Below are positions 1-64,000 of a DNA stretch of 64,000 bases, piece by piece (position 1 is the first letter of the stretch; each line of letters begins with the position of its first letter). Position numbers and translations under genes: made by a program. Source of the stretch: Arthrobacter sp. V1I9 (GTDB lineage: Bacteria; Actinomycetota; Actinomycetes; Actinomycetales; Micrococcaceae); NCBI RefSeq assembly GCF_030817075.1, contig NZ_JAUSYU010000001.1:558001-622000 (forward strand), given 5' to 3'. The notes under the pieces were generated by a model that was given only the letters and a program-made list of their open reading frames with translations, was not told where the DNA came from and did not search any database.

Positions 1-1
1 T

Positions 2-262
2 GCCGACGGCGATCCCGTCCTGGCCGTCTTCTCCCACCCCAGCCGCGTGGACCAGCAGTACCTGGAGGCAGCGCCAAACGTCCTCGGCACCCAGGGTGCT
101 GCCATCATCGCTAACATCGGCGAGGAGCTGGGCATGGTGATCAACCCGGGCGCAGCCTACGGTTTCGAGATCAACCCCGAAGGCGTTGCCAACATCAAGC
201 GCGACTTCAAGCGCGCCGATGAGCTTCCCGACGGCGCACCTGCCGACCCGGCCGAGAACTGA
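2..262 (+). CDS. SseB-like protein, C-terminal part (5' truncated by window edge)
   Basis: The frame is open from the left edge to the TGA at 260-262, so only the last 86 residues are visible. They read LAVFSHPSRVDQ near the start, then GTQGAAIIANIGEELGM, and end in an acidic, Pro/Ala-rich tail. This pattern resembles the C-terminal half of the SseB N-terminal-domain family, small soluble proteins of unclear role that are widespread in Micrococcaceae. No membrane segment is visible. The GTG at 47 is internal to this frame and not a likely start. The assignment rests on general resemblance of a fragment. Confidence 0.6.
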   Translation, partial: ADGDPVLAVFSHPSRVDQQYLEAAPNVLGTQGAAIIANIGEELGMVINPGAAYGFEINPEGVANIKRDFKRADELPDGAPADPAEN

Positions 263-334
263 CGTTCTCCCCGGGGTGGTTTGACATGACGTGCCGGTTG
301 GGCCAGAACCACCGCGCCGGGGAATAATGGCAGC

Positions 335-1321
335 ATGCGGCTAGGCGTCCTCGATATCGGGTCCAACACTGTCCACCTCCTACTGGTGGATGCCCACCCA
401 GGCGCGCGGCCAGTGCCGTTCGCCTCCCACAAGCGCCCGCTTTCCCTGGTCCAGTATCTGGAGGCGGACGGCAGCATCAGTGACGCGGGGCAGCACGAGC
501 TCACCGAATTTGTGCTGGAAGCGTGGGAATTTGCGGCCCGGCACAAGGCCGAGGACCTGCTTGCCTTCTGTACCTCAGCCATCCGCGAGGCCACTAACGG
601 CCCCGAGGTCCTGGCCCGGGTCAAGCACGAAACCACCGTGACGCTGCAAGAGCTTACGGGAAGCGAAGAAGCGTCCATGACATTCTTCGCCGTTCGGCGC
701 TGGCATGGCTGGGGCGCCGGACCCATCCTGAACCTGGACATAGGCGGCGGTTCCTTCGAGATGGCCTTCGGCCAGGACGAACTGCCGGAGGTTGCCACGT
801 CTGTGCCCTTGGGTGCGAGCCGGCTGACCCGGGACTGGCTGGCTGAGGACCCGCCGTCGGCCAAGAGTGTCAAAGAGCTGCGGCGCTACATCCAGGCCAC
901 CCTCAAGCCCGCCGTCCGGGAATTCGACGGGCTCGGCCGGGCCAACGTCGTTGCGGGAACCTCCAAAACATTCCGGTCGCTGGCCCGGATAGCGGGTGCC
1001 GCCCCCAGCGCTGCCGGCCCTTACGTCAAGCGCGACCTGCACGCCTCGGATCTTGGGGTCTGGGCACAGCGGATCTCGGCCATGAAAGCTGAAGACCGGC
1101 TCCATCTGCCGGGCGTTTCAGAAGCCCGTGCGCATCAGCTGCTGGCAGGTGCATTGGTGGCGGAGGCGGCGCTGGAGCTCTTCAAGTTCAAAAAGATCAA
1201 GATCTGCCCGTGGGCACTCCGCGAAGGCCTGATCCTGCGCCGCCTCGACCAGCTGGTGTTCTCCGGGCCCCTGGAGCCCGCCCCGCACGTTGCGCCGGCG
1301 GCCATCGAAGCTGCGGTCTGA
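335..1321 (+). CDS. Ppx/GppA family phosphatase (exopolyphosphatase-like)
   Basis: A 328-residue protein with the two phosphate-binding loops of the ASKHA fold: LDIGSNTVHLL at residues 6-16 and LDIGGGSFEMAFG near residue 135. It also has the family's CTSAIREA segment. The family hydrolyses terminal phosphates of polyphosphate or of pppGpp in the cytoplasm. At about 330 residues it is the short actinobacterial form, lacking the C-terminal HD-type region of E. coli GppA/Ppx. The ATG at 335 follows a weak purine-rich stretch. In actinobacteria this family is often found close to proC, as here (proC starts 299 bp downstream). Polyphosphate versus pppGpp specificity cannot be told from sequence. 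Confidence 0.9.
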   Translation: MRLGVLDIGSNTVHLLLVDAHPGARPVPFASHKRPLSLVQYLEADGSISDAGQHELTEFVLEAWEFAARHKAEDLLAFCTSAIREATNGPEVLARVKHETTVTLQELTGSEEASMTFFAVRRWHGWGAGPILNLDIGGGSFEMAFGQDELPEVATSVPLGASRLTRDWLAEDPPSAKSVKELRRYIQATLKPAVREFDGLGRANVVAGTSKTFRSLARIAGAAPSAAGPYVKRDLHASDLGVWAQRISAMKAEDRLHLPGVSEARAHQLLAGALVAEAALELFKFKKIKICPWALREGLILRRLDQLVFSGPLEPAPHVAPAAIEAAV

Positions 1322-1619
1322 AAAGAAAGCCACTGCTTACCGGTTCTTTCGCTGCTTAAACGCGGAAGCACCGGCGGCCGCGACAGGAAAATGGGGGAAA
1401 ACCTGTTGCGTACGCCGGTGCCCGGGCAGGCATCCCCATGCCTGCCGCATCACTCGCACCCTCAATGAGGTAATAACTACATTAGGGACGCCACTTGTGA
1501 AGAAGCTGCATTCAACATGTGAGCCACCTGTGAACCCAATTTTTCGAGTTCCCCGTTACCGGGTTTCCGCCGCTTAACGGATTTCTGCACGGGCAGGGCC
1601 GAACTGCAATGATGGAGCC
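1322..1619. other. Intergenic region upstream of proC
   Basis: This 298-bp gap has no convincing gene. It holds one perfect 9-bp inverted repeat (1425-1446) and then a more AT-rich stretch around 1463-1530. Two TGTGA words spaced 6 bp apart lie at about 1518-1533, but as direct and not inverted repeats. A GGAG precedes the proC start by a few bases. The proC promoter is probably here, but I cannot assign its boxes. Confidence 0.5.
1425..1446. terminator. Perfect 9-bp hairpin downstream of the Ppx gene
   Basis: GGCAGGCAT at 1425-1433 and ATGCCTGCC at 1438-1446 are exact reverse complements around a CCCC loop. The hairpin lies about 100 bp after the phosphatase stop. No T-tract follows, so termination is only one possibility; an RNA-stabilising or regulatory stem is another. 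Confidence 0.4.
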
Positions 1620-2453
1620 ATGAGCAACCGAATCGCATTCCTTGGCTGTGGGTCCATGAACGAAGCCATCCTAGGCGGTCTGCTGGAAGCCGGGACGGAC
1701 CCGGCTGACATCGTCGCCACCGTCCGTCGCGCCGAGCGTGCCGCGGAATTGGCGGAACGCCATCACGGCATCACGGCGATCGCCGGTGAGGAGGAGCCGG
1801 ACAACAACAAGCAGGCAACCAAGGGGTCCGGCGTCGTGATTCTGGGTGTGAAGCCGGTTGGCATCACGGACCTGGCCAGGGAAATCAGCGACGCCCTCGC
1901 GCCGGATACAGTGGTGGTCAGCGTGGCCGCGGCGGTATCCATCGCCCAACTGGAAGCCGCGCTCCCCGCCGGCCAGCCGGTCATCAGGACCATGCCCAAC
2001 ACTCCTGCCAAGCTGGGCCGCGGCGTGGTGTCAGTCTCGCCGGGCTCCAACTGCACCCCCGAACAGCTCCAGAAGGTCAAGGGCATCCTGCAGGGTGCGG
2101 GAACCGTCGTCGAAGTTCCCGAGGAGCAGGTGGACGCGCTTTCGGCCATCAGCGGCTCAGGACCGGCCTACGCGTTCTACCTGGCCGAGGCCATGGCCGC
2201 CGCAGGCCGGGAGCTGGGCCTCGACGCCGAACTGTCCCTGCTCCTTGCCCGCGAGACCGTGGCGGGGGCCGGGTTTATGCTCGCCGAGCCGGGCGCCGAT
2301 CCCTCGGCACTGCGCAAGGCGGTGACCAGCCCCAACGGCACCACGGAACGGGCCATCGCAACCTTCGACGAGCGGGGCATTCCGTCCATCATCGCTGCCG
2401 GTGCACGTGCTGCTGCGGACAGGGCCGCGGAGATCACCAAACAGCTCGGTTGA
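1620..2453 (+). CDS. proC: Pyrroline-5-carboxylate reductase
   Basis: A 277-residue enzyme of normal family length. It catalyses the last step of proline synthesis, NAD(P)H-dependent reduction of 1-pyrroline-5-carboxylate to proline, in the cytosol. The N-terminus has the Rossmann dinucleotide site (IAFLGCGSMNEA, residues 5-16). The middle has TMPNTPAKLGRGV. The C-terminal helical domain has the family signature SAISGSGPAYAF followed by LLARETVAGAG and the SPNGTTERAI motif. The ATG at 1620 has GGAG four bases upstream. The gene stands alone and is convergent with the potassium-transport genes. A poorly conserved Asn-rich stretch (about residues 60-65) sits in the N-terminal domain. Confidence 0.97.
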   Translation: MSNRIAFLGCGSMNEAILGGLLEAGTDPADIVATVRRAERAAELAERHHGITAIAGEEEPDNNKQATKGSGVVILGVKPVGITDLAREISDALAPDTVVVSVAAAVSIAQLEAALPAGQPVIRTMPNTPAKLGRGVVSVSPGSNCTPEQLQKVKGILQGAGTVVEVPEEQVDALSAISGSGPAYAFYLAEAMAAAGRELGLDAELSLLLARETVAGAGFMLAEPGADPSALRKAVTSPNGTTERAIATFDERGIPSIIAAGARAAADRAAEITKQLG

Positions 2454-2486
2454 CCTGGCCGAGCTTGCGAGGGTAGGGCCCAGTGG

Positions 2487-3173
2487 TCACGGGCGGGCGG
2501 CGAAGCGCTCCAGGAGGTCCACGTGCCCGGACACAATGAGCATGTCGCGGGAGGACACCTTGGTCTCCGGTCGGGCGTAGGTGAAGTCCTCGCCGGGCGA
2601 CTTGACGCCCACGATTGTCACGCCGTACTTGGACCGGACCTTGGACTCGTCGAGGGTGAACCCGACTGTCTCGCGCGGCGGGTACATCTTTACAATGGCG
2701 AAGTCGTCGTCGAATTCAATGAAGTCCAGCATGCGCCCGGACACCAGGTGGGCTGCCCGGACACCGGCGTCGGCCTCAGGGTAAATGACGTGGTTGGCGC
2801 CGATGCGGGTAAGGATCTTGCCGTGCGAAGGTGTAATGGCCTTCACCCAAAGGTGCTCGATGCCAAGATCCACCAGGTTCACGGTGATCAGCACCGAGGA
2901 CTCGATGGACGTGCCAACGCCCACGACGGCGGAGCTGAACTCCTGTGCGCCCAGCTGGCGGAGGGCGTCGATGTTGGTGGCGTCGGCCTCCACCACGTGC
3001 GTCAGGAGCGGCGCCCATTTCTGCACGAGGGTCCTGTCGCGTTCGATGGCCAGCACTTCACGGCCCTGCTTGACGAGCTGCTCAGCCGTGGAGGAACCGA
3101 AGCGGCCCAGCCCGATGACCAGCACCGGGGCATTGTGGGCGGGGCGCCTGGGAGCGTCTGGGGAACTAGCCAA
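2487..3173 (-). CDS. trkA: TrkA/KtrA-type potassium channel regulatory subunit (RCK)
   Basis: A 228-residue cytosolic gating subunit. An RCK-N Rossmann domain (VLVIGLGRFGSSTAEQL, about residues 17-33, then the acidic position in VLAIERD) is followed by an RCK-C domain ending near the C-terminus. One N plus one C domain is the KtrA-like single-unit form, which forms rings and controls a TrkH/KtrB pore in response to nucleotides. The start appears to be TTG at 3173, overlapping the end of the upstream pore gene by 8 bp, so the two are translationally coupled in pore-then-regulator order. A later start is possible because the first 15 residues are not conserved. Confidence 0.93.
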   Translation of the reverse strand: MASSPDAPRRPAHNAPVLVIGLGRFGSSTAEQLVKQGREVLAIERDRTLVQKWAPLLTHVVEADATNIDALRQLGAQEFSSAVVGVGTSIESSVLITVNLVDLGIEHLWVKAITPSHGKILTRIGANHVIYPEADAGVRAAHLVSGRMLDFIEFDDDFAIVKMYPPRETVGFTLDESKVRSKYGVTIVGVKSPGEDFTYARPETKVSSRDMLIVSGHVDLLERFAARP

Positions 3174-4599
3174 TGATGGGCCTCTCTTCGGGATAGTGGT
3201 ACAACTGGCTGCGCTGGCGCAGGGTCAGGGCAGCGGCGAGCGTCACAGTGCCCACACGGCCGGCGAACATCAGGGCACTGAGGACATACACGCCCGACGG
3301 CGGCAGCTCGGCACTGAGGTTGGTGCTCAGCCCCACCGTGGCGAACGCGGAAATGGTTTCAAACAGCACCCGGTCCAGGGAAGCGCCGCTGATCTGCAGC
3401 AGGAGGAAGGCGGAGACGGACACCAGGGTGGCTCCGGCGACGATCACCGAGATGGCCACGCGCATGCTGCCCTGGGGGATGGTCCTGCCGTAAACCTTCA
3501 CGTCTGCGTCGCCACGGGCTTCGGCGATGATGGCCAGGAACATCACGGCGATGGTGGTCACTTTGATGCCGCCCGCCGTCGAGGCTGAACCGCCGCCGGC
3601 GAACATCAGCGCGTCGGTCAGGAGCATGGTGGTGGACTCCATCTGGTTCTGGTCCACCAGGTTGAATCCGCCGGACCGCGTCATAACCGAAGCGAAGAGC
3701 GAATGCGTGATCTTCTCACCCAGGTCCATCCCGCCGATGGTCCGGGCGTTGTCCCACTCCATCAGCCCCCAGAGGAACGTGCCCGCGACCAGCAGGATCA
3801 GGGACACCTGGATGGTGAGCTTGGTGTGGAGGTTCCATTTCTTCCAGTTCAGGCCGTTCTGCTGGAGGACCATCACCACGGGGAAACCGAGGCTTCCCAG
3901 GAAGACGCCCAGCATCAGCGGAACCAGGATCCACAGGTCTGTCTCATAGGGAACGATGCCGTCCGAATGCGGGGTGAAACCGGCGTTGTTAAAGGAGGAA
4001 ATGGCGTAGAAGATGCCGTGCCAGACGGATTGCCAGAACGGCTCGCCCAGGGTCAGGAACCTCGGGATGAGCGCCAGCGCGAGGATTCCCTCGATAACCA
4101 CGGAGGTGGTGATAACGATCCGCAGCAGGGTACCCACTTCGCCGAGGCGGCCGGCGTTGTTCATGGATTCCGCGGCAATGATTTTTCCGCGAACACCGAG
4201 GCGTTTGCTCACCATCAGCGCCAGCAGCGACGCCAGGGTCAGGGTGCCGAGGCCTCCGATGAAGATGCCGATCAGGATTACGAGCTGGCCGAAGAAGGAC
4301 CAGTGCACGGCCGTCGATACCACCGTCAGGCCCGTAACGCAGACCGCCGAGACGGCCGTGAACAAAGCCTGGTGGGGTGGTGTGACAATGCCGGCAGCGG
4401 AGGAGATGGGCAGGGACAGCAGGAACGTGAACACCAGGCAGACAGCAGCGAACGCACTCAGGGCAAGCCGGGCCGGCGACGTGTTGGCAATGTCGTCGAT
4501 AAAATCGCGGATCCGCGTGAGAACCCAGAGGCCCTCCCGTTCCTGCGCGGCGGGATGCCAGCTGGCCGGAGTCCGGGGCCTCGACTGGCTTTGCGTCAT
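3166..4599 (-). CDS. trkH: TrkH/KtrB-type potassium transporter pore subunit
   Basis: A 477-residue integral membrane protein with the repeated helix-pore-loop-helix pattern of the SKT family. Filter-like segments include SAVCVTGLTVV, SSFNNAGFTP, MTRSGGFN and SAFATVGLSTNLS; the conserved Gly of each loop is present. It imports K+ (or Na+/K+) across the plasma membrane together with the adjacent RCK protein. The frame extends upstream to 4710. I chose the ATG at 4599 because the extra 37 residues are not family-like and would overlap the divergent acuC start, and because a GAGG lies upstream of 4599. Confidence 0.93.
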   Translation of the reverse strand: MTQSQSRPRTPASWHPAAQEREGLWVLTRIRDFIDDIANTSPARLALSAFAAVCLVFTFLLSLPISSAAGIVTPPHQALFTAVSAVCVTGLTVVSTAVHWSFFGQLVILIGIFIGGLGTLTLASLLALMVSKRLGVRGKIIAAESMNNAGRLGEVGTLLRIVITTSVVIEGILALALIPRFLTLGEPFWQSVWHGIFYAISSFNNAGFTPHSDGIVPYETDLWILVPLMLGVFLGSLGFPVVMVLQQNGLNWKKWNLHTKLTIQVSLILLVAGTFLWGLMEWDNARTIGGMDLGEKITHSLFASVMTRSGGFNLVDQNQMESTTMLLTDALMFAGGGSASTAGGIKVTTIAVMFLAIIAEARGDADVKVYGRTIPQGSMRVAISVIVAGATLVSVSAFLLLQISGASLDRVLFETISAFATVGLSTNLSAELPPSGVYVLSALMFAGRVGTVTLAAALTLRQRSQLYHYPEERPIIG

Positions 4600-4703
4600 G
4601 TGTGGCTTTTTCCTCGGTTGGTTTGCTTCCCTCAGTAGTAAACCACTTATGCCCGCGTAATGGCCGGGCGGGAAGGGCTGCAGGCTCGGGTAGCCTGTGA
4701 TTG

Positions 4704-5915
4704 ATGACATATCTGCCCGGTCTCAGCAAGCCCGCGCCGCCAACGACGGTGGTGTGGGGCGCTGACATGACTGCCTACAACTTCGGTCCGGGCCACCCCA
4801 TGGCGCCCGAACGGATGGACCTCACGGCCCGCCTTGCCCAAAGCCTGGGACTTTTCGACCTTGAGCACCTCGCAGTGGCAGCTCCCGACGTCGCCACCGA
4901 CGCCGAGCTGGAGTCCGTGCACTCGGCCGAATTCGTGGCCGCGGTCCGCAGGGTCAGTGAGGACCCGTACGCGACTGACGAGTCGCGCGGCCTGGGCACC
5001 GAGGACGATCCCGCGTTCGCCGGAATGCACGAGGCCGCCGCAAGGCTGGCAGGCGGCTCCCTGCTCGCCGCTTCCCGGATCCTGGACGGGTCTGCCCTGC
5101 ACGCGGTGAACTTCGGCGGCGGCATGCACCATGCCGCCCGGGACAAGGCCAGCGGGTTCTGCATCTATAACGACGCGGCGCTTGCCGTGCAGAAGCTGCT
5201 CGATGGCGGCATCCGCAAGGTGGCGTACATCGATGTGGACGCCCACCACGGGGACGGGACGGAAAGCATCTTCTGGGACGATCCCCGGGTGCTCACCTTG
5301 TCCCTGCACGAAAGCGGACTCACCCTGTTCCCCGGTACCGGGTTCTCCAACGAAATCGGCGGACCCCGTGCTGAGGGGACTGCCGTTAACATCGCCCTGC
5401 CGTCAGGGACGAATGACGCCGGCTGGTTGCGTGCCTTCCACGCCGTGGTGCCGCAGCTGGTGGCAGCGTTCGAGCCCGAGGTGATCGTGAGCCAGCACGG
5501 CTGCGACTCGCACCGGACGGATCCGCTCACGCACCTTAACCTCAGCGTGGACGGGCAGCGGGAGGCGGCCACTGCCGTCGGGAACCTTGCGGCCCGTTAC
5601 TGCGGCAACCGCTGGATTGCCACCGGCGGCGGCGGGTACAACGTACTGCACGTGGTTCCCCGGTCCTGGAGCCACCTGATTGCCATCGCCGCGGGCAGGC
5701 CGGTGCCGCTGCGGACCCCGGTGCCGGAGGACTGGCGGAGGTACGTCGAGGAGAAGTTCGGGGCCGAGGCGCCTGGACTGATGGGGGATGACGTGGAGCT
5801 CTGGTGGCGGTCCTGGGAAGTGGGGTTCGACCCCAACGACGCCGTGGACCGCACGGTTATGGCCACCCGCAAGGCAGTCTTTCCGATGCACGGACTGGAC
5901 CCCTGGTTCGATTGA
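4704..5915 (+). CDS. acuC: AcuC-type histone-deacetylase-family protein
   Basis: A 403-residue zinc-dependent deacetylase-fold protein. Motifs in order: GPGHPMAPERM near the N-terminus, the active-site pair GGMHHAARD, GFCIYNDAALA, the metal site DVDAHHGDGTESIFW, SLHESG, the second aspartate region SQHGCDSH, and the C-terminal GGGGYN. In Bacillus, AcuC deacetylates and so reactivates acetyl-CoA synthetase; bacterial relatives otherwise act on acetylated small molecules or proteins. The substrate here is not known. TTG at 4701 or ATG at 4704 could start it; I took the ATG. It is divergent from the potassium pore gene with about 100 bp between them. Confidence 0.9.
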   Translation: MTYLPGLSKPAPPTTVVWGADMTAYNFGPGHPMAPERMDLTARLAQSLGLFDLEHLAVAAPDVATDAELESVHSAEFVAAVRRVSEDPYATDESRGLGTEDDPAFAGMHEAAARLAGGSLLAASRILDGSALHAVNFGGGMHHAARDKASGFCIYNDAALAVQKLLDGGIRKVAYIDVDAHHGDGTESIFWDDPRVLTLSLHESGLTLFPGTGFSNEIGGPRAEGTAVNIALPSGTNDAGWLRAFHAVVPQLVAAFEPEVIVSQHGCDSHRTDPLTHLNLSVDGQREAATAVGNLAARYCGNRWIATGGGGYNVLHVVPRSWSHLIAIAAGRPVPLRTPVPEDWRRYVEEKFGAEAPGLMGDDVELWWRSWEVGFDPNDAVDRTVMATRKAVFPMHGLDPWFD

Positions 5916-5992
5916 GGACCTCCTCTTCCTTATGCCCCTGACCGGCGAAATAGTTGATGCCTTTCGGGGCATATGTCGCTAGGGTAAGAGGC

Positions 5993-6571
5993 ATGGTGAC
6001 AGACGACGTATTTGCCGTCATTGCGGAATCGACCCGGCGGGATATCCTGACCTCCCTTCGTTCCGGAGACAAGGCAGTGGGGGAGCTCGTGGAGGAACTG
6101 GCGGCAAGCCAGCCCACCATTTCCAAGCACCTGAAGGTCCTGCGTGAAGCCCAGCTGGTGAGCATGCGGGCGCAGGGCCAGAAGCGCTACTACGCGCTGA
6201 ACCGCAAGCCGCTGGAAGGGATCGCCAGCTGGCTTGAGACGTTCGACGTCGGCGCTGCGGCTCCCGCTCCGCAGTCACCGGCGGCTGTTGTCCCCATCCC
6301 GGACGGCGCCTCAGCGGCGCCTGCTGCTGAAACCACACGGGAAGACGTCACAGCTGATGCAGTCGCCGCCGACGCTGTCTCAGCCGGGGTGCTGGCACCG
6401 GACGGCACTGACCTGAGTCCCGCCGTCGTGATCCCTGGCGGAACAACCGCGCCTCTTAGTGATGACAGCGTGCCCCAGCAGATCGGCCGGACAGTGGGCC
6501 GCGCCGCCACCAAGGCGGCCGACCTGCTGGCGAACCTGCCCAACCTTCCCAAATTCGGCCGCAAAAAGTAG
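5993..6571 (+). CDS. ArsR-family transcriptional regulator with long C-terminal tail
   Basis: A 192-residue protein. The first 80 residues are a winged helix: STRRDILTSLRSGDKAVGEL, then the recognition helix SQPTISKHLKVLREAQLV and the wing QKRYYALNRKPL. The remaining 110 residues are Ala/Pro/Val-rich and low in complexity, ending in a short amphipathic basic segment (ADLLANLPNLPKFGRKK). That tail is unusual for ArsR proteins, which are normally about 100 residues. No Cys metal-binding motif is present, so it is probably of the non-metal, substrate- or growth-phase-sensing kind. The ATG at 5993 follows AAGAGG. The target is unknown. Confidence 0.85.
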   Translation: MVTDDVFAVIAESTRRDILTSLRSGDKAVGELVEELAASQPTISKHLKVLREAQLVSMRAQGQKRYYALNRKPLEGIASWLETFDVGAAAPAPQSPAAVVPIPDGASAAPAAETTREDVTADAVAADAVSAGVLAPDGTDLSPAVVIPGGTTAPLSDDSVPQQIGRTVGRAATKAADLLANLPNLPKFGRKK

Positions 6572-6579
6572 CCCCTTTA

Positions 6580-6646
6580 CCCAACTGACTCGCAGATACC
6601 GACCCTAAATGGCTTTTTGGGTGCGTTGACTGCGAGTCAGGTTGGG
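6580..6646. repeat. 67-bp palindromic intergenic element (REP-like), bidirectional terminator candidate
   Basis: CCCAACTGACTCGCAG at 6580-6595 and CTGCGAGTCAGGTTGGG at 6630-6646 are inverted copies differing by one inserted base. Inside them a smaller ACCC...GGGT inverted pair (about 6602-6622) gives a nested stem. The element fills the gap between the convergent arsR-like gene and lldD. Only one copy is in this window. Its form, long arms with a variable centre between converging genes, is that of dispersed palindromic elements. Confidence 0.65.
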
Positions 6647-6653
6647 GTGCGCC

Positions 6654-8003
6654 CTACTTGTCCAGCAGCCGCACGTGGTCCGGGGTCAGCTCGGAGATCT
6701 TGCTGACACCCAGCAGGGCCATGGTGCGGGCCATGTCCTTTTCGAGGATCTGGATGGTGCGGTCAACGCCCGCGCGGCCGCCGGCCATCAGACCGTAAAG
6801 GTAAGCGCGGCCGATCAGGGTGAAGTCCGCGCCGAGGGCAAGGGCTGCCACGATGTCCGCGCCGCTCATGATGCCGGTGTCCAGCATGATCGCGGCGTCG
6901 GTGTTGTCCGCGGTGAACGCCTGCTTGACCTCGGGGAGCAGGTGGAACGGGATGGGTGCCCGGTCCAGCTGGCGGCCGCCGTGGTTGGAGAGGATCACAC
7001 CGTCTGCGCCATGATCCACCACCCGGCGGGCGTCTTCGACGGTCTGGATTCCCTTGACCACCAGCTTGCCCTTCCAGGTTTCGCGCAGCCAGTCCAGGTC
7101 CTCGAAGGTGAGGGTGGGGTCGAACATGGAGTTGATCAGGTCGGCCACGGTGCCCGTGTAGCGGGACAGCGAGGCGAACGTGAGCGGCTCGTGGGTGAGA
7201 AAGTTAAACCACCAGGCCGGGCGGTAGGACGCATCCAGGACGGTCTTGATGGTCAGCGCCGGCGGGATGGTCATGCCGTTGCGGACATCGCGGAGGCGCG
7301 CGCCGGCCACAGCCGTGTCCACGGTGACCATCAGGGTGTCATTGCCGGCTTTGGCCGCACGCTCGATGAGCTCAAGGGACCGGTCGCGGTCCGTCCACAG
7401 GTACAGCTGGAACCAGTTGCGGCCGTTCGGGGCGGCGGCGGCAACGTCCTCGATCGAGGCGGTGCCCATGGTGGAGAGGGTATAGGGGATCCCGGCAGCT
7501 TCGGCGGCCTGGGACCCGGCATACTCGCCTTCGGACTGCATCATCCGGGTGAAGCCGGTGGGGGCGATGCCCACCGGGAGGCGGGAAGGCTCGCCCAGGA
7601 TCTCGGTGCTCAGGTCGATGGCGGAGACGTTACGCAGAATGCCCGGACGGAACTCGATGTCCAGGAAGGCCTGGCGGGCCCGGCGGAGCGTGATCTCCTC
7701 TTCGGCAGCGCCGTCCGTGTAATCAAAGGGTGCCTGCGGGGTGCGGCGCTTGGCGATGTCGCGCAGTTCCCACACGGTGCTGGCGCGCTTGAGCCGGGCT
7801 TCCTTGCTGAACTCCGGCTTCTTGAACTGCATCAGGGGAGCGAGGTCCGAGTACTTGGGGATACGGCGCTTCAAGGCGGCCGGCACGGCGGAAGCCGCAG
7901 CGCCGTGGCTGGTGGCTGCCGAAGGTGCGGACGTCGCAGGAATGGCCATGGCCTCCGGCGCCGAGGTGGCCTCGGGGTTGTTGGGCTGGATGGTGTGGGT
8001 CAT
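6654..8003 (-). CDS. lldD: FMN-dependent alpha-hydroxy-acid dehydrogenase (L-lactate dehydrogenase type)
   Basis: A 449-residue TIM-barrel flavoprotein that oxidises L-lactate (or a related 2-hydroxy acid) to the keto acid, passing electrons to quinone. Visible family features are the FMN-phosphate and active-site segment [13 protein letters not shown] with the catalytic His, the preceding [11 protein letters not shown], and the C-terminal [12 protein letters not shown]. The N-terminal 50 residues are Ala-rich and variable. The ATG at 8003 was chosen over an upstream one at 8096 because GGAGGA lies just before it and because the upstream extension runs through the lldR operators. It is divergent from the GntR gene. 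Confidence 0.93.
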
Positions 8004-8052
8004 GAGGTCCTCCGTCGGGCCGGTGGCAGGTCCAGCAATGCTCGGACCCTGC

Positions 8053-8067
8053 TGTGGTCTAACCACA
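8053..8067. promoter_or_regulatory. LldR operator 1
   Basis: TGTGGTCTAACCACA is an almost perfect 15-bp palindrome of the FadR-GntR class (TGGTC...GACCA core). Its centre is 25 bp from operator 2. It lies just downstream of the presumed lldD -10 box, so a bound regulator would block that transcript. Confidence 0.8.
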
Positions 8068-8077
8068 CTGTAGGCCA

Positions 8078-8092
8078 TGTGGTCCGACCACA
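8078..8092. promoter_or_regulatory. LldR operator 2
   Basis: TGTGGTCCGACCACA is a 15-bp palindrome matching operator 1 in its arms. On the minus strand it lies between a TTGATG -35-like box (8092-8097) and a TACAGT -10-like box (8068-8073) for lldD. On the plus strand it lies just upstream of the lldR -10 box. Confidence 0.8.
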
Positions 8093-8097
8093 TCAAC

Positions 8098-8103
8098 TAC
8101 TAT
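8098..8103 (+). promoter_or_regulatory. Probable lldR -10 box for a leaderless mRNA
   Basis: TACTAT ends 6 bp before the lldR ATG at 8110, which puts the expected transcription start at or within a base of the start codon. There is no Shine-Dalgarno sequence before the ATG. This fits a leaderless transcript, common in actinobacteria. Confidence 0.5.
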
Positions 8104-8109
8104 TGCCAC

Positions 8110-8820
8110 ATGAAGACCCACCAGCTTGTTTTGACCTGGATTGAGAACGAGCTCTCCGAGGGACGGCTGGCCGTAGGCGGACGACTTCCAGCCGAGCGTT
8201 CGCTGGCCGAGCAACTGCAGGTATCACGGACCTCCGTTCGGGAGGCTATCCGGATACTGGAGGCCATGGGCGTGGTCCGGGCCGGCGTAGGGTCCGGCCC
8301 TGAGGCGGGGACGGTGGTTATATCGGATCCGACGGCGGCCCTGGGATCTGCGCTGCGGCTGCACGTCGCCACGCAGCACCTTCCCGTGGCGGACATCGTG
8401 GAGACGCGCGTGCTCCTGGAATCGTGGGCGGTGTCCCATGCCAGGCCTGACTCGCCGGAACTCGCCAGCGCTGCAAATCTCCTGGACGAGATGGAGGCGG
8501 AAGAGATAGCGGTGGAGGAGTTCCTCGCCCTGGACGTCCGTTTCCACCTGGCCCTCGCCGATGCCGCGGGCAATGCGGTGGTCAGCGCCATGATGGGATC
8601 CCTGCGCGAATCCATTACGGGCTACGCGTCCCTGCTTACCGGCAACCTGCCGGACTGGCACGCCACCGCGGCGCGGCTCCGTTCCGAGCACCATGGCATC
8701 CTTGCGGCAGTGCAAAGTGACGACGGCGAACGGGCGGCAAAGCTTGTGGCCGCGCACATCGAGGGGTACTACAAAGAGGCCGGGCTGGCTTCCGGAGGTC
8801 CGGAGCCAGCCCGGCCTTAG
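8110..8820 (+). CDS. lldR: FadR-type GntR regulator of lactate oxidation
   Basis: A 236-residue regulator: an N-terminal winged helix (GGRLPAERSLAEQLQVSRTSVREAIRIL in two parts, residues about 20-50) and an all-helical FCD ligand domain with the expected metal/ligand residues spread over RFHLALADAAGN and SEHHGIL. FCD-type GntR proteins of this kind repress or activate lactate genes and respond to lactate. Divergence from lldD and two shared palindromes make this the likely local regulator. The ATG at 8110 gives the usual family N-terminus; the in-frame ATG at 8077 lies inside operator 2 and is unlikely. Confidence 0.9.
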   Translation: MKTHQLVLTWIENELSEGRLAVGGRLPAERSLAEQLQVSRTSVREAIRILEAMGVVRAGVGSGPEAGTVVISDPTAALGSALRLHVATQHLPVADIVETRVLLESWAVSHARPDSPELASAANLLDEMEAEEIAVEEFLALDVRFHLALADAAGNAVVSAMMGSLRESITGYASLLTGNLPDWHATAARLRSEHHGILAAVQSDDGERAAKLVAAHIEGYYKEAGLASGGPEPARP

Positions 8821-8989
8821 CGCGGTATTCCTGGCGGAGCGTTTTAGGTAAGCAGGAGCTGCTGACGGCGGTGCTCGCAGAAAGAGACCGCCGTGGGAGC
8901 GCGGACGACGTAGCTGATGGACTGTCCCAGTTCATCGACGTGCTCCTGAAGCCGCCGGCGCAGCGTTAGCCGACGGTTCGGGGGCTGGG

Positions 8990-10024
8990 TCAGCCGTGCA
9001 CCGTTGAACGGGGGGCCTTGGCCGGGCCACTGCTGGCCCGCTCCTGGAGCCGCGGCTGGTACCGGCTGCCGGGCGCGTCATTCTCTTCCTTGCGGATCAA
9101 TGCGCGAAGCTGTTGCCAGGCCTGCTCGCCCAGTTCCGTGATGGGGACGGCTGCTGTGGTGAGGGCAGGGGTGGTGTACCTGGCAAAGGGGATGTCATCG
9201 AATCCGGTCACCGAAATGTCGCCCGGAACGTCGACGCCGCGTTCGTGCAGCCCGCTCATCAGCCCCATTGCCACCAGGTCATTGAAGGCAAGGATCCCGG
9301 TGGCGCCGCTTTCCAGCACGGCATCCACGGCTTCATGCCCGGTGTCGAAGTCCGAACCGCCCTCAAGCATCCGGACATCCACCTGCGGATGGGCAGCCCT
9401 AAAGGCCTCCAGGCCCTGAAGCCGCATGCCGTTCGAGGCGCTTCGCGGCGGGCCGGCCAAAAATGCCAGGCGGGTGTGGCCCAGGTCCACCAAGTGCTCT
9501 GCGAGGTCCTGCACGCCCTGCCCGTAGTCCACCACCAGGCTGGGTACATTCGGGGCCGCAGTGGTGCGGTTTATGAGCACCAGGGGGTGGAGCGACGGCG
9601 CAATCTCTTCCAATTCAGCGTCGCTCATGCGCGGGGCGCAGAGGACCAGGCCGTCGCACCGGCGCCGGGCTTCGCCGGCGAGGATGGTTTCTTCGCTGGA
9701 TACCTCGAACGAGTCTGCGATCAGAACGCGGTAACCATCCTGGGCGGCGGCCCGGCTCAGGCCGCGAAGAATTGCCTGGAACGTGGGGTTTGCAAGGTCC
9801 GGCACCACAATACCGATTGTGTCGGTTTTGCCCAGGGCAAGGCTGCGGCCCACCGGATTGGGCTGGTACTTCAACTCCGCCGCTGCGGCCCGGACACGGG
9901 ACGCGATGTCCGGGTCCACAGTGAAGTTGCCGTTCATCACCCGGGATACTGTCGCGTGGGACACCCCAGCCTTGACCGCAACATCTGCGATCCCAATCCT
10001 GCCGGTTGCCGATCTCCTGGCCAT
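8990..10024 (-). CDS. LacI-family regulator of the uronate/aldarate island
   Basis: A 344-residue regulator. The headpiece (IADVAVKAGVSHATVSRVMN, about residues 12-31) is followed by the hinge YQPNPVGRSLA and a periplasmic-binding-protein-like sensor domain with GIVVPDLANPTF and SVTGFDDIPFARYTTP. The ATG at 10024 has GGAAGG upstream; the frame runs further up to 10318, but those 98 residues cross the operators. It is divergent from the uronate operon, with three copies of a LacI-type operator (10137, 10216, 10292) in between. I infer that it controls that operon and other AGAAARCGnTTTCY sites in the island. The inducer is not known; a uronate or a pathway intermediate is likely. Confidence 0.92.
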   Translation of the reverse strand: MARRSATGRIGIADVAVKAGVSHATVSRVMNGNFTVDPDIASRVRAAAAELKYQPNPVGRSLALGKTDTIGIVVPDLANPTFQAILRGLSRAAAQDGYRVLIADSFEVSSEETILAGEARRRCDGLVLCAPRMSDAELEEIAPSLHPLVLINRTTAAPNVPSLVVDYGQGVQDLAEHLVDLGHTRLAFLAGPPRSASNGMRLQGLEAFRAAHPQVDVRMLEGGSDFDTGHEAVDAVLESGATGILAFNDLVAMGLMSGLHERGVDVPGDISVTGFDDIPFARYTTPALTTAAVPITELGEQAWQQLRALIRKEENDAPGSRYQPRLQERASSGPAKAPRSTVHG

Positions 10025-10136
10025 GGTGGTCCCTTCCGTAGCGCGGCGGGGCCTTGCCCTGCGCTTTGTGCTGCCCGCTGGCAGGTTCTTGCCGCCTTTG
10101 CCCGACGGGTACTGAGACAAAGCATATACCGGCGCG

Positions 10137-10150
10137 GGAAAGCGATTTCT
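10137..10150. promoter_or_regulatory. LacI-type operator, class I (site 1)
   Basis: GGAAAGCGATTTCT matches AGAAAGCGTTTTCT, the reverse complement of sites 2 and 3, at 12 of 14 positions. It lies nearest the regulator gene and could serve autoregulation. Confidence 0.6.
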
Positions 10151-10215
10151 ATTGTTTTCCCAAGTTTTCCCGGAACTTTCTGCCTCAAGCAGCACACTTC
10201 CCCCGGTTAAAGAGT

Positions 10216-10229
10216 AGAAAACGCTTTCT
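10216..10229. promoter_or_regulatory. LacI-type operator, class I (site 2)
   Basis: AGAAAACGCTTTCT, a 14-bp near-palindrome with the central CG typical of LacI-family operators, identical to the site at 10292. Confidence 0.8.
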
Positions 10230-10291
10230 CTCAACGCTGATAATGGTTGACGGATGCCCGTCCAGGTTGGTACAAATCTAATAGCCACCTG

Positions 10292-10305
10292 AGAAAACGC
10301 TTTCT
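10292..10305. promoter_or_regulatory. LacI-type operator, class I (site 3)
   Basis: AGAAAACGCTTTCT, identical to the site at 10216 and 83 bp before the operon's first start codon, a position suited to repression of that promoter. Confidence 0.8.
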
Positions 10306-10387
10306 TAGGCAGGTGCACCCGTGCACCGAATGTCGAACGTCAGAGGCCGCCGGCGCGGCCGGGTAACAGCTTTCGAAAGGGACCCTC

Positions 10388-11833
10388 ATGGTCAACACAG
10401 CCGAGTCACGTACTGCTGCAGGGGCGGCTGGAACTGCCGCAGACACCGCCACCGCTGTCCGTGCCGCAGGACGCGGCGGTAAAGCGCGCATCGCCTTGAT
10501 CGGCACCGGCGGCCGCTCCGAGATGTACATCCGCGCCATCTTGGGCAAGCACGCAGACACCGCCGAACTGGTGGCGTTCTCGGACGTCAACCCGGGCCGC
10601 GTGGAGTTCTACCAGAAGCTTATCCAGGAACTCGGCGCACCAGGACCCGTCGCGTCCTTTGATCCTGCCGACCTCACCGCCTTCATCCAGGACAACACCA
10701 TCGACCGCGTTGTGGTGACTACGCCGGACTACACCCACGCCGACTACATCGTTGAGGCACTGCGCGCAGGTGCCGACGTCGTCGTCGAAAAGCCCCTCAC
10801 CATCGACGCCGAGGGCTGCCGCCGCATCTCGCAGGCCGTCCATGAAACCGGCCGCAACGTAGTGGTCACCTTCAACTACCGCTACTCGCCGCGCAACAGC
10901 GCCCTCAAGGAAATCATCCAGAGCGGCGTGATCGGCAAGGTCACCTCCATCGACTTCAGCTGGGTCCTGGACACTGTTCACGGCGCGGACTACTTCCGCC
11001 GCTGGCACCGCGAGAAGAAAAACTCCGGCGGCCTGCTGATCCACAAGGCCTCCCACCACTTCGACCTCGTCAACTGGTGGATCGACGACGTCCCCGAGCG
11101 CGTGTTCGCCTCGGGCGGCCTGAAGTTCTACGGCGACAAGAACGCTGCAGAGCGCGGCCTTGGCCCCCGCCCCGAACGCGGTACGCCGGACGCCGGTGCA
11201 CCGGCCACCGCCGAAAAGGACCCGTTCACCCTGGACCTGCGGGAAGATGAGCGCCTTAAGGCGCTGTTCCTGGACAACGAGCACTACGACGGCTACCGCC
11301 GCGACCAGGACGTTTTCACCGAAGGCATCACCATCGAGGACAACCTCGCGCTGGTAGTGGAGTACCAGGGCGGACCGCGCCTGAGCTACTCCCTGAACGC
11401 CCACAGCCCCTGGGAGGGCTACCGCGTGGCGGTCAACGGAACCGAAGGCCGCGCCGAGCTGGAGGTTGTGGAACGCGCCGCCGTCGAATCCAGCACGGAC
11501 AAGAAGACCGTGGTGGATCCGAGCGCAACCCCCATCGAAGAGGATGACGCCATCCGCCGCAACGGCGAACGCCTCGTGGTCCAGCGCCACTGGGAAGCCG
11601 CCTACGAAGTGCCGATCGTCAACGGCGAAGGCGGCCACGGCGGCGGCGACGAGCTCCTCCTGTCCGATCTCTTCAACGGCCCGGGCGAGGATCCGCTGGG
11701 ACGCCCCTCCGGCTACCTTGACGGGCTGCGTTCCGTCTCGGTGGGCATCGCCGGCAACCGCTCCCTTGAGTCCTCCCTACCCGTGCGCATCGAAGACCTG
11801 GACCTCGGCGTCGACCTCCGACGCGGCAACTGA
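10388..11833 (+). CDS. Gfo/Idh/MocA-family oxidoreductase
   Basis: A 481-residue NAD(P)-dependent enzyme. After a variable Ala-rich 30-residue leader comes the Rossmann domain (ALIGTGGRSEMYIRAIL). The family EKP motif (VVEKPLTIDAEG) follows near residue 137, and then the alpha/beta substrate domain with NYRYSPRN and the catalytic-region His pair in HKASHHFDLVNWW. At 481 residues it is the long form, with an insertion rich in charged residues (about 250-300). First gene of the uronate operon, 24 bp before the next. The family oxidises or isomerises sugars and cyclitols; the substrate here is unknown but should belong to the same pathway. Confidence 0.88.
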   Translation: MVNTAESRTAAGAAGTAADTATAVRAAGRGGKARIALIGTGGRSEMYIRAILGKHADTAELVAFSDVNPGRVEFYQKLIQELGAPGPVASFDPADLTAFIQDNTIDRVVVTTPDYTHADYIVEALRAGADVVVEKPLTIDAEGCRRISQAVHETGRNVVVTFNYRYSPRNSALKEIIQSGVIGKVTSIDFSWVLDTVHGADYFRRWHREKKNSGGLLIHKASHHFDLVNWWIDDVPERVFASGGLKFYGDKNAAERGLGPRPERGTPDAGAPATAEKDPFTLDLREDERLKALFLDNEHYDGYRRDQDVFTEGITIEDNLALVVEYQGGPRLSYSLNAHSPWEGYRVAVNGTEGRAELEVVERAAVESSTDKKTVVDPSATPIEEDDAIRRNGERLVVQRHWEAAYEVPIVNGEGGHGGGDELLLSDLFNGPGEDPLGRPSGYLDGLRSVSVGIAGNRSLESSLPVRIEDLDLGVDLRRGN

Positions 11834-11857
11834 CGCACGGCCCAAAAGGAAAACACC

Positions 11858-12823
11858 ATGAGCAAAATCTTTGTCACAGGCGGCTCCGGCCGCCTGGGCC
11901 GCAGCGTTGTGGCCGGACTCGCCGGAAAGGGCCACCACGTCATCTCGGTGGACCGCGACGCCGTCCCGGCGGACCAGCTGCCGGCCGGCGTCGTGCAGGA
12001 AACTGCCGACCTCCTGGCCCCGGGCGAGGCGCTCCGCCTCCTCCGGCAAACCACGCCCGACGCCGTTATCCACCTCGCGGCGATAGCGGTACCGTTCAGT
12101 GCTCCCGAGGACGTCATTTTCGCCACCAACACGCGGCTCGCCTTTGCCGTGGTCAGTGCGGCGACCGAAGTCGGCGTGCAGAAAATCGTGACCGCCAGCA
12201 GCCCCACCGTGCTGGGCTACGGTTCACCCGCGGGCTGGCTTCCGCCGTCATTCCCGCTGGATGAGCGGACCCCGCCAAAGCCGTGGAACGCGTACGCTCT
12301 GTCCAAGCTCATTGCGGAGCAGACCGTGCAAACATTCGCTGCCGCCCAGAGCGAAAAGATCCGCTATGCGGCGTTCCGCCCCTGCTTCGTGATCTCGCCG
12401 GAGGAATGGGAAGGGGCGCCAACGCAGCAGGGCCACACCCTTGCTGAACGGCTGGCAGATCCCGCCCTGTCCGCACCCGCGCTGTTCAACTACGTGGATG
12501 CCCGGGACGTAGCGGACTTCCTGGACCTGCTGCTGGACAAGATGCCGTCCATCCCTAACGGGGAAACCTTTTTCGTCGGAGCCGCGGACGCCCTTGCCAC
12601 CGCGCCCCTGGCGGAACTGATGCCGCAATTCCTGCCCGGCAGCGAGGCCATCAGCGCAGGACTCACTGGCACCAGCCCGGCGTTCTCCATTGCCAAGGCA
12701 CAGGAACTCCTGGGTTGGCACCCCACGCGCAGCTGGCGCACCGAACTCAAGTCCCACCCCACCCTCAACGACGAGAACTCCGCGCTGATCAGTGCCGGCA
12801 GCGGAGCCAAGGAGACACCATGA
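11858..12823 (+). CDS. NAD-dependent epimerase/dehydratase-family sugar dehydrogenase (possible uronate dehydrogenase role)
   Basis: A 321-residue extended short-chain dehydrogenase. It has the N-terminal glycine motif (FVTGGSGRLGRSV), an acidic NAD-ribose position (ISVDRDA), HLAAIAVPF, a catalytic serine region (TASSPTVLGYG) and the YxxxK pair in YALSK. It overlaps the next gene by 4 bp. In oxidative uronate pathways a member of this superfamily, uronate dehydrogenase, makes the aldarolactone. This protein is about 55 residues longer than typical Udh, so the role is suggested by operon context and not by close resemblance. An epimerase role is the alternative. Confidence 0.82.
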   Translation: MSKIFVTGGSGRLGRSVVAGLAGKGHHVISVDRDAVPADQLPAGVVQETADLLAPGEALRLLRQTTPDAVIHLAAIAVPFSAPEDVIFATNTRLAFAVVSAATEVGVQKIVTASSPTVLGYGSPAGWLPPSFPLDERTPPKPWNAYALSKLIAEQTVQTFAAAQSEKIRYAAFRPCFVISPEEWEGAPTQQGHTLAERLADPALSAPALFNYVDARDVADFLDLLLDKMPSIPNGETFFVGAADALATAPLAELMPQFLPGSEAISAGLTGTSPAFSIAKAQELLGWHPTRSWRTELKSHPTLNDENSALISAGSGAKETP

Positions 12824-13725
12824 AATTCGACGGCGTACTGTTCTTTCCCGTCACCCCCTTCACGGCCGAAGGTGCCGTTGACGTGGAACTGCTCAAGGAG
12901 CACATCAGCTCCCGGCTTCCGTTCGGGCCCGGCGGCGTTTTTCCCGCCTGCGGCACGGGCGAATTCCACGCCCTCAGCATTGAGGAGGTCAGCACGGTAG
13001 TGACGGCCGCCGTCGAGGTTGTTGCCGGAAAAGTACCCGTAGTAGCCGGAGCCGGCGGACCGCTGGGCCACGCCATGGCAGCGGCCCGGGCAGCCGAAGA
13101 GGCCGGCGCCGATGCGCTTCTGGTGCTGCCGCCGTACCTGGTGACCGGCCCCACCGACGGCCTCGTGGCCTACATCGAGGCCGTCGCCGGTGCCAGCAGC
13201 CTGCCGGTGATCGTCTACCACCGCGGCAACGCCAAGTTCACCGCAGCCTCGATGGCACGCCTGGCCGCCAACCCCAAGGTCATCGGCTTCAAGGACGGAC
13301 TAGGCGATGTTGGGCTGGCCCAGGAAATCGTGTCTGCCGTGCGTGCCACCGGACGCGAGGACTTCGCCTTCTTCAACGGCCTGCTGACCGCCGAACTGAC
13401 CCAGGGCGCCTACCGCGGCCTCGGCATCCCGCTCTACTCCTCGGCCGCCTTCGCGATGGCCCCGGAGATTGCCAAGGCCTACTACGACGCGTACGTGGCC
13501 GGCGACGAGGACCGCCGCAACGCCCTGCTCGAAGGTTTCTACGCACCGCTGGTCCGCCTCCGTGACCAGACCCCCGGTTTCGGCGTTTCGCTGATCAAGG
13601 CGGGCCTGCGCCTGGGCGGCCTGCCGGTGGGCCCCGTGCGCCCGCCGCTGGTGGATCCGACCGAGGAGCAGCTGGTGCAGCTGAAGGCCATCCTCGCCAG
13701 GGGCTACGAGCTGGCTGGCCGTTGA
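12820..13725 (+). CDS. kdgD: 5-dehydro-4-deoxyglucarate dehydratase
   Basis: A 301-residue class I aldolase-fold enzyme of the DHDPS superfamily. It has the Schiff-base lysine in VIGFKDGLGD (K158), the helper tyrosine in IVYHRGNA (Y133) and the GTGEFHALS segment that replaces the GTTGE motif of DHDPS, as in KdgD proteins. It converts 5-dehydro-4-deoxy-D-glucarate to 2-oxoglutarate semialdehyde, with loss of water and CO2. The ATG at 12820 overlaps the previous stop as ATGA, with GGAG upstream. Together with the next two genes it forms the complete lower aldarate pathway. Confidence 0.92.
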   Translation: MKFDGVLFFPVTPFTAEGAVDVELLKEHISSRLPFGPGGVFPACGTGEFHALSIEEVSTVVTAAVEVVAGKVPVVAGAGGPLGHAMAAARAAEEAGADALLVLPPYLVTGPTDGLVAYIEAVAGASSLPVIVYHRGNAKFTAASMARLAANPKVIGFKDGLGDVGLAQEIVSAVRATGREDFAFFNGLLTAELTQGAYRGLGIPLYSSAAFAMAPEIAKAYYDAYVAGDEDRRNALLEGFYAPLVRLRDQTPGFGVSLIKAGLRLGGLPVGPVRPPLVDPTEEQLVQLKAILARGYELAGR

Positions 13726-14828
13726 TGAGTGCCCCCGCAGCTGTTGCTGTCCGCACCATCCCGCGCATCACGGGCCTTTCCACCCGGCTCATCACGGTTC
13801 CGCTGCGGCGCAGCTGGGGTGCTGAGGCGCCGGAAAACCATGTGATCGTCACGGAAATCAGAACGGACGACGGCGGCGCGGGGCATGGTTTCTCCTGGAC
13901 GCCCACCATCGGGCCGCAGGCCGTCAAAGCACTGCTGGACTATGACATCGCGCCGTTCGTTTCCGGGTTGCCCGCCAACCCGGAGACGGTCTGGGACGCA
14001 CTGTGGAAACGGCTGCACGAGGCCGGCGGCGGGGGACTGACCACCATCGCGATGGCCGGGGTGGATTTGGCGCTGTGGGACCTGCAGGCTTCCCGCGCCA
14101 ATACCTCCGTCACCGGATTCCTGGGGCACCGCCAGGAATCCGCGGAGGTGTACGGCTCCGGGGTTAATCTGCACTACACCCTGGAAGAACTGGTGGCCCA
14201 AACCGAGCGGTGGGTTGCCGCCGGGCACCCGGCGGTGAAGATCAAGGTGGGCAAACCGGACATCCGCGAAGACGCCGAACGCGTGGCCGCGGTCCGCTCC
14301 GTCCTGGGGCCGGACCGGAAGCTGATGATCGACGCGAACCAGCGCTGGGACCTGCCCACCACGCTCAAAGCCCTGGACGTCCTGTCCGGGTTCGGCCTGG
14401 AGTGGCTCGAGGAACCCATCCGCGCGGACGACCTCTGGGCCTACCGCAGGCTCCGCAAGCACTCGCCCGTGCCGATCGCCCTCGGTGAAAACCTGCACAC
14501 CATCTACCGCTTCCGGGATTTCATAGAAGCGGAAGCAGTGGACATCATCCAGCCGAACATCATCCGGGTGGGTGGCATCACACCGTTCCGGAGGATTGTT
14601 GAACTCGCCCGGACCAACAGCATCAAGGTAATGCCGCACCTGCTCCCGGAGCTGTCCGGCCAGCTGGCCCTAACGCTCGCCGAGCCCACATTGGTGGAGG
14701 ACGTGGAGGAGGCATCCTTCGAGCAGCTGGGGATCCTGGCCGGCCCGTCACCGGTCCGGTTCAGCGACAGCCGGGTGACACTCACGGACCAGCCAGGGCT
14801 CGGCTTCCGGTTTCACGACGCACCGTAA
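13725..14828 (+). CDS. Enolase-superfamily acid-sugar dehydratase (mandelate racemase subgroup)
   Basis: A 367-residue enzyme of the mandelate racemase/muconate-lactonising family. The catalytic Lys-x-Lys is VKIKVG (K172/K174). Metal ligands are D203 (IDANQRW), E229 (WLEEP) and E255 (GENLHT), and the general-base His is H305 (PHLLPE). It lies directly after kdgD, overlapping its stop as TGATG. This suggests it dehydrates an aldarate (galactarate or glucarate) or opens its lactone to give the KdgD substrate. Substrate specificity within the superfamily cannot be read from these residues alone. Confidence 0.88.
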   Translation: MSAPAAVAVRTIPRITGLSTRLITVPLRRSWGAEAPENHVIVTEIRTDDGGAGHGFSWTPTIGPQAVKALLDYDIAPFVSGLPANPETVWDALWKRLHEAGGGGLTTIAMAGVDLALWDLQASRANTSVTGFLGHRQESAEVYGSGVNLHYTLEELVAQTERWVAAGHPAVKIKVGKPDIREDAERVAAVRSVLGPDRKLMIDANQRWDLPTTLKALDVLSGFGLEWLEEPIRADDLWAYRRLRKHSPVPIALGENLHTIYRFRDFIEAEAVDIIQPNIIRVGGITPFRRIVELARTNSIKVMPHLLPELSGQLALTLAEPTLVEDVEEASFEQLGILAGPSPVRFSDSRVTLTDQPGLGFRFHDAP

Positions 14829-14858
14829 GAACGTACATCCACAGAACAGGTACTCCAC

Positions 14859-16310
14859 GTGACAACTGCAACCCTTTCCCTGTCCGAGCTCACGGCCGCC
14901 GCCACGGAAGCAGCCAAAATTTCCGCAGCGGCCACCGACGCTGAACGCGCCGCCTGGCTGACCGCTGTGGCTGATGCGCTGGATGCCAACGCCGCAGAAT
15001 TGGTGGAGCTTGCCGATTCCGAAACCAGTCTGGGGGCACCCCGCCTCACCGGCGAAGTGGCCCGGACAACCGGCCAGCTGCGCCTGTTCGCGCGCGTCAT
15101 CACGGAGGGGTCCTACCTCGAAGCCGTGATCGACCACGCGAACCCAAGTTCCACACCGCCCAAGCCGGACCTCCGCCGCATCCTGCGGCCCATTGGTCCT
15201 GTGGCGGTTTTCTCCGCGTCCAACTTCCCGTTCGCCTTCTCGGTGGCTGGCGGAGACACCGCCTCTGCCCTGGCCGTAGGGTGCTCAGTGATCGTCAAGG
15301 CCCACTCGGGCCACCTGCGGCTCTCTGAACGGACCGCCGGGATTGTGGCGGAGGCATTGCGTGGCGCTGGAGCGCCGGAGGGGCTCTTCGCCCTGGTCAG
15401 CGGCCGTGAGGTGGGAACCGCACTGGTGCAGGATCCCGCCATCAAGGCAGTGGGCTTCACCGGTTCCATCCCCGGTGGCCGTGCCCTCTTTGACCTGGCC
15501 ACGTCGCGCCCCGAGCCCATCCCGTTTTACGGTGAGCTTGGCAGCCTGAACCCGGTGGTTGTCACCGAGGCAGCACTGGCGGAGCGCTCAGGGCAACTGG
15601 CGGAGGGCCTGGCAGGATCCTTCACCCTTGGCGCCGGACAGTTCTGCACCAAGCCCGGCCTGGTCTTCACTCCGGCCGGGACCGACTTCGCGGCGAAAGT
15701 GGCAGCAGCCAGCAAGGACAAGCCTGCCCTCGGCATGCTGACCAGCCGGATCGCCGAGGCGTACCCGGACGGCCTGCGCAGCTTCGCTTCCGTCGAGGGC
15801 GTGGACGTGGTCAGCGGCAGCGTGGACCAGGATGCAGTATCCGACGGAGCCGCCCCTGTGGTCTTCTCCACCTCCGCCGCGAAGGTCCTGGAGCGTCCCG
15901 AGGAACTGCTGGAGGAGTGCTTCGGTCCCACCACCATGCTGATCGAATACACGGACCAGGAGGAGCTCGCCGAGGTCCTGGCCAAGGTGCCCGGCAGCCT
16001 CACGGCCACGGTGCACGCCCAGCCGGGCGAGGACGTCAGCGCGCTCGTCGATCAGCTGTCCAACCTCGCCGGGCGTGTACTCTTCGACGGTTGGCCCACG
16101 GGCGTGGCCGTCAACTGGGCACAGCAGCACGGCGGCCCCTACCCGGCCACCACCTCGCTGTTCACCTCTGTGGGCGCGACGGCGGTGCGCCGGTTCCAGC
16201 GTCCGGTCGCCTACCAGGATGCCCCCGAGGCGGTCCTGCACCCGGCACTGCGCGAGAGCAACCCGCTGGGCATTCCGCGCCGCGTCGATGGGGAACTGCA
16301 ACTTCCGTAG
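14859..16310 (+). CDS. Aldehyde dehydrogenase, 2-oxoglutarate-semialdehyde dehydrogenase type
   Basis: A 483-residue aldehyde dehydrogenase with the nucleophile C263 in GAGQFCTKPGLVF and the general base E226 in FYGELGSLNP. It has the cofactor segments SASNFPFAFSVAGGD and GFTGSIPGGRALF. The FAFSVAGGD and GSLNPV variants are those of the NADP-type 2-oxoglutarate semialdehyde dehydrogenases. It would finish the oxidative uronate pathway by making 2-oxoglutarate. It is the last gene of the five-gene operon, 30 bp after the dehydratase, and is followed by a tandem repeat and a strong hairpin. Confidence 0.92.
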   Translation: MTTATLSLSELTAAATEAAKISAAATDAERAAWLTAVADALDANAAELVELADSETSLGAPRLTGEVARTTGQLRLFARVITEGSYLEAVIDHANPSSTPPKPDLRRILRPIGPVAVFSASNFPFAFSVAGGDTASALAVGCSVIVKAHSGHLRLSERTAGIVAEALRGAGAPEGLFALVSGREVGTALVQDPAIKAVGFTGSIPGGRALFDLATSRPEPIPFYGELGSLNPVVVTEAALAERSGQLAEGLAGSFTLGAGQFCTKPGLVFTPAGTDFAAKVAAASKDKPALGMLTSRIAEAYPDGLRSFASVEGVDVVSGSVDQDAVSDGAAPVVFSTSAAKVLERPEELLEECFGPTTMLIEYTDQEELAEVLAKVPGSLTATVHAQPGEDVSALVDQLSNLAGRVLFDGWPTGVAVNWAQQHGGPYPATTSLFTSVGATAVRRFQRPVAYQDAPEAVLHPALRESNPLGIPRRVDGELQLP

Positions 16311-16320
16311 AACGCCCGCT

Positions 16321-16384
16321 CAGATGATGTCGTCTCAAGCGAAACGCTCTCTCAGACGATGTCGTCTCAAGCGAAACGCTCTCT
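16321..16384. repeat. Tandem 32-bp direct repeat, two copies
   Basis: Positions 16321-16352 and 16353-16384 are head-to-tail copies differing at one base (T/C at unit position 5). Each unit carries two small palindromes: an AGACGATGTCGTCT-type arm pair and AGCGAAACGCT. The second copy's end forms the left arm of the hairpin at 16374-16425. Confidence 0.85.
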
Positions 16385-16425
16385 CCGTTAAGGCCGGGCT
16401 TACGGCCATAGCTGAGAGAGCGTTT
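16374..16425. terminator. Bidirectional terminator between convergent operons
   Basis: AAACGCTCTCTC (16374-16385) and GAGAGAGCGTTT (16414-16425) are exact reverse complements, a 12-bp stem. The 28-nt loop holds a further GGCC...GGCC stem. On the plus strand the stem ends in a run of T. It separates the uronate operon (plus) from the minus-strand operon ending at 16465. Confidence 0.8.
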
Positions 16426-16464
16426 TGTGTTTGGCGGCAGGATGTGAGCGAGCGTCGTACCTGC

Positions 16465-17583
16465 CTACAGCTGGAGGGTGGCAGGCCGCGCGAGTCCGTT
16501 GACCGTAGTCGAGGGCCACCGGGGATCCACGGTGAGGACCTGCAGGCCCGATTCCGTGAGCTGGACAGTGTCCTCGATTTTGACACCGGGCCCCGACGGG
16601 TTCCACGTGAAGGCCTGGTTCACCACCACCGCGTCAGTTGCGGCTGCGGTGACGCGGGGGTCGCGGCCTGCGTAGCCGGCGGGCCCGCCCTGATGGTGCT
16701 GTTCCCACTGTTCGGCACCGAAACCATGCCGGGTGTAGGCAGCCTGGATCTCATTGAAGATCCGGTTCAGCCGGGCGCCGGGGACCGTAGCGTCGAAGAT
16801 GTCGGCCTCTACTGCTGCGATCCGGGCCTCGGCGTCGCGCTCTTCGGGAGTGCCGGCGTCGAACCTCACCCAGCGGGTGATGTTGGCAACCAAGCCGTCC
16901 CTGCGGGCGCACACCACGGCCATGGCGCGGCGGCCAAGGGGCGAGTGGGTGGCCAGTGGATGCCGGAAGTCGCTCCGGCTGCTGCCGTTGCACAGCAGGA
17001 CCAGCGGCTCTGCGCCGGCGGCGACAACCCGGGCGGCGAGGGCGGATACCAGTTCGAATTCGGTGGTTTCCGGCCGGGCCGTGGAGAGAACGTCCGTCAT
17101 GATGGCCGCGACGTCGGCGCTGAGGCGGGCGTAGCGGGCGCTCTCAGCAGGGAGCAGCTGCTGGCGGGCCGCGCGCAACTCAGCAACTACTGCTGCTTCG
17201 GCCAGCGGCGCGGCGTCGTTTCCGGCAGTGCCGACGGCGGCCGCCGCCTCGTGGAGGTTGCCGTACCAGGGCACCGAATGGAGGGAGACGCCGGAGGGCA
17301 GTTCCTCGGCGGCGATGCGGCCGGCTTCATTGTTGAAGGTGACCAGGTGGTCGCCATCGTGGTCCACGAGGACCGCCGCGATGGGATCGCCGGCCAGGCT
17401 GATATGCACGCGGCTGCCGTCCAGGTACCAGGTCAGCGCCGTGTGGGTGGTGAGCAGCAGGGAAGCCTGGTCCTTGGCATCGAGGATGTCCAGGACACGG
17501 CGCCGCTTGATGGCGCGGTCCTCCGGGGAGGCCGGTGCCACCCTACCTGAAAGCAATACGTTGTCTACTGTTGTCTGGCTCAT
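16465..17583 (-). CDS. M24 (creatinase/aminopeptidase)-fold protein with altered metal site
   Basis: A 372-residue protein with an N-terminal creatinase-like domain (HTALTWYLDGSRVHI) and a C-terminal pita-bread domain recognisable from HHQGGPAGYAGRDPR and VKIEDTVQLTESG. Positions that in M24 peptidases hold metal-binding Asp and Glu seem changed: the SD-TR region reads ANITRWVRF, and the segment before the final KIED reads FTWNPSG. It may therefore not be a metallopeptidase. It overlaps the Gfo/Idh fusion gene by 4 bp (ATGA) and is last in a sugar-linked operon. Its substrate is unknown; a hydrolase or a non-catalytic role are both open. Confidence 0.8.
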   Translation of the reverse strand: MSQTTVDNVLLSGRVAPASPEDRAIKRRRVLDILDAKDQASLLLTTHTALTWYLDGSRVHISLAGDPIAAVLVDHDGDHLVTFNNEAGRIAAEELPSGVSLHSVPWYGNLHEAAAAVGTAGNDAAPLAEAAVVAELRAARQQLLPAESARYARLSADVAAIMTDVLSTARPETTEFELVSALAARVVAAGAEPLVLLCNGSSRSDFRHPLATHSPLGRRAMAVVCARRDGLVANITRWVRFDAGTPEERDAEARIAAVEADIFDATVPGARLNRIFNEIQAAYTRHGFGAEQWEQHHQGGPAGYAGRDPRVTAAATDAVVVNQAFTWNPSGPGVKIEDTVQLTESGLQVLTVDPRWPSTTVNGLARPATLQL

Positions 17584-19652
17584 GAACGGTTCCCCTGCCG
17601 GTTAATCAATGCTTCGATGTCTGCTGTGCCCAGGATGCCGTCGGCCACAAAAACGGTGATGCTGCGCTGCACGGGAGTACCCGGTTCAGAGATGACCGGG
17701 GTATCCCAGGCCAATGACTGTCCAACTCCCGGATAGCCGTCCACCCGGACGAACCAGGGGTCGGTGGAGCCTTCCGCCGCCACAAAAATGAGGGTGGCGC
17801 TGCCGCCTGGAAACTCGCCCGCCCAGGCGAGCCAGGGTGTTAGGGAGCCGTGCACCTCGGATTCGCCGGCGCCGGCCGGCGTCCATACTGCGGCACCGTC
17901 ACAGGCGGGCAGCCGCCAGAAGAATCCGCCGTACCCGCCTTCGTGGCGGCCATTGGAGCCGGGGCTGCCCAGGCTGACGGGCTGGTCACCGGCGGGGGAG
18001 AGGGCGAAGTCCAGGGATAGCTGCCAGGCGGACGAGCTGACGCTGGACCACGTCCAGGTCCGGTCCTCAACCAGGATCGGAGAGCCGCCGGGCCGGTTCC
18101 AGCTCAAGGTTTCCTGCAGCCGGCCGGCCGGGCCGCCTGACCGGGCGTCCGTTTCTTCAACAGACGTTCCGGTATTGCTGATGCTGCCGTGGTCCGAGCG
18201 CCAGACGTACTGCCCGGCTTCACGGGTGTAGGTGCGGCCGCCCCAGAAGTTGATGCCGTCCACGTCCTGCAGCGCGACGCCTGCGCCGAGGTGCCACACG
18301 TGGTCCAGTGGCTGGTGGTCCGTCACAACGGCGCCGTTGAGGGTCCGGACGGGGTGCAGGTAGGGCCGCGGCGACGAAACGTCCCGGATCCGGCGGCCGT
18401 CCTGGTAATCGGCAACGGCTTTGCCGTCTACGGTCAACGTGCGGACGGGCGGGAGTTTCCGTGCCCAGGGCACCCCTAGTTCGGCGAAGGTGGCCTGGGC
18501 CTTGGCGGCGCGTTCCATCAGGGGGCCGATGCCGTGGACTATTGGATGGGCGTCGTCGCCCTCACCTTCCCACGTGATGTAGTCCGCGCTGATGAGCTGC
18601 GGTGCCGGTGCAGTGCGGATGGCCTCCAGCACTGTGGTGAACGCGCCGGTGTCCGGAAGTGAGCAAAGCAGCGGGGCACCAGTGGAGCGGGCGTCCAACA
18701 GATTTTCCAGCAGGTCTGTGCGGCCGAACGTCTGCCGGCGCTCGCCGTCGGCTGTGCTGATGAACACCTCGTCCTCCGTATAGAAGAGTGTGATCTCGCC
18801 GCGGGTGCCGTGCACCGTGACGGAGGGATTCTGTTGTTCGGGTGCGCACAGCGTCAGCCCGCAGAGCAACGTGGTGCCCCCGGTGGTGCGGACGCGGATG
18901 ATGGAGGTGTCGTCACTCTGGGTCTCATGGGCGCGGTACAGATCCGTCTCCACTGACTTAACGTCCGCGAGCGTGTGTGCCCCCGCCATCTGAAGGGCAG
19001 TGGCAACCGCGTGGGCCAGGGCGTTTGTTGCAACGCCGTCCAACACGTCGATGCCGTCCAGGCTGCGCTTTCCTGCCCACCGGGATCGCTTGAAGTAGGC
19101 CTTGCTGCGCACCCACTGCCCTCTGGCGCTCAGGCCGAGGACGTCCCCGATGCCGCCGGACTCCACCAAGTTCCTGATGGCCGGCAACGCGTGCGACCCC
19201 AAGCTTTGAAAGCCCACCTGGACCAGCCGCCCTGAAGCCTCGGCCGCGGCCAGCACCTCCTGGAACTGGGCGAGGGACGCCACCGGCGGCTTCTCAACAT
19301 AAACGTCCTTGCCCGCTGCCAACGCGGCAAGGGCAAGGGGAGCATGCGTCTGGATGGGGGTGGCAAGAATTACGACGTCGACGCCGGGCTCCGCTGCCAG
19401 CAACTGTGCCAGGTCATCGAAGACGGCAACCGACCCCGCCAGCCGTCCCTCCGCCGGCGGGTTGGGGTCCGCCACCGCCGTCAGTTCCAGCGCACCGGCT
19501 GCCTCAAGCCGAGCCAGGTTGGCAAGGTGGCGTTCGCCGAATCCGTGGACGCCTACCAGGGCTATCCGCGGAACTGCTGCCGGGTCAGTTGCTGGCGCCG
19601 GATGGCCAGCCGGGAGGGGGCTGTTCTCCGCGGTGGCGGCTTGCTGAAACAT
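17580..19652 (-). CDS. Gfo/Idh/MocA oxidoreductase fused to a DUF6807 (PmoA-like) domain
   Basis: A 690-residue two-domain protein. Residues about 25-400 are a Gfo/Idh/MocA dehydrogenase (VGVHGFGERHLANL, ATPIQTHAPLAL, the EKP motif VEKPPVASLAQF, then QSLGSHALPAI). Residues about 405-685 match the pattern of the PmoA-like DUF6807 domain (VWHLGAGVALQDVDGINFWGG, SWNRPGG, and the WFVRVDGYPG end). The second half is thought to be a beta-sandwich of the sugar-active type; its activity is unproven. It overlaps genes on both sides, so it belongs to one transcript with the esterase and the M24-fold gene. A paralog without the second domain lies at 35218-36480. Confidence 0.85.
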   Translation of the reverse strand: MFQQAATAENSPLPAGHPAPATDPAAVPRIALVGVHGFGERHLANLARLEAAGALELTAVADPNPPAEGRLAGSVAVFDDLAQLLAAEPGVDVVILATPIQTHAPLALAALAAGKDVYVEKPPVASLAQFQEVLAAAEASGRLVQVGFQSLGSHALPAIRNLVESGGIGDVLGLSARGQWVRSKAYFKRSRWAGKRSLDGIDVLDGVATNALAHAVATALQMAGAHTLADVKSVETDLYRAHETQSDDTSIIRVRTTGGTTLLCGLTLCAPEQQNPSVTVHGTRGEITLFYTEDEVFISTADGERRQTFGRTDLLENLLDARSTGAPLLCSLPDTGAFTTVLEAIRTAPAPQLISADYITWEGEGDDAHPIVHGIGPLMERAAKAQATFAELGVPWARKLPPVRTLTVDGKAVADYQDGRRIRDVSSPRPYLHPVRTLNGAVVTDHQPLDHVWHLGAGVALQDVDGINFWGGRTYTREAGQYVWRSDHGSISNTGTSVEETDARSGGPAGRLQETLSWNRPGGSPILVEDRTWTWSSVSSSAWQLSLDFALSPAGDQPVSLGSPGSNGRHEGGYGGFFWRLPACDGAAVWTPAGAGESEVHGSLTPWLAWAGEFPGGSATLIFVAAEGSTDPWFVRVDGYPGVGQSLAWDTPVISEPGTPVQRSITVFVADGILGTADIEALINRQGNRS

Positions 19653-20875
19653 CAGGAGGTTCCTCGAGGGCTGAAGGTGGTTTGGACGTTGGGAGTGCCG
19701 GCAGCTGCCGGGCTGGGTGGGGCCGCCTGCTTGCCGTGCAGCGTGCCGGACAGGAAGTGGAGCGCTTCCTCCTGCATGTCGGCCGTGAAAACGTGGCCGC
19801 CCGGCCAGAAGCTTCCGGTGTAGCTTCCGGGGCGGTGCAGCGACTCCAAGGTGCGGTGGGCGTCGCGCATGCCGATTTCGGGAAAGAGTTCATCGGCCAG
19901 GGCGAATTGCACCAGCAGTCCGCGGGCCCCTGATCTTGCCGTGAGCTCCGGCCAGTCACCGAGCCGCCACAGCCCAGGAGTCTGCAGCAGCCAGGAATGG
20001 GCGTCCAGGTGGGCGGGAAGCAGCGACTGGAAAGTGGTCATCATGCACGTCACCACGTAGCTGCGGATCCGTGGGCTCAGGGCAGCAAGAGCCAGGGAGC
20101 GGCCGCCGCCACCGGAAAAACCGATGCAGCCCAGCCGGTCCTGGTCCACGCCGGGCAGCCCGGCGAGGATTTCCAGGGCAGCCAGGTCATCGTGGGCCAC
20201 CATGCCGGCCAGGCTGGTGCCCAACAAGCCGGCGGTCTTGGCCACGGTTTCCTCGTGGAATGCGGCGGCGGCGTTGTATTCGACAGCATCGGAAGGCACG
20301 ACGCCGTCCTCCCGCCACTGCGCCTGCCTTGCCTCCAGCGCTGCCGCGGTCCGCCACGGCGGAACCGAAAGGTCGAAGCGGCGGCTGCCCCAGGCGAAGG
20401 TGTCGTGCGCGAGGACGGCAAAACCCTGCCGGGCCACCTCGGTGGCGAGGGCACGGCCGTCGTAGTGGCCTGCCCGCGCGTTTTCCGCCGACGGGTGGGA
20501 TTCCGGGAGCTCCACCAGCCGGTCGGCGCCGCCGAACTTGTTGCCCCCGTGGCAGTGCAGGGCAAGGACACCGGGCAGGGCGCCGGGAACGCCGGCCGGC
20601 CTGATCAGCCAGCCAGTAGTGCGGGGGCCGAAGCCCAGCTGCCAGCTGAGCTGTGAGGTGGTGACGCCGTCGTACGTCTCCTGCCAGTGGACCGTTACCT
20701 CTGGCCGCTGCTGCGCACCCGGTACCCCAAGCGCGTCCGCAAGTTCCTGCGCCGCCGGGGTTGCTCCCTTGTACCGGGGGTGCTGCTGGACGTAGGGAGG
20801 CCAGTCGTCGTAGCCGGCGATCGCGCTGGGCCGCGGCGGCCGTGCGTCATTGGTCAGTTCGATATCACGGCTCAC
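19652..20875 (-). CDS. Alpha/beta hydrolase, acetylxylan-esterase-like
   Basis: A 407-residue hydrolase with the oxyanion region ALHCHGGNKFGG (about residue 105), the nucleophile S254 in GCIGFSGGGGRSL, and a C-terminal catalytic His in SFWPGGHVF. Its length and the AHDTFAWGSRRF segment are like the AB_hydrolase_7/acetylxylan-esterase-related proteins seen with plant polysaccharide genes. No signal peptide is visible, so it should act inside the cell on imported oligosaccharides. Deacetylation of pectic or xylan oligomers is likely but inferred. It lies 52 bp after the frameshifted solute-binding-protein gene. Confidence 0.82.
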   Translation of the reverse strand: MSRDIELTNDARPPRPSAIAGYDDWPPYVQQHPRYKGATPAAQELADALGVPGAQQRPEVTVHWQETYDGVTTSQLSWQLGFGPRTTGWLIRPAGVPGALPGVLALHCHGGNKFGGADRLVELPESHPSAENARAGHYDGRALATEVARQGFAVLAHDTFAWGSRRFDLSVPPWRTAAALEARQAQWREDGVVPSDAVEYNAAAAFHEETVAKTAGLLGTSLAGMVAHDDLAALEILAGLPGVDQDRLGCIGFSGGGGRSLALAALSPRIRSYVVTCMMTTFQSLLPAHLDAHSWLLQTPGLWRLGDWPELTARSGARGLLVQFALADELFPEIGMRDAHRTLESLHRPGSYTGSFWPGGHVFTADMQEEALHFLSGTLHGKQAAPPSPAAAGTPNVQTTFSPRGTS

Positions 20876-20927
20876 TGGCCTGCCTCCTTTTCCCTTTGAT
20901 AGTGCGAAATTGGCTGTGTGCGTGGGG

Positions 20928-22225
20928 TTAGCCGAGGTTCGAGTTGACCTCTTGGATGAAGCCCTTGGCGGCGTCCCGCGGGGAGATCTTCCCGAACAAT
21001 ACGTCCGTGTTGAGCCGGTTGAGGACCTCCATGGTGGCGGATGACCCGGCGGGGAAGGGCAGTGGCGGTTCGATCTTTAGTTCAGCGATGCGGTCCAGGT
21101 ACTCAGCTTCCTTCTGCTGGGACTCCTTCAGCAGGGGAGTGATGGCCGCCTTGAGCTCGGTGTTGGCGGGCATGCCACGGTCGCTCTTGATCCTGGTGGC
21201 GGCGTCAACGTTGTTCACCAGGTAGTTGATGAACATGGCTGCTTCCTTGGGGTGCGCCGACTTGGACGAGATGGCGTATTCCATGGAGGACCGCAGCCAG
21301 GTGCCGGGTTGCTTGTTCTCGCCAGGCAGTTTCATCATGACCAGTGGTGAACCGGAGTAGGAATTCATCTGGTTGCTCCAGGAGATCTTCATTCCTTGCT
21401 TGCCTTGGCCCATGAGGGTCATCTCGGGCTGGGCTGATCCGTCTTCCACGGTTTGGGAGGCGGAGGGTGCGCCGCCGGTTTCCATGAGCTTCTTGTTCAG
21501 CTCGAACCACTCGGTGGCGGTGTCCTCGCTGATGCCGAGCTTTTTGCCGTCGTCGGTGTAGAGGTCCTCGCCGTGCTGGCGGGCCCAGGCGGCCAGGAAT
21601 GAGTCGTTGGCCATGGGGGTTGTGCCGAAAGTACCGACAGGGGACTTCTTGGTGATTTCGGCGGCGATGTCCGCGTAGTCGTCCCAGGTCCACGTCTCGT
21701 CATCGGGCAGCTCAACTCCAGCGGCCTCGAAGACCTTTGGATCGATCACCATGGACATGGAGTTAACGCCGGCGGTGATGGTGTACTGCTTACCGTCAAT
21801 CTTTCCAAGATCCACTGTGCCCTCGGCAAACTTTGACGTGTCGATCTGGTCCTTGACCTTGTCGAGGTCCAGCAGCACACCCCGGCTCGCGTACTCGCTG
21901 GGGTAGGCGCCGCTCATGGCGAAAACGTCGGGGGTGGTGCCGCCGGCGATCTGGGTGGCCATCTTGTCCCAGTAGGAACTGAACTCGGTGTTTTCTCCCT
22001 GGACCTTGATGGTGGGGTTCGCGGCTTCGAAGTCCTTGATGACTTCGAGGGTGGTCTTGGCACGGGAATCGTTGCCCCACCAGGCGAAGCGGATGGTGAC
22101 GGATCTTCAACCGTCCCCACCTTGCCGGCTTCCGGGCTGCTGTTTCCGCAGCCGGTCAAAACCAGTGCCAGCGCAGCTGTTGCCCCTGCGACTGCCATTG
22201 ATGACTTTTTGAGACTCAACCTCAT
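20928..22225 (-). pseudogene. Sugar ABC solute-binding lipoprotein, disrupted by a one-base frameshift
   Basis: The N-terminal part (ATG at 22225) reads as a lipoprotein signal peptide with lipobox LVLTGCG and then KVGTVEDP. There the frame breaks at about 22101-22102. Continuing one frame over gives VTIRFAWWGNDSRAKTTLEV, then SSYWDKMATQIAGGTTPDVF and a full extracellular-binding domain to the TAA at 20928. Adding one C to the GATCC at the junction restores EDPVTI, which matches ENPVTI in the intact paralog at 29929. The repaired protein would be about 432 residues. A true pseudogene or a sequencing error are both possible. First gene of the minus-strand operon. Confidence 0.88.
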
Positions 22226-22272
22226 TGTCCTGCCCCTCAGTAAGTGATCTACCTTGAAGTGACGCTCGTTAC

Positions 22273-22286
22273 AGAAAGCGCTTTCT
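22273..22286. promoter_or_regulatory. LacI-type operator, class I, perfect palindrome
   Basis: AGAAAGCGCTTTCT is its own reverse complement. It lies between the divergent solute-binding-protein gene and the permease pair, 48 bp before the former's start, and can control both directions. Confidence 0.8.
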
Positions 22287-22317
22287 CAAAAACTAACAAA
22301 GGGCTATACAAGAGTCA

Positions 22318-22331
22318 AGAAACCGTTTACT
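22318..22331. promoter_or_regulatory. Possible weaker class I LacI operator
   Basis: AGAAACCGTTTACT matches the class I site at 11 of 14 positions and keeps the central CG. It is 45 bp from the perfect palindrome at 22273. Judged only by similarity. Confidence 0.4.
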
Positions 22332-22474
22332 TTGGTACGGAGCCGCTTTTGAATCCGAACCACCGACAGGTGGAAGATCGGATGATCGCCTCTCCTGGTC
22401 CGCTTCTGACGGAAGCACGGCCGGAGCGCGCACGTCCCTCATCGCTCCGGCGATACCAACACGTGGAGGCCACG

Positions 22475-22582
22475 ATGACCAAAGGAGACCACATGGCCGC
22501 TAAACACATACCCAGGGCACCGCGCCCGGCTGGACAGCCGGCTGCAGCGGGCCTGCTTCACGGAACGGGGTTGCCGCAGTGA
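22475..22582 (+). CDS. Possible short upstream ORF coupled to the permease gene
   Basis: ATG at 22475 (GGAGG seven bases upstream) or ATG at 22493 (GGAG upstream) opens a frame of 35 or 29 codons that ends in TGA at 22580-22582. That stop overlaps the permease GTG start at 22579-22581. The peptide is Ala/Pro-rich (HIPRAPRPAG) with no recognised domain. The two ribosome sites and the stop-start overlap suggest translational coupling, since the permease GTG itself has only a weak site. It may simply be a leader; a functional peptide is unproven. Confidence 0.4.
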   Translation: MTKGDHMAAKHIPRAPRPAGQPAAAGLLHGTGLPQ

Positions 22583-23523
22583 GTGCCATCAGCGAACTCA
22601 GCTCGATATCCCGGCGGAAGGGCAAGGCCACCGCCGAAGAGAAGAAGGCGAACAGTCGCGACAACAAGGCGGCCTATATCTTCCTGCTGCCGTGGCTGGT
22701 GGGCCTCATTGCCATCACCATCGGTCCGATGCTCATGTCCCTTTACTTGTCCTTCACGGACTACAACCTCCTCCAGCCCCCGGAGTGGGTCGGGTTGGAT
22801 AACTTCACCCGGATGCTCTCGGACGCGCGGCTGCACAACTCGCTCGGCGTGACCTTCACCTATGTATTCGTCGGTGTTCCGCTCCAGCTAGCTGTGGCGC
22901 TGCTGATCGCCCTCGTCCTGGATAAGGGCCTGCGCGGTCTGCCGTTTTACCGCTCGGTGTTCTACCTGCCGTCCCTCCTGGGCGGATCGGTCGCCGTGGC
23001 CATCCTATGGAAGCAGATCTTCGGCACAACCGGCCTGGTCAACCAGGTCCTGGCGATGTTCGGCATCCAGGGTCCGGGCTGGATCTCAGACCCCAGCACC
23101 GCTCTTGGCTCCATCATCCTGCTCCACGTCTGGACCTTCGGGGCCCCCATGATCATCTTCCTGGCCGGCCTGCGCCAGATCCCCACCATGTATTACGAGG
23201 CCGCGAAGGTCGACGGCGCCACAACCCTCCAGCAGTTCTGGCGTATCACCCTGCCAATGCTGAGCCCCATCATCTTCTTCAACCTGGTACTGCAAATCAT
23301 CGGTTCGTTCCAGTCGTTCACCCAGGCGTTCATCGTCTCCGGCGGTAACGGCGGGCCCTCGGACTCCACCATGTTCTTCACCCTGTACCTGTACCAAAAG
23401 GGGTTCGGCCAGTTCGACATGGGGTACGCGTCCGCCATGGCCTGGCTCCTGCTGGTAATCATCGGCATCTTCACCGCCATCAACTTCATCGCTTCTAAGT
23501 ATTGGGTTTTCTATGACGACTAA
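22579..23523 (+). CDS. Sugar ABC transporter permease (MalF/UgpA type)
   Basis: A 314-residue inner membrane protein with six predicted membrane segments, the first starting at AAYIFLLPWLVGLIAITIG. The cytoplasmic EAA loop reads EAAKVDGAT followed by LPMLSPIIF, where the ATPase docks. It imports an oligosaccharide together with the next permease and a binding protein. GTG start at 22579. The next gene overlaps its end by 11 bp. No ATP-binding subunit is encoded nearby, as is usual for carbohydrate-uptake-1 systems that share an MsmK/UgpC-type ATPase. Confidence 0.93.
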   Translation: MSAISELSSISRRKGKATAEEKKANSRDNKAAYIFLLPWLVGLIAITIGPMLMSLYLSFTDYNLLQPPEWVGLDNFTRMLSDARLHNSLGVTFTYVFVGVPLQLAVALLIALVLDKGLRGLPFYRSVFYLPSLLGGSVAVAILWKQIFGTTGLVNQVLAMFGIQGPGWISDPSTALGSIILLHVWTFGAPMIIFLAGLRQIPTMYYEAAKVDGATTLQQFWRITLPMLSPIIFFNLVLQIIGSFQSFTQAFIVSGGNGGPSDSTMFFTLYLYQKGFGQFDMGYASAMAWLLLVIIGIFTAINFIASKYWVFYDD

Positions 23524-24457
23524 GCTTGAGACGCTGCCCACCCCGGAGAAGAAGTCTGCCGACGCGGGCAAGCCAACGAACCGCAAGCCCAAAGTCAGGG
23601 AGTCCCGGGGCACCCTGGCCTTCAGCAAGGCGCAGCGCAGCAAAGCGCTGATGAAACATGCAATCCTGATCCTGGCCGGCGCACTGATGATCTACCCGCT
23701 GCTGTGGATGGTGGTTTCCTCGCTGCGGCCCAACGAGCTGATCTTCCGCGAGCCCGGCCTCTGGCTGAACAGCCTGGAAATGAGCAACTACACCTCCGGC
23801 TGGTCCGCCCTGACCCACCCCTTCGGCCACTACATGATCAACTCCGCGATCGTGGTGATCGGATCGATCCTGGGCAACCTGATTTCCTGCTCAATGGCCG
23901 CGTACGCCTTCGCACGGCTGCAGTTCACCGCCAAGAAGCTGCTGTTTGGCATCATGTTGCTGACCATCATGCTTCCGTTCCACGTGGTGATCGTGCCGCA
24001 GTACATCCTGTTCTCGCAGATTGGCTGGGTGAACACCTTCTGGCCGCTGATCGTGCCCAAGCTCCTGGCGACGGAAGCGTTCTTCGTCTTCCTGATGGTC
24101 CAGTTCATTCGCGGCATACCCAAGGACCTCGACGAGGCCGCCCGTATCGACGGCGCCGGGCACCCGCGCATCTTCCTGCGGGTCATCCTGCCCCTGATGG
24201 TGCCGGCCTTGGCCACCACCACCATCTTCACCTTCATCTGGACCTGGAACGACTTCTTCGGCGCCCTGATCTACCTGACGGATCCCGATATGTTCACCGT
24301 CCCGGTGGCGCTGCGGGCCTTCGTCGATTCGCAGTCCGCCACGAGCTGGGGATCGCTGTTCGCGATGTCCATCGTGTCCCTCCTGCCGGTATTCCTGGTC
24401 TTCCTCTTTGGTCAGAGGTTCCTCATCAAGGGCATCGCGACCACCGGCATCAAGTAG
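23513..24457 (+). CDS. Sugar ABC transporter permease (MalG/UgpE type)
   Basis: A 314-residue membrane protein. A polar 45-residue N-terminal extension precedes six predicted membrane segments (first: HAILILAGALMIYPLLWMVV). The EAA loop is EAARIDGAGHPRIF. The start ATG at 23513 lies inside the end of the partner permease gene, so the two are translationally coupled. A perfect 11-bp hairpin follows at 24509. Confidence 0.93.
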   Translation: MTTKLETLPTPEKKSADAGKPTNRKPKVRESRGTLAFSKAQRSKALMKHAILILAGALMIYPLLWMVVSSLRPNELIFREPGLWLNSLEMSNYTSGWSALTHPFGHYMINSAIVVIGSILGNLISCSMAAYAFARLQFTAKKLLFGIMLLTIMLPFHVVIVPQYILFSQIGWVNTFWPLIVPKLLATEAFFVFLMVQFIRGIPKDLDEAARIDGAGHPRIFLRVILPLMVPALATTTIFTFIWTWNDFFGALIYLTDPDMFTVPVALRAFVDSQSATSWGSLFAMSIVSLLPVFLVFLFGQRFLIKGIATTGIK

Positions 24458-24508
24458 CCTCCGCCGCTCGCGCTCGCTGTTTGTGCTGCAGGGGAATGGC
24501 TTTTGGTG

Positions 24509-24538
24509 AGACGGCCCGTCCGCTGGCGGGCCGTCTCC
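24509..24538 (+). terminator. Hairpin after the permease pair
   Basis: GAGACGGCCCG (24509-24519) and CGGGCCGTCTC (24528-24538) form an 11-bp perfect stem with an 8-nt loop. No long T-run follows. It separates the permeases from the downstream binding-protein gene, which has its own operator and ribosome site. Confidence 0.7.
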
Positions 24539-24603
24539 GCCGTTACGAAAGAGTCATCAAAAACTTCTTGTAATACAAGTTCAGCACTTGTAGCATTAGG
24601 TTC

Positions 24604-24617
24604 AGAAAGCGGTTTCC
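24604..24617. promoter_or_regulatory. LacI-type operator, class I
   Basis: AGAAAGCGGTTTCC fits the AGAAA(A/G)CG(N)TTTC(T/C) consensus. It lies 88 bp before the start of the solute-binding-protein gene at 24705, implying that this gene has its own regulated promoter. Confidence 0.7.
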
Positions 24618-24704
24618 CGCTTCCCCTCCTGCTCTTGGTTTTATTCCCCAACATCCCCGCACCTGATCAACCAGCACCATGATCAAAGAAGATCGGAGTA
24701 TCCA

Positions 24705-26063
24705 GTGCCGCTTTTTTCCCGCCCTGCGTCTGCTGCCAAGCTATCGGCAGAGACACCCTCCACGGGCGCACGCCGTCCGCTGCGTAAGACCGGCCTCGTA
24801 GCAGCGGCCGCCGCCGTCGTAATGGCCCTTAGTGCCTGTGGCGGGGGAGCCGCTTCGGAAAGCGCTGATGGTCCCGTTGAACTGCGGTTCTCCTGGTGGG
24901 GCGGCGACAAGCGTGCCCAGCTGACCCAGGAAGCCATCAAGCAGTTCGAAGCTGAAAACCCCAACATCAAGATCAAGCCCGAGTTCGGCGACTGGAGCGG
25001 CTACTGGGACAAGCTCGCCACCCAGGTGGCAGCAAACGATGCCCCGGACATCATCCAGATGGACGAGAAGTACATTACCGAGTACTCCAGCCGCGGCGCC
25101 CTTCTTGACCTCTCCAAGTACGAGATTGACACCTCCAAGCTCGACGAAGCGGCACTCAACGCCGGCAAGAGCGAGGACGGGCTGACCGGCATTGCGGCAG
25201 GCATCAACGCCGCCACCATCCTGGCCAACCCGAAGGTATTTGAAGCTGCCGGTGTTCCGCTGCCCGATGACTCCAAGTGGACCTGGGACGACTTCGAACG
25301 GATCGCCTCCGAGATCACGCAGAAGTCCCCGAAGGGTACTTACGGCGCCGCCGCCTATGGCACGGATGAGGCTTCGCTTGGCGTTTGGCTCCGCCAGAAC
25401 GGCAAGTCCCTGTACACCTCCGAGGGCAAGCTGGGCTTTGAGCCGAGCGACATCTCCGAATGGTGGGAATTCCTGAAGCAGCTCAGCCAGAACAAGGCAG
25501 TTCCCACGGCATCCGAGGTGGTGGAAGCTGAAGCTGCCCCGCTTGACCAGTCCGGGCTCGCCACCGGCAAGAACGGCATGGCGTTCTGGTGGTCCAACCA
25601 GGCTCCTGCTTTGGAAAAGGCATCCGGCGCTGACCTGAAGATCCTGCGGTTCCCCACCAAGACCGGATCCTCCGCTGATGCCGGACTTTGGTACAAGGCA
25701 TCGCAGTTCTGGTCAGCCTCCTCACGCACCAAACACCCTGAGGAAACCGCCAAGTTCATCAACTTCCTCACCAACAACGTCAAAGCCGGCGAAACCCTCC
25801 TGGCCGATCGCGGCGTTTATCCGAACTCGGACGTCCGGACAGCCATCGAATCCAAGCTGACCCCTGCCGACGTCAAGGTGGTCAAGTTCATCGACCAGAT
25901 CAAGGATGAGCTCGGTGAGGCTCCCGCCCCGCCGCCGAAGGGTGCCGGCGCAATCCAGGAAATCATCAAGCGCTACACCTCCGAGGTTCTCTTCGAACGA
26001 CTCTCCACGGAGGAAGCAGGCAAGAAGGCACACGCCGAGATGGCGTCCGCTATCAGCAGCTAG
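24705..26063 (+). CDS. Sugar ABC solute-binding lipoprotein
   Basis: A 452-residue secreted lipoprotein: a long basic N-region, hydrophobic stretch LVAAAAAVVMALSACGGG with lipobox LSAC, then a family 1 binding fold (VELRFSWWGGDKRAQL, TWDDFERIASEI, GMAFWWSNQAPAL). GTG start at 24705 with GGAG upstream. It is clearly homologous to the frameshifted binding protein at 20928-22225 and may be the working partner of the permease pair just upstream. A strong terminator follows. Confidence 0.92.
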   Translation: MPLFSRPASAAKLSAETPSTGARRPLRKTGLVAAAAAVVMALSACGGGAASESADGPVELRFSWWGGDKRAQLTQEAIKQFEAENPNIKIKPEFGDWSGYWDKLATQVAANDAPDIIQMDEKYITEYSSRGALLDLSKYEIDTSKLDEAALNAGKSEDGLTGIAAGINAATILANPKVFEAAGVPLPDDSKWTWDDFERIASEITQKSPKGTYGAAAYGTDEASLGVWLRQNGKSLYTSEGKLGFEPSDISEWWEFLKQLSQNKAVPTASEVVEAEAAPLDQSGLATGKNGMAFWWSNQAPALEKASGADLKILRFPTKTGSSADAGLWYKASQFWSASSRTKHPEETAKFINFLTNNVKAGETLLADRGVYPNSDVRTAIESKLTPADVKVVKFIDQIKDELGEAPAPPPKGAGAIQEIIKRYTSEVLFERLSTEEAGKKAHAEMASAISS

Positions 26064-26142
26064 ATTTCAGGCCGCCAACAACACGACTCTGGACGACTTG
26101 GGAGGAAGGCTCCTCCACCCATAACGTCCGACGGCGGGTGGC

Positions 26143-26190
26143 AGCTCCGTCCCGGTGGGAACCTTTGGTTCCTCCCGGGACGGAGCTGTT
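26143..26190. terminator. Strong bidirectional terminator
   Basis: AGCTCCGTCCCGG (26143-26155) pairs exactly with CCGGGACGGAGCT (26175-26187). GGAACC/GGTTCC extends the stem further inside, and GTTTAA follows. It lies between the convergent binding-protein and HNH genes. Confidence 0.85.
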
Positions 26191-26203
26191 TAAGGCCCTG
26201 CCG

Positions 26204-27604
26204 CTAAGGTCCTGCGGCCGCCCGGACCAGGGGCCGGTGCGGCACGACGCGGCCGAGTACGAGGACGCCTGGTTTCGTCCGCACGGGTTCCAGAGGCATG
26301 CCAGGCAGTGGGGGCGCCATCGAGCGGTAGGTGTGGCCGGTGGGGGTTGTAAATTCCACCGAATGCCTTGCTCCAGAAACTGGGCGGGCCGCCCAGCCGG
26401 TTGTTTCTTTAGTGTGGTTGCACGCTTCGCAGAGGCCTTGGCCGTTTTGATGAGTCGTTGCACCCTTGTTGTGCCAGGAGACGACGTGGTCGTGATGGCG
26501 GATTGGCGAGTCGCAAAACGGGGTGCGGCAGGTATCATCCCGGACCTGTAAGAAGCGTTTGAGTCCGGTTGGAAAAATTCGGGCCTTCGAGTCCATCGCC
26601 ACGAGTTCGCCTGTTCCGGGGGCTGTATAAAGCCGGCGAAGCCAGACTTTGAGCTCTGCCCTTTCCGGGGTGCCTGCGGATTCCGGACTAGCCGCTGCTC
26701 TCAGAGTGGCTTGCCTGGCCCATCCCGCGGGGACGACGCCGTAGCCGGTCAGCCGGGCGGGTTCACTGTCCCCCTGGAACAGAGTGCGGTCTGTCATCAC
26801 CAACTGGACCTCGATGCCGGTGATGCCGCCCGGAGTGCCGGTGACCCGTTCGACCAGGGTATCGGCCATGATTGCGCCCTTGGAACGCTCATCGCCGGAG
26901 GACTTCAGAGTGTTGGCCTGCCGGGTGAGCGCTGCGTAGGCGGCGACGCCCTGGGCGACCGGTAGCAGGGCAGTCACGTAAGCCATCGTGTCTGGTGCCG
27001 GGCGCAGGGTGACGGTGCGTTCTGTGACCGCATGCGAAGCCCGCTTCGTGACCGACAGCGGGTCCCTCCGGTAGGCGGCAGCCCGGACGGCGCCGGTGAT
27101 GGCGCGGTCTCCGGCACCGTCGAAGGTGCCGGTGTCGGCGGCGAGTTCCTCGTCCACCGCGAACCGGTCCTCCACCGACAGGCAGGCCGTTTCCTTCACC
27201 ACCTGAGTGGTCCGCCACTCGTTTAACTGTCCAGACCGGAACGCAGTAAAGGTGCGGGGCATTTCCGTCAGGGCTTTGGCCAGACCCAAGAGCCTTCCGC
27301 CCCTTGCCGGCGATTCCCGCCGGGCCAGCGCGACCTGCGTCCCCACTCCGGTGCCCTGCTCGTCGGCCGGAACCCCGGCCGCGGCCCGCTCCTGCCGCAG
27401 TGAATGATCGAAGGCCACGGCGATCTCGGCCTGCCTGGCAGCAGCCAACGACTTCAAATCCTCCAGCTCTCGGAGCTGGTCAACCATTCCCGCGCCATCA
27501 GTACTGACCGCGACCGAAAGCAGGGCAGTCCGGACATCGGAGACAGAGGGTACATAGCGGGTCCCTGCCCCAGCTGCTCCTGCCGATGCCCCAAACGCTT
27601 CCAT
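26204..27604 (-). CDS. DUF222-HNH endonuclease family protein
   Basis: A 466-residue protein of the actinobacterial 13E12/DUF222 type. A long helical DUF222 region (LRELEDLKSLAAARQAEIA onward, about residues 50-350) is followed by a C-terminal HNH nuclease. That nuclease has CRTPFCDSPIRHHDHVVSW, then GATTHQNGQGLCEACNHTKE, with the expected His/Asn/His and Cys pairs. Such genes occur in many copies in Arthrobacter-like genomes and their role is unsettled; a selfish or homing origin is often suspected. The ATG at 27604 (GGAAGA upstream) is preferred to a TTG at 27646. It is functionally out of place in the sugar island. Confidence 0.9.
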   Translation of the reverse strand: MEAFGASAGAAGAGTRYVPSVSDVRTALLSVAVSTDGAGMVDQLRELEDLKSLAAARQAEIAVAFDHSLRQERAAAGVPADEQGTGVGTQVALARRESPARGGRLLGLAKALTEMPRTFTAFRSGQLNEWRTTQVVKETACLSVEDRFAVDEELAADTGTFDGAGDRAITGAVRAAAYRRDPLSVTKRASHAVTERTVTLRPAPDTMAYVTALLPVAQGVAAYAALTRQANTLKSSGDERSKGAIMADTLVERVTGTPGGITGIEVQLVMTDRTLFQGDSEPARLTGYGVVPAGWARQATLRAAASPESAGTPERAELKVWLRRLYTAPGTGELVAMDSKARIFPTGLKRFLQVRDDTCRTPFCDSPIRHHDHVVSWHNKGATTHQNGQGLCEACNHTKETTGWAARPVSGARHSVEFTTPTGHTYRSMAPPLPGMPLEPVRTKPGVLVLGRVVPHRPLVRAAAGP

Positions 27605-27735
27605 GAACAAAGTCTTCCAGCCTGGTGGGACAATTTCCCCAGCCAAAACCCTTATGTGGAAAACCCCGTTTTGCGGGCCGGCAGGACGCCACCGCAGGAG
27701 CCTGAAGTGTCTGCAGTGGCGCCCAGCACTCCGCG

Positions 27736-29751
27736 TCAGTCCTCGGCAACCACCACCACGCTGCCGGCCGGCACAACCCCCTCGAACGGCTGGCCGGAGA
27801 GCAGGTCCACGCCTGAAGCCTCAACAGCGCCAGAAGTACGTGAGTGGTTGATGGCGAACAGGAAGCTGCGGCCGTCGTCGGAACGCCGGCGCGTCAGCTC
27901 AACTCCCGGGTCCGCCACAGTAGCGGGCGCAACGCCCGACTCCTCCAGCAACCGGTCCACGATCGACTCAACCCCGTCCCGGTCAGGGAACGTAGCGAGG
28001 TACCACGCGGCGCCGTCGCCCACGGTCCGCCGGGTCAGCGATGGCACGCCCTCCAGCGGATACTCCGTAAAGGTTTGGACCGCCTCGGCGCCCGCAAGGT
28101 GGACGTGCTCGCTCCAGATGGAAGACACGCCGCCATCGCTCAGTTTCAGCTGAGCGCCCGCCAGCAGCGGATGGAACTCCTCCACGCGCACGCCGAGCAG
28201 TTCCCTGAACGCGCCCGGGTAGCCGCCCAGCCGGACGTGGTCCTTCTCGTCCACGATCCCGCTGAAGTAGCTCACCAGGACCGTTGCGCCGGCAGAAGCG
28301 GCAGCGGCAATATTCGCGGCGGCCTCGTCCGTGACCGTGTACAGGGTGCACACCAGCACAAGGTCATAGCCCTCTAAAGAGGCCGACGGATGGACCATAT
28401 CCACGGACACGCCCCGCAGGAACAGGGACCGGTGGAACGCCCGCAGCAGGTCCAGGTACTTCACGTCCTGGCTCGGCTTGGAGTCGATTTCGCTCGCCCA
28501 CCATGCCTCGTAGTCGAACACGATCGCAGTGCGCGATTCCACCCGGGAACCGCGGACGGGGGCGAGGCGTTTCAGAGCAGCGCCAAGGTCCACTACCTCC
28601 CGCCACACCCGTGTGTCCCGCCCGCCGTGCGGCACCATGGCCGAGTGGAACTTCTCGGAGCCGGCAAAGCTTTGCCGCCACTGGAAGAACATCACGGCGT
28701 CCGCGCCGCGGGCCACATGGGCCAGCGAGTTACGCAGCATTTCCCCGGGCATCTTGGGCTGGTTTCGCGGCTGCCAGTTGACGGCCGACGTCGAATGTTC
28801 CATCAGGATCCACGGGTCACCTCCCGCGATGCCGCGGGTGAGATCCGCGCTGAACGCGAGCTCGATCTGCCGTTCTGGATCGGCGGCCACGAGATAGTGG
28901 TCGTTGGCGACGACGTCCAGGTCCTTGGCCCAGTCAAAGTAGTCCATGGACTTCGTGGCGCTGGATGCCATCAGGTTGGTGGTGCACGGGACCCCCGGGG
29001 TGACCTCGCGGAGGACGGCGGCGAGTTCGCGGTAGTAGTCCATCAGGGCCCAGGAGTTGAAGCGTTGGAAGTCCAGTTGCTGGCCCGGGTTCAGGGTGGA
29101 AGGCGCAACACCCGGCGGCAGGATCTCTTCGAACGATCCGTAGTTCTGGGACCAGAAAGCGGTACCCCAAGCCGCGTTGAGCGCGCCGATGCTTCCATAA
29201 CGCTGCTCAAGCCAGGTGCGGAATGCTGCGGCGTCTTCTTCGCCGTAGAACTCGGAGACGTGGCAGCCGAGCTCATTGTCCACATGCCAGAGCGCCAGGG
29301 CGGGGTGGTCCTTGTAGCGCTCGGCGAGGACGCGCGTGATGCCCGTGGCGTAGCGGCGGTATACGGCCGACGACGGCGAGTAGTGCCGCCGCGAGCCCGG
29401 TCCCAGCACGGTTCCGTCCGCCGTGACGGGGAGGATTTCCGGATGCCTGCGTACCAGCCAGACCGGGGGAGCGGCGGTGGCAGTGGCCAGGGCTACTTTG
29501 ACTCCGATTCCGGCGAGGTTGTCCAGCACCTCGTCCAGCCAGCCGAAATCGTACTTGCCCTCTTCCGGCTCCAGCAGTGCCCAGGAGAAGATCCCCACGC
29601 TGAGGAAGCTCACGCCGGCTTCCTTCATCAGCTCCAGGTCCTCCAGCCGGACGCTGACCGGCCACTGTTCGGGGTTATAGTCGCCCCCATAGGCGATGCC
29701 TTCGATGTTGTTCCAGACGCTGGCCGGGCTGGAGGTTTCCTGCAAAGTCAT
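27736..29751 (-). CDS. Beta-galactosidase, glycoside hydrolase family 42
   Basis: A 671-residue enzyme. The TIM-barrel domain opens with GGDYNPEQWP. The acid/base is E160 in HVDNELGCH and the nucleophile is E318 in ILMEHSTSAVNWQPRN. A trimerisation/flavodoxin-like domain follows (about 390-590; LVLVCTLYTVTD, LVSYFSGIVDE) and then a small C-terminal beta domain. No signal peptide, so it hydrolyses imported galactosides in the cytosol, plausibly galactan side-chain fragments of pectin. It is divergent from an ABC importer, with both operator classes in between. Confidence 0.93.
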   Translation of the reverse strand: MTLQETSSPASVWNNIEGIAYGGDYNPEQWPVSVRLEDLELMKEAGVSFLSVGIFSWALLEPEEGKYDFGWLDEVLDNLAGIGVKVALATATAAPPVWLVRRHPEILPVTADGTVLGPGSRRHYSPSSAVYRRYATGITRVLAERYKDHPALALWHVDNELGCHVSEFYGEEDAAAFRTWLEQRYGSIGALNAAWGTAFWSQNYGSFEEILPPGVAPSTLNPGQQLDFQRFNSWALMDYYRELAAVLREVTPGVPCTTNLMASSATKSMDYFDWAKDLDVVANDHYLVAADPERQIELAFSADLTRGIAGGDPWILMEHSTSAVNWQPRNQPKMPGEMLRNSLAHVARGADAVMFFQWRQSFAGSEKFHSAMVPHGGRDTRVWREVVDLGAALKRLAPVRGSRVESRTAIVFDYEAWWASEIDSKPSQDVKYLDLLRAFHRSLFLRGVSVDMVHPSASLEGYDLVLVCTLYTVTDEAAANIAAAASAGATVLVSYFSGIVDEKDHVRLGGYPGAFRELLGVRVEEFHPLLAGAQLKLSDGGVSSIWSEHVHLAGAEAVQTFTEYPLEGVPSLTRRTVGDGAAWYLATFPDRDGVESIVDRLLEESGVAPATVADPGVELTRRRSDDGRSFLFAINHSRTSGAVEASGVDLLSGQPFEGVVPAGSVVVVAED

Positions 29752-29803
29752 GGGACTCCTTTGTCTGCTGGGAAGATGGAACTGGCCTGAAAATCAGATC
29801 TTT

Positions 29804-29817
29804 GGAAAACGCTTGCC
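29804..29817. promoter_or_regulatory. Class I LacI operator in the bga/ABC control region
   Basis: GGAAAACGCTTGCC matches the class I consensus apart from one changed base in each arm, and keeps the central CG. It is 53 bp upstream of the beta-galactosidase start. Confidence 0.55.
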
Positions 29818-29836
29818 CATTTCCGGGAATGCCGAT

Positions 29837-29850
29837 ATTGTATCGTTTCA
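29837..29850. promoter_or_regulatory. Class II LacI operator in the bga/ABC control region
   Basis: ATTGTATCGTTTCA matches the rhamnose-locus site TTTGAATCGTTTCA at 12 of 14 positions. It lies 20 bp from the class I site, so the region can be bound by both regulators. Confidence 0.6.
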
Positions 29851-29928
29851 GAAGCCGTGTAAGCCAGCTCACTACTCACGTTGTAGGTTGGGCGACTGGG
29901 GTTGCACACATCGAGCAAGGAGGCTCTC

Positions 29929-31221
29929 ATGATCAACAGAAGGAATTTCCTCACCACCGTAGCCGTAGGCACCGCATCTGCCGCGGCCCTGGCGGCCTGT
30001 GGAACGGGCGGCGGCACCAGCGCCGGCGAGACTGGCTCTGCGGAAAACCCTGTCACCATCAACTACACCTGGTGGGGCAACGACGACCGCGCCGAGCGTA
30101 CCCGCAAGGCAATTGCCCTGTTCGAGGCGAAGAACCCGGACATCAAGGTCAACGGCAACTTTACTGACTTCGCCGGCTACTGGCAGAAGCGCGCCACCGA
30201 GGCTGCCGGCGGCGGCCTGCCGGACGTGATGCAGTGGGACCTTTCGTACCTGCGCGATTACGGCCAGCGCAACCAGCTCCTGGACCTGGGCACGGTGAAG
30301 ATCAACACCGACGCCTTTGACAAGTCCCTTTTGCCCTCGGGCCAGATCAGGGGCAAGACCTACGGCATCCCCACCAGCACCAACGCGTTCGCCGTCTACT
30401 ACGATCCGGCCAAGCTGAAGTCCCTGGGCATCACCGAGCCGACAGGAAAGTGGACCTACAAGGAATTCAACGACTTCCTGACGGAGGTGGGCACCAAGAG
30501 CAAGGGTGCGGTCTTCGGCTCGACCGACTACACCGGTGTCTGGTGGATGTTCAACATCTGGCTCCGCCAGAACAACATCGAGGCCTTCACCGAGGACGGC
30601 AAGCTCGGCTTCACCAAGGACGATATGAAGAAGTGGTGGAACCAGACCGCCGGTCTTCGCGGCACCCCCGCCATCATCACCGAAGAGCGTGTCACCCAGC
30701 TCGCACCCAAGTCCCCGTTCGGTTCCAACGTCACCGCCACCGAAGTCACCTGGGACAACTTCATGGCCGGATACCTGGCGGACAGCGGCGCCAAGGAACT
30801 CAAGCTTGTTCCCGTTCCGTCTGACAGCCCGGACAACCTGGGCCTGTTCCTGAAGCCGTCCATGCTGATGGTGGCCAGCGCCAAGACCAAGTTCAAGGAT
30901 GCTGCTGCCCGCTTCATCGACTTCATGGTCAACGACCCCGAGGTGGGCCAGATCTTCAAGACCTCCCGCGGCGTGCCGGCGTCCAAGACCCAGCGTGACG
31001 GCACCACCTTCGAAGGTACTGACAAGCTCGTGGTGGACTACGAAAAGTCCATCGAGCAGTACCTCAAGGACGCCCCCGAGCCGCCCATTGTCGGTTTCGG
31101 CACCCTCGAGGCTTCCTTCAAGCGCGTCAGCTCGGACCTGAACTACGGCAAGCTGACCATCGACGGCGCAGCCGACGCATGGTTCAAGGAAGCCGAAGAC
31201 CTCATCAAGCAGAACGCCTGA
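29929..31221 (+). CDS. Sugar ABC solute-binding lipoprotein, probable Tat substrate
   Basis: A 430-residue secreted binding protein. The signal peptide has a twin arginine (INRRNFLTTVAVG) and a lipobox LAAC with Cys24, suggesting Tat export and lipid anchoring. The mature fold has VTINYTWWGNDDRAERT and SYLRDYGQRNQLLDLG. GGAGG lies seven bases before the ATG at 29929. An upstream in-frame start at 29902 would break the signal peptide pattern. First gene of a four-gene transport operon with two permeases and a YesL-like protein. Confidence 0.93.
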   Translation: MINRRNFLTTVAVGTASAAALAACGTGGGTSAGETGSAENPVTINYTWWGNDDRAERTRKAIALFEAKNPDIKVNGNFTDFAGYWQKRATEAAGGGLPDVMQWDLSYLRDYGQRNQLLDLGTVKINTDAFDKSLLPSGQIRGKTYGIPTSTNAFAVYYDPAKLKSLGITEPTGKWTYKEFNDFLTEVGTKSKGAVFGSTDYTGVWWMFNIWLRQNNIEAFTEDGKLGFTKDDMKKWWNQTAGLRGTPAIITEERVTQLAPKSPFGSNVTATEVTWDNFMAGYLADSGAKELKLVPVPSDSPDNLGLFLKPSMLMVASAKTKFKDAAARFIDFMVNDPEVGQIFKTSRGVPASKTQRDGTTFEGTDKLVVDYEKSIEQYLKDAPEPPIVGFGTLEASFKRVSSDLNYGKLTIDGAADAWFKEAEDLIKQNA

Positions 31222-31266
31222 GCAGCATAGTGTCTGCCCGACGATCACAACTGACGGATTGAACTC

Positions 31267-32220
31267 GTGACTCAAAGCCCAACATTGAGCAGGCGTTCGG
31301 CGCAGTCCGATTCCACGCTGCCGCGCAAGTCGCGGCAGCGTGGAGCGGATGCCCGCGCCGGCTACACCTTCCTGCTGCCCTGGCTGCTGGGATTCATCGC
31401 CCTCACTGTTGGGCCTATGATTTCCTCGCTCTACCTGTCCTTCACCAACTACAACCTGTTCGATCCGCCCAAGTGGATTGGCCTGGACAACTACACCACC
31501 CTCTTCCAGGACGAACGCTTCCTGCAGTCCGTGGGCGTGACCGTGGGCTACGTGGTCTTCGGTACCCCGCTCAAGCTCGCCGCCGCACTGGCAGTGGCAA
31601 TGCTCCTGAACAGCAAGCGCCGCGGCCAGGGTTTCTACCGCTCGGCGTTCTACGCACCGTCCCTGATCGGCGCGTCCGTCTCCATCGCCATCGTCTGGAA
31701 GGCCATGTTCGGCGACGCCGGTCCGGTGGACCAGGGCCTGTCCTTCTTCGGGATCAACCTGGGCGGCTGGGTGGGCAACCCGTCCATGACCATGCCGATG
31801 TTCATCCTGCTGACCGTGTGGCAGTTCGGCGCCCCGATGGTGATCTTCCTCGCCGGTTTGAAGCAGATCCCGGCAGACCTCTACGAGGCTGCGTCCATGG
31901 ACGGCGCCGGTCCGGTGCGGAAGTTCTTCAACATCACCTGGCCCATGCTCTCCCCGGTGATCTTCTTCAACCTGCTGATGGAAACCATCCACGCGTTCCA
32001 GATCTTCGCCTCGGCCTACATCATCTCCAACGGTGAAGGCGGCCCAGCCGGTTCCACCCTCTTCTACACCCTCTACCTGTACCTGCGGGGCTTCAGCGAC
32101 TTCCGGATGGGCTACGCCTCGGCGATGGCCTGGCTGCTGGTGATCGTCGTCGGCATTATCACCCTGATCTTCTTCCGCACGTCCAAGTCCTGGGTCCACT
32201 ACAGCGGTGATGCAAAATGA
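31267..32220 (+). CDS. Sugar ABC transporter permease (MalF/UgpA type)
   Basis: A 317-residue membrane protein with six predicted membrane segments (first: GYTFLLPWLLGFIALTVGPM). The EAA loop is EAASMDGAGPVRKFF. GTG start at 31267, 45 bp after the binding-protein gene; its stop overlaps the next start as ATGA. Paralogous to the permease at 22579. Confidence 0.94.
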   Translation: MTQSPTLSRRSAQSDSTLPRKSRQRGADARAGYTFLLPWLLGFIALTVGPMISSLYLSFTNYNLFDPPKWIGLDNYTTLFQDERFLQSVGVTVGYVVFGTPLKLAAALAVAMLLNSKRRGQGFYRSAFYAPSLIGASVSIAIVWKAMFGDAGPVDQGLSFFGINLGGWVGNPSMTMPMFILLTVWQFGAPMVIFLAGLKQIPADLYEAASMDGAGPVRKFFNITWPMLSPVIFFNLLMETIHAFQIFASAYIISNGEGGPAGSTLFYTLYLYLRGFSDFRMGYASAMAWLLVIVVGIITLIFFRTSKSWVHYSGDAK

Positions 32221-33134
32221 CAACCACGGCAACCCCCACCCAGTCCACCCCGGACGCTCAGGTGCCTAACTACAACCCCAAGTCCGAATCGGTTGGGGCC
32301 AAGCGCGCCAAGAGCACCCTCTTCCACATCGTGGCACTGGCCCTCACGGCAGTGGTCCTGTACCCGGGCCTGTGGATGATCGCCTCCTCGTTCAAGCCGA
32401 ACGCCGAGATCGGCGGCGCCAACACGTCGCTGTGGTCCAACAACTTCAGCTTCGACAACTTCGTCACGGCCATGGACGGCATCGGCGGCGTGTCCACGCT
32501 GCAGTTCTTCACCAACTCGCTGATCCTGGCCATCGGCGCCGTGGTGGGCACCGTTCTCTCCGCCAGCGTGTCAGCGTATGCGTTCGCAAGAATCAAGTTC
32601 CCGGGCCGCAGCGTGTTCTTCGGCATGATGATCGCCACCCTGCTCCTGCCGTTCCACGTGGTGATCATCCCGCAGTACATCGTGTTCCAGCAGCTGGGCC
32701 TGGTGGACACCTACGTGCCGCTGCTGATCGGCAAATTCCTGGCCGCTGACGCGTTCTTCGTGTTCCTGATGGTCCAGTTCATGCGCAACCTGCCCGGTGA
32801 GCTGGACGAGGCAGCCAGGATCGACGGCGCCGGCCACGTCCGGATCTTCACGTCCATCATGCTGCCGCTGATGAAGCCGGCCCTGATCTCCACCTCGATC
32901 TTCTCCTTCATCTGGAGCTGGAACGACTTCCTGGGCCCGCTGCTCTACCTGAACACCCCGGACAAGTACCCGCTGCCGCTGGCCCTGCGCCTCTTCGTGG
33001 ACCAGACCCAAAGCTCGGACTACGGTGCAATGATCGCCATGTCCGTCCTGGCCCTGCTGCCGGTGCTGATCTTCTTCCTGGTGTTCCAGCGGTACATTGT
33101 TGAAGGCGTCTCCACCCAGGGCCTCAAGGGCTAA
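32217..33134 (+). CDS. Sugar ABC transporter permease (MalG/UgpE type)
   Basis: A 305-residue membrane protein; a 35-residue polar N-terminus is followed by six predicted membrane segments. The EAA loop is EAARIDGAGHVRIF. It overlaps the upstream permease by 4 bp. Paralogous to the permease at 23513; the LLPFHVVIIPQYIVF segment is nearly the same in both. Confidence 0.94.
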   Translation: MTTTATPTQSTPDAQVPNYNPKSESVGAKRAKSTLFHIVALALTAVVLYPGLWMIASSFKPNAEIGGANTSLWSNNFSFDNFVTAMDGIGGVSTLQFFTNSLILAIGAVVGTVLSASVSAYAFARIKFPGRSVFFGMMIATLLLPFHVVIIPQYIVFQQLGLVDTYVPLLIGKFLAADAFFVFLMVQFMRNLPGELDEAARIDGAGHVRIFTSIMLPLMKPALISTSIFSFIWSWNDFLGPLLYLNTPDKYPLPLALRLFVDQTQSSDYGAMIAMSVLALLPVLIFFLVFQRYIVEGVSTQGLKG

Positions 33135-33158
33135 CGGCCCGGAAAACCGAGACAGAAA

Positions 33159-33788
33159 ATGAGCGTTATGGACAGCACCATACCCGCCCCCAGCCACCAC
33201 GAACCCGTCCCGGTGAACCGCTTTGCGCTGTTCTCCGAGACCCTCCTGGCAGGGGTGCTGGTGCTGGTGCTGTCCCTTCCACTGGTAACGATCCCCGCCG
33301 CATATGCGGCGGGGATCGCCCATCTTGAACGGCACCTTTCCGGGAGGGACGATTCCGTCCGCGGCCTCTGGGACACCTTCAAGGCAGCCCTGCCAGGCAG
33401 CTGGAAGCTTGGAATCACGACGGCGGCAGCCGCCGTCGTGATTGTCCTGAACCTTTTGCTCGCTTGGGTGGGACAGCTTCCGGGCCGGGAAGTGGTCCTG
33501 CCGGCAACCCTGATCCTTGCTGCCAAGGCGGCCATCCTGCTCCTGCGCACCACGGCCGCCTGGTCCGATTTCGCAGGCTCCCGGGACGACGCCCGCAGTG
33601 CCTGGCGCTCCGCACTTGAGGCCGGCCAAGCCCTGTCACTTAAGGACTGGAGCGGGTCCCTCCTGCTTGCCGCCGCGCTCTTCGGGGCAGTGGTGTTTGT
33701 GTGGATGCTGGCGGCGCTTTTCGTGGTGGTTCCCGGCACCCTGATCCTCGCCGCCGCAGCAGTAAAGCTGCGCTCCGCCCGCGCCTGA
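33159..33788 (+). CDS. YesL-like (DUF624) membrane protein
   Basis: A 209-residue protein with about five hydrophobic segments: LLAGVLVLVLSLPLVTIPAAYAAG, then ITTAAAAVVIVLNLLLAW, LILAAKAAILLL and two near the C-terminus. The opening FxLFSETLLxGVLVLVLSLP and the following HLERHLSGRDDS region resemble YesL/DUF624 proteins. These are commonly encoded with oligosaccharide ABC importers such as the rhamnogalacturonan system of Bacillus. The gene is 24 bp after the permeases in the same direction. Its molecular role is unknown; a transporter accessory function is inferred. Confidence 0.75.
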   Translation: MSVMDSTIPAPSHHEPVPVNRFALFSETLLAGVLVLVLSLPLVTIPAAYAAGIAHLERHLSGRDDSVRGLWDTFKAALPGSWKLGITTAAAAVVIVLNLLLAWVGQLPGREVVLPATLILAAKAAILLLRTTAAWSDFAGSRDDARSAWRSALEAGQALSLKDWSGSLLLAAALFGAVVFVWMLAALFVVVPGTLILAAAAVKLRSARA

Positions 33789-33882
33789 ACCCGGCGGGAA
33801 GCAATACCCCGGCGGCCGGCAAGAACGGCACGCTGTAAACATTTTCAGGTTCCGCCCGTCACTAATTTGAGACGAGTCCGAC

Positions 33883-35154
33883 GTGTCTTCCGACCGCCAG
33901 CGTTCCGAACAGTCCCTCCCTTCTCCGACGAGCCAACCCAAGCAGGCGCCGTGGTACCAGCCCCTGAAGCAGCGCAACTACCGGCTCTTCCTGGCACTGG
34001 TATTCACCGGCAGTGTTGGTGTGTGGATGCAGCGGCTCGCCCAGGACTGGCTGGTGCTGCAACTGACCGGCAGCCCCGCCGCCGTGGGTGTGGCCGTTGC
34101 GCTGCAGTTCCTGCCCATGCTGATTGTGGGACCACTCAGCGGCTTACTGGTGGACATGTTTCCCAAACGCCGGATCATGCTGTTCTGCCAGGTGGTCATT
34201 GCCTTCCTGGCCATGGGCCTGGCCGCATGGGCGGCGAGCGGGACCATCACCGTCTGGGCCGTTTACGCCAGCTGCGTAGCGCTCGGAGTGACTTCAGCCA
34301 TCAACCAGCCTGCCAGCCAGGTGTTCGTCAATGAAGTCGTGGGGGACGCCGCCCTCAGGCCCGCCATCGGCATCAACAACGCCATCGGCCAACTGGGCGC
34401 GATGGCAGGACCAGCGCTGGCCGGAATAGTTATTGCACAGGTTGGTTCTGCGGCGGCGTTTGCTGCGAACTCGGTGCTGTGCTTGCTGGTGCTTTGCCTG
34501 ATTGCCGCCATCCGTCCGGCCGAGCTGCATCCGAGCATCCCGGCGGAACGGGGCCGGGGCCAACTCCTGGCCGGGTTCCGTTATGTCCGCGAGCGGCCTT
34601 CGCTGCTGCTGATTATTGCCCTGGCCGGGCTCCTGGGGATGTTCGGCATGAACGGGCCCGTGGTGCTGGCAGCCTTTGCGGAACGTGAATGGCATAACGG
34701 GGTTGAAGGGTTCGGGCTCTTCAACACAGTCAGTGCCATCGGTGCCCTTGCCGGTGCGCTGCTGGCGGCCCGCCTTCGGAGCCTGGGACGGAAGGGGATC
34801 GTGCTTGCGGCAGGCCTGTTTGGGCTGTCCCAGCTGGTTGCGGCACTGATGCCCAGCCTCATCCTCTTCATTGTGATGCTGGTGGTGGTTGGCCTGATGA
34901 CCCTGCTGTTCCTCACCAGCGCCGCTACCGCGGTGCAACTTGAGGCCGGCCCGGAGATCCGCGGCCGGGTGATGGCGCTGTATCTGCCCCTCCTGCTGGG
35001 CGGACACGCCCTGGGCGGCCTGCTGGCCGGTTGGCTGACGGAGCAGTTTGGCGTGCGGCTGGGGCTCGTGACCACCGGCGGGCTGGGCATGCTGTCCGCA
35101 GCCGTGATCGGTCTTTTACTGTGGTGTAATTCCCGCCGCGTGCGGTCCGCCTGA
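33883..35154 (+). CDS. MFS transporter, drug/sugar efflux type
   Basis: A 423-residue membrane protein with about twelve hydrophobic segments. It has MFS loop motifs: GPLSGLLVDMFPKRRIML between helices 2 and 3, and a short repeat of this pattern in the second half. The closest pattern is the MFS_3/enterobactin-exporter group (VGVWMQRLAQDWLVLQLTGS). It is 94 bp after the YesL-like gene. Export of sugars or of toxic compounds is possible; the sequence does not decide. GTG start at 33883 with only a weak ribosome site. Confidence 0.85.
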   Translation: MSSDRQRSEQSLPSPTSQPKQAPWYQPLKQRNYRLFLALVFTGSVGVWMQRLAQDWLVLQLTGSPAAVGVAVALQFLPMLIVGPLSGLLVDMFPKRRIMLFCQVVIAFLAMGLAAWAASGTITVWAVYASCVALGVTSAINQPASQVFVNEVVGDAALRPAIGINNAIGQLGAMAGPALAGIVIAQVGSAAAFAANSVLCLLVLCLIAAIRPAELHPSIPAERGRGQLLAGFRYVRERPSLLLIIALAGLLGMFGMNGPVVLAAFAEREWHNGVEGFGLFNTVSAIGALAGALLAARLRSLGRKGIVLAAGLFGLSQLVAALMPSLILFIVMLVVVGLMTLLFLTSAATAVQLEAGPEIRGRVMALYLPLLLGGHALGGLLAGWLTEQFGVRLGLVTTGGLGMLSAAVIGLLLWCNSRRVRSA

Positions 35155-35217
35155 CCCGTCCCTCGGCGAAGCATGGACCATCACGCTACGTGTTCCGCGG
35201 CCGGGGTGGGGGGCATG

Positions 35218-36480
35218 TCAGGAAGCTGGAAGTTCGAAGGCGTGCGGGGCCGTTCCTGCCCAGGGAAGCCCCAGTTCACTGAAGGTGGCATGCTGCCGGG
35301 CGGCACGTGCCAGGGCCTCCTCGATGCCGGGGACCACTGCATGCGCCGCATCCCCCTCGCCCACCCAGCGGAAGTGCGCCTCGTCAAGAGGTGCCGGCAG
35401 CGGGGCAGTTCGAATGGCTTCCAGGACGAGCATAAACGCACCGCTGTCCAGGAGAGGGCTGATGAGCGGAGCCCCGGTGTTGCGGTGGGCCAGCAGGTTT
35501 TCCGTCAGGTCGTCCCGTCCGAAGACCTCCTCGGAGCGGCCGGCTGCTGTCTCCACCGTCAGGCGGTCCTCGGTGTAGTGGAAGACGGCTGTTCCTTCCG
35601 AGCCCTGGAGGGTCACATACGGTTCCACGGACTCGGTGGCGCACAGTGTGAGGGCGCAGGTGATGGGCAGCCCTGCGCTGGTTCGGATCCGGATCACCGA
35701 CGTGTCATCCGACTCGATCTGGTTGGCGCGGTAGAGCTCGGTTTCCAGGGAAGCGATGTCTGCAGTGGTACGTGCCCCGGCAATCCTCAGCGCTGTCGCC
35801 ACCGCATGGGCCAGCGGATTGGTGGCCACGCCGTCCACCACGTCCACGCCGTCGATGGTGCGTTTGCCGGCCCAGCGGGACCGCTTGTAGTAGGCCCGGT
35901 CCCGGACCCAGCGGCCAGTGGCCGAGATGCCCTGCAAGGTGCCGATGGTTCCGTCCGCGAGGAGCTTTTCGATGGCCTTCAGCGCGTGGGAACCCAGGCT
36001 CTGGAAGCCGATCTGGACACTCCTGCCGTTGGCCGCAGCAGCGTCGCAGAGCCGGCTGAAGTCCGCCAGCGATGCGACCGGCGGCTTTTCCAGGTAGAGG
36101 TCGGCGGCGGTGGCCAGTGCTGCCAGGCCAAGCGGGGCATGGGTCTGGATGGGGGTGGCAACAATAATCAGATCCAGCCCGCTGGTGTCCGCGAGCAGTT
36201 CGGTCAGCCCCGGAAAGACGGCGGTTGTTGCAGGGACTGAGCCGGGAGCCGGGGGAGTGGGGTCAGCAACGGCAACAAGGTGGACGACGCCGGCGCCCTG
36301 AAGGCGTTCCAGGTTCCGCAGGTGGTGTGTGCCGAAGCCGTGGACACCTACCAGCGCCACCCTTGCAGCGGGCACGCCGGGGTGCTCCGCACCGGGCTCG
36401 GCGGCGTGCGTGGCGGCAGGGGTCAGGCGGTGTTGGTTGCGGGGCTGGGTCCCGGCGACGGTGCCGGCTGGCGTTTCCAT
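35218..36480 (-). CDS. Gfo/Idh/MocA-family oxidoreductase
   Basis: A 420-residue dehydrogenase. A 38-residue variable leader is followed by the Rossmann domain (ALVGVHGFGTHHLRNL), the ATPIQTHAPLGLAAL segment, the EKP motif (YLEKPPVASLADF) and the substrate domain with QSLGSHALKAIE. It is strongly similar along its length to the first half of the fusion protein at 17580-19652 but has no DUF6807 domain. The gene stands alone. Its upstream region carries one class I and one class II LacI operator. Substrate unknown; a sugar from the same polymer is likely. Confidence 0.87.
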   Translation of the reverse strand: METPAGTVAGTQPRNQHRLTPAATHAAEPGAEHPGVPAARVALVGVHGFGTHHLRNLERLQGAGVVHLVAVADPTPPAPGSVPATTAVFPGLTELLADTSGLDLIIVATPIQTHAPLGLAALATAADLYLEKPPVASLADFSRLCDAAAANGRSVQIGFQSLGSHALKAIEKLLADGTIGTLQGISATGRWVRDRAYYKRSRWAGKRTIDGVDVVDGVATNPLAHAVATALRIAGARTTADIASLETELYRANQIESDDTSVIRIRTSAGLPITCALTLCATESVEPYVTLQGSEGTAVFHYTEDRLTVETAAGRSEEVFGRDDLTENLLAHRNTGAPLISPLLDSGAFMLVLEAIRTAPLPAPLDEAHFRWVGEGDAAHAVVPGIEEALARAARQHATFSELGLPWAGTAPHAFELPAS

Positions 36481-36530
36481 GGTGCTCCATTCCGCCCGGA
36501 CAGGGCACGGCGTTCTTCGGCCGCCCTTGT

Positions 36531-36544
36531 GGCAAGCGCTTTCC
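36531..36544. promoter_or_regulatory. Class I LacI operator upstream of Gfo/Idh gene
   Basis: GGCAAGCGCTTTCC fits the class I consensus with a change in the left arm. It is 51 bp upstream of the Gfo/Idh start. Confidence 0.5.
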
Positions 36545-36585
36545 GCTTCCCAGTGTGCGGGGTGACTGTCGTGAATGTCCAGTTA

Positions 36586-36599
36586 TGTAACGATTCAAA
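36586..36599. promoter_or_regulatory. Class II LacI operator upstream of Gfo/Idh gene
   Basis: TGTAACGATTCAAA, on the other strand TTTGAATCGTTACA, matches the rhamnose-locus site at 12 of 14 positions. Its centre lies 55 bp from that of the class I site, giving this promoter the same dual layout as the beta-galactosidase region. Confidence 0.6.
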
Positions 36600-36723
36600 T
36601 ATTCCGACGGATTCCTTCGGCAAGGTGCTGGGGCGGAGGCTACATAAGGCTCCTACAGATGGCGCCGCTGCGTGCCGTATGCCGGAACGTGGTAGCGGAG
36701 AAGCTGCAGCTGACTGCTGCCCC

Positions 36724-37221
36724 CTAGTGGCTGGTGGTTCCTTGGCGGGACTCCAGCAGAGGTGGGATCCAGCGGTCCGCTGCAATGCCCGTCGCAATCG
36801 AATAGATAGCTTTGTGCAGGACGTCGACCGCCTGTTCTTGCGGACTCCAGGAGGCGGGTGGTGCGCCCATGCCGCTGGCATTCTCAAGGGTTTGGTCAAA
36901 GGCAAGCCGTACGGCCGTGTGCTTGGTGTTGGCCAGGGTTCCGCGGATCCCGGTGACCGCCCACATGCCGCGAAGTGAGCCCAGTACCGCCCCCGTGCCC
37001 CAGTGCATCACATGGTTCCACACCAGGGGTTTCTCCGCCTGCCGGGGAGCCTTGGCCAGGAGCGCGAGAAGGGTGCGGGCAGGCACATAGGAATTTGGCC
37101 GCTTTGTGAAGAGCTGCTCGGCTTTCTCGCCGGCAGTCATCACCGCCACTCCGACCAGGCCGCACACCGCGCCCTTGCTCGCGGCTGCGAGCAGTCGCCG
37201 TCCCCTCATTTCGCCCTGCAT
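36724..37221 (-). CDS. Hypothetical protein, DUF1440-like
   Basis: A 165-residue protein with a short hydrophobic stretch (GAVCGLVGVAVMTAGE) near the N-terminus and another around WGTGAVLGSLRGMWAV. The overall pattern recalls small DUF1440 (YagU-like) membrane-associated proteins, but the resemblance is weak. GGAG before the ATG at 37221 decides the start; the open frame continues upstream to 37434 without family-like sequence. It is unrelated to the flanking sugar genes. Confidence 0.6.
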   Translation of the reverse strand: MQGEMRGRRLLAAASKGAVCGLVGVAVMTAGEKAEQLFTKRPNSYVPARTLLALLAKAPRQAEKPLVWNHVMHWGTGAVLGSLRGMWAVTGIRGTLANTKHTAVRLAFDQTLENASGMGAPPASWSPQEQAVDVLHKAIYSIATGIAADRWIPPLLESRQGTTSH

Positions 37222-37370
37222 GTATTGCTCCAATCCAGCTTGAGACGTACCCGAGTCCTTGGTACGTACCCAGCAGGGTGGAGGCCCTAACCTGCAACCG
37301 CCCTTGAGCGCCTGCGCATCCCCCTGGAGAATGCCGACGGCGGCAGTTTGGGCCATGCGGGGGAGCCAGG

Positions 37371-37586
37371 TCAGGCGATGGCTTCCAGTGAGAGTTCCTC
37401 GACCGCGGACTGCAGGGCGTCCATGTCGAACCACTCGACGGGCAGCACCTCATGGATAAAGGCATCAAAGTCAAAGGGGTGGCAGTGCCCGCCATGGTTC
37501 CAGTACAAGATCCAGAGATCGATCAGGCCAAGGTCCTTGCGCTGCAGCAGGTGTCTGGCTGTGTGCCGCAGGTGGTCCATAACCAA
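37371..37586 (-). CDS. Hypothetical 71-residue protein
   Basis: A small protein rich in aromatic and acidic residues (GLIDLWILYWNHGGH, FDFDAFIHEVLP, then an acidic tail). No domain is recognised. The codon third positions are GC-rich as in genes nearby, which supports it as coding. ATG at 37586 or 37580 could start it. It lies between two other small genes on the same strand. Confidence 0.55.
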   Translation of the reverse strand: MVMDHLRHTARHLLQRKDLGLIDLWILYWNHGGHCHPFDFDAFIHEVLPVEWFDMDALQSAVEELSLEAIA

Positions 37587-37657
37587 TCCTTGCTTCTGCT
37601 ACCCCCGCCCCACAAGAGCATCAACGGCGTTTGCGGTGGCGAATTGTGGTGGCGGCG

Positions 37658-38272
37658 TCACTGGGGGCAGGAGGAGGGAGATTCCAACGCACCGGCGATG
37701 GCCTGCTGCAGCTGCAGGGCACTGTTCTCGGTGGAGCCGCCCGCATCAATAACAACGAAACGTGGAAACCATGGCAGGTCCGTGTAGGCCATCCTGAACC
37801 TCTGGAGGTCCTCGAGGTTTTCCTGGTCCTCGCCCCTGAGCGCAATCCGTTCGTACGCCTGCTCAGCCGTGAGGTCGAAATAGACTATTGCCTGGGCCTT
37901 CGGCAGCATCTCCAGCAGGGCTTCCAGCATCCGGTGGCGGTGTATGCCCCGTGCCTTCCGGAGGGCCAGCTGGCAGTACAGGTGCCTGTCCATAATGACC
38001 AGCCCGTCGAAGCGCCCTGCACGCAGGTGGTTGAGCAGGACGTTGTAGACCCGGACAACGGTTTCGAGGATATCCGCCACCTGGGCGGGCAGTGGCAGCC
38101 CGAAGCGCCGGGCGAGGGCGGAGATTGTTTTGCGCCCCGAATAGTTGCCCAGGACCAGCACCGGTGTGCTTGGCATGAGTTCCTCCACACCTTGAACGGC
38201 AGTGGACTTGCCCGCGCCATCAATGCCCAGCACCACAATGAGGGCTGATGGTCGTCTTGAGCGTTGTGTCAT
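37658..38272 (-). CDS. Thymidylate-kinase-like P-loop kinase
   Basis: A 204-residue protein with a P-loop of the dTMP-kinase type (VVLGIDGAGKSTAVQ, about residues 12-26). A catalytic-region DRHLYCQLA follows in the middle, then IVYFDLTAEQAYERI and a basic lid-like LRGEDQENLEDL. The length is normal for a nucleoside monophosphate kinase, but the match to true Tmk is partial, so the phosphate acceptor is unknown. AAAGAG precedes the ATG at 38272. The frame runs upstream across the next gene, which I reject because that gene is itself convincing. Confidence 0.75.
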   Translation of the reverse strand: MTQRSRRPSALIVVLGIDGAGKSTAVQGVEELMPSTPVLVLGNYSGRKTISALARRFGLPLPAQVADILETVVRVYNVLLNHLRAGRFDGLVIMDRHLYCQLALRKARGIHRHRMLEALLEMLPKAQAIVYFDLTAEQAYERIALRGEDQENLEDLQRFRMAYTDLPWFPRFVVIDAGGSTENSALQLQQAIAGALESPSSCPQ

Positions 38273-38399
38273 ATCTCTTTCATACGGTGGTGCCCTGTGG
38301 CTGCGGTTCTGGAAGCCTGTGGACAGGCTGAGCAGGTGAGGACGCCCCCGGGTCGAGGTTGGAGCAGAATAGGGGAGTCTGCACTGGAGGGAGACTGGC

Positions 38400-38774
38400 A
38401 TGGAGCCTGTAATTGTCGATGGTGGCAAAGGTACGGTGGAGTTGCGTTCCGACGGCGTCATCCACCTTATCTGGGAGCCGCAAGTCCGTATAGAACAACA
38501 TGACGCCCAGGCGGCAATGGCAGCTGTCAACGAGATAGCAGGGGAGGGGACTTTCCCCATGCTCGTGGACATGGCCACCACGGAAAACGTCACCAGGGCG
38601 GCCCGCTCGGTGTTCTCCATCCCTTGCGCTGCAAACCGGATCGCCCTGCTGGGTTCCAGCCCCGTAGACCGGATCCTGGCGAACTTTTTCCTCGGGGTGC
38701 ACGTTCCGCCGTGCCCCACCCGATTCTTTACTTCCAGGACGGAGTCCATGGACTGGCTGCAGCAGGCAGGCTAA
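38400..38774 (+). CDS. STAS/SpoIIAA-like small protein
   Basis: A 124-residue soluble protein with alternating beta and alpha elements (GVIHLIWEP, AMAAVNEIAGEG, FPMLVDMATT, RIALLGSSPVDRILANFFL). This is the arrangement of the STAS-like fold seen in DUF7793-type proteins of Micrococcaceae. ATG at 38400 with GGAGGGAG upstream. Function unknown; regulatory protein binding is a guess. Confidence 0.65.
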   Translation: MEPVIVDGGKGTVELRSDGVIHLIWEPQVRIEQHDAQAAMAAVNEIAGEGTFPMLVDMATTENVTRAARSVFSIPCAANRIALLGSSPVDRILANFFLGVHVPPCPTRFFTSRTESMDWLQQAG

Positions 38775-38806
38775 TCCGCCTGATGCTAGGCAGGGCGAAA
38801 GTCCGG

Positions 38807-39829
38807 TCAGCCCGCGGACGGCGCCGCGGTACTTTGCCGGACCACCAGTTCCGGGGTGAAGATGACCGCGCGGTGCCGGGGGTGCTGGGCTTCAACCTCT
38901 TCCGCCAGGAGTTCGATGGCCGTCCTGCCCAAGGCCTCGGTGGGCTGCCGGATGGACGAGAGAGGCACCACGGCGGAGACCGCAAAGTCGATGTCGTCGT
39001 AGCCGATCAAGGCAATGTCCTCCGGAATCCGGAAGGTGTGCGTCATGGTGAGCGACTGCATGACTCCGAGCGCCAGGAGGTCGTTGGCGCAGAAGATCCC
39101 GTCAGGAAGCCCGCCGCGCTCCCGTTCCACCAGCATGTTGCCGACGCTGCGCCCGGCCAGGACGGTTTGGCCTTCCGAAACCAGCACCTCCAGCGTGGCG
39201 TCCGGTTCTTCCTTTACTGCGCGCTGGGCGCCCTGCAGGCGGTCAGCCACCTGGCGGATGGAAGCGGAGCCACCCACAAAGGCGAGCCGACGGCGGCCGG
39301 TGTCCAGCAGGTGCCGCGCAGCCAGGTACCCGCCGGCGTCGTCGTCAACGGCCACTGAGCTGAACTTATCCTCGTCAGCCAACCGGTCCACCAGGACGGT
39401 GGGCACGCCGCGCTCGCGGAGCAGGTCCAGGCGCTCCGTGACATCGCCCACGGGTGAAATGAGGAGGCCCTGGACGCGCTGCTCCTGGAACAGGTCGATG
39501 TAGTTCGCTTCCCGGCCGGCGTCGTGCCCGCTGTCGCCGAGCAGGACGGCACTGCCCTGGAGGGCGGCCGCATCCTCGGCAGCGCGCACCACGGAAGTGA
39601 AAAAGGGGTTGCCCACGTCCAGGACAATGAGGCCTATGGTGCGGCTGTGGCCGGCGCGCAGCTGACGGGCGGCGTCGTTGCGGACGAAACCCAGTTCGTC
39701 GATGGCACGCAGCACCCGTTCCTTGGTCCGTTGCGAGACCCTGTCCGGGTAGTTCAGCACATTCGAAACCGTGCCCACCGCCACGTTCGCGTGGTTGGCT
39801 ACGTCCTTGATGCTGGCTGAGCGATTCAT
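38807..39829 (-). CDS. LacI-family regulator of rhamnose catabolism
   Basis: A 340-residue regulator with headpiece IKDVANHANVAVGTVSNVLN (residues 6-25), hinge DAARQLRAG, and a sensor domain (GLIVLDVGNPFF, LIGYDDIDFAVSAVVPLS). The recognition helix (VGTVSNV) differs from that of the LacI protein at 8990 (HATVSRV), matching the finding of a second operator class. GGAG precedes the ATG at 39829. It is divergent from rhaM, and the 150-bp gap holds two adjoining class II sites. Rhamnose or a derivative is the likely inducer. Confidence 0.92.
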   Translation of the reverse strand: MNRSASIKDVANHANVAVGTVSNVLNYPDRVSQRTKERVLRAIDELGFVRNDAARQLRAGHSRTIGLIVLDVGNPFFTSVVRAAEDAAALQGSAVLLGDSGHDAGREANYIDLFQEQRVQGLLISPVGDVTERLDLLRERGVPTVLVDRLADEDKFSSVAVDDDAGGYLAARHLLDTGRRRLAFVGGSASIRQVADRLQGAQRAVKEEPDATLEVLVSEGQTVLAGRSVGNMLVERERGGLPDGIFCANDLLALGVMQSLTMTHTFRIPEDIALIGYDDIDFAVSAVVPLSSIRQPTEALGRTAIELLAEEVEAQHPRHRAVIFTPELVVRQSTAAPSAG

Positions 39830-39925
39830 GATTCTCCGTGCTGGTGGGCCGAGTGCACATGCCTCCCGGTTTTGGTGGGAAACAGGTCCCGGAATGCTTG
39901 ACACCTAGTCAGATTCAAGAGTACT

Positions 39926-39954
39926 TTGAATCGTACTAATGAAACGATTCAAAG
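39926..39954. promoter_or_regulatory. Double class II LacI operator in the rhamnose control region
   Basis: TTTGAATCGT (39926-39935) and ACGATTCAAA (39945-39954) are exact inverted arms. They can be read as two adjoining 14-bp LacI sites, TTTGAATCGTACTA and (other strand) TTTGAATCGTTTCA. The element lies 25 bp before the rhaM start. Confidence 0.85.
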
Positions 39955-39979
39955 ATTTGCGAGTTCAGGAGAGTTCCAA

Positions 39980-40327
39980 ATGAGGGTGTGCTTCCGTGCC
40001 TCGGTCCAGCCAGCGCTGATCGACGAATACCGCCGCCGGCACGCCGCCGTTTGGCCGGAGATGCTCCGGGCGCTCAAGGATGCCGGCTGGAACAACTACT
40101 CGCTGTTCCTCGGCGAAGACGGGCTCCTGATTGGCTACCTGGAATGCGACGACTTCAACGCAGCCCGGGCCCGCATGGCCCTCGCGGACGTGAACGCCCG
40201 CTGGCAGGCTGAAATGGCCACACTCTTCGAAGACACGGACCAGGCACCCGATGAGGGGTTCCAAGTACTTGAGGAAGTCTTCAACCTCGACAACCAGCTC
40301 ACGGCGGCGGAGTCCTCCACAGGCTGA
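39980..40327 (+). CDS. rhaM: L-rhamnose mutarotase
   Basis: A 115-residue ferredoxin-like-fold enzyme that interconverts alpha- and beta-L-rhamnose. Visible motifs are MRVCFRASVQPALIDEYRRR at the start, VWPEMLRALKDAGWNNYSLF with the conserved WxNY-type region, and GYLECDDF. The length is close to the usual 104 residues plus a short tail. GGAGA precedes the ATG at 39980; the in-frame ATG at 39939 and others upstream lie in the operator. First gene of the rha operon. Confidence 0.93.
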   Translation: MRVCFRASVQPALIDEYRRRHAAVWPEMLRALKDAGWNNYSLFLGEDGLLIGYLECDDFNAARARMALADVNARWQAEMATLFEDTDQAPDEGFQVLEEVFNLDNQLTAAESSTG

Positions 40328-40432
40328 CGGGCACAAACTTCCACGCACAGGGCGCTCCAGCAGCGGGGCCGCACAACACAGCAACACCCATCAGGCAACA
40401 GCCCAACAAAGACACCGGAAAGAACCAACATC

Positions 40433-41611
40433 ATGAATGAAGTAGCAACGGCGCTGGGCAGGCTCGAGGAGCTTGCCATCGAGGTCCCCTCGTGGGCTTA
40501 TGGAAATTCAGGGACGCGGTTCAAGGTGTTCGGTACCCCCGGCACCCCGCGCACCGTGCAGGAAAAGCTTGCGGATGCGGCCAAGGTCCACGAACTGACC
40601 GGGCTGGCTCCCACCGTTGCGCTCCACATTCCGTGGGACAAGGTGGATGACTACGCCGCCCTGAAGGAGTACGCCGCCGGGCTGGGCGTTGGTTTGGGCA
40701 CCATCAACTCCAACACCTTCCAGGATGATGAGTACAAGTTCGGTTCGCTGACGTCCTCGAACGAGACGGTCCGCCGCCGCGCCGTGGCCCACCACCTGGA
40801 CTGCATCCAGATCATGCACGCCACCGGGTCGAAGGACCTGAAGATCTGGCTTGCTGACGGCACCAACTACCCGGGCCAGGACGACATGCGCGGGCGCCAG
40901 GACCGCCTGGCCGAATCCCTGCAGGAAATTTACGCCGCGCTGGGTGACGAGCAGCGCCTGGTGCTGGAGTACAAGTTCTTCGAGCCGGCTTTCTACCACA
41001 CGGATGTTCCTGACTGGGGCACCTCCTACGCCCAGACCCTGGCACTCGGCGAGAAGGCGTTTGTCTGCCTGGACACCGGCCACCACGCCCCGGGCACCAA
41101 TATCGAGTTCATCGTGATGCAGCTGCTGCGCCTGGGCAAGCTGGGGTCCTTTGACTTCAACTCCCGCTTCTACGCGGATGATGACCTGATTGTTGGCGCG
41201 GCTGACCCGTTCCAGCTGTTCCGCATCATGCACGAGGTAATCCGCGGCGGCGGCTACGGCAAGGACGCTGTGGGGAATTCCGCTGTCGCTCTGATGCTGG
41301 ACCAGTGCCACAACCTGGAAGAGAAGATCCCGGGCCAGATCCGCTCGGTCCTGAACGTCCAGGAAATGACCGCCCGCGCCCTGCTGATCGACACCGAAGC
41401 CCTGGCGGAGGCACAGCGCGCCGGCGATGTGCTGGCCGCCAACGGCATCCTCAACGATGCCTTCTACACCGATGTCCGCCCGGTCCTGGCCGAGTGGCGT
41501 GAATCCCGCGGCCTGCCCGGGGACCCGCTGGCAGCGTTCAAGGCCAGCGGCTACCAGAAGAAGATCAACGAGGACCGCGCAGGCGGCCAGCAAGCCGGAT
41601 GGGGCGCATAA
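40433..41611 (+). CDS. rhaI: L-rhamnose isomerase
   Basis: A 392-residue metal-dependent TIM-barrel isomerase converting L-rhamnose to L-rhamnulose. Signature segments are VALHIPWDKVDDY, IWLADGTNYPGQDD, VLEYKFFEPAFYHTDVPDWG and FVCLDTGHHAPGTNIE, with the metal-binding Glu/Asp/His spread over the last two. The sequence type is that of the RhaI (Pseudomonas/actinobacterial) branch, not E. coli RhaA. GGAAAG precedes the ATG at 40433. Only a 2-bp gap separates it from the next start. Confidence 0.95.
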   Translation: MNEVATALGRLEELAIEVPSWAYGNSGTRFKVFGTPGTPRTVQEKLADAAKVHELTGLAPTVALHIPWDKVDDYAALKEYAAGLGVGLGTINSNTFQDDEYKFGSLTSSNETVRRRAVAHHLDCIQIMHATGSKDLKIWLADGTNYPGQDDMRGRQDRLAESLQEIYAALGDEQRLVLEYKFFEPAFYHTDVPDWGTSYAQTLALGEKAFVCLDTGHHAPGTNIEFIVMQLLRLGKLGSFDFNSRFYADDDLIVGAADPFQLFRIMHEVIRGGGYGKDAVGNSAVALMLDQCHNLEEKIPGQIRSVLNVQEMTARALLIDTEALAEAQRAGDVLAANGILNDAFYTDVRPVLAEWRESRGLPGDPLAAFKASGYQKKINEDRAGGQQAGWGA

Positions 41612-41613
41612 GC

Positions 41614-43665
41614 ATGACCATGCAGAACACAGCTAACAAAACTGTTGAAGACCTGATTTCGCGTTCCAACCGGCTCGGCGCGGACAAGCGGAACACCAAC
41701 TTCGCCGGCGGCAACACCTCCGCCAAGGGCACCGCGAAGGACCCCGTCACGGGCGAGGACGTCCAGCTGCTGTGGGTCAAGGGCTCCGGCGGTGACCTGG
41801 GCACGCTGAAGGCCCAGAACCTTGCAGTGCTGCGCCTGGACCGCCTGAACGCGCTGAAGAACGTCTACCCCGGCGTTGAGCGTGAGGACGAGATGGTGGC
41901 CGCGTTCGATTACTGCCTGCACGGCAAGGGCGGCGCTGCCCCCTCGATCGATACGGCCATGCATGGGCTGGTGGACGCCGCACACGTGGACCACCTGCAC
42001 CCTGACTCCGGCATCGCCATCGCCACCGCTGTGGACGGCGAGGCGCTGACCACCAAGATCTTCGGCAACAAGGTGGTCTGGGTTCCCTGGCGCCGCCCCG
42101 GGTTCCAGCTGGGCATGGACATCGCCGCGATCAAGGACGCGAACCCGCAGGCCATCGGCACCATCCTCGGCGGCCACGGCATCACGGCCTGGGGCACCAC
42201 CAGCGAGGAAGCCGAAACCAACTCGCTCTGGATCATCGAACAGGCCGAGAAGTACATCGCGGACAACGGCAAGGCCGAACCGTTCGGCGCCAAGCTTCCG
42301 GGCTACGCTGCCCTGCCCGAGGCAGAGCGCCGCGCCAAGGCCGCAGCCCTGGCACCCGTGATCCGCGGCCTGGCCTCCACGGACAAGCCGGTCCTGGGGC
42401 ACTTCAGCGATGACGCCGTCGTCCTGGACTTCCTTGAAGCTGCCGAGCACCCGCGCCTGGGGGCACTGGGCACCTCCTGCCCGGACCACTTCCTGCGCAC
42501 CAAGGTCAAGCCGCTGATTCTGGACCTGCCCGCCGATGCATCCGTCGAGGACTCCATTGCCCGGCTGCACGAGCTGCACGCGGACTACCGCGAGGACTAC
42601 CAGGCGTACTACGACCGCCACGCGGACGCCGAGTCCCCGGCACTGCGCGGCGCGGATCCGGCCATCGTGCTGGTCCCGGGCATAGGCATGTTCTCGTACG
42701 GCGCGAACAAGCAGACCGCCCGCGTTGCCGGCGAGTTCTACATCAATGCCATCAACGTGATGCGCGGCGCCGGGGCGATCTCCACGTACGCCCCCATCGA
42801 GGAATCCGAGAAGTTCCGGATTGAGTACTGGGCGCTGGAGGAAGCCAAGCTGGCCCGCCTGCCCAAGCCCAAGTCCCACGCCACCCGCATCGCCCTGGTG
42901 ACCGGCGCGGCGTCCGGCATCGGCAAGGCCATCGCCACCCGCCTCGCCGCCGAAGGCGCCTGCGTTGTCATCGCCGACCTGAACCTTGAAAACGCCGAGA
43001 AGGTCGCCGAAGAGCTTGGCGGCCCGGACGTTGCCATCGGTGTCCAGGCTGACGTGACCGACGAGGCCCAGGTCGCGGCAGCGATCGACGCCGCCGTCAT
43101 GGCGTTCGGCGGCGTGGACCTGGTGGTCAACAACGCCGGCCTGTCCATTTCCAAGCCGCTGCTGGAAACCACCGAGAAGGACTGGGACCTGCAGCACAAC
43201 GTCATGGCCAAGGGCTCGTTCCTGGTGGCCAAGGCCGCGGCGAAGGTCATGATCGCCCAGGGCCTGGGCGGGGACATCATCTACATCTCCTCCAAGAACT
43301 CCGTGTTCGCCGGCCCGAACAACATCGCCTACTCCGCCACCAAGGCCGACCAGGCCCACCAGGTCCGGCTCCTCGCGGCCGAACTCGGTGAGCACGGCAT
43401 CCGCGTCAACGGCATCAACCCCGACGGCGTGGTGCGCGGCTCCGGCATCTTCGCCGGCGGCTGGGGCGCCAAGCGCGCTGCGGTGTACGGCGTTGACGAG
43501 GAAAAACTGGGCGAGTACTACGCCCAGCGCACCCTGCTCAAGCGCGAAGTCCTGCCCGAGCACGTGGCCAACGCCGCCGCCGTCCTCACCAGCAACGAAC
43601 TGTCCCACACCACCGGCCTGCACATCCCCGTGGACGCCGGCGTAGCCGCAGCCTTCCTCCGATGA
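41614..43665 (+). CDS. rhaEW: Bifunctional rhamnulose-1-phosphate aldolase / lactaldehyde dehydrogenase
   Basis: A 683-residue fusion. Residues about 1-400 are a class II aldolase (FAGGNTSAKGT, LHPDSGIAIATAVDG with the metal His, GGHGITAWG). Residues about 420-683 are a short-chain dehydrogenase with VTGAASGIGKAIATRLA, NNAGLSI, and the YxxxK pair in YSATK. It splits L-rhamnulose-1-phosphate to dihydroxyacetone phosphate and L-lactaldehyde, then oxidises the latter to lactate. The ATG at 41614 is chosen; 41599 and 41620 are alternatives. It overlaps rhaB by 4 bp. Confidence 0.95.
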   Translation: MTMQNTANKTVEDLISRSNRLGADKRNTNFAGGNTSAKGTAKDPVTGEDVQLLWVKGSGGDLGTLKAQNLAVLRLDRLNALKNVYPGVEREDEMVAAFDYCLHGKGGAAPSIDTAMHGLVDAAHVDHLHPDSGIAIATAVDGEALTTKIFGNKVVWVPWRRPGFQLGMDIAAIKDANPQAIGTILGGHGITAWGTTSEEAETNSLWIIEQAEKYIADNGKAEPFGAKLPGYAALPEAERRAKAAALAPVIRGLASTDKPVLGHFSDDAVVLDFLEAAEHPRLGALGTSCPDHFLRTKVKPLILDLPADASVEDSIARLHELHADYREDYQAYYDRHADAESPALRGADPAIVLVPGIGMFSYGANKQTARVAGEFYINAINVMRGAGAISTYAPIEESEKFRIEYWALEEAKLARLPKPKSHATRIALVTGAASGIGKAIATRLAAEGACVVIADLNLENAEKVAEELGGPDVAIGVQADVTDEAQVAAAIDAAVMAFGGVDLVVNNAGLSISKPLLETTEKDWDLQHNVMAKGSFLVAKAAAKVMIAQGLGGDIIYISSKNSVFAGPNNIAYSATKADQAHQVRLLAAELGEHGIRVNGINPDGVVRGSGIFAGGWGAKRAAVYGVDEEKLGEYYAQRTLLKREVLPEHVANAAAVLTSNELSHTTGLHIPVDAGVAAAFLR

Positions 43666-45170
43666 GCGAAGCAGCAGCACCGGACACCGCCCCGGCACCA
43701 GCCGGGGCGGTGTCCGCCGCCACATCCCACCGCCAGGTGTTCGCCGCTGTCGATATTGGCGCCTCCTCGGGCCGGGTCATCCTGGGCCGGGTCACCGGAG
43801 ACGGCGTGGGACTGGAAGTGGTTCACCGCTTCCCCAACGGCGTGGTGGAGATCGACGGCGGCCTCCGCTGGGACTTCAACGCCCTCTTCGCGGAGGTGCT
43901 CAAGGGACTTTCAGCGGCAGCCACCGTCGCCGCCGTGCAGGGTGAGCGGGTGGCCAGTATCGGCATCGACACCTGGGCCGTGGATTACGGCCTGGTCAAC
44001 GCCGCCGGCGAGCTGACGGCCCAGCCGTTCAGCTACCGCGATGACCGCAGCCGCGCCGCCGTCGAGCCCGTGCACCGGAAACTGGACCCTGCGCGCCTGT
44101 ACGGGACGACGGGGCTGCAGTTCCTGCAGTTCAACACCGTCTACCAGTTGGCCAGCGAGCCGGACCTGGACGGGGTGCAGGCACTCCTGATCCCGGACCT
44201 GATCGCGTTCCTCCTCACCGGACAGCGCCGGACCGAGGCCACCAACGCCTCCACCACCGGCCTGTTCGACGCCGTCGCGGGGGAGTGGGCCACCGAGTTC
44301 CTCGCCGCCCTGGGCCTCCGGAAGGACCTCTTCCCGCCGCTGGTCCAGCCCGGCGAAACCGTCGGCACCCTCCTGCCGGTCATCGCCGCGCAGGTGGGCC
44401 TGCCCCAGGACACCCGGGTAGTGGCAGTGGGCTCGCACGACACGGCGTCCGCCGTCGCAGCAGTTCCGGCGACAGTGGACAAGGAAGAGGAGAACTTCGC
44501 GTATATCTCCTCCGGCACCTGGTCCCTGGTGGGACTGGAACTGAAGCACCCGGTCCTGACGGAGGCCAGCCGCGAGGCGAACTTCACCAACGAGCGCGGC
44601 GTGGACGGCACCATCCGCTACCTGCGCAACATGGGCGGGCTTTGGCTTTTGAGCGAATGCCAGCGGACGTGGGCACAGGAAGGGTTCCGGCCCGATCTTC
44701 CCGCCCTGCTGAGCGCAGCGGCCGCACTGCCCACGGGCGGGCCGCAGATCAATCCGGATGACCCCTACTTCATCGCCCCGGACAACATGCCCGAGCGCAT
44801 CCGGGGCGCGGTCCGCCGCGCCGGAGACGTCTTGCCGAACGATCCTGCCGCCATCACCCGCTGCATCATGGACAGTCTTGCCGCCGGCTATGCCCGCACC
44901 ATCCGCGACGCCGAGCGGCTCGCCGACCGTACGGTGGACGTGGTGCATGTGGTGGGCGGCGGTTCCCAGAACCGGCTGCTCTGCCAGCTCACCGCGGATG
45001 CCACGGGCAGGAAAGTGGTAGCAGGACCGGTGGAAGCCACAGCGCTGGGCAACGTCCTGGTGCAGGCGCGCGCTGCAGGTTCCGTTACCGGCGGGCTCGG
45101 AGAACTCCGTGCCCTGGTGGCGGGCAGCAGTCCACTGCAGGTTTTTGTGCCGGAGCTCTCGCGGCTGTAG
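43662..45170 (+). CDS. rhaB: Rhamnulokinase
   Basis: A 502-residue FGGY-family kinase that phosphorylates L-rhamnulose. It has the N-terminal phosphate loop AAVDIGASSGRVILG, the substrate region SIGIDTWAVDYGLV, FSYRDDR, the second loop YISSGTWSLVGLEL and the adenosine site VHVVGGGSQNRLLCQLTAD. The normal length is 480-500. Its first 22 residues are a variable Ala/Pro leader. Last gene of the rha operon; lactate from this pathway could feed the lldD enzyme at 6654. Confidence 0.95.
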   Translation: MSEAAAPDTAPAPAGAVSAATSHRQVFAAVDIGASSGRVILGRVTGDGVGLEVVHRFPNGVVEIDGGLRWDFNALFAEVLKGLSAAATVAAVQGERVASIGIDTWAVDYGLVNAAGELTAQPFSYRDDRSRAAVEPVHRKLDPARLYGTTGLQFLQFNTVYQLASEPDLDGVQALLIPDLIAFLLTGQRRTEATNASTTGLFDAVAGEWATEFLAALGLRKDLFPPLVQPGETVGTLLPVIAAQVGLPQDTRVVAVGSHDTASAVAAVPATVDKEEENFAYISSGTWSLVGLELKHPVLTEASREANFTNERGVDGTIRYLRNMGGLWLLSECQRTWAQEGFRPDLPALLSAAAALPTGGPQINPDDPYFIAPDNMPERIRGAVRRAGDVLPNDPAAITRCIMDSLAAGYARTIRDAERLADRTVDVVHVVGGGSQNRLLCQLTADATGRKVVAGPVEATALGNVLVQARAAGSVTGGLGELRALVAGSSPLQVFVPELSRL

Positions 45171-45313
45171 CTTCCTTGGCCCCCGGCGCCTTCGGGCACC
45201 CGGGGCTGCCTGTCCGTCATCGATACCTTCGACGGCCGGCCAGGAATGCCACTTGATCAGGCCATTGCTGTTTCTGCGCAAAATCTTCGGGTAAGTTCCT
45301 TTTGTGGGCTTCA

Positions 45314-45327
45314 AGAAAACGGTTTCC
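45314..45327. promoter_or_regulatory. Class I LacI operator before the GPH symporter gene
   Basis: AGAAAACGGTTTCC fits the class I consensus. It is 25 bp before the ATG at 45352, and it would lie inside the gene if GTG 45304 were the start, which argues for 45352. Confidence 0.75.
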
Positions 45328-45351
45328 GAGCCCGGCGGGAACAAGGAAGCA

Positions 45352-46680
45352 ATGAAGAAACTCAGCAGGCTCAGCGTTTTCGGCTACGGCGCCGGCGACG
45401 CAGCCAACAGCATGATCATCAGTACCGGGAACATGTTCCTGCTTGTGTACTACACGGACGTCGCGGGCATCGGCGCAGCGGCGGCAGGAACGCTGCTGCT
45501 GGTTGCCCGGGTCTTTAACGCCTTCACCGATGTGGCGGCCGGCCGCATCGTGGACCGCGTCCACAGCAAACGGTGGGGAAAGTTCCGCCCGTTCCTGATG
45601 TTCGGGTTTGTTCCCCTGCTGCTGAGCGTGGCTGTGTTTTATGTTCCGGACGTCGACCCAGCCATGAAACTGCTTTACGCGTCCTGCACGTATGGGCTCG
45701 TGTGTGTTACCTACAGCATGGTTAACGTGCCATATGGCTGCCTGGTGGGGGCCATGACGCAGGACGCCAAAGACCGCGCGCGGCTTGCCGGGGCAAGGAC
45801 CATCGGCGGTTTGTCGGTCGGAGCCACCCTGGGCTTTTTTATCGCACCGCTCTTGGGTGCCGGCCAGGATATGCAGCAGATCTTCACCTGGCTGACCCTG
45901 GCCTTCGCCGTCGTGGGGTCCCTGCTCTACATCTTCACGGGCACCGTCTGCGTTGAGCAGGTCTACGGCAGCGTCCCCAAAATCACCCTTCGCCAGAGCA
46001 TGGCGGCGCTGAAGGCAAATTCCCCGCTGGTGATCCTCTGCGTCAGTTCCGTCCTTTTCGTCACGGGAACGTCCGCGACGGGTGCCTCCCAGTTCTACTA
46101 CCTCCGCGATGTCCTGTCCCGGGTGGACCTGTTCCCGGTCATGGCCGCTGCGCAGGTGGTCATTACCCTGACGCTGGCTGTGCTGATGCCGCGTCCTGTG
46201 GCCCGCTGGGGCAAGCGGGCGGTCTACAGCGTTGGCGGAGGATTCGGGGCGTTGGGCGGCGTACTGGTTTTCCTGGCCCCGGCGGACGCACCACTGCTCG
46301 GCCTGTTGGGCCTCGTCCTGGGGCTCCTGGCTTCTGCTTCGGTCAGCATCGTGACGTGGGCCCTGATCGCCGACACCGTGGAATACGGGGAGTGGAAAAC
46401 CGGCGTCCGGGTCCAGGGCATCAACTACGCCCTTTTGGCCGCCACCCGGAAACTGGGCATGGGATTCGGGGCCGGCGTGGTGGCCTTCTCGCTCGCCTGG
46501 GGCGGTTACGTCTCCGGGACGGCTGAGCAGACGGACGCGGCTACCCTCGCCATCAGGGCGGCGGCAGGCCTGCTGCCGGGGGCCCTGGTGCTGACATCCG
46601 TCGGGATCATGTATTGGTACCGCCTGACGGACCAAAAGCACGCGGAGCTTGTGGCCAGCCTGTCGCGTGACGCGACGTAA
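45352..46680 (+). CDS. GPH-family (MelB/YicJ-like) sugar:cation symporter
   Basis: A 442-residue membrane protein with about twelve hydrophobic segments. The N-terminus is of the GPH pattern FGYGAGDAANSMI, with NAFTDVAAGRIVDR between helices 2 and 3, WGKFRPFLMFG, and VNVPYGCLVGAMTQD. The C-terminal YGEWKTGVRVQGI is the family's conserved acidic motif. It imports a glycoside, pentoside or hexuronide with H+ or Na+. ATG at 45352 with GGAAG upstream. Although next to rhaB, its class I operator ties it to the uronate regulator, so a uronide cargo is more likely than rhamnose. Confidence 0.92.
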   Translation: MKKLSRLSVFGYGAGDAANSMIISTGNMFLLVYYTDVAGIGAAAAGTLLLVARVFNAFTDVAAGRIVDRVHSKRWGKFRPFLMFGFVPLLLSVAVFYVPDVDPAMKLLYASCTYGLVCVTYSMVNVPYGCLVGAMTQDAKDRARLAGARTIGGLSVGATLGFFIAPLLGAGQDMQQIFTWLTLAFAVVGSLLYIFTGTVCVEQVYGSVPKITLRQSMAALKANSPLVILCVSSVLFVTGTSATGASQFYYLRDVLSRVDLFPVMAAAQVVITLTLAVLMPRPVARWGKRAVYSVGGGFGALGGVLVFLAPADAPLLGLLGLVLGLLASASVSIVTWALIADTVEYGEWKTGVRVQGINYALLAATRKLGMGFGAGVVAFSLAWGGYVSGTAEQTDAATLAIRAAAGLLPGALVLTSVGIMYWYRLTDQKHAELVASLSRDAT

Positions 46681-46684
46681 CACT

Positions 46685-46713
46685 TTGCGGCCGCGGCGGG
46701 CTGCGGTTATGGT
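46685..46713 (+). promoter_or_regulatory. Promoter of the DAHP-synthase leader
   Basis: TTGCGG (46685-46690) and TATGGT (46708-46713) are separated by 17 bp. The expected transcription start falls at about 46720-46721, the first base of the leader-peptide ATG, so the leader would be translated from a leaderless mRNA. Confidence 0.55.
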
Positions 46714-46720
46714 TCATGGC

Positions 46721-46780
46721 ATGACAAACCGTTGGTATGCGTATTTTTCGTTGGCTCTGGAGGGGCCCGCGTCTAACTGA
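46721..46780 (+). CDS. Leader peptide with aromatic codon cluster (attenuator)
   Basis: ATG at 46721 to TGA at 46778-46780 encodes 19 residues, MTNRWYAYFSLALEGPASN. Trp, Tyr, Tyr and Phe fall within five codons (residues 5-9), all three products of the aromatic pathway. Directly after the Phe codon begins the 5' arm of a 10-bp stem (46750-46759). The gene downstream makes DAHP synthase, the first enzyme of that pathway. This is the layout of ribosome-mediated attenuation. There is no Shine-Dalgarno site, in line with the promoter position. Confidence 0.85.
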   Translation: MTNRWYAYFSLALEGPASN

Positions 46781-46858
46781 CACGCATCCAACTTTCCTTC
46801 AGAGCCAACAGGGCAGAGATCATTCTCTGCCCTTCGCCGTTTCTCCGGCGGGTTCTGA
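46750..46858 (+). promoter_or_regulatory. Alternative RNA stems of the DAHP-synthase attenuator
   Basis: Stem A pairs GTTGGCTCTG (46750-46759) with CAGAGCCAAC (46800-46809). Stem B pairs GGGCAGAG (46811-46818) with CTCTGCCC (46825-46832) around ATCATT, and is the best terminator candidate, though only a short TT and later TTT follow. Stem C can pair TCAGAGCC (46799-46806) with GGTTCTGA (46851-46858), using one G-U pair. A and C exclude each other. How they set termination or translation is not resolved by eye. Confidence 0.65.
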
Positions 46859-46892
46859 CTGGGCCCGCTCCTATCTGGAACAGGACCCGAAC

Positions 46893-48032
46893 ATGAGCAC
46901 CGCAACAGCCCCCGCAGGCACCACTGCCGGCAACCTTCGCAGGGAACCCACCGAAAAATCGACGTCCAACCTGCGCGTCAGCGAATTCACAGCGCTGCCC
47001 ACTCCGCAGGAACTCATCACCGAACTGCCGTTGGACGCCCGGGTGGCAGGCGTCGTCGAACGCGGGCGTGACGAAGTCCGCGCCATCATGGACGGCGTGG
47101 ACGACCGGCTGCTGGTGATCGTGGGACCCTGCTCCATCCACGATCCCAAGGCAGGGCTGGAGTACGCCCGGCGGCTGGTCAGCCAGGCGGAAAAGCACAA
47201 GGAAGACCTGCTGATCGTCATGCGGACTTACTTCGAGAAGCCGCGCACCACCGTGGGCTGGAAAGGCCTGATCAACGATCCGCGGCTGGACGGCAGCCAC
47301 GACATGGTCACCGGGCTCCGGACTGCACGGCACTTCCTGCAGCAGGTCACCGCGCTCGGGCTGCCTACCGCCACCGAATTCCTCGAGCCCATCAGCCCGC
47401 AGTACATGGCGGACCTCATTTCCTGGGGCGCCATCGGGGCCCGCACTACCGAGAGCCAGATCCACCGGCAGCTCGCCTCCGGACTCTCCATGCCCATCGG
47501 GTTCAAGAACGGGACCGACGGCGACCTTCAGGTAGCCATCGATGCATGCGGGGCGGCCGCGGCGGCCCAGGCCTTCCTTGGCATTGACGGGGACGGCAGG
47601 GCCGCGCTGGTTGCCACCGCCGGCAACCCTGACACCCATGTCATCCTCCGCGGCGGCCGCAAGGGACCCAATTACTCTGCCGCCGACGTCGAGGCCGCGT
47701 CGGCGAAGCTCGCCAACAAGCAGCTGAACCCGCGCCTCATCGTTGACGCCAGCCACGCCAACAGCGGCAAGAGCCACCACCGCCAGGCTGAGGTGGCGCT
47801 GGAAATCGGCTCCCAGCTCGAGGACGCCGGGGCATCGGCGCAGGCCATCGCCGGGGTCATGCTGGAAAGCTTCCTGGTGGGCGGCGCGCAAAACCTCAAT
47901 GTCGCGGAGCACGCGGCCGGCCGGTCGGAACTTGTGTACGGGCAGAGCGTAACGGACGCGTGCATGGACTGGGACGTTTCGGTTTCAGTGCTGGACCAGC
48001 TGGCCGCATCCGCCCGCAAGCGCAGGAGGTGA
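46893..48032 (+). CDS. aroF: 3-deoxy-7-phosphoheptulonate (DAHP) synthase, class I
   Basis: A 379-residue class I (AroAI-alpha) enzyme joining phosphoenolpyruvate and erythrose-4-phosphate, the entry to aromatic amino acid synthesis. Signatures are VGPCSIHDPKAGLEYARRL, RTYFEKPRTTVGWKG, IGARTTESQIHRQLASGLS and the metal/substrate site PRLIVDASHANSGK. The first 30 residues are a variable Ala/Thr leader. ATG at 46893, with AGGA eight bases upstream, is preferred; the open frame continues upward through the attenuator. Feedback class (Phe, Tyr or Trp sensitive) cannot be told; the leader's mixed codons hint at response to all three. Confidence 0.94.
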   Translation: MSTATAPAGTTAGNLRREPTEKSTSNLRVSEFTALPTPQELITELPLDARVAGVVERGRDEVRAIMDGVDDRLLVIVGPCSIHDPKAGLEYARRLVSQAEKHKEDLLIVMRTYFEKPRTTVGWKGLINDPRLDGSHDMVTGLRTARHFLQQVTALGLPTATEFLEPISPQYMADLISWGAIGARTTESQIHRQLASGLSMPIGFKNGTDGDLQVAIDACGAAAAAQAFLGIDGDGRAALVATAGNPDTHVILRGGRKGPNYSAADVEAASAKLANKQLNPRLIVDASHANSGKSHHRQAEVALEIGSQLEDAGASAQAIAGVMLESFLVGGAQNLNVAEHAAGRSELVYGQSVTDACMDWDVSVSVLDQLAASARKRRR

Positions 48033-48194
48033 GTGCGGGGGGGGCGAAATGCTCCCTTGCGGTACTTTCACATTGGCCACAGGAACATCTAGAGTATCTA
48101 GAAGGTGGTTGGTGGATGGCTCAGCATCGGAACACCGCATTGGCACGTACATGGGGTCACTGTTGTCCATCCGTCAGCAAAGGAAAATAGCGAA

Positions 48195-48407
48195 ATGTCG
48201 GCAGAACAGAACTTCTCCAACGCGAAGTTCCTGACCGTGGCTGAAGTAGCCCAGGTCATGCGCGTCTCCAAAATGACCGTCTATCGGCTGGTCCACTCCG
48301 GCGACATGCCGGCAGTGCGGTTCGGCCGCTCGTACCGGGTACCCGAGACCGCGGTGGAGCAGTACCTCAAAGGCGCCGTAGTGGACGGCCACACGGAAAC
48401 CGCCTGA
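48195..48407 (+). CDS. bldC: BldC-like MerR-type helix-turn-helix protein
   Basis: A 70-residue protein that is almost all DNA-binding domain: FLTVAEVAQVMRVSKMTVYRL (helix-turn-helix), then VHSGDMPAVRFGRSYRVPE (wing) and AVEQYLKG. This is the compact BldC architecture of actinobacteria, a developmental regulator in Streptomyces that binds cooperatively to direct repeats. In a non-sporulating relative its role is unknown. AAAGGAAAA precedes the ATG at 48195. The gene is monocistronic; a TTGGCC...TATCTA promoter-like pair lies at about 48074-48101. Confidence 0.9.
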   Translation: MSAEQNFSNAKFLTVAEVAQVMRVSKMTVYRLVHSGDMPAVRFGRSYRVPETAVEQYLKGAVVDGHTETA

Positions 48408-48597
48408 GCCTTTCCGTCGCCATGGCCCTATTTCCGCCGGTCGGAGCCCCCGCGGTCAGAACCCGCTCCCGATAAGCGGTACCCTGTTAAGGAACGTTTT
48501 ACGTCATTGTAAGAATCTGTCAGTTGTTCAGTTCGTAGCTCTGTCCACGAACACTTTCCATCAGACAGGTACTGCATCTAGTTTGTGAGGAACTTTC
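48408..48597. other. Intergenic region before the bS22 gene
   Basis: 190 bp between bldC and the small ribosomal protein gene. It is more AT-rich in its second half (about 48485-48597) and ends with GAGGAA, the ribosome site for the GTG at 48598. A promoter is expected here, but I cannot fix its boxes with confidence. Confidence 0.4.
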
Positions 48598-48696
48598 GTG
48601 GGTTCAGTTATTAAGAAGCGTCGCAAGCGTATGGCCAAGAAGAAGCACCGCAAGCTGCTTCGCAAGACCCGTCACCAGCGCCGCAACAAGAAGTAG
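48598..48696 (+). CDS. 30S ribosomal protein bS22 (AURKAIP1/COX24-domain)
   Basis: A 32-residue, extremely basic protein: MGSVIKKRRKRMAKKKHRKL followed by LRKTRHQRRNKK and TAG. This is the actinobacterial bS22/AURKAIP1-COX24-type peptide found on the small ribosomal subunit near the decoding centre. GTG start at 48598 with AGGAA seven bases upstream. It is too short for many gene finders. A strong terminator follows. Confidence 0.93.
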   Translation: MGSVIKKRRKRMAKKKHRKLLRKTRHQRRNKK

Positions 48697-48716
48697 AGAT
48701 ACTTCGAACAGCGTGG

Positions 48717-48757
48717 AAATGCCCGTCGCCTTCCGAGGCGGCGGGCATTTCTGTTCT
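48717..48757 (+). terminator. Rho-independent terminator after bS22 gene
   Basis: AAATGCCCGTCGCC (48717-48730) pairs with GGCGGCGGGCATTT (48737-48750), a 14-bp stem with one G-U pair and a TTCCGA loop, followed by CTGTTCT. Confidence 0.9.
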
Positions 48758-48777
48758 GTGGACGTTGCGGCGGTTTG

Positions 48778-49596
48778 TTACGCCCGGGGGCCGCGGATGC
48801 GGGCGAAGCCTTTCCAGAGTCCGTAGACGGCGCCGCAGGCGGTGGCTGCCTTCAGGCCGAGGGTTGCTGCGCGGCGGCCGGCCCGGAAGTCGTAGACCGG
48901 CCAGTTGTGGTCGCGGGCGTGGCGGCGGAGGCGGACGTCCGGGTTGATGGCCACCGGGTGGCCCACGAGGGTGAGCAGCGGGATGTCGTTATAGGAGTCG
49001 CTGTAGGCCCAGCAGCGTCTGAGGTCCAGTTCCTCGGCGTCCGCGATGGCCTGGACGGCCACTGCCTTGGCGGAACCGTGCAGGATGTCTCCCACCAGGC
49101 GGCCGGTGTACACACCTTCGGAGATCTCCCCGACAGTACCCAGCGCCCCGGTGAGCCCCAGCCGGGTCGAGATCACGGTGGCAACCTCGATCGGCGTCGC
49201 GGTCACCAGCCAGACCCGCCGGCCCACCCGCAGGTGCTGCTCGGCCAGGGCCTTTGCGCCGGGCCAGATCCGGGAGGCGATCATTTCGTCGTAGACCTCT
49301 TCGCCGAGGGCTTTGACGTCGTCGACCGTGATGCCGGCGGCGAGGGTCAGTGCGGAGTCCCGGACAGCGTGGACATCGTCCATGTTCTCGCCGCGGGCCA
49401 CGAACTTGAACTGCTTCCACGCGAACCCCGCCGCCTGGGCAAGGGTGAAGGCTCCGCGCTGGTGCATCTTGCGGGCAACATGGAAGAGGCTGGCGCCGCG
49501 CATGAGGGTGTTGTCCACATCGAAGAACGCCGCCTCGCCCGGCTGTGGCGCAGCAACCGGCTTGGTAACTACGGCGACGTATTTCTCCTCGGGCAT
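48778..49596 (-). CDS. HAD-IB-family phosphatase (SerB-like)
   Basis: A 272-residue phosphatase with HAD motif I in AFFDVDNTLMRG (nucleophile Asp, here DVDNT), motif II in VWLVTATPIE, and motif III/IV in YSDSYNDIPLL. The set is that of the HAD-IB hydrolases related to phosphoserine phosphatase. The last 40 residues carry a hydrophobic stretch (GLKAATACGAVYGLWKGF). Substrate unknown; phosphoserine is not certain. The ATG at 49596 has no clear ribosome site but a TAGACT box seven bases upstream, suggesting a leaderless mRNA. The open frame runs up to 50100 across rex and is not coding there. Confidence 0.85.
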   Translation of the reverse strand: MPEEKYVAVVTKPVAAPQPGEAAFFDVDNTLMRGASLFHVARKMHQRGAFTLAQAAGFAWKQFKFVARGENMDDVHAVRDSALTLAAGITVDDVKALGEEVYDEMIASRIWPGAKALAEQHLRVGRRVWLVTATPIEVATVISTRLGLTGALGTVGEISEGVYTGRLVGDILHGSAKAVAVQAIADAEELDLRRCWAYSDSYNDIPLLTLVGHPVAINPDVRLRRHARDHNWPVYDFRAGRRAATLGLKAATACGAVYGLWKGFARIRGPRA

Positions 49597-49674
49597 AAGG
49601 CTGAGTCTAGTCAATCCCGTCAGTGGCCACCGTGCGGCGTCGCGGGGCATAGTCAACGGGGCTACGGTTAAGTC

Positions 49675-49929
49675 ATGGCCACACCTCGCGTCGTCCTGAT
49701 CACCAAAGCTGACTGCCACCTCTGCGAAGAAGCGCGCGACGCCGTTGGCCGGGTTACCGCCTCGCTGGGGCTTGAGTGGACGGAAGAGCTGGTGGACCAC
49801 CAGCCGGAACTGCGGGACCGCTACGCCGAAGAAATCCCGGTGGTGCTGGTGGACGGCGTGCAGCGCGACTTCTGGAAGATCGATGAGATCCGGCTGGAAC
49901 GCGTGCTGCAGCGGGCCATGGCCCAATAG
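49675..49929 (+). CDS. Glutaredoxin-family protein
   Basis: An 84-residue thioredoxin-fold protein with the redox motif CHLC (TKADCHLCEEARDAV, residues 14-17 of the fold) and the cis-proline segment EIPVVLVDG. It is the DUF836-type short glutaredoxin that often precedes rex in actinobacteria. It likely reduces disulfides in the cytosol with a low-molecular-weight thiol partner such as mycothiol; the partner is inferred. Confidence 0.9.
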   Translation: MATPRVVLITKADCHLCEEARDAVGRVTASLGLEWTEELVDHQPELRDRYAEEIPVVLVDGVQRDFWKIDEIRLERVLQRAMAQ

Positions 49930-50032
49930 GGAGCAGCGCCCGTGACCGCGTACGTTTTGTGGCCGGCTGCTTTGTTGGCACCGGCCGGAGGGCTCTAGAG
50001 TGGAGTCACAACGCGATGCGAGGGAGGGGCTG

Positions 50033-50737
50033 GTGGCTTCGCTGGAACCGACTCCCCAGGCTGTCCCGGATCTTCCGGACACCACGGGTACGCCAGCCAA
50101 ACAGATTCCGCCCGCAGCGGTGGCCCGGCTGACGCTCTATCTGCGCGCCTTGAATACCCTGCTCGCCGAGGGAGTGGAGCGGGTCTCCTCCGAATCCCTC
50201 GCTGAAGCTTCCGGTGTCAGTTCAGCCACGTTGCGCAAGGACCTGTCCCACGTGGGCTCCTACGGTACCCGCGGCGTTGGCTACGAAGTGCAGTATCTTA
50301 GCCGGCACATTGCCGCGGCGCTGGGTCTGACGCATGACTGGAAGGTTGCCATCGTTGGTGCCGGCAACCTCGGCAAGGCGCTGGCGCGGTACGGCGGCTT
50401 CGAGTCCCGGGGATTCGACGTCGTTGCCATCTTTGACGCCGACCAGATGGTGGTGGGCAATGAAGTGGGGTGGCTGCGCGTCAGCGACGTGGCCGACCTG
50501 GAAACGGTCCTGCACCGGACCGGAGCGAACATGGTGGTGCTGGCGCTGCCGGCCGCCGTGGCGCAGGATGTCTGCGACCGGGTGGTTGCCGCCGGTGTCC
50601 GCAGCGTCCTGAGCTTCGCCCCCGTTATGCTCCAGGTGCCGGAGGGGGTCAACCTCCGCAAGGTGGACATGGCCACGGAACTGCAGATCCTGGCCTACCA
50701 CGCACAGCGGGCGCAGGCCCCGGGGCAGACCGCCTAG
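50033..50737 (+). CDS. rex: Redox-sensing transcriptional repressor Rex
   Basis: A 234-residue dimeric repressor that senses the NADH/NAD+ ratio. The N-terminal winged helix has SSESLAEASGVSSATLRKDL and the DNA-contact segment GSYGTRGVGYEV. The Rossmann domain has IVGAGNLGKALARYGGF, and the C-terminal swapped helix is present. The GTG at 50033 has GGGAGGGG five bases upstream; a GTG at 50000 is also possible but poorly placed. Rex usually controls respiration genes (cytochrome bd, NADH dehydrogenase); no clear Rex operator was seen upstream. Confidence 0.95.
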   Translation: MASLEPTPQAVPDLPDTTGTPAKQIPPAAVARLTLYLRALNTLLAEGVERVSSESLAEASGVSSATLRKDLSHVGSYGTRGVGYEVQYLSRHIAAALGLTHDWKVAIVGAGNLGKALARYGGFESRGFDVVAIFDADQMVVGNEVGWLRVSDVADLETVLHRTGANMVVLALPAAVAQDVCDRVVAAGVRSVLSFAPVMLQVPEGVNLRKVDMATELQILAYHAQRAQAPGQTA

Positions 50738-50787
50738 GTTTCAGGCAGTTCCGGGACCCACGCCCGCAGGGGTGGGAAGTGCGTTAT

Positions 50788-51546
50788 TTACCGGCCGTAG
50801 GGGTTCCCCATGCCGCCGCCGTAAGGGTTGGCGAAGGGCTGCTGCTTCTGGAAGTAGGGGGCAGCCGCCGGCAGGTAGAGCAGGACGATGGCGGCGATCC
50901 CCAGGAGGGTGCCGAGGGTGCCGAGGCTCGGGACGCCGAACAGGCCGAAGATGGACAGCGCCGCGAACACGGTCCCCAGGATCCGGGCCCAGTTCTTGCC
51001 CTTGCGGATGAAGAAGGCCACCAGCAGGTAGAGTCCTGCGCCGAGGATCGCGAACACCACCAGGGTGCCGGCGATGACGCCCTTGATGTCCTCGTACGAG
51101 ACGCCGGCTCCGGTGCCCTCCACCTGCTGCTCAAAGGTCTGGCGGAAAACAGGATCATCCAGCTGGGTGAGTCCGGTGAGCATCGAGATGACGAAGATCG
51201 CGGCGGAGGCAATCAGCAGCCAGAACGAGATGTTGACCAGTTGCGGCACGCCCTTGCTGCCCGTGGGCTGCGGCTGCTCCGACGGGTACTGGGCGTAGGG
51301 GGACTGGCCGTATGGCTGCTGCCCGTACGGCTGCTGGCCGAAGCCCGGAGCCTGCGGCGGGTTCTGTCCGTACTGGGGAGCATTCTGCCCGTACTGCGGG
51401 GCGCCGGACTGGCCGTACTGAGGCGGGTTCTGTCCGTACTGGGGAGCATTCTGCCCGTACTGCGGGGCGTTCTCCCCGTAGCGCGGCTGCTGGTTGCCCT
51501 GCTCCGGATCGTTGGGCACGGGAGGCGGGACGGGAGGGTTGCTCAT
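50788..51546 (-). CDS. Membrane protein with N-terminal QYGQ-type tandem repeats
   Basis: A 252-residue protein. Residues 1-100 are Pro/Gln/Tyr/Gly-rich with repeated PQYGQNAP and QQPYGQ units, a flexible cytoplasmic or surface segment. Residues about 105-235 hold four hydrophobic segments (NISFWLLIASAAIFVISML and three more). At DNA level a 48-bp block (51356-51403) recurs exactly at 51422-51469. The type is common in actinobacteria and of unknown function; many are annotated only as membrane proteins. AGGACA precedes the ATG at 51546. Confidence 0.85.
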   Translation of the reverse strand: MSNPPVPPPVPNDPEQGNQQPRYGENAPQYGQNAPQYGQNPPQYGQSGAPQYGQNAPQYGQNPPQAPGFGQQPYGQQPYGQSPYAQYPSEQPQPTGSKGVPQLVNISFWLLIASAAIFVISMLTGLTQLDDPVFRQTFEQQVEGTGAGVSYEDIKGVIAGTLVVFAILGAGLYLLVAFFIRKGKNWARILGTVFAALSIFGLFGVPSLGTLGTLLGIAAIVLLYLPAAAPYFQKQQPFANPYGGGMGNPYGR

Positions 51547-51707
51547 GAGCTGTCCTTTGGCGTGTCGGGTTCTGGTAGGCTGCCGGGTTTCGGTCCTGCG
51601 CCCTACCCCCAGCATGGCTTAAGTCCACCGTACCCCCGGACTGGCGGCAGATGAGTCATTCCTGGGAGGTATTCCGCCTCGTTTGGCGGTTGCCCCGCCA
51701 CGCCTAC

Positions 51708-52163
51708 TCAGCCTCTGTGCCTTACCGCCGCAAACCAGGCCTGCGAGTTGGGCAGCCAGAGCAGGACCGTTGCTGCGAGGCTGATCACGAAGCCCACCCA
51801 GTTCCCGCCTTGGCCAACACGCATCGCCAGATTGATAAGCGCCAGGACCAGCGTGACGCCGGCCAGGACCGTGAGGGCCAGCCGCGCCCACTGCCTTCCC
51901 TCTTTCATCCTGAGCGCAAAAACGATCTGCGCGGCGCCCACGGCAGCGGCCAGCAGCATGAGCAGCAGAACCCCAACCGCCGCACCGGGGGCAGCGGCAA
52001 AAAGCACCAGCGAGGCAAGCATGCCCAGCATTCCTCCCAATAGGCCGAGGACGCCGGCGACGAACCAGATCCAGAACGATACTTTGAGCTCGGTGGGAAG
52101 TCCCGCCACCGAGAACATGCCGGCGAAGCCGTTGCGGGGCCCGGTGCTGTCGAAGTTGCTCAT
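51708..52163 (-). CDS. Small four-helix membrane protein
   Basis: A 151-residue protein with four hydrophobic segments and a WARLALTVLAGVTLVLAL stretch that echoes the WARILGTVFAALSIFGL of the adjacent membrane protein, so the two genes look like distant paralogs. Function unknown. TACAGT eight bases before the ATG at 52163 (7 bp after the box) suggests a leaderless start at this second of two close ATGs (52169, 52163). Confidence 0.75.
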   Translation of the reverse strand: MSNFDSTGPRNGFAGMFSVAGLPTELKVSFWIWFVAGVLGLLGGMLGMLASLVLFAAAPGAAVGVLLLMLLAAAVGAAQIVFALRMKEGRQWARLALTVLAGVTLVLALINLAMRVGQGGNWVGFVISLAATVLLWLPNSQAWFAAVRHRG

Positions 52164-52209
52164 GGCCATCACTGTAGCCCTGCGGACCACGCGCGACGGC
52201 TTAAAGGAC

Positions 52210-52247
52210 GGCGCCCCGGCACTGGCCGAAGCCGGTGCCGGGGCGCC
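52210..52247. terminator. Terminator downstream of the YceI gene
   Basis: GGCGCCCCGGCAC (52210-52222) and GTGCCGGGGCGCC (52235-52247) form a perfect 13-bp GC-rich stem with a 12-nt loop, just after the minus-strand YceI gene. On that strand CCTTTAAG follows. Confidence 0.85.
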
Positions 52248-52262
52248 GAATCTGAGTGGGAA

Positions 52263-52811
52263 TTAGGCTGCGGGAGCGATGAAGGCGAGTTCGAGGTTGA
52301 TGGCAACCTTGTCGCTCACCAGGACGCCGCCGGTTTCGAGGACAGCGTTCCAGGTCAAGCCGAAGTCCTTGCGGCTGATGGTGGTCTCAGCGGAGACGCC
52401 GGCGCGGGTGTTGCCGAACGGGTCCACGGCCACGCCGTTGAACTCGGTCTCGAGGGTGACGGGGCGGGTGACACCCTTGATGGTGAGGTCGCCGGTCAGC
52501 TCGTAGCTGTTGCCCTTGGCCACCAGGCCGTTGGAGACGAAGGACATCTCGGGGAACTTCTCAACGTCGAAGAAGTCCTCGCCGCGGACGTGGCCGTCGC
52601 GGTTGGCGTCGCCGGAATCGAAGCTTGCGGTCTGGATGGTGGCGGCGATCCTGGAATCAGCCACGTCCTGGCCGAGTTCCAGGGTTGCTGCTGCTTCCTT
52701 GAACTGGCCGCGGACCTTGCTGATGCCCGCGTGGCGGACGGTGAAGCCGATCTCGCTGTGCGAGTTGTCCAGGGTCCAGGTGCCGGTGGTGACGTCTGCG
52801 GGAAGTGCCAT
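52263..52811 (-). CDS. YceI-family lipid-binding-fold protein
   Basis: A 182-residue beta-barrel (lipocalin-like) protein that binds isoprenoid-type ligands in known members. Motifs are WTLDNSHSEIGFTVRHAGISKVRG at the N-terminus, HVRGEDFFDVEKFPEMSF in the middle and LTIKGVTRPVTLE. There is no signal peptide, so it is the cytoplasmic actinobacterial type. AGGAG precedes the ATG at 52811. Its upstream region holds two TTGAAGC-type palindromes that look like operators. Role unknown; stress response is often suspected. Confidence 0.92.
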   Translation of the reverse strand: MALPADVTTGTWTLDNSHSEIGFTVRHAGISKVRGQFKEAAATLELGQDVADSRIAATIQTASFDSGDANRDGHVRGEDFFDVEKFPEMSFVSNGLVAKGNSYELTGDLTIKGVTRPVTLETEFNGVAVDPFGNTRAGVSAETTISRKDFGLTWNAVLETGGVLVSDKVAINLELAFIAPAA

Positions 52812-52852
52812 GGTGTTGCTCCTTAGGTGTTACCTGTAGGTCGGATCGGTAT

Positions 52853-52879
52853 TGAAGCTTCATCGGTTGAAGCATCAAC
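52853..52879. promoter_or_regulatory. Paired TGAAGC palindromes upstream of the YceI gene
   Basis: TGAAGCTTCA (52853-52862) is a perfect 10-bp palindrome. GTTGAAGCATCAAC (52866-52879) is a near-palindrome with the same core. Two similar sites about 15 bp apart centre to centre, near the presumed YceI promoter, suggest binding of a dimeric regulator such as a MarR-family protein. Confidence 0.5.
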
Positions 52880-53011
52880 TAACTGCTGCATCCAGTATAA
52901 GCATGCATTTGCATGTTTTCTTCCCGGTTCTGGAACATTTCTTCAAAAAGTTGAGTTCTACTGGATGTAGAAGATTTCGGATCGCACGCCATCTTTGAGA
53001 AACTGGTAAAC

Positions 53012-53692
53012 ATGCCCCAAGCCACTGTCCATCTGCTCCGCCACGGCGAGGTCCACAATCCTGACGGCGTTTTGTACGGAAGGCTGCCCGAATTCCACCT
53101 CTCCGAGCTGGGGCAGGAGATGGCACGCACCCTCGCCGAGCACTTCCGGCAGCGCGCCGAAAGCGGTGCCCGCATCACTTACTTGGCCGCCTCGCCGCTG
53201 GACCGTGCGCAGGAAACTGCCCGGCCGACGTCGGACGCCCTGCATCTGCAAATCCACACGGAGGAGCGGATCATCGAGGCAAAGAACTACTTCGAGGGCA
53301 TGAAGGTCACCAAGGCCGAACTGCGCCGGCCCAAGCACTGGCCGCGGCTGGTCAACCCCCTCCGGCCATCGTGGGGCGAGCCCTACAAGCAGCAGGCCGC
53401 AAGGGTCATGGAAGCGGTGCAGGAGGCTCGCCTCCGGGCCATCGAGCTGGCTGACGGCGACTTTGGAACAGAAGGGCCGGAAGCGATCATGGTCAGCCAT
53501 CAGCTTCCCATCTGGGCCACCCGGCTCAGCGCCGAGGGCAAGCCCCTGTGGCACGATCCCCGCAAGCGTGAGTGCACGCTGACCTCCATCACGTCGCTGG
53601 TGTTCGACGACGACGGCGCCCTTGTGCGCGTCACCTACAGCGAACCCGCGGCGTCCCTTCTTCCCGGTGCTGCCACCACCCCTGGAGCCTAG
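53012..53692 (+). CDS. Histidine-phosphatase-family protein
   Basis: A 226-residue phosphoglycerate-mutase-fold phosphatase. The catalytic LRHGEVHNPDG (His about residue 11) opens it, followed by SPLDRAQETARPT with the second Arg and MVSHQLPIW with the second His. It is the actinobacterial form often placed before the cytochrome c maturation genes. Only two bases separate it from the next start. Substrate unknown. Confidence 0.9.
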   Translation: MPQATVHLLRHGEVHNPDGVLYGRLPEFHLSELGQEMARTLAEHFRQRAESGARITYLAASPLDRAQETARPTSDALHLQIHTEERIIEAKNYFEGMKVTKAELRRPKHWPRLVNPLRPSWGEPYKQQAARVMEAVQEARLRAIELADGDFGTEGPEAIMVSHQLPIWATRLSAEGKPLWHDPRKRECTLTSITSLVFDDDGALVRVTYSEPAASLLPGAATTPGA

Positions 53693-53694
53693 AA

Positions 53695-54333
53695 GTGACT
53701 GACAGTTTTACCCACAAGGGACGGCCCGGCCTGCCCGTGAGTTCCCGCCGCAGCGTGCTCGCTGCCGGCGGCCTCGCCCTGACCGCGCTCACCCTGGGCC
53801 TCTCGGCGTGCGCCCAGGAGGATGCCCTCGCCGAGCAGGCCAGGGCCGGGGACAACAAAAACTATGTGGCCGGTGACGGCTCCGTCACCGAGTTCGCTGC
53901 GGGCGACCGCAAGTCCGCCGTCCAGATCAACGGAACGCTGTTCAACGGCACGGCTGTTGCGCCCGCGGACTTCCAGGGCAAGGTCACCGTCCTGAACTTC
54001 TGGTTCGCTGCCTGCGCCCCCTGCCGTGTTGAGGCGCCCATCCTTGAAGAGCTCCACCAGGAATTCAAGCCCCAGGGCGTGCAGTTTTTCGGCGTCAACC
54101 TGCGGGACGAGAAGGCCACGGCGGAAGCCTTCGACAAGTCCTTCAACCTGACCTACCCCAGCTTCGACGACAAGGACGGCGGCGTCCTGCTGGCCGTTTC
54201 CGGGCTGGTTCCCCCCGGAGCCGTCCCCACCACCCTGGTTCTGGACAAGCAGGGGCGCGTGGCCTCCCGCGTCCTCGGCGAAATCCAGAAGGGCACCCTG
54301 AAAGCCCTCATCGCTGGCGCCGTGGCAGAGTAG
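53695..54333 (+). CDS. TlpA/ResA-like thioredoxin lipoprotein
   Basis: A 212-residue thiol-disulfide protein. The N-terminus has a twin-arginine-like segment (SSRRSVLAAGGLALTALTLG) and a lipobox LSAC with Cys39. The thioredoxin domain has the redox pair C107/C110 in FAACAPCRVEAP and the cis-proline in PPGAVPTTLVLD. It would sit outside the membrane and keep apocytochrome c cysteines reduced. GTG start at 53695 with GGAG upstream. The next gene (ccdA) passes it electrons. Confidence 0.9.
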   Translation: MTDSFTHKGRPGLPVSSRRSVLAAGGLALTALTLGLSACAQEDALAEQARAGDNKNYVAGDGSVTEFAAGDRKSAVQINGTLFNGTAVAPADFQGKVTVLNFWFAACAPCRVEAPILEELHQEFKPQGVQFFGVNLRDEKATAEAFDKSFNLTYPSFDDKDGGVLLAVSGLVPPGAVPTTLVLDKQGRVASRVLGEIQKGTLKALIAGAVAE

Positions 54334-54345
54334 CGGCGGACCCCC

Positions 54346-55101
54346 GTGAACAGCCCCTTCGCTGAAGCCATCCTCAACGGCTCACTCCTCCTTGCCATTC
54401 CGGTGGCGCTGCTGGCCGGACTGGTCTCCTTCCTGTCACCCTGCGTCCTGCCGCTGGTTCCCGGCTACCTGGGTTACGTCACCGGGTTAAGCGGCGTGGA
54501 CCTGGAGAAGCAGAAGCGCGGCCGGATGCTGGCGGGCATCGGGCTGTTCGTGCTGGGCTTCTCCGTGATCTTCGTCCTCCTCGGCGGTGCGTTCGGCCAG
54601 TTGGGCAGCCTGATCACCGGCTCGCAGAATGCCTGGATCACCCAGGTCCTGGGCATCCTGGTGATCGTGATGGGCGTCGTGTTTATGGGTGGCTTCAGCT
54701 GGCTGCAGCGCGATGCCAAAATCCACGCCAAACCGCCTGCCGGCCTGTGGGGGGCGCCGCTCTTGGGCCTGACGTTCGGACTGGGCTGGGCCCCGTGCAT
54801 CGGGCCCACCTACTCAGCCGTCCAGCTTCTGAGCCTTTCCGGCGGCTCGTCCGCCGCCAAAGGTGCATTCCTTGCCTTCGTTTACAGCCTCGGGCTGGGA
54901 ATCCCCTTCCTGCTCATTGCCCTGGCGCTCCGCCGGGGGATGGGCGTTATGGCGTTCTTCCGCAAGCACCGCCTCGCCATCCAGCGCATCGGCGGCGGCA
55001 TATTGGTGGTCCTTGGGCTGTTGATGGCCAGCGGCATCTGGGGAACCTGGGTAACCGGGCTGCAGTACTGGTTCCAAACCGATGTGAAACTACCGATCTG
55101 A
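54346..55101 (+). CDS. ccdA: Cytochrome c biogenesis thiol-disulfide transporter CcdA
   Basis: A 251-residue membrane protein with six hydrophobic segments. The two conserved Cys are in FLSPCVLPLVPGYLGYV and GLGWAPCIGPT, each with the family's Pro and Gly. It moves reducing power across the membrane to the TlpA-like protein. GTG start at 54346. The stop overlaps the resB start (TGATGA). Confidence 0.94.
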   Translation: MNSPFAEAILNGSLLLAIPVALLAGLVSFLSPCVLPLVPGYLGYVTGLSGVDLEKQKRGRMLAGIGLFVLGFSVIFVLLGGAFGQLGSLITGSQNAWITQVLGILVIVMGVVFMGGFSWLQRDAKIHAKPPAGLWGAPLLGLTFGLGWAPCIGPTYSAVQLLSLSGGSSAAKGAFLAFVYSLGLGIPFLLIALALRRGMGVMAFFRKHRLAIQRIGGGILVVLGLLMASGIWGTWVTGLQYWFQTDVKLPI

Positions 55102-56870
55102 TGAGCGAGCGTGTGAACGTAGAGAAGAAGACTTCGGACCCGGTGGGCGGCGCCAAGGTGGCCGCAGCCAAGGCTGAAGCCGCGCTGCCGACGCTCGGAC
55201 CGCTGGGTATGCTCCGATGGGCCTGGACCCAGCTGACCAGCATGCGCACTGCGCTGTTCCTGCTGCTGCTCCTCGCCGTCGCGGCAGTCCCGGGCTCGCT
55301 GTTCCCGCAGCGTCCGGCCAACCCGTCAGTGGTCACCCAGTACATCAAGGACAACCCGGACTACGGCGAGCTGCTGGACACCCTGCAGCTGTACGACGTC
55401 TACTCCTCCGCCTGGTTCTCGGCCATCTACCTGCTGCTCTTCATTTCCCTGATCGGCTGCGTGGTGCCCCGCGCGATCGCCCACTACAAGGCGATGCGCT
55501 CCCAGCCGCCGCGGACCCCCAGACGCCTGTCCCGCCTCCCCGAGCACGGCACCCTGGTCATTCCGTCCGACGCCGGGATCCCGGCGTCGGACGCCATCAC
55601 CAGTGCCGCCGGGGTGCTGAAAAAGCGCGGCTACCGCGTGGAGGTCCGGGACAGCGGCGGCGAGCGTCCCTCGTTGGGCGCCGAGCGCGGCTTCGCGAAG
55701 GAGGTGGGGAACCTGGTGTTCCACACCTCCTTGATCGGGGTCCTGGTGTCCGTGGCCGTCGGCGGCCTGTTCGGCTACAGCGGCCAGCGGATCCTGGTGG
55801 AGGGCGATACTTTTGTGAACACCCTGGTGGGCTACGACCAGTTCACCCCCGGCACCAACTTCCAGTCCAGCCATCTCCAGCCCTACTCCGTGCAGCTGGA
55901 CAAGTTCGACATCACGTTCGACCGTGAGTCGCAGGGCAAGGAAGGCCAGCCCATCGACTTCTCCGCCGCGGTGACCACCAAGGAGAACCCGGATGCGCCC
56001 GCGCAAAAGGAGATCCTGAAGGTCAACGACCCCGTCACCCTGGGCGGCACCAGCATCTACCTCACCGGCAACGGCTACGCGCCCGTGGTCACCATCCGGG
56101 ACGGCGAGGGAAACGTCGCCATGCAGGGACCGGTGGTAGCCAAGCTGCAGGGAGACAACTACTACTCCTCAGTGGTGATCAAGGTTCCCGATGCCAAGCC
56201 GGACCAGCTGGGCTTCGCCGGCTTCTTCCTGCCCACGGCCTTCATCTCCAACGAGGGGATTTCCTTCAGCGGCGACCCCGAACTCTTCAACCCGCAGCTG
56301 ACCCTGAACTCCTACTACGGCGATCTGGGCCTGGACGACGGCTCCCCGCAGAACGTCTTCGAACTGGATGTGCAGGACCTGACGCCCCTGAACGCCAGGA
56401 ACCTGGACGCCGGCGGCATCACCCTTGCCCCCGGAAGCAGCTACACCCTTCCCGACGGCAAAGGCACCATTAGCTTCGACGGCGTGAAGCGCTACATCGG
56501 CGTGGACATCCACCACAACCCGGGCCAGCTCTACGCCCTCATCTTCGCGCTCCTCGCGGTGGCCGGCCTTATCCTGTCCCTCTACGTCAACCGCCGCCGC
56601 GTTTGGGTCCGCACCGGCACCCACGCCGACGGCCGCACCATGGTGGAGTACGGACTCCTGGCCCGCGGCGAGGACCACCGGCTCGCCGCTGAAGCCGCGG
56701 CAGTGCGGAAGCTGCTGTCGGAGGAATGGAAGTTGGACCCCGGGCCAGGCGCAAACGGGCCCTCACAACAAACTCCCAGCAGCGCGCGCGATAATAACGC
56801 GGGCCCTGCCACAACTGCAGGCCCAGCCACCACCCCAGCAGGCCCCACCGGGCCCGAAAAGGACCAGTAA
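55101..56870 (+). CDS. resB: Cytochrome c synthase component ResB
   Basis: A 589-residue membrane protein with three N-terminal hydrophobic segments (MRTALFLLLLLAVAAVPGSLF, WFSAIYLLLFISLIGCVV, NLVFHTSLIGVLVSVAVGG). A large extracytoplasmic domain follows, then one C-terminal membrane span (LYALIFALLAVAGLILSLY) and an Ala/Pro/Thr-rich tail. It forms the System II haem-lyase with the CcsB protein next to it. ATG at 55101; the longer frame upstream belongs to ccdA's region. It overlaps the next gene as TAATG. Confidence 0.93.
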   Translation: MSERVNVEKKTSDPVGGAKVAAAKAEAALPTLGPLGMLRWAWTQLTSMRTALFLLLLLAVAAVPGSLFPQRPANPSVVTQYIKDNPDYGELLDTLQLYDVYSSAWFSAIYLLLFISLIGCVVPRAIAHYKAMRSQPPRTPRRLSRLPEHGTLVIPSDAGIPASDAITSAAGVLKKRGYRVEVRDSGGERPSLGAERGFAKEVGNLVFHTSLIGVLVSVAVGGLFGYSGQRILVEGDTFVNTLVGYDQFTPGTNFQSSHLQPYSVQLDKFDITFDRESQGKEGQPIDFSAAVTTKENPDAPAQKEILKVNDPVTLGGTSIYLTGNGYAPVVTIRDGEGNVAMQGPVVAKLQGDNYYSSVVIKVPDAKPDQLGFAGFFLPTAFISNEGISFSGDPELFNPQLTLNSYYGDLGLDDGSPQNVFELDVQDLTPLNARNLDAGGITLAPGSSYTLPDGKGTISFDGVKRYIGVDIHHNPGQLYALIFALLAVAGLILSLYVNRRRVWVRTGTHADGRTMVEYGLLARGEDHRLAAEAAAVRKLLSEEWKLDPGPGANGPSQQTPSSARDNNAGPATTAGPATTPAGPTGPEKDQ

Positions 56871-57955
56871 TGCCTTACGGAATCAACGAAACGATGGGCC
56901 AGTACAGCGAGCTCTTTATGCTGCTGGCCGCTGGCACCTACACGGTGGCATTCATCGCATTCGCGTGGGATCTGGCCAAGAGCAGCAAGGCCCTGCGCGC
57001 CATTGACCTCAAGGCCGCGCAGGCCGAAGAACCGGCCAGGGTGCCGGTAGGCGCCCGTGCAGGGGACCGCAGCGAGTCCCAGCTCGCCGGGCCTGCGGGC
57101 AGGGCCGAACGGCCGTCGTCGTCTGCTGCCCAGGCAGCAGCCAGCGGGGCCGGGGGAGTGGTTACCGCCGACGCCGACATGCGGTACGCCGGCGAGCGGC
57201 GCGCTCCCGCCAGGGTGGCCGTGGCCATGACCGTCCTTGGTGCGCTGATCCACGGCGCCGGCGTGCTGACCCGCGCGCTGGGTGCGGGCAGGGTGCCGTG
57301 GGGCAACATGTATGAGTTCCTCACCACCGGGGCCTTCGTTGCCGTCGCAGTGTTCCTGCTGGTGCTGATCCGTCGCGACCTGCGCTTCCTCGGCACGTTC
57401 GTGGTGGGCCTGGTCATCATTATGCTCGTGGCCGCCTCCGTGGCGTACTGGACGCCCGTGGGCCACCTGGTTCCCGCCCTGCAGAGCTACTGGCTGATCA
57501 TCCACGTGTCCATCGCAGTGCTCTCCTCTGCCCTGTTCACCCTGACATTCGCGATGTCGGCGCTGCAACTCGTTCAGGCACGACGGTCGAAGACCGTCGC
57601 CGCCGGCGGTGCGGACAGGCTGGGCTTTATGCGTCTGGTGCCGTCCGCGCTGAGCCTCGAGAATCTTTCCTACCGCATCAATGCCATCGCGTTTATCGGG
57701 TGGACCTTCACGCTGATGTTCGGTGCCATCTGGGCTGAAAAAGCCTGGGGCCGCTTCTGGGGCTGGGACACAAAGGAAGTGTGGACGTTCGTTATTTGGG
57801 TTGTCTACGCCGGCTACCTCCACGCCCGTGCAACCCGCGGCTGGACCGGCACCAGGGCCGCCTGGCTGTCAATCGTGGGCTACCTCTGTGTCATCTTCAA
57901 CTTCACCATTGTCAACCAATTTTTCAATGGACTGCATTCGTACTCAGGCCTCTAA
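56870..57955 (+). CDS. ccsB: Cytochrome c synthase component CcsB (CcsA/ResC family)
   Basis: A 361-residue membrane protein with about eight hydrophobic segments. The haem-handling WWD-type motif is seen in WGRFWGWDTKEVWTFVIW. Conserved His occur in LIIHVS and near the motifs (LIHGAG). It transfers haem to apocytochrome c together with ResB. A non-conserved Ala/Arg-rich insert (about residues 45-115) separates the first span from the rest. Last gene of the maturation block that starts at 53012 or 53695. Confidence 0.93.
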   Translation: MPYGINETMGQYSELFMLLAAGTYTVAFIAFAWDLAKSSKALRAIDLKAAQAEEPARVPVGARAGDRSESQLAGPAGRAERPSSSAAQAAASGAGGVVTADADMRYAGERRAPARVAVAMTVLGALIHGAGVLTRALGAGRVPWGNMYEFLTTGAFVAVAVFLLVLIRRDLRFLGTFVVGLVIIMLVAASVAYWTPVGHLVPALQSYWLIIHVSIAVLSSALFTLTFAMSALQLVQARRSKTVAAGGADRLGFMRLVPSALSLENLSYRINAIAFIGWTFTLMFGAIWAEKAWGRFWGWDTKEVWTFVIWVVYAGYLHARATRGWTGTRAAWLSIVGYLCVIFNFTIVNQFFNGLHSYSGL

Positions 57956-58109
57956 ACGGGGTTTACGCGCGGGCGGCAAGGATACTTTCAGGCAATAACA
58001 ATTCGGTGTAGCAAGAAGGGCTGTTCGACGGTCCCGCCGTGATGCTACCTTGGTGAAGTCCGCCCGTAATGAAGCTTGCCGGCGAAACACCAGCTTTACC
58101 GAGGTCCCC

Positions 58110-60173
58110 ATGAGCTACGCGCTCGCCATTGATGTCGGCACAAGTTTCACTGCTGCCGCAATCGCCCGGTTTGACCAAGGATCTTCCCCCGCCCCCGAAT
58201 GCGTGCCCTTGGGCCTCCGCGGGACATCTGTGCCCTCCGTCATTTTCTATCCTGAGGATGGTCCCATCCTGGTAGGGGAGGCGGCAGAACGCCGTGGCCT
58301 CGATTCCCCATCGCGCGTGGTGCGCGAATTTAAGCGCCGGGTAGGCGACGCCGTGCCTATTTCGGTGGGGGCGCTGTTGCTTCCCCCGGAAGACGTCTTT
58401 GCCACGATGGCACGCTGGGTGGCCGACCGGGCCGAGGAGCGGGAGGGCGAGCCTCCGTCGGAGGTTGTCCTCACCCATCCTGCCGCCTGGGGCAACCACC
58501 GCACCTCGGTGATCCTGGCGGCCATGGCCGCACGGGGCCTGGAAAACGTCACCCTCATCACCGAGCCTGAAGCGGCCGCCTTGTATTACGCCTCCCAGGT
58601 GAGAGTGGGGGACGGCAGCACCATCGCGGTTTACGACCTGGGCGGAGGTACCTTTGACACCGCTGTCCTGAGGAAGGCCGGCAGCAGCCGGTTTGAGTTG
58701 GTGGGGCGCCCGGAAGGCATCGAAAACCTGGGCGGCGCCGACTTTGACGCGGAAGTGTTCCGCTACGTGGCCGAACACACCGGAGATGCCCTTTCCAAAC
58801 TCAATCCGGCGGATGCAGGGGTGCGCGCGGCGCTGGCCCGGCTGCGGCGGGAGTGCGTGGAAGCCAAGGAGGCGCTTTCCGGGGACAGTGAGGCAACCAT
58901 TTCCGTGCTTCTTCCCGGCGTCCAGCAACAGGTCCGCCTGGTCCGCTCGGAGTTCGAAGCACTGATCGAGGATCCAGTCCGCGACACCGTGGACGCGCTG
59001 GAACAATCACTGGCCGAGATGGAACTGAAGCCAGCCGACCTTTCCGCCGTGCTGCTCATCGGTGGATCATCGCGGATTCCGCTCGTGGCCCAGTTGATAT
59101 CGGAACAACTGGACCGGCCAATTGCCGTCGACGCCGATCCGAAGTCATCCATCTGCATGGGGGCAGCAGTCTCGTCAGTTCTGGCACGCGCGGAAGTTCC
59201 CGAAGCCAAGGACGCGACGGCGGCGGCGCCCGTGGAAGCCGGCCTCACCGCCGTCGGGCTTCCGGCAGCTGCCGGCCACTTCCCCGGCCACCCGGCCAGC
59301 TGGTCACGCAAGAGCGCGACGGCGGCTGGTGCGGTTGCCGCGGCAGCCCACGGACACGGGCACAGCCACGGCGGCGCGCATGCTCCCAAGCCGGCCGTAC
59401 GGCTGACCGCCATAGCAGCTGCTGCAGCCGTGGTGTCTGTCCTTACCGCCACCGCCGCGCAGAGCCCCGGAGGCTTCAGCAGCCTCACGTCAATTCTTGT
59501 GCCGGAGGCAGGAGCTGCCCCAGGCACCGAATCCGTCCCGGGTGGCATCGGCGGCGGCGGTAGCGGGCCCGGCCAGGGAGCCGCAGCAGCCGGCGGAGGT
59601 CCGGTGGCAGGCATAGAAGCAGGTTTGAACACGAACGTCGCGCCAGCAGGCGGAGCGGGCCTCGAAGTAGCGGCCTCGCCCACCAGCAGGCCGCCATCGA
59701 GTGCAGCCCCAGGCAAGGGCCAGGCAGGTGCCGGCACCAATGGCGGCGCGGCTGCCGGCTCGGGCACGGGTGCACCTGCCGGGGCCGGTGGCAGCACAAC
59801 TGGTGCTGGAGCCGGCGGCGGAGCGGGTCCCGGAACGCAGGATCCCGCCGTGACGCCTGTCGTCGGGACTGATCCGGGGACTGGCCAACCGACCGTCCCT
59901 GGAACTACTGATCCCGGTACCGCGCCGGGCACTCTGCCTCCTGTGGATCCGGCGCCAGCTGATCCGCCTCCTGCGGATCCTCCACCTGCGGGCCCGGCGC
60001 CTGCTGATCCGCCTCCTGCTGATCCGGCGCCTGCTGATCCGCCTCCTGCGGACCCGGCGCCCGTGGAGCCTGCTCCGGAGCCGACACTGGTGACACAGTC
60101 CGTGGACCCCGTAACACCGACGGGCACGGTTCCCGCTTCTGCGCCCTTAACCACCTCCGAGCCGGGGGCCTAG
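58110..60173 (+). CDS. Hsp70-family ATPase domain protein with membrane anchor and Gly/Pro-rich tail
   Basis: A 687-residue protein. Residues 1-365 are a full Hsp70 nucleotide-binding domain: phosphate-1 AIDVGTSFTAAA, phosphate-2 YDLGGGTFDTAVL (175-187), adenosine site LLIGGSSRIPLV (316-325). There is no Hsp70 substrate-binding domain or lid. A His-rich stretch (HGHGHSHGG, about 414-422) precedes one membrane span (AIAAAAAVVSVLTATAA, about 434-450). After that comes a 235-residue Gly/Ala then Pro-rich tail with DPPPADPAPA-type repeats, probably outside the cell. GAGG precedes the ATG at 58110. It is followed by a LuxR regulator 1 bp away. It may be a signalling or envelope protein rather than a chaperone. 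Confidence 0.85.
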   Translation: MSYALAIDVGTSFTAAAIARFDQGSSPAPECVPLGLRGTSVPSVIFYPEDGPILVGEAAERRGLDSPSRVVREFKRRVGDAVPISVGALLLPPEDVFATMARWVADRAEEREGEPPSEVVLTHPAAWGNHRTSVILAAMAARGLENVTLITEPEAAALYYASQVRVGDGSTIAVYDLGGGTFDTAVLRKAGSSRFELVGRPEGIENLGGADFDAEVFRYVAEHTGDALSKLNPADAGVRAALARLRRECVEAKEALSGDSEATISVLLPGVQQQVRLVRSEFEALIEDPVRDTVDALEQSLAEMELKPADLSAVLLIGGSSRIPLVAQLISEQLDRPIAVDADPKSSICMGAAVSSVLARAEVPEAKDATAAAPVEAGLTAVGLPAAAGHFPGHPASWSRKSATAAGAVAAAAHGHGHSHGGAHAPKPAVRLTAIAAAAAVVSVLTATAAQSPGGFSSLTSILVPEAGAAPGTESVPGGIGGGGSGPGQGAAAAGGGPVAGIEAGLNTNVAPAGGAGLEVAASPTSRPPSSAAPGKGQAGAGTNGGAAAGSGTGAPAGAGGSTTGAGAGGGAGPGTQDPAVTPVVGTDPGTGQPTVPGTTDPGTAPGTLPPVDPAPADPPPADPPPAGPAPADPPPADPAPADPPPADPAPVEPAPEPTLVTQSVDPVTPTGTVPASAPLTTSEPGA

Positions 60174-60174
60174 G

Positions 60175-62247
60175 ATGACTGGCCAGGAAACGCGCGAGCA
60201 AGTGCATGGTTTCGTGCACCCGGAGCTGAACCCCCAAGGCCAAAGTCCCAAGGTTGCCGAGCAGATGGCCCGGCAGCTCAAGGGTGAGAACGCCGCGGTG
60301 CGTGAACTGCTGCTGGCACTGTCGGTGGGTTTCGTGCTGCCCGGACCGTTGCCCGCAGACCTGCAGCGGAGGATGGACGGCGGCGAGGTGGAGGGCGTTG
60401 ATGCCCTGGTGGAACGGGCAGAGTCGGCCGGTCTGCTCTCGCCGGACGGAAGTGTCGTCGGACCGGCACAGCATGTACTGCTGAACGGAGCCCCCACAGC
60501 CAGGGTGCACTCACTCCAGCGCGAACTTGTAACGCTGTACGTTGCGGACCGCCAGCCGCTGGGCGACTTTGCCCGTGAGCTGGCCCGGGGCGGCCTGGCA
60601 GATCCCCATGTGGCTTCTGAGCTGGAGCACGCGGGCGACAGAGCACTGGAGCATGATCCCGCGCTGGCCGCCCAGCTTTACGACGAAGCGTTGCTGGCGG
60701 GAGCGGATGAAATGGCAACCGCCGCACGGCGCGCCCAGGCCGCCGCAGCAGATGGGGACCTTGACACTGCCACCCGAATGATTGACACCCTCCTGGTCTG
60801 TCCGGATCCGCCCGACGTTCGCCGCGGGGTGGACGTAGCGTCAGCGGTTTGGGCCCAGCGGGGAATGCTGGCGCGCAGTGCCGACGCCTACAGTTGGTTG
60901 GGTGCCTCGAGACTGGGGCCCTCGGCGCCGCTGGCCGCCGTCGCCGCCATTGGCTGCGGCAGCCGGTCCGGGGCCGAATCGTTGTTCCCGGCGGATGTTC
61001 CCCCGGCTTCTCCCACGCTGCTTGCCGTTGCGCTGGCGCAGACCGGAAAGGGGATTCTGGAGTCGCTCGCGCAGGATCCGCAGGAGGCGCTCCCGTTGCT
61101 GATTCATGCGTCGGACATGCTCAACGCAACCGGTGCCGCCATTCCTCTTCCGGATACTCCCGCCGCCCTTGCCGCACTGATGGCCCTGCACAGTGGGGAG
61201 CCGCACATGGCCGAAACGGTGTGCCGGTCTGCCGCTGCCGCGGGGCAGGGCGGTAACGCCGCAAAGCCGCGGCTCTTCCTGCTTCAGGCATGGTCGGCCA
61301 TGCAGCAGGACAAATTCGAGGACGCCAGGCTTGCGATCAATGAGGCGTCGAAGGCCAACCATTGGCCTTTGGTACCCAGGGATGAGTTCCTGCGGGCAGC
61401 GCTGGAAGTCGGCCTCGCCCGGCGGAACGGCGAGATAGCCGAACTGGTGATGGCCTGGGAACGGGCGCGTGAAGCAATGCTGCACACTTCCGTGGACCTT
61501 TACAGCTTGCTGCCGTGGGGCGAACTGATGATCACGGCTGCACGGCTGCGGGAAACCCGCCGTGTGGCGCATTACCTCGACGAGGCCAAACAACTTTTGG
61601 GGCGCCTCGATAATCCGCCGCTATGGGCAGTGCCCTTCCACTGGGCGGCCGTCCAGGCAGCACTCCTCGCCGAGAGTCCGTCTGATCTTGCACCGCATGC
61701 TACTGCGTTGGCGCGGGCCGCCCAGCACAGCCACCTGGCCGCGGTGCTCGCAGCCGCGGGCAAGGCTTGGGTGTCTGTACTGGCAGGAAGGGCCCTTCCC
61801 GCCGACGCCGAAGCGGCAGCGCGGGGGCTCGGCAGGGTGGGAATGCCCTGGGAAGGTGCCCGGCTGGCCGGACACGCTGCTGCCCGTGCTGGTGATCGCA
61901 AGGACATGGTGCGCCTGCTGTCCTGCGCCAGGGACCTGCATCCGCAAGGACACTCGGCCGGGAACGGAGCCTCAGGGGTGCCGGAGTCCCGGAGCGCCCC
62001 GGCGGCCGATGCGGCCAAGGGCGTGCAGTCGGATGACTCAGGACTGAGTGAACGGGAAAAGGAAGTGGCCAGGCTGGTGCTGGAGGGCAAGACGTACCGG
62101 GAAATTGGCGAGGCCATTTATATTTCTCCCCGGACTGCCGAACACCACATTGCCCGGATGCGCCGGCGCCTCGGCGCGGAAAACCGTTCGGACTTGCTCG
62201 CGAGGCTTCGCCTGGCACTCGGTCCCGAAAACCCTCCGGAGGAGTGA
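60175..62247 (+). CDS. LuxR-family regulator with long helical-repeat N-terminus
   Basis: A 690-residue protein. The C-terminal 65 residues are a LuxR helix-turn-helix: LSEREKEVARLVLEGKTYRE, IGEAIYISPRTAEHHIARM, and RRRLGAENRSDLLARLR. The first 600 residues are rich in helix-forming Ala/Leu/Glu repeats of TPR-like appearance (for example LAAQLYDEALLAGADEMATAA). There is no P-loop ATPase, so it is not a MalT/LAL-type ATPase, and no receiver domain. ATG at 60175 directly follows the Hsp70-like stop. It probably senses through protein contacts, perhaps with the Hsp70-like partner, and may control the IniB-like gene just downstream. Confidence 0.85.
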   Translation: MTGQETREQVHGFVHPELNPQGQSPKVAEQMARQLKGENAAVRELLLALSVGFVLPGPLPADLQRRMDGGEVEGVDALVERAESAGLLSPDGSVVGPAQHVLLNGAPTARVHSLQRELVTLYVADRQPLGDFARELARGGLADPHVASELEHAGDRALEHDPALAAQLYDEALLAGADEMATAARRAQAAAADGDLDTATRMIDTLLVCPDPPDVRRGVDVASAVWAQRGMLARSADAYSWLGASRLGPSAPLAAVAAIGCGSRSGAESLFPADVPPASPTLLAVALAQTGKGILESLAQDPQEALPLLIHASDMLNATGAAIPLPDTPAALAALMALHSGEPHMAETVCRSAAAAGQGGNAAKPRLFLLQAWSAMQQDKFEDARLAINEASKANHWPLVPRDEFLRAALEVGLARRNGEIAELVMAWERAREAMLHTSVDLYSLLPWGELMITAARLRETRRVAHYLDEAKQLLGRLDNPPLWAVPFHWAAVQAALLAESPSDLAPHATALARAAQHSHLAAVLAAAGKAWVSVLAGRALPADAEAAARGLGRVGMPWEGARLAGHAAARAGDRKDMVRLLSCARDLHPQGHSAGNGASGVPESRSAPAADAAKGVQSDDSGLSEREKEVARLVLEGKTYREIGEAIYISPRTAEHHIARMRRRLGAENRSDLLARLRLALGPENPPEE

Positions 62248-62411
62248 TCCCCTAATACCCCTAACAGCGGTGCCTGCCGCTTCCCACCGCGGGAACCCCC
62301 AGTACGGGGAAAGGGCCCGATGCCCGGTCCGCAAGGGGAACCGTACGTTTGATTCAAGCCCAGTAACGACGCCGGGCGATCCGCCACTTAGAGAAGATTG
62401 AGGACCATCAA

Positions 62412-63509
62412 ATGACACTCGCAAATGACCTCGTCCAGTTCCTGATGAACCTCTTCGGGGACCGCCAGGCCGCACAAGACTTCCTGAATGATCCGGAAAA
62501 GGCCCTTGAGGACCACGGCCTGGGCGGGGTCTGCTCCGCTGATGTTGATGCAGCTTTGCCGGTTGTCCTGGACTTCGCGCCTGTAACCGTCAACGCCTCC
62601 CGGTTTGACCGGGAGTACAACACCGGTGGCAACAGCGCCCGCACTGATGACAACGGCGGTAGCGGCAGCACCGGCGGTGGAAACCACGGCGGCGGCCACC
62701 ATGGCGGCGGACACGGCGGGGGAAACCACGGCGGCGACGATCACGCCCACGCCGTCCAGCAGCTCCACCACGTAGTCAACAACTACTCCTACACCTCCAC
62801 CGTGGACGACCGGGACACCATCACCGACCAGTCCGTCAACCAGAACATCTGGGCTGAGGGTGATGTTGACCAGCTGTTCGACAACGACGCCGTAGTCGCC
62901 TCCGGCGACCGCGCAATTGCTGCCGGCGACGATGCGGACGTTAAGGATTCCAACAACATCGAGGATTCCTACAACACGGACAACTCCTCGGATAACTCGA
63001 AGGACAACTCCATCAACGCCGGCGCGGACGTCAACATTGGCAACACCGATATTGATGCCGATGATTCGTTCAACCACGAGGTTGAAGTGGACGTCGATGA
63101 GTCCTTCAACGACAAATCGGACAACTCCACGAACGATTCCTACAACGACGATTCGGACAACTCCCAGACCGAGTTCGAGAACATCGGAAACACCAACCTG
63201 GACAACGTGGGCAACGAGACAATCAAGCTTGATAACGTCGGCAACGAGACCACCAACCTGGAGAACGTCGGCAACGAGAACACCGAGCTTGAAAACGTCG
63301 GAAACGAGTTTGAGTCGACCAAGATCGAGCTTGAAAATGTCGCCAACCAGAACACTGAGCTGGAGAACTTTGGCAACAACGAAGAATCCGTGAGTGTTAC
63401 TGAGGTCGATGCTGAGTTCACCAGCATCGAGGAATCGCTCATCGTGGCCGACAACGCTGCGGAGGTTAACACCGCTGTAGCCGGCGAGGAAGCCACAATC
63501 GAGGACTAA
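62412..63509 (+). CDS. IniB-like protein with Asn/Asp-rich decapeptide repeats
   Basis: A 365-residue protein. Residues 1-60 match the IniB N-terminal domain pattern (LVQFLMNLFGDRQAAQDFLN, DPEKALEDHGL). Residues 78-115 are Gly/His-rich. From about 125 on the protein is very acidic and Asn/Ser/Asp-rich. Residues 256-320 are tandem ten-residue units of the form (E/D)N(V/I)GNExxxL. No signal peptide or membrane span is visible. AGGA precedes the ATG at 62412. In mycobacteria iniB is the first gene of the cell-wall-stress-induced iniBAC operon, followed by dynamin-like iniA and iniC, as appears here. Confidence 0.85.
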   Translation: MTLANDLVQFLMNLFGDRQAAQDFLNDPEKALEDHGLGGVCSADVDAALPVVLDFAPVTVNASRFDREYNTGGNSARTDDNGGSGSTGGGNHGGGHHGGGHGGGNHGGDDHAHAVQQLHHVVNNYSYTSTVDDRDTITDQSVNQNIWAEGDVDQLFDNDAVVASGDRAIAAGDDADVKDSNNIEDSYNTDNSSDNSKDNSINAGADVNIGNTDIDADDSFNHEVEVDVDESFNDKSDNSTNDSYNDDSDNSQTEFENIGNTNLDNVGNETIKLDNVGNETTNLENVGNENTELENVGNEFESTKIELENVANQNTELENFGNNEESVSVTEVDAEFTSIEESLIVADNAAEVNTAVAGEEATIED

Positions 63510-63546
63510 TGAATCGCTAAGCACCCGTTCCCGAGGTGCAGTAGGG

Positions 63547-63577
63547 GCCCGGCAGGAGGCCTAACCTCCTTCCGGGC
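63547..63577 (+). terminator. Hairpin between the IniB-like and dynamin-like genes
   Basis: GCCCGGCAGGAGG (63547-63559) pairs with CCTCCTTCCGGGC (63565-63577), a 13-bp stem with one mismatch and a CCTAA loop. No strong T-run follows. It may end most iniB-like transcripts or lower expression of the GTPase. Confidence 0.65.
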
Positions 63578-63629
63578 TCTCCTCGGGTTATCCCTCGTTT
63601 CCGATCGAGACCTGAGCAGAGGACACGCT

Positions 63630-64000
63630 GTGGCAGAAGCAGGACTGGCATCGCCGTCAGCACCCATGACGGCGGCCCAACTCGTACGACTGGTGCAACA
63701 AGGCCTCGCGTTGGTGGGGCCGGGGGACCGTGCTGATCTCCGTAAACGCCTGGAACAGGCCATGGGAAGGCTGAAGGACCCCAGCATTCGCGTCATCGTC
63801 GTCGGCGAATTCAAGCAAGGCAAAAGCAAGCTCATCAACGCGCTGGTGAACGCTCCGGTATGTCCCGTCGATGATGACATCGCCACCTCTGTCCCCACCG
63901 TGGTCCGCTATGGAGACCCCGCCTCCGCCGCCATCCTGGTTTCCAAAGCCGACGCTGACGCCGGCGACGAGGCCGACGTCGAGCGCCAACCCGTCCCGAT
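63630..64000 (+). CDS. Dynamin-family GTPase, N-terminal part (3' truncated by window edge)
   Basis: The first 123 codons are visible. A helical N-terminal segment (AAQLVRLVQQGLALVG, RADLRKRLEQAMGRL) leads to the GTPase P-loop GEFKQGKSKLINAL (about residues 62-75) and the switch-I-like DDDIATSVPTVVRYG. The GEFKxGKS form with the downstream TSVPTV is that of bacterial dynamin-like proteins such as IniA/IniC. GTG at 63630 has GAGGA upstream; an ATG at 63666 is possible. The protein would remodel or protect the membrane. The G4 motif and stalk lie beyond the window. Confidence 0.88.
   Translation, partial: MAEAGLASPSAPMTAAQLVRLVQQGLALVGPGDRADLRKRLEQAMGRLKDPSIRVIVVGEFKQGKSKLINALVNAPVCPVDDDIATSVPTVVRYGDPASAAILVSKADADAGDEADVERQPVP

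Follow-up and report, generated by a model that had tools for sequence, protein, structure and literature searches.

A Trp-containing leader peptide and a probable AroR-type attenuator before the class I DAHP synthase gene of Arthrobacter

The class I DAHP synthase (DAHPS) gene, aroF, of Arthrobacter sp. V1I9 is preceded by a short ORF carrying Trp, Tyr and Phe codons and by a series of conserved helices, some of them mutually exclusive, that extend to the SD of the gene. We analyzed this region within a stretch of 64,000 nucleotides, hereafter called the window, and in related loci. Sequence comparison and folding models make it very probable that the region is a ribosome-mediated leader-peptide attenuator of the AroR type. 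The explanation that best accounts for the whole, and that we consider likely, combines such an attenuator with a leaderless start, a switch between two helices, A and C, and an inferred relay to the SD.

The aroF upstream region

A 212-base gap separates a sugar-transporter gene (MFS_2) from the class I DAHP synthase. It contains a promoter-like pair, a 19-codon ORF and strong inverted repeats reaching the DAHPS start at 46893 (Table 1). The positions given in an earlier note on this DNA for TTGCGG, the 17-nt spacer, TATGGT, the ATG at 46721, the peptide and stems A, B and C were all right. Stem A lies where it had been placed (46750-46759:46800-46809) but comprises 14 contiguous pairs (46750-46763:46796-46809) instead of 10, and starts two bases past the Phe codon rather than directly after it.

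Table 1. Features of the aroF leader region, in window coordinates
Feature	Position	Strand	Evidence or remark
-35-like TTGCGG	46685-46690	+	3/6 matches to TTGACA; TTGnnn 16-19 nt before TAnnnT in 50/57 family leaders
-10-like TATGGT	46708-46713	+	17-nt spacer from -35; would put transcript start approximately at leader ATG 46721
Putative leaderless leader peptide ORF, 19 codons, MTNRWYAYFSLALEGPASN	46721-46780	+	59/59 family loci; homologues in other families
P1 5′ arm, inside the sensor codons, with one bulged nucleotide	46731-46741	+	own arm beats permuted, 0/500; 69% alignment pairing
Sensor codons W5 Y6 A7 Y8 F9 (TGG TAT GCG TAT TTT)	46733-46747	+	U-ending Tyr/Phe codons kept
Stem A 5′ arm (GUUGGCUCUGGAGG)	46750-46763	+	95.0% of cells paired; two-sided changes in 5/14 pairs
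P1 3′ arm	46783-46792	+	pairs with 46731-46741; same evidence as 5′ arm
Stem A 3′ arm, includes stem C 5′ arm	46796-46809	+	alignment of 51
Stem C 5′ arm	46799-46806	+	91.1% of cells paired; two-sided changes in 2/8 pairs
Stem B hairpin, terminator-like, without U-tract	46811-46832 (46811-46819:46824-46832)	+	98.7% paired; two-sided changes in 7/9 pairs
Small hairpin M	46835-46850 (46835-46838:46847-46850)	+	100% paired; two-sided changes in 3/4 pairs, 5 cells in total
Helix E, one G-U	46847-46869 (46847-46852:46864-46869)	+	99.3% paired; two-sided changes in 3/6 pairs, 5 cells in total
Stem C 3′ arm	46851-46858	+	same alignment evidence as stem C 5′ arm
Hairpin D over aroF SD	46861-46888 (46861-46866:46883-46888)	+	own arms beat permuted, 0/500; 77.3% paired
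SD-like AGGAC of aroF	46882-46886	+	strict SD-like before aroF in 49/63
Class I DAHP synthase (AroFGH type, aroF)	46893-48032	+	TIGR00034 473 bits, above cut-off; PF00793

The consensus promoter scanner called no promoter in 46500-47000. Of 63 non-redundant leaders, 58 have the start of their last TAnnnT at -12 or -13 (counted without a shuffled control), a position that supports the leaderless start proposed earlier from the promoter-like pair. An SD-like site was seen at -20 to -4 of the leader in 6 of the 63, as against the 49 with a strict SD-like site (GGAG, GAGG or AGGA) before aroF. Leaderless leader peptides are described for Actinobacteria in PMC8079986.

A further ATG, at 46737 inside the leader, is in frame with DAHPS and gives a 431-aa ORF; automatic annotation could place the DAHPS start there and mask the leader. 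We rejected it as the gene start, which would add 52 residues, as, by a rough script, 10 of 57 family leaders keep this frame open. Just 3′ of DAHPS, positions 48195-48407 carry a gene for a small HTH_17 DNA-binding protein. A search revealed a class II DAHP synthase encoded elsewhere in the same genome, and one is present too in C. glutamicum, the control in this search. The class I enzyme may well be the accessory, regulated one of the two.

Leader peptides in related genomes

Two more places in the window have short ORFs with four aromatics in five codons, hence an aromatic-rich composition alone is little proof of function. Conservation is more informative: a class I DAHPS occurs in 59 of the 149 genomes drawn from the same family, and the leader stands before all 59, which rules out a chance ORF and bears out the idea, put forward in the earlier note, of an attenuator-type leader peptide before DAHP synthase. 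The family leaders read RWYA(Y/N)F or QWYAYF, then ALE(G/E) or a near form, and within the collection searched the nearest named relatives belong to Arthrobacter and Pseudarthrobacter. Other families of the order show the same plan with changed residues (RWYAYF..ALEGPA, RWFTYA..APEGPA, RWYWRF..APAAA and RWYWRF..APGGA). Leader variants recur across Actinomycetes, class-level examples including RRYPYF..APGGA, YWRFIEAPGGA and YFWFS.PAPGGS, and two Corynebacterium records have a QRFYF..AP leader, consistent with the published Phe-Tyr-Phe of AroR. No leader was found in nine genomes examined from family f4, which are small and have one or two DAHPS copies.

In total, 182 of 219 DAHPS loci passed the script; among the 219, some genomes are present both as a named and as an unnamed copy. 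Among the 37 failing loci, 13 have a leader-like ORF without a gene start by the rule used and 24 are without leader (one of these, L203, has one by eye); the script found 15 leaders in a further 20 loci. A length filter of 160-192 nt kept 151 of the 182, and 63 were left after removal of sequences more than about 90% alike. Of these, 51 entered an alignment made from sequence only, the 12 omitted being divergent (L043, L046, L049, L052, L099, L187, L205, L207, L210, L211, L225 and L232).

Some individual loci depart from the common pattern. G409 has three class I DAHPS genes (L115-L117), with a leader at L115 only according to the script. In L002 and L151 the 5′ arm of A carries a one-base insertion; the C-terminal part of the leader is altered and the aromatic codons are kept. 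L177 (NZ_JADHDY010000003.1), titled Sporosarcina beigongshangi, combines a 79% identical DAHPS with a leader exactly of the Arthrobacter type, and its title may be mislabelled or its assembly mixed. The pattern match L060, inside a 790-codon open frame, was taken as chance.

A covariance model comprising A, B and M was built from 47 of the 51 aligned sequences. It matched 60 of the 149 family genomes, namely all 59 with a class I DAHPS, partly by construction since some training sequences came from these genomes, and G040, a weak match (E 0.008) without leader that was taken as false. The absence of matches from the other 89 family genomes is not by construction. In the class, 37 of 394 genomes were matched, compared with 78 of 394 having a class I DAHPS match. 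Seven of these 37 matches, all in family f35 (L269-L272 and L280-L282), stand before another gene: the leader element is of the same kind and the gene 3′ to it is different. The protein encoded there in L269 has 307 aa, matches DAHP synthase weakly and contains a chorismate mutase domain, and the other f35 loci look similar by eye; in several f35 leaders, few aromatic codons are still present (MDRCSVF, MNRCFAF).

Codon choice in the leader

We then compared Tyr and Phe codons between leaders and enzyme genes. The 182 leaders, a redundant set, use TAT 314 times and TAC three times for Tyr, and TTT 166 times and TTC 22 times for Phe, whereas matched parts of the DAHPS genes from the same 182 loci have 4 TAT, 907 TAC, 29 TTT and 1246 TTC. 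The 63 non-redundant leaders gave 103 TAT, 3 TAC, 52 TTT and 13 TTC. A milder bias was observed in three window genes, DAHPS included (6 TAT, 25 TAC, 6 TTT and 39 TTC). Pairing does not account for the U-ending choice at codons 8 and 9, as both lie outside all described helices. Ribosomes may stall sooner at U-ending codons, which are read by wobble.

TnaC, an arrest peptide, is the model for another way of sensing, in which the nascent chain would respond to free aromatic amino acids. The Arg before the aromatic run, kept in many leaders, would suit such a peptide. At the stall, however, the chain would be only 4-8 residues long, and residues and their order differ between families (RWYAYF, RWFTYA, RWYWRF, YWRF). 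Since third positions are kept while residues vary, codons rather than the peptide are implicated, and we regard nascent-chain arrest as very improbable.

Conserved and mutually exclusive helices

The segment 46721-46892 folds with a z of -5.5, and equal stability was reached in 0 of 200 shuffles. No Rfam family (riboswitch, T-box or other leader) matched in the 64-kb window at gathering score. In the alignment of 51 leaders, the structure {A, B, E} had 97.0% of cells paired, with two-sided changes in 15 of 29 pairs, and the structure {P1, C, B, M, D} had 87.1%, with two-sided changes in 21 of 37. Nine of ten whole-structure measures were reached by 0 of 500 shuffles and the tenth by 22 of 500, and permutation of the arms among the 51 sequences weakened all seven helices, at most one permutation in 500 being as good; these values may be inflated by relatedness and by the structure being taken from one of the sequences. 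Slid partners paired in 34-56% of cells. The presence of the leader in all family loci and the two-sided changes in A, B and C are what the earlier note had proposed to look for in relatives.

Stems A and C are mutually exclusive through their common arm 46799-46806, as are M and E through 46847-46850; E has, in addition, its 3′ arm in common with D, which in the window itself contains one C-A mismatch. The telling point of the alignment is that two mutually exclusive predicted helix pairs, A/C and M/E, are each conserved in both members. Accompanying changes illustrate this: the M/E arm GGCG became GACG in L041 and GGCA in L015, in both cases with both partners changed along, and the A/C segments of family f13 went jointly from CAGAGCC to CGGAGCC. 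For M and for E such two-sided changes are scarce, amounting to 5 cells in either helix. That a conserved short ORF and stable hairpins merely protect the mRNA, without any regulation, is hardly credible given the conserved exclusive helices, the sensor codons and the coupling to DAHPS.

Switching by ribosome position

The 51 sequences were folded in four states. A ribosome covers about 15 nt ahead of its P site, and an early stall, with the ribosome at codons 5-6, was modelled by blocking nucleotides up to just before A. With the stall at Trp5/Tyr6, A exceeded a probability of 0.5 in 50 of 51 sequences and C in one. A ribosome at the stop codon inverted the result, A exceeding this value in none and C in 48. 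The competition between A and C over their common arm, which the earlier note had proposed, is thus upheld in the model: as in trpL-type leaders, where 2:3 and 3:4 pairings compete, ribosome position would decide between the two, as judged from alignment and folding.

With the stall at Phe9, 15 of the 51 sequences had A above 0.5 and 46 had C above it. The 5′ arm of A is partly covered by a ribosome standing at this codon, which makes Trp5 and Tyr6 the well-placed sensors; early stalls are predicted to switch the RNA and a Phe9 stall mostly not, which does not fit an equal sensing of Trp, Tyr and Phe, all three of which, according to the earlier note, the one peptide could sense. Without ribosome, 40 of the 51 sequences had A above 0.5, 11 had C and 3 had P1. 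The off state of the model therefore needs a translating ribosome, and the preference for A over P1 renders a role of P1 doubtful; P1 paired in 69% of cells in the alignment. Helix E passed 0.5 in only five of the 51 sequences in the stalled state and in a single one in the stop state.

The favoured attenuator would work as follows. On a transcript starting at the leader ATG the ribosome would begin without an SD. When charged Trp or Tyr tRNA is scarce, it would stall at codons 5-6, block P1 and free 46750-46763, so that A forms and occupies the arm needed by C. With ample tRNAs the ribosome would reach the stop codon, A would be blocked and C would form around B and M.

The output step

How such a switch would act on aroF can be read in different ways. 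Were B an intrinsic terminator, as the earlier note supposed, ribosome position would set termination at about 46832-46845. PMC11802643 describes the attenuation of C. glutamicum aroF as acting on transcription, and real T-runs follow B in g20 relatives (L043, L046-L049) and in the seven f35 loci (TTTT to TTTTTT), or stand in place of B in Corynebacterium L205 and L207 (by eye). In the aligned set of 51, from which the T-run relatives L043, L046 and L049 are excluded, the 8 nt after B contain only 2-4 T, the terminator scanner called none at B, and B is excluded by none of the modelled structures, exceeding 0.5 in 51 of 51 sequences in all four states. The U-tract terminator excluded by an antiterminator, typical of trpL, is not what we find: the 51 aligned sequences have no U-tract and A leaves B intact. 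Persistence of B in every modelled state and the scarcity of T make a regulated intrinsic terminator in the window unlikely, and according to the folding model stem B is probably not one here.

Termination could otherwise depend on Rho, which in the replete state would bind the untranslated stretch past the leader stop unless prevented by a stalled ribosome or by A. Such control was proposed for actinobacterial cys leaders without terminators in PMC1262725, and a U-tract is absent here. It would not account, however, for the conserved helices C, M, E and D that extend to the SD, and we hold Rho-dependent attenuation to be improbable.

Control of the SD is the natural reading, since D joins the segment just 3′ of C to the SD region, its own partner is the best and its 5′ arm overlaps E. 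In the favoured attenuator, C and M would presumably leave 46864-46869 free, D could then mask the aroF SD and expression would be low. With A formed, C would be lost, and E might form and open D, giving high expression. In folding of the 51 sequences, SD openness was 0.40 whether the ribosome was stalled or at the stop codon (p = 0.96). When E was forced against M, M was favoured by a mean of 3.9 kcal/mol and E in 4 of 51; with E, openness at positions -15 to -7 before the start was somewhat higher (0.54 vs 0.47, p = 0.005), with 23 of 51 up and 7 of 51 down by more than 0.1. Family f22, which is without M, fits this direction weakly (4/10 up, 0 down, p = 0.08; 10 of 18 loci used, four without start by the rule and four with doubtful starts being omitted), and f35 (7/7 loci used) shows it reversed (5/7, p = 0.016). 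The inverse logic, with C and E together as ON state, was discarded since it contradicts feedback, not on the strength of data. As nearest-neighbour folding fails to reproduce the SD step, a mainly translational output, at initiation, is held as an even guess.

Relation to known attenuators

An aromatic-codon leader directly before a class I DAHP synthase gene is the arrangement of AroR, the leader peptide and attenuator before C. glutamicum aroF (Neshat et al. 2014, as cited in PMC11802643 and PMC4046766). The same place and plan suggest common descent of AroR and the window element, and the Corynebacterium loci L205 and L207 have a stem A-like pairing by eye. According to these two sources, AroR has Phe-Tyr-Phe without Trp and a response to Phe, not Tyr, is reported, whereas the window leader contains Trp. 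L205 and L207 end in a T-run; the window, in contrast, has none and has conserved helices M, E and D up to the SD. AroR itself is presented as a translational regulatory leader peptide in PMC7356990 and in terms of transcription in PMC11802643.

Other actinobacterial leaders are alike in part. The mycobacterial polycysteine leaderless short ORFs (Canestrari et al. 2020, as summarized in PMC9031893) also attenuate downstream genes through regulatory codons; they differ in using cysteine and in their genes, and the likeness is one of description. The trp attenuators and LEU element (Seliverstov et al. 2005, PMC1262725) share regulatory-codon leader peptides, complementary triples (trp) and an SD-pairing stem (LEU), with other genes and sequences; for the phenylalanine or tyrosine operons of its Actinobacteria, the text of that paper available to us gives no conserved RNA structure. 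The earlier note had called the design perhaps undescribed. AroR before aroF was already known, but a Trp-containing leader before DAHPS was not found described in the literature searched, mostly outside subscription papers. The window element is well conserved and very probably an attenuator of the AroR kind; what is new is that it contains Trp, is widespread and has conserved helices, a putative relay, that extend to the SD.

Implications

As a tentative generalization, to which we give slightly less than an even chance, Actinobacteria may possess a class-wide sensor consisting of a leaderless peptide rich in Trp, Tyr and Phe, written in UAU and UUU codons that are scarce in the enzyme gene, and of a relay to a DAHPS SD more than 100 nt away through helices that exclude one another (A, C, M/E, D). 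It would be a translational attenuator of the first shikimate pathway step, of which Corynebacterium AroR and the T-run forms would be transcriptional versions. The contrast between leader and enzyme codons is a neat natural example of codon choice, perhaps selected for sensing, and the helices provide a defined, testable RNA relay. The element is also of relevance to strain engineering for aromatic products. Our results suggest that a single mixed leader peptide commonly controls the first aromatic step in Actinomycetes and is no peculiarity of Corynebacterium.
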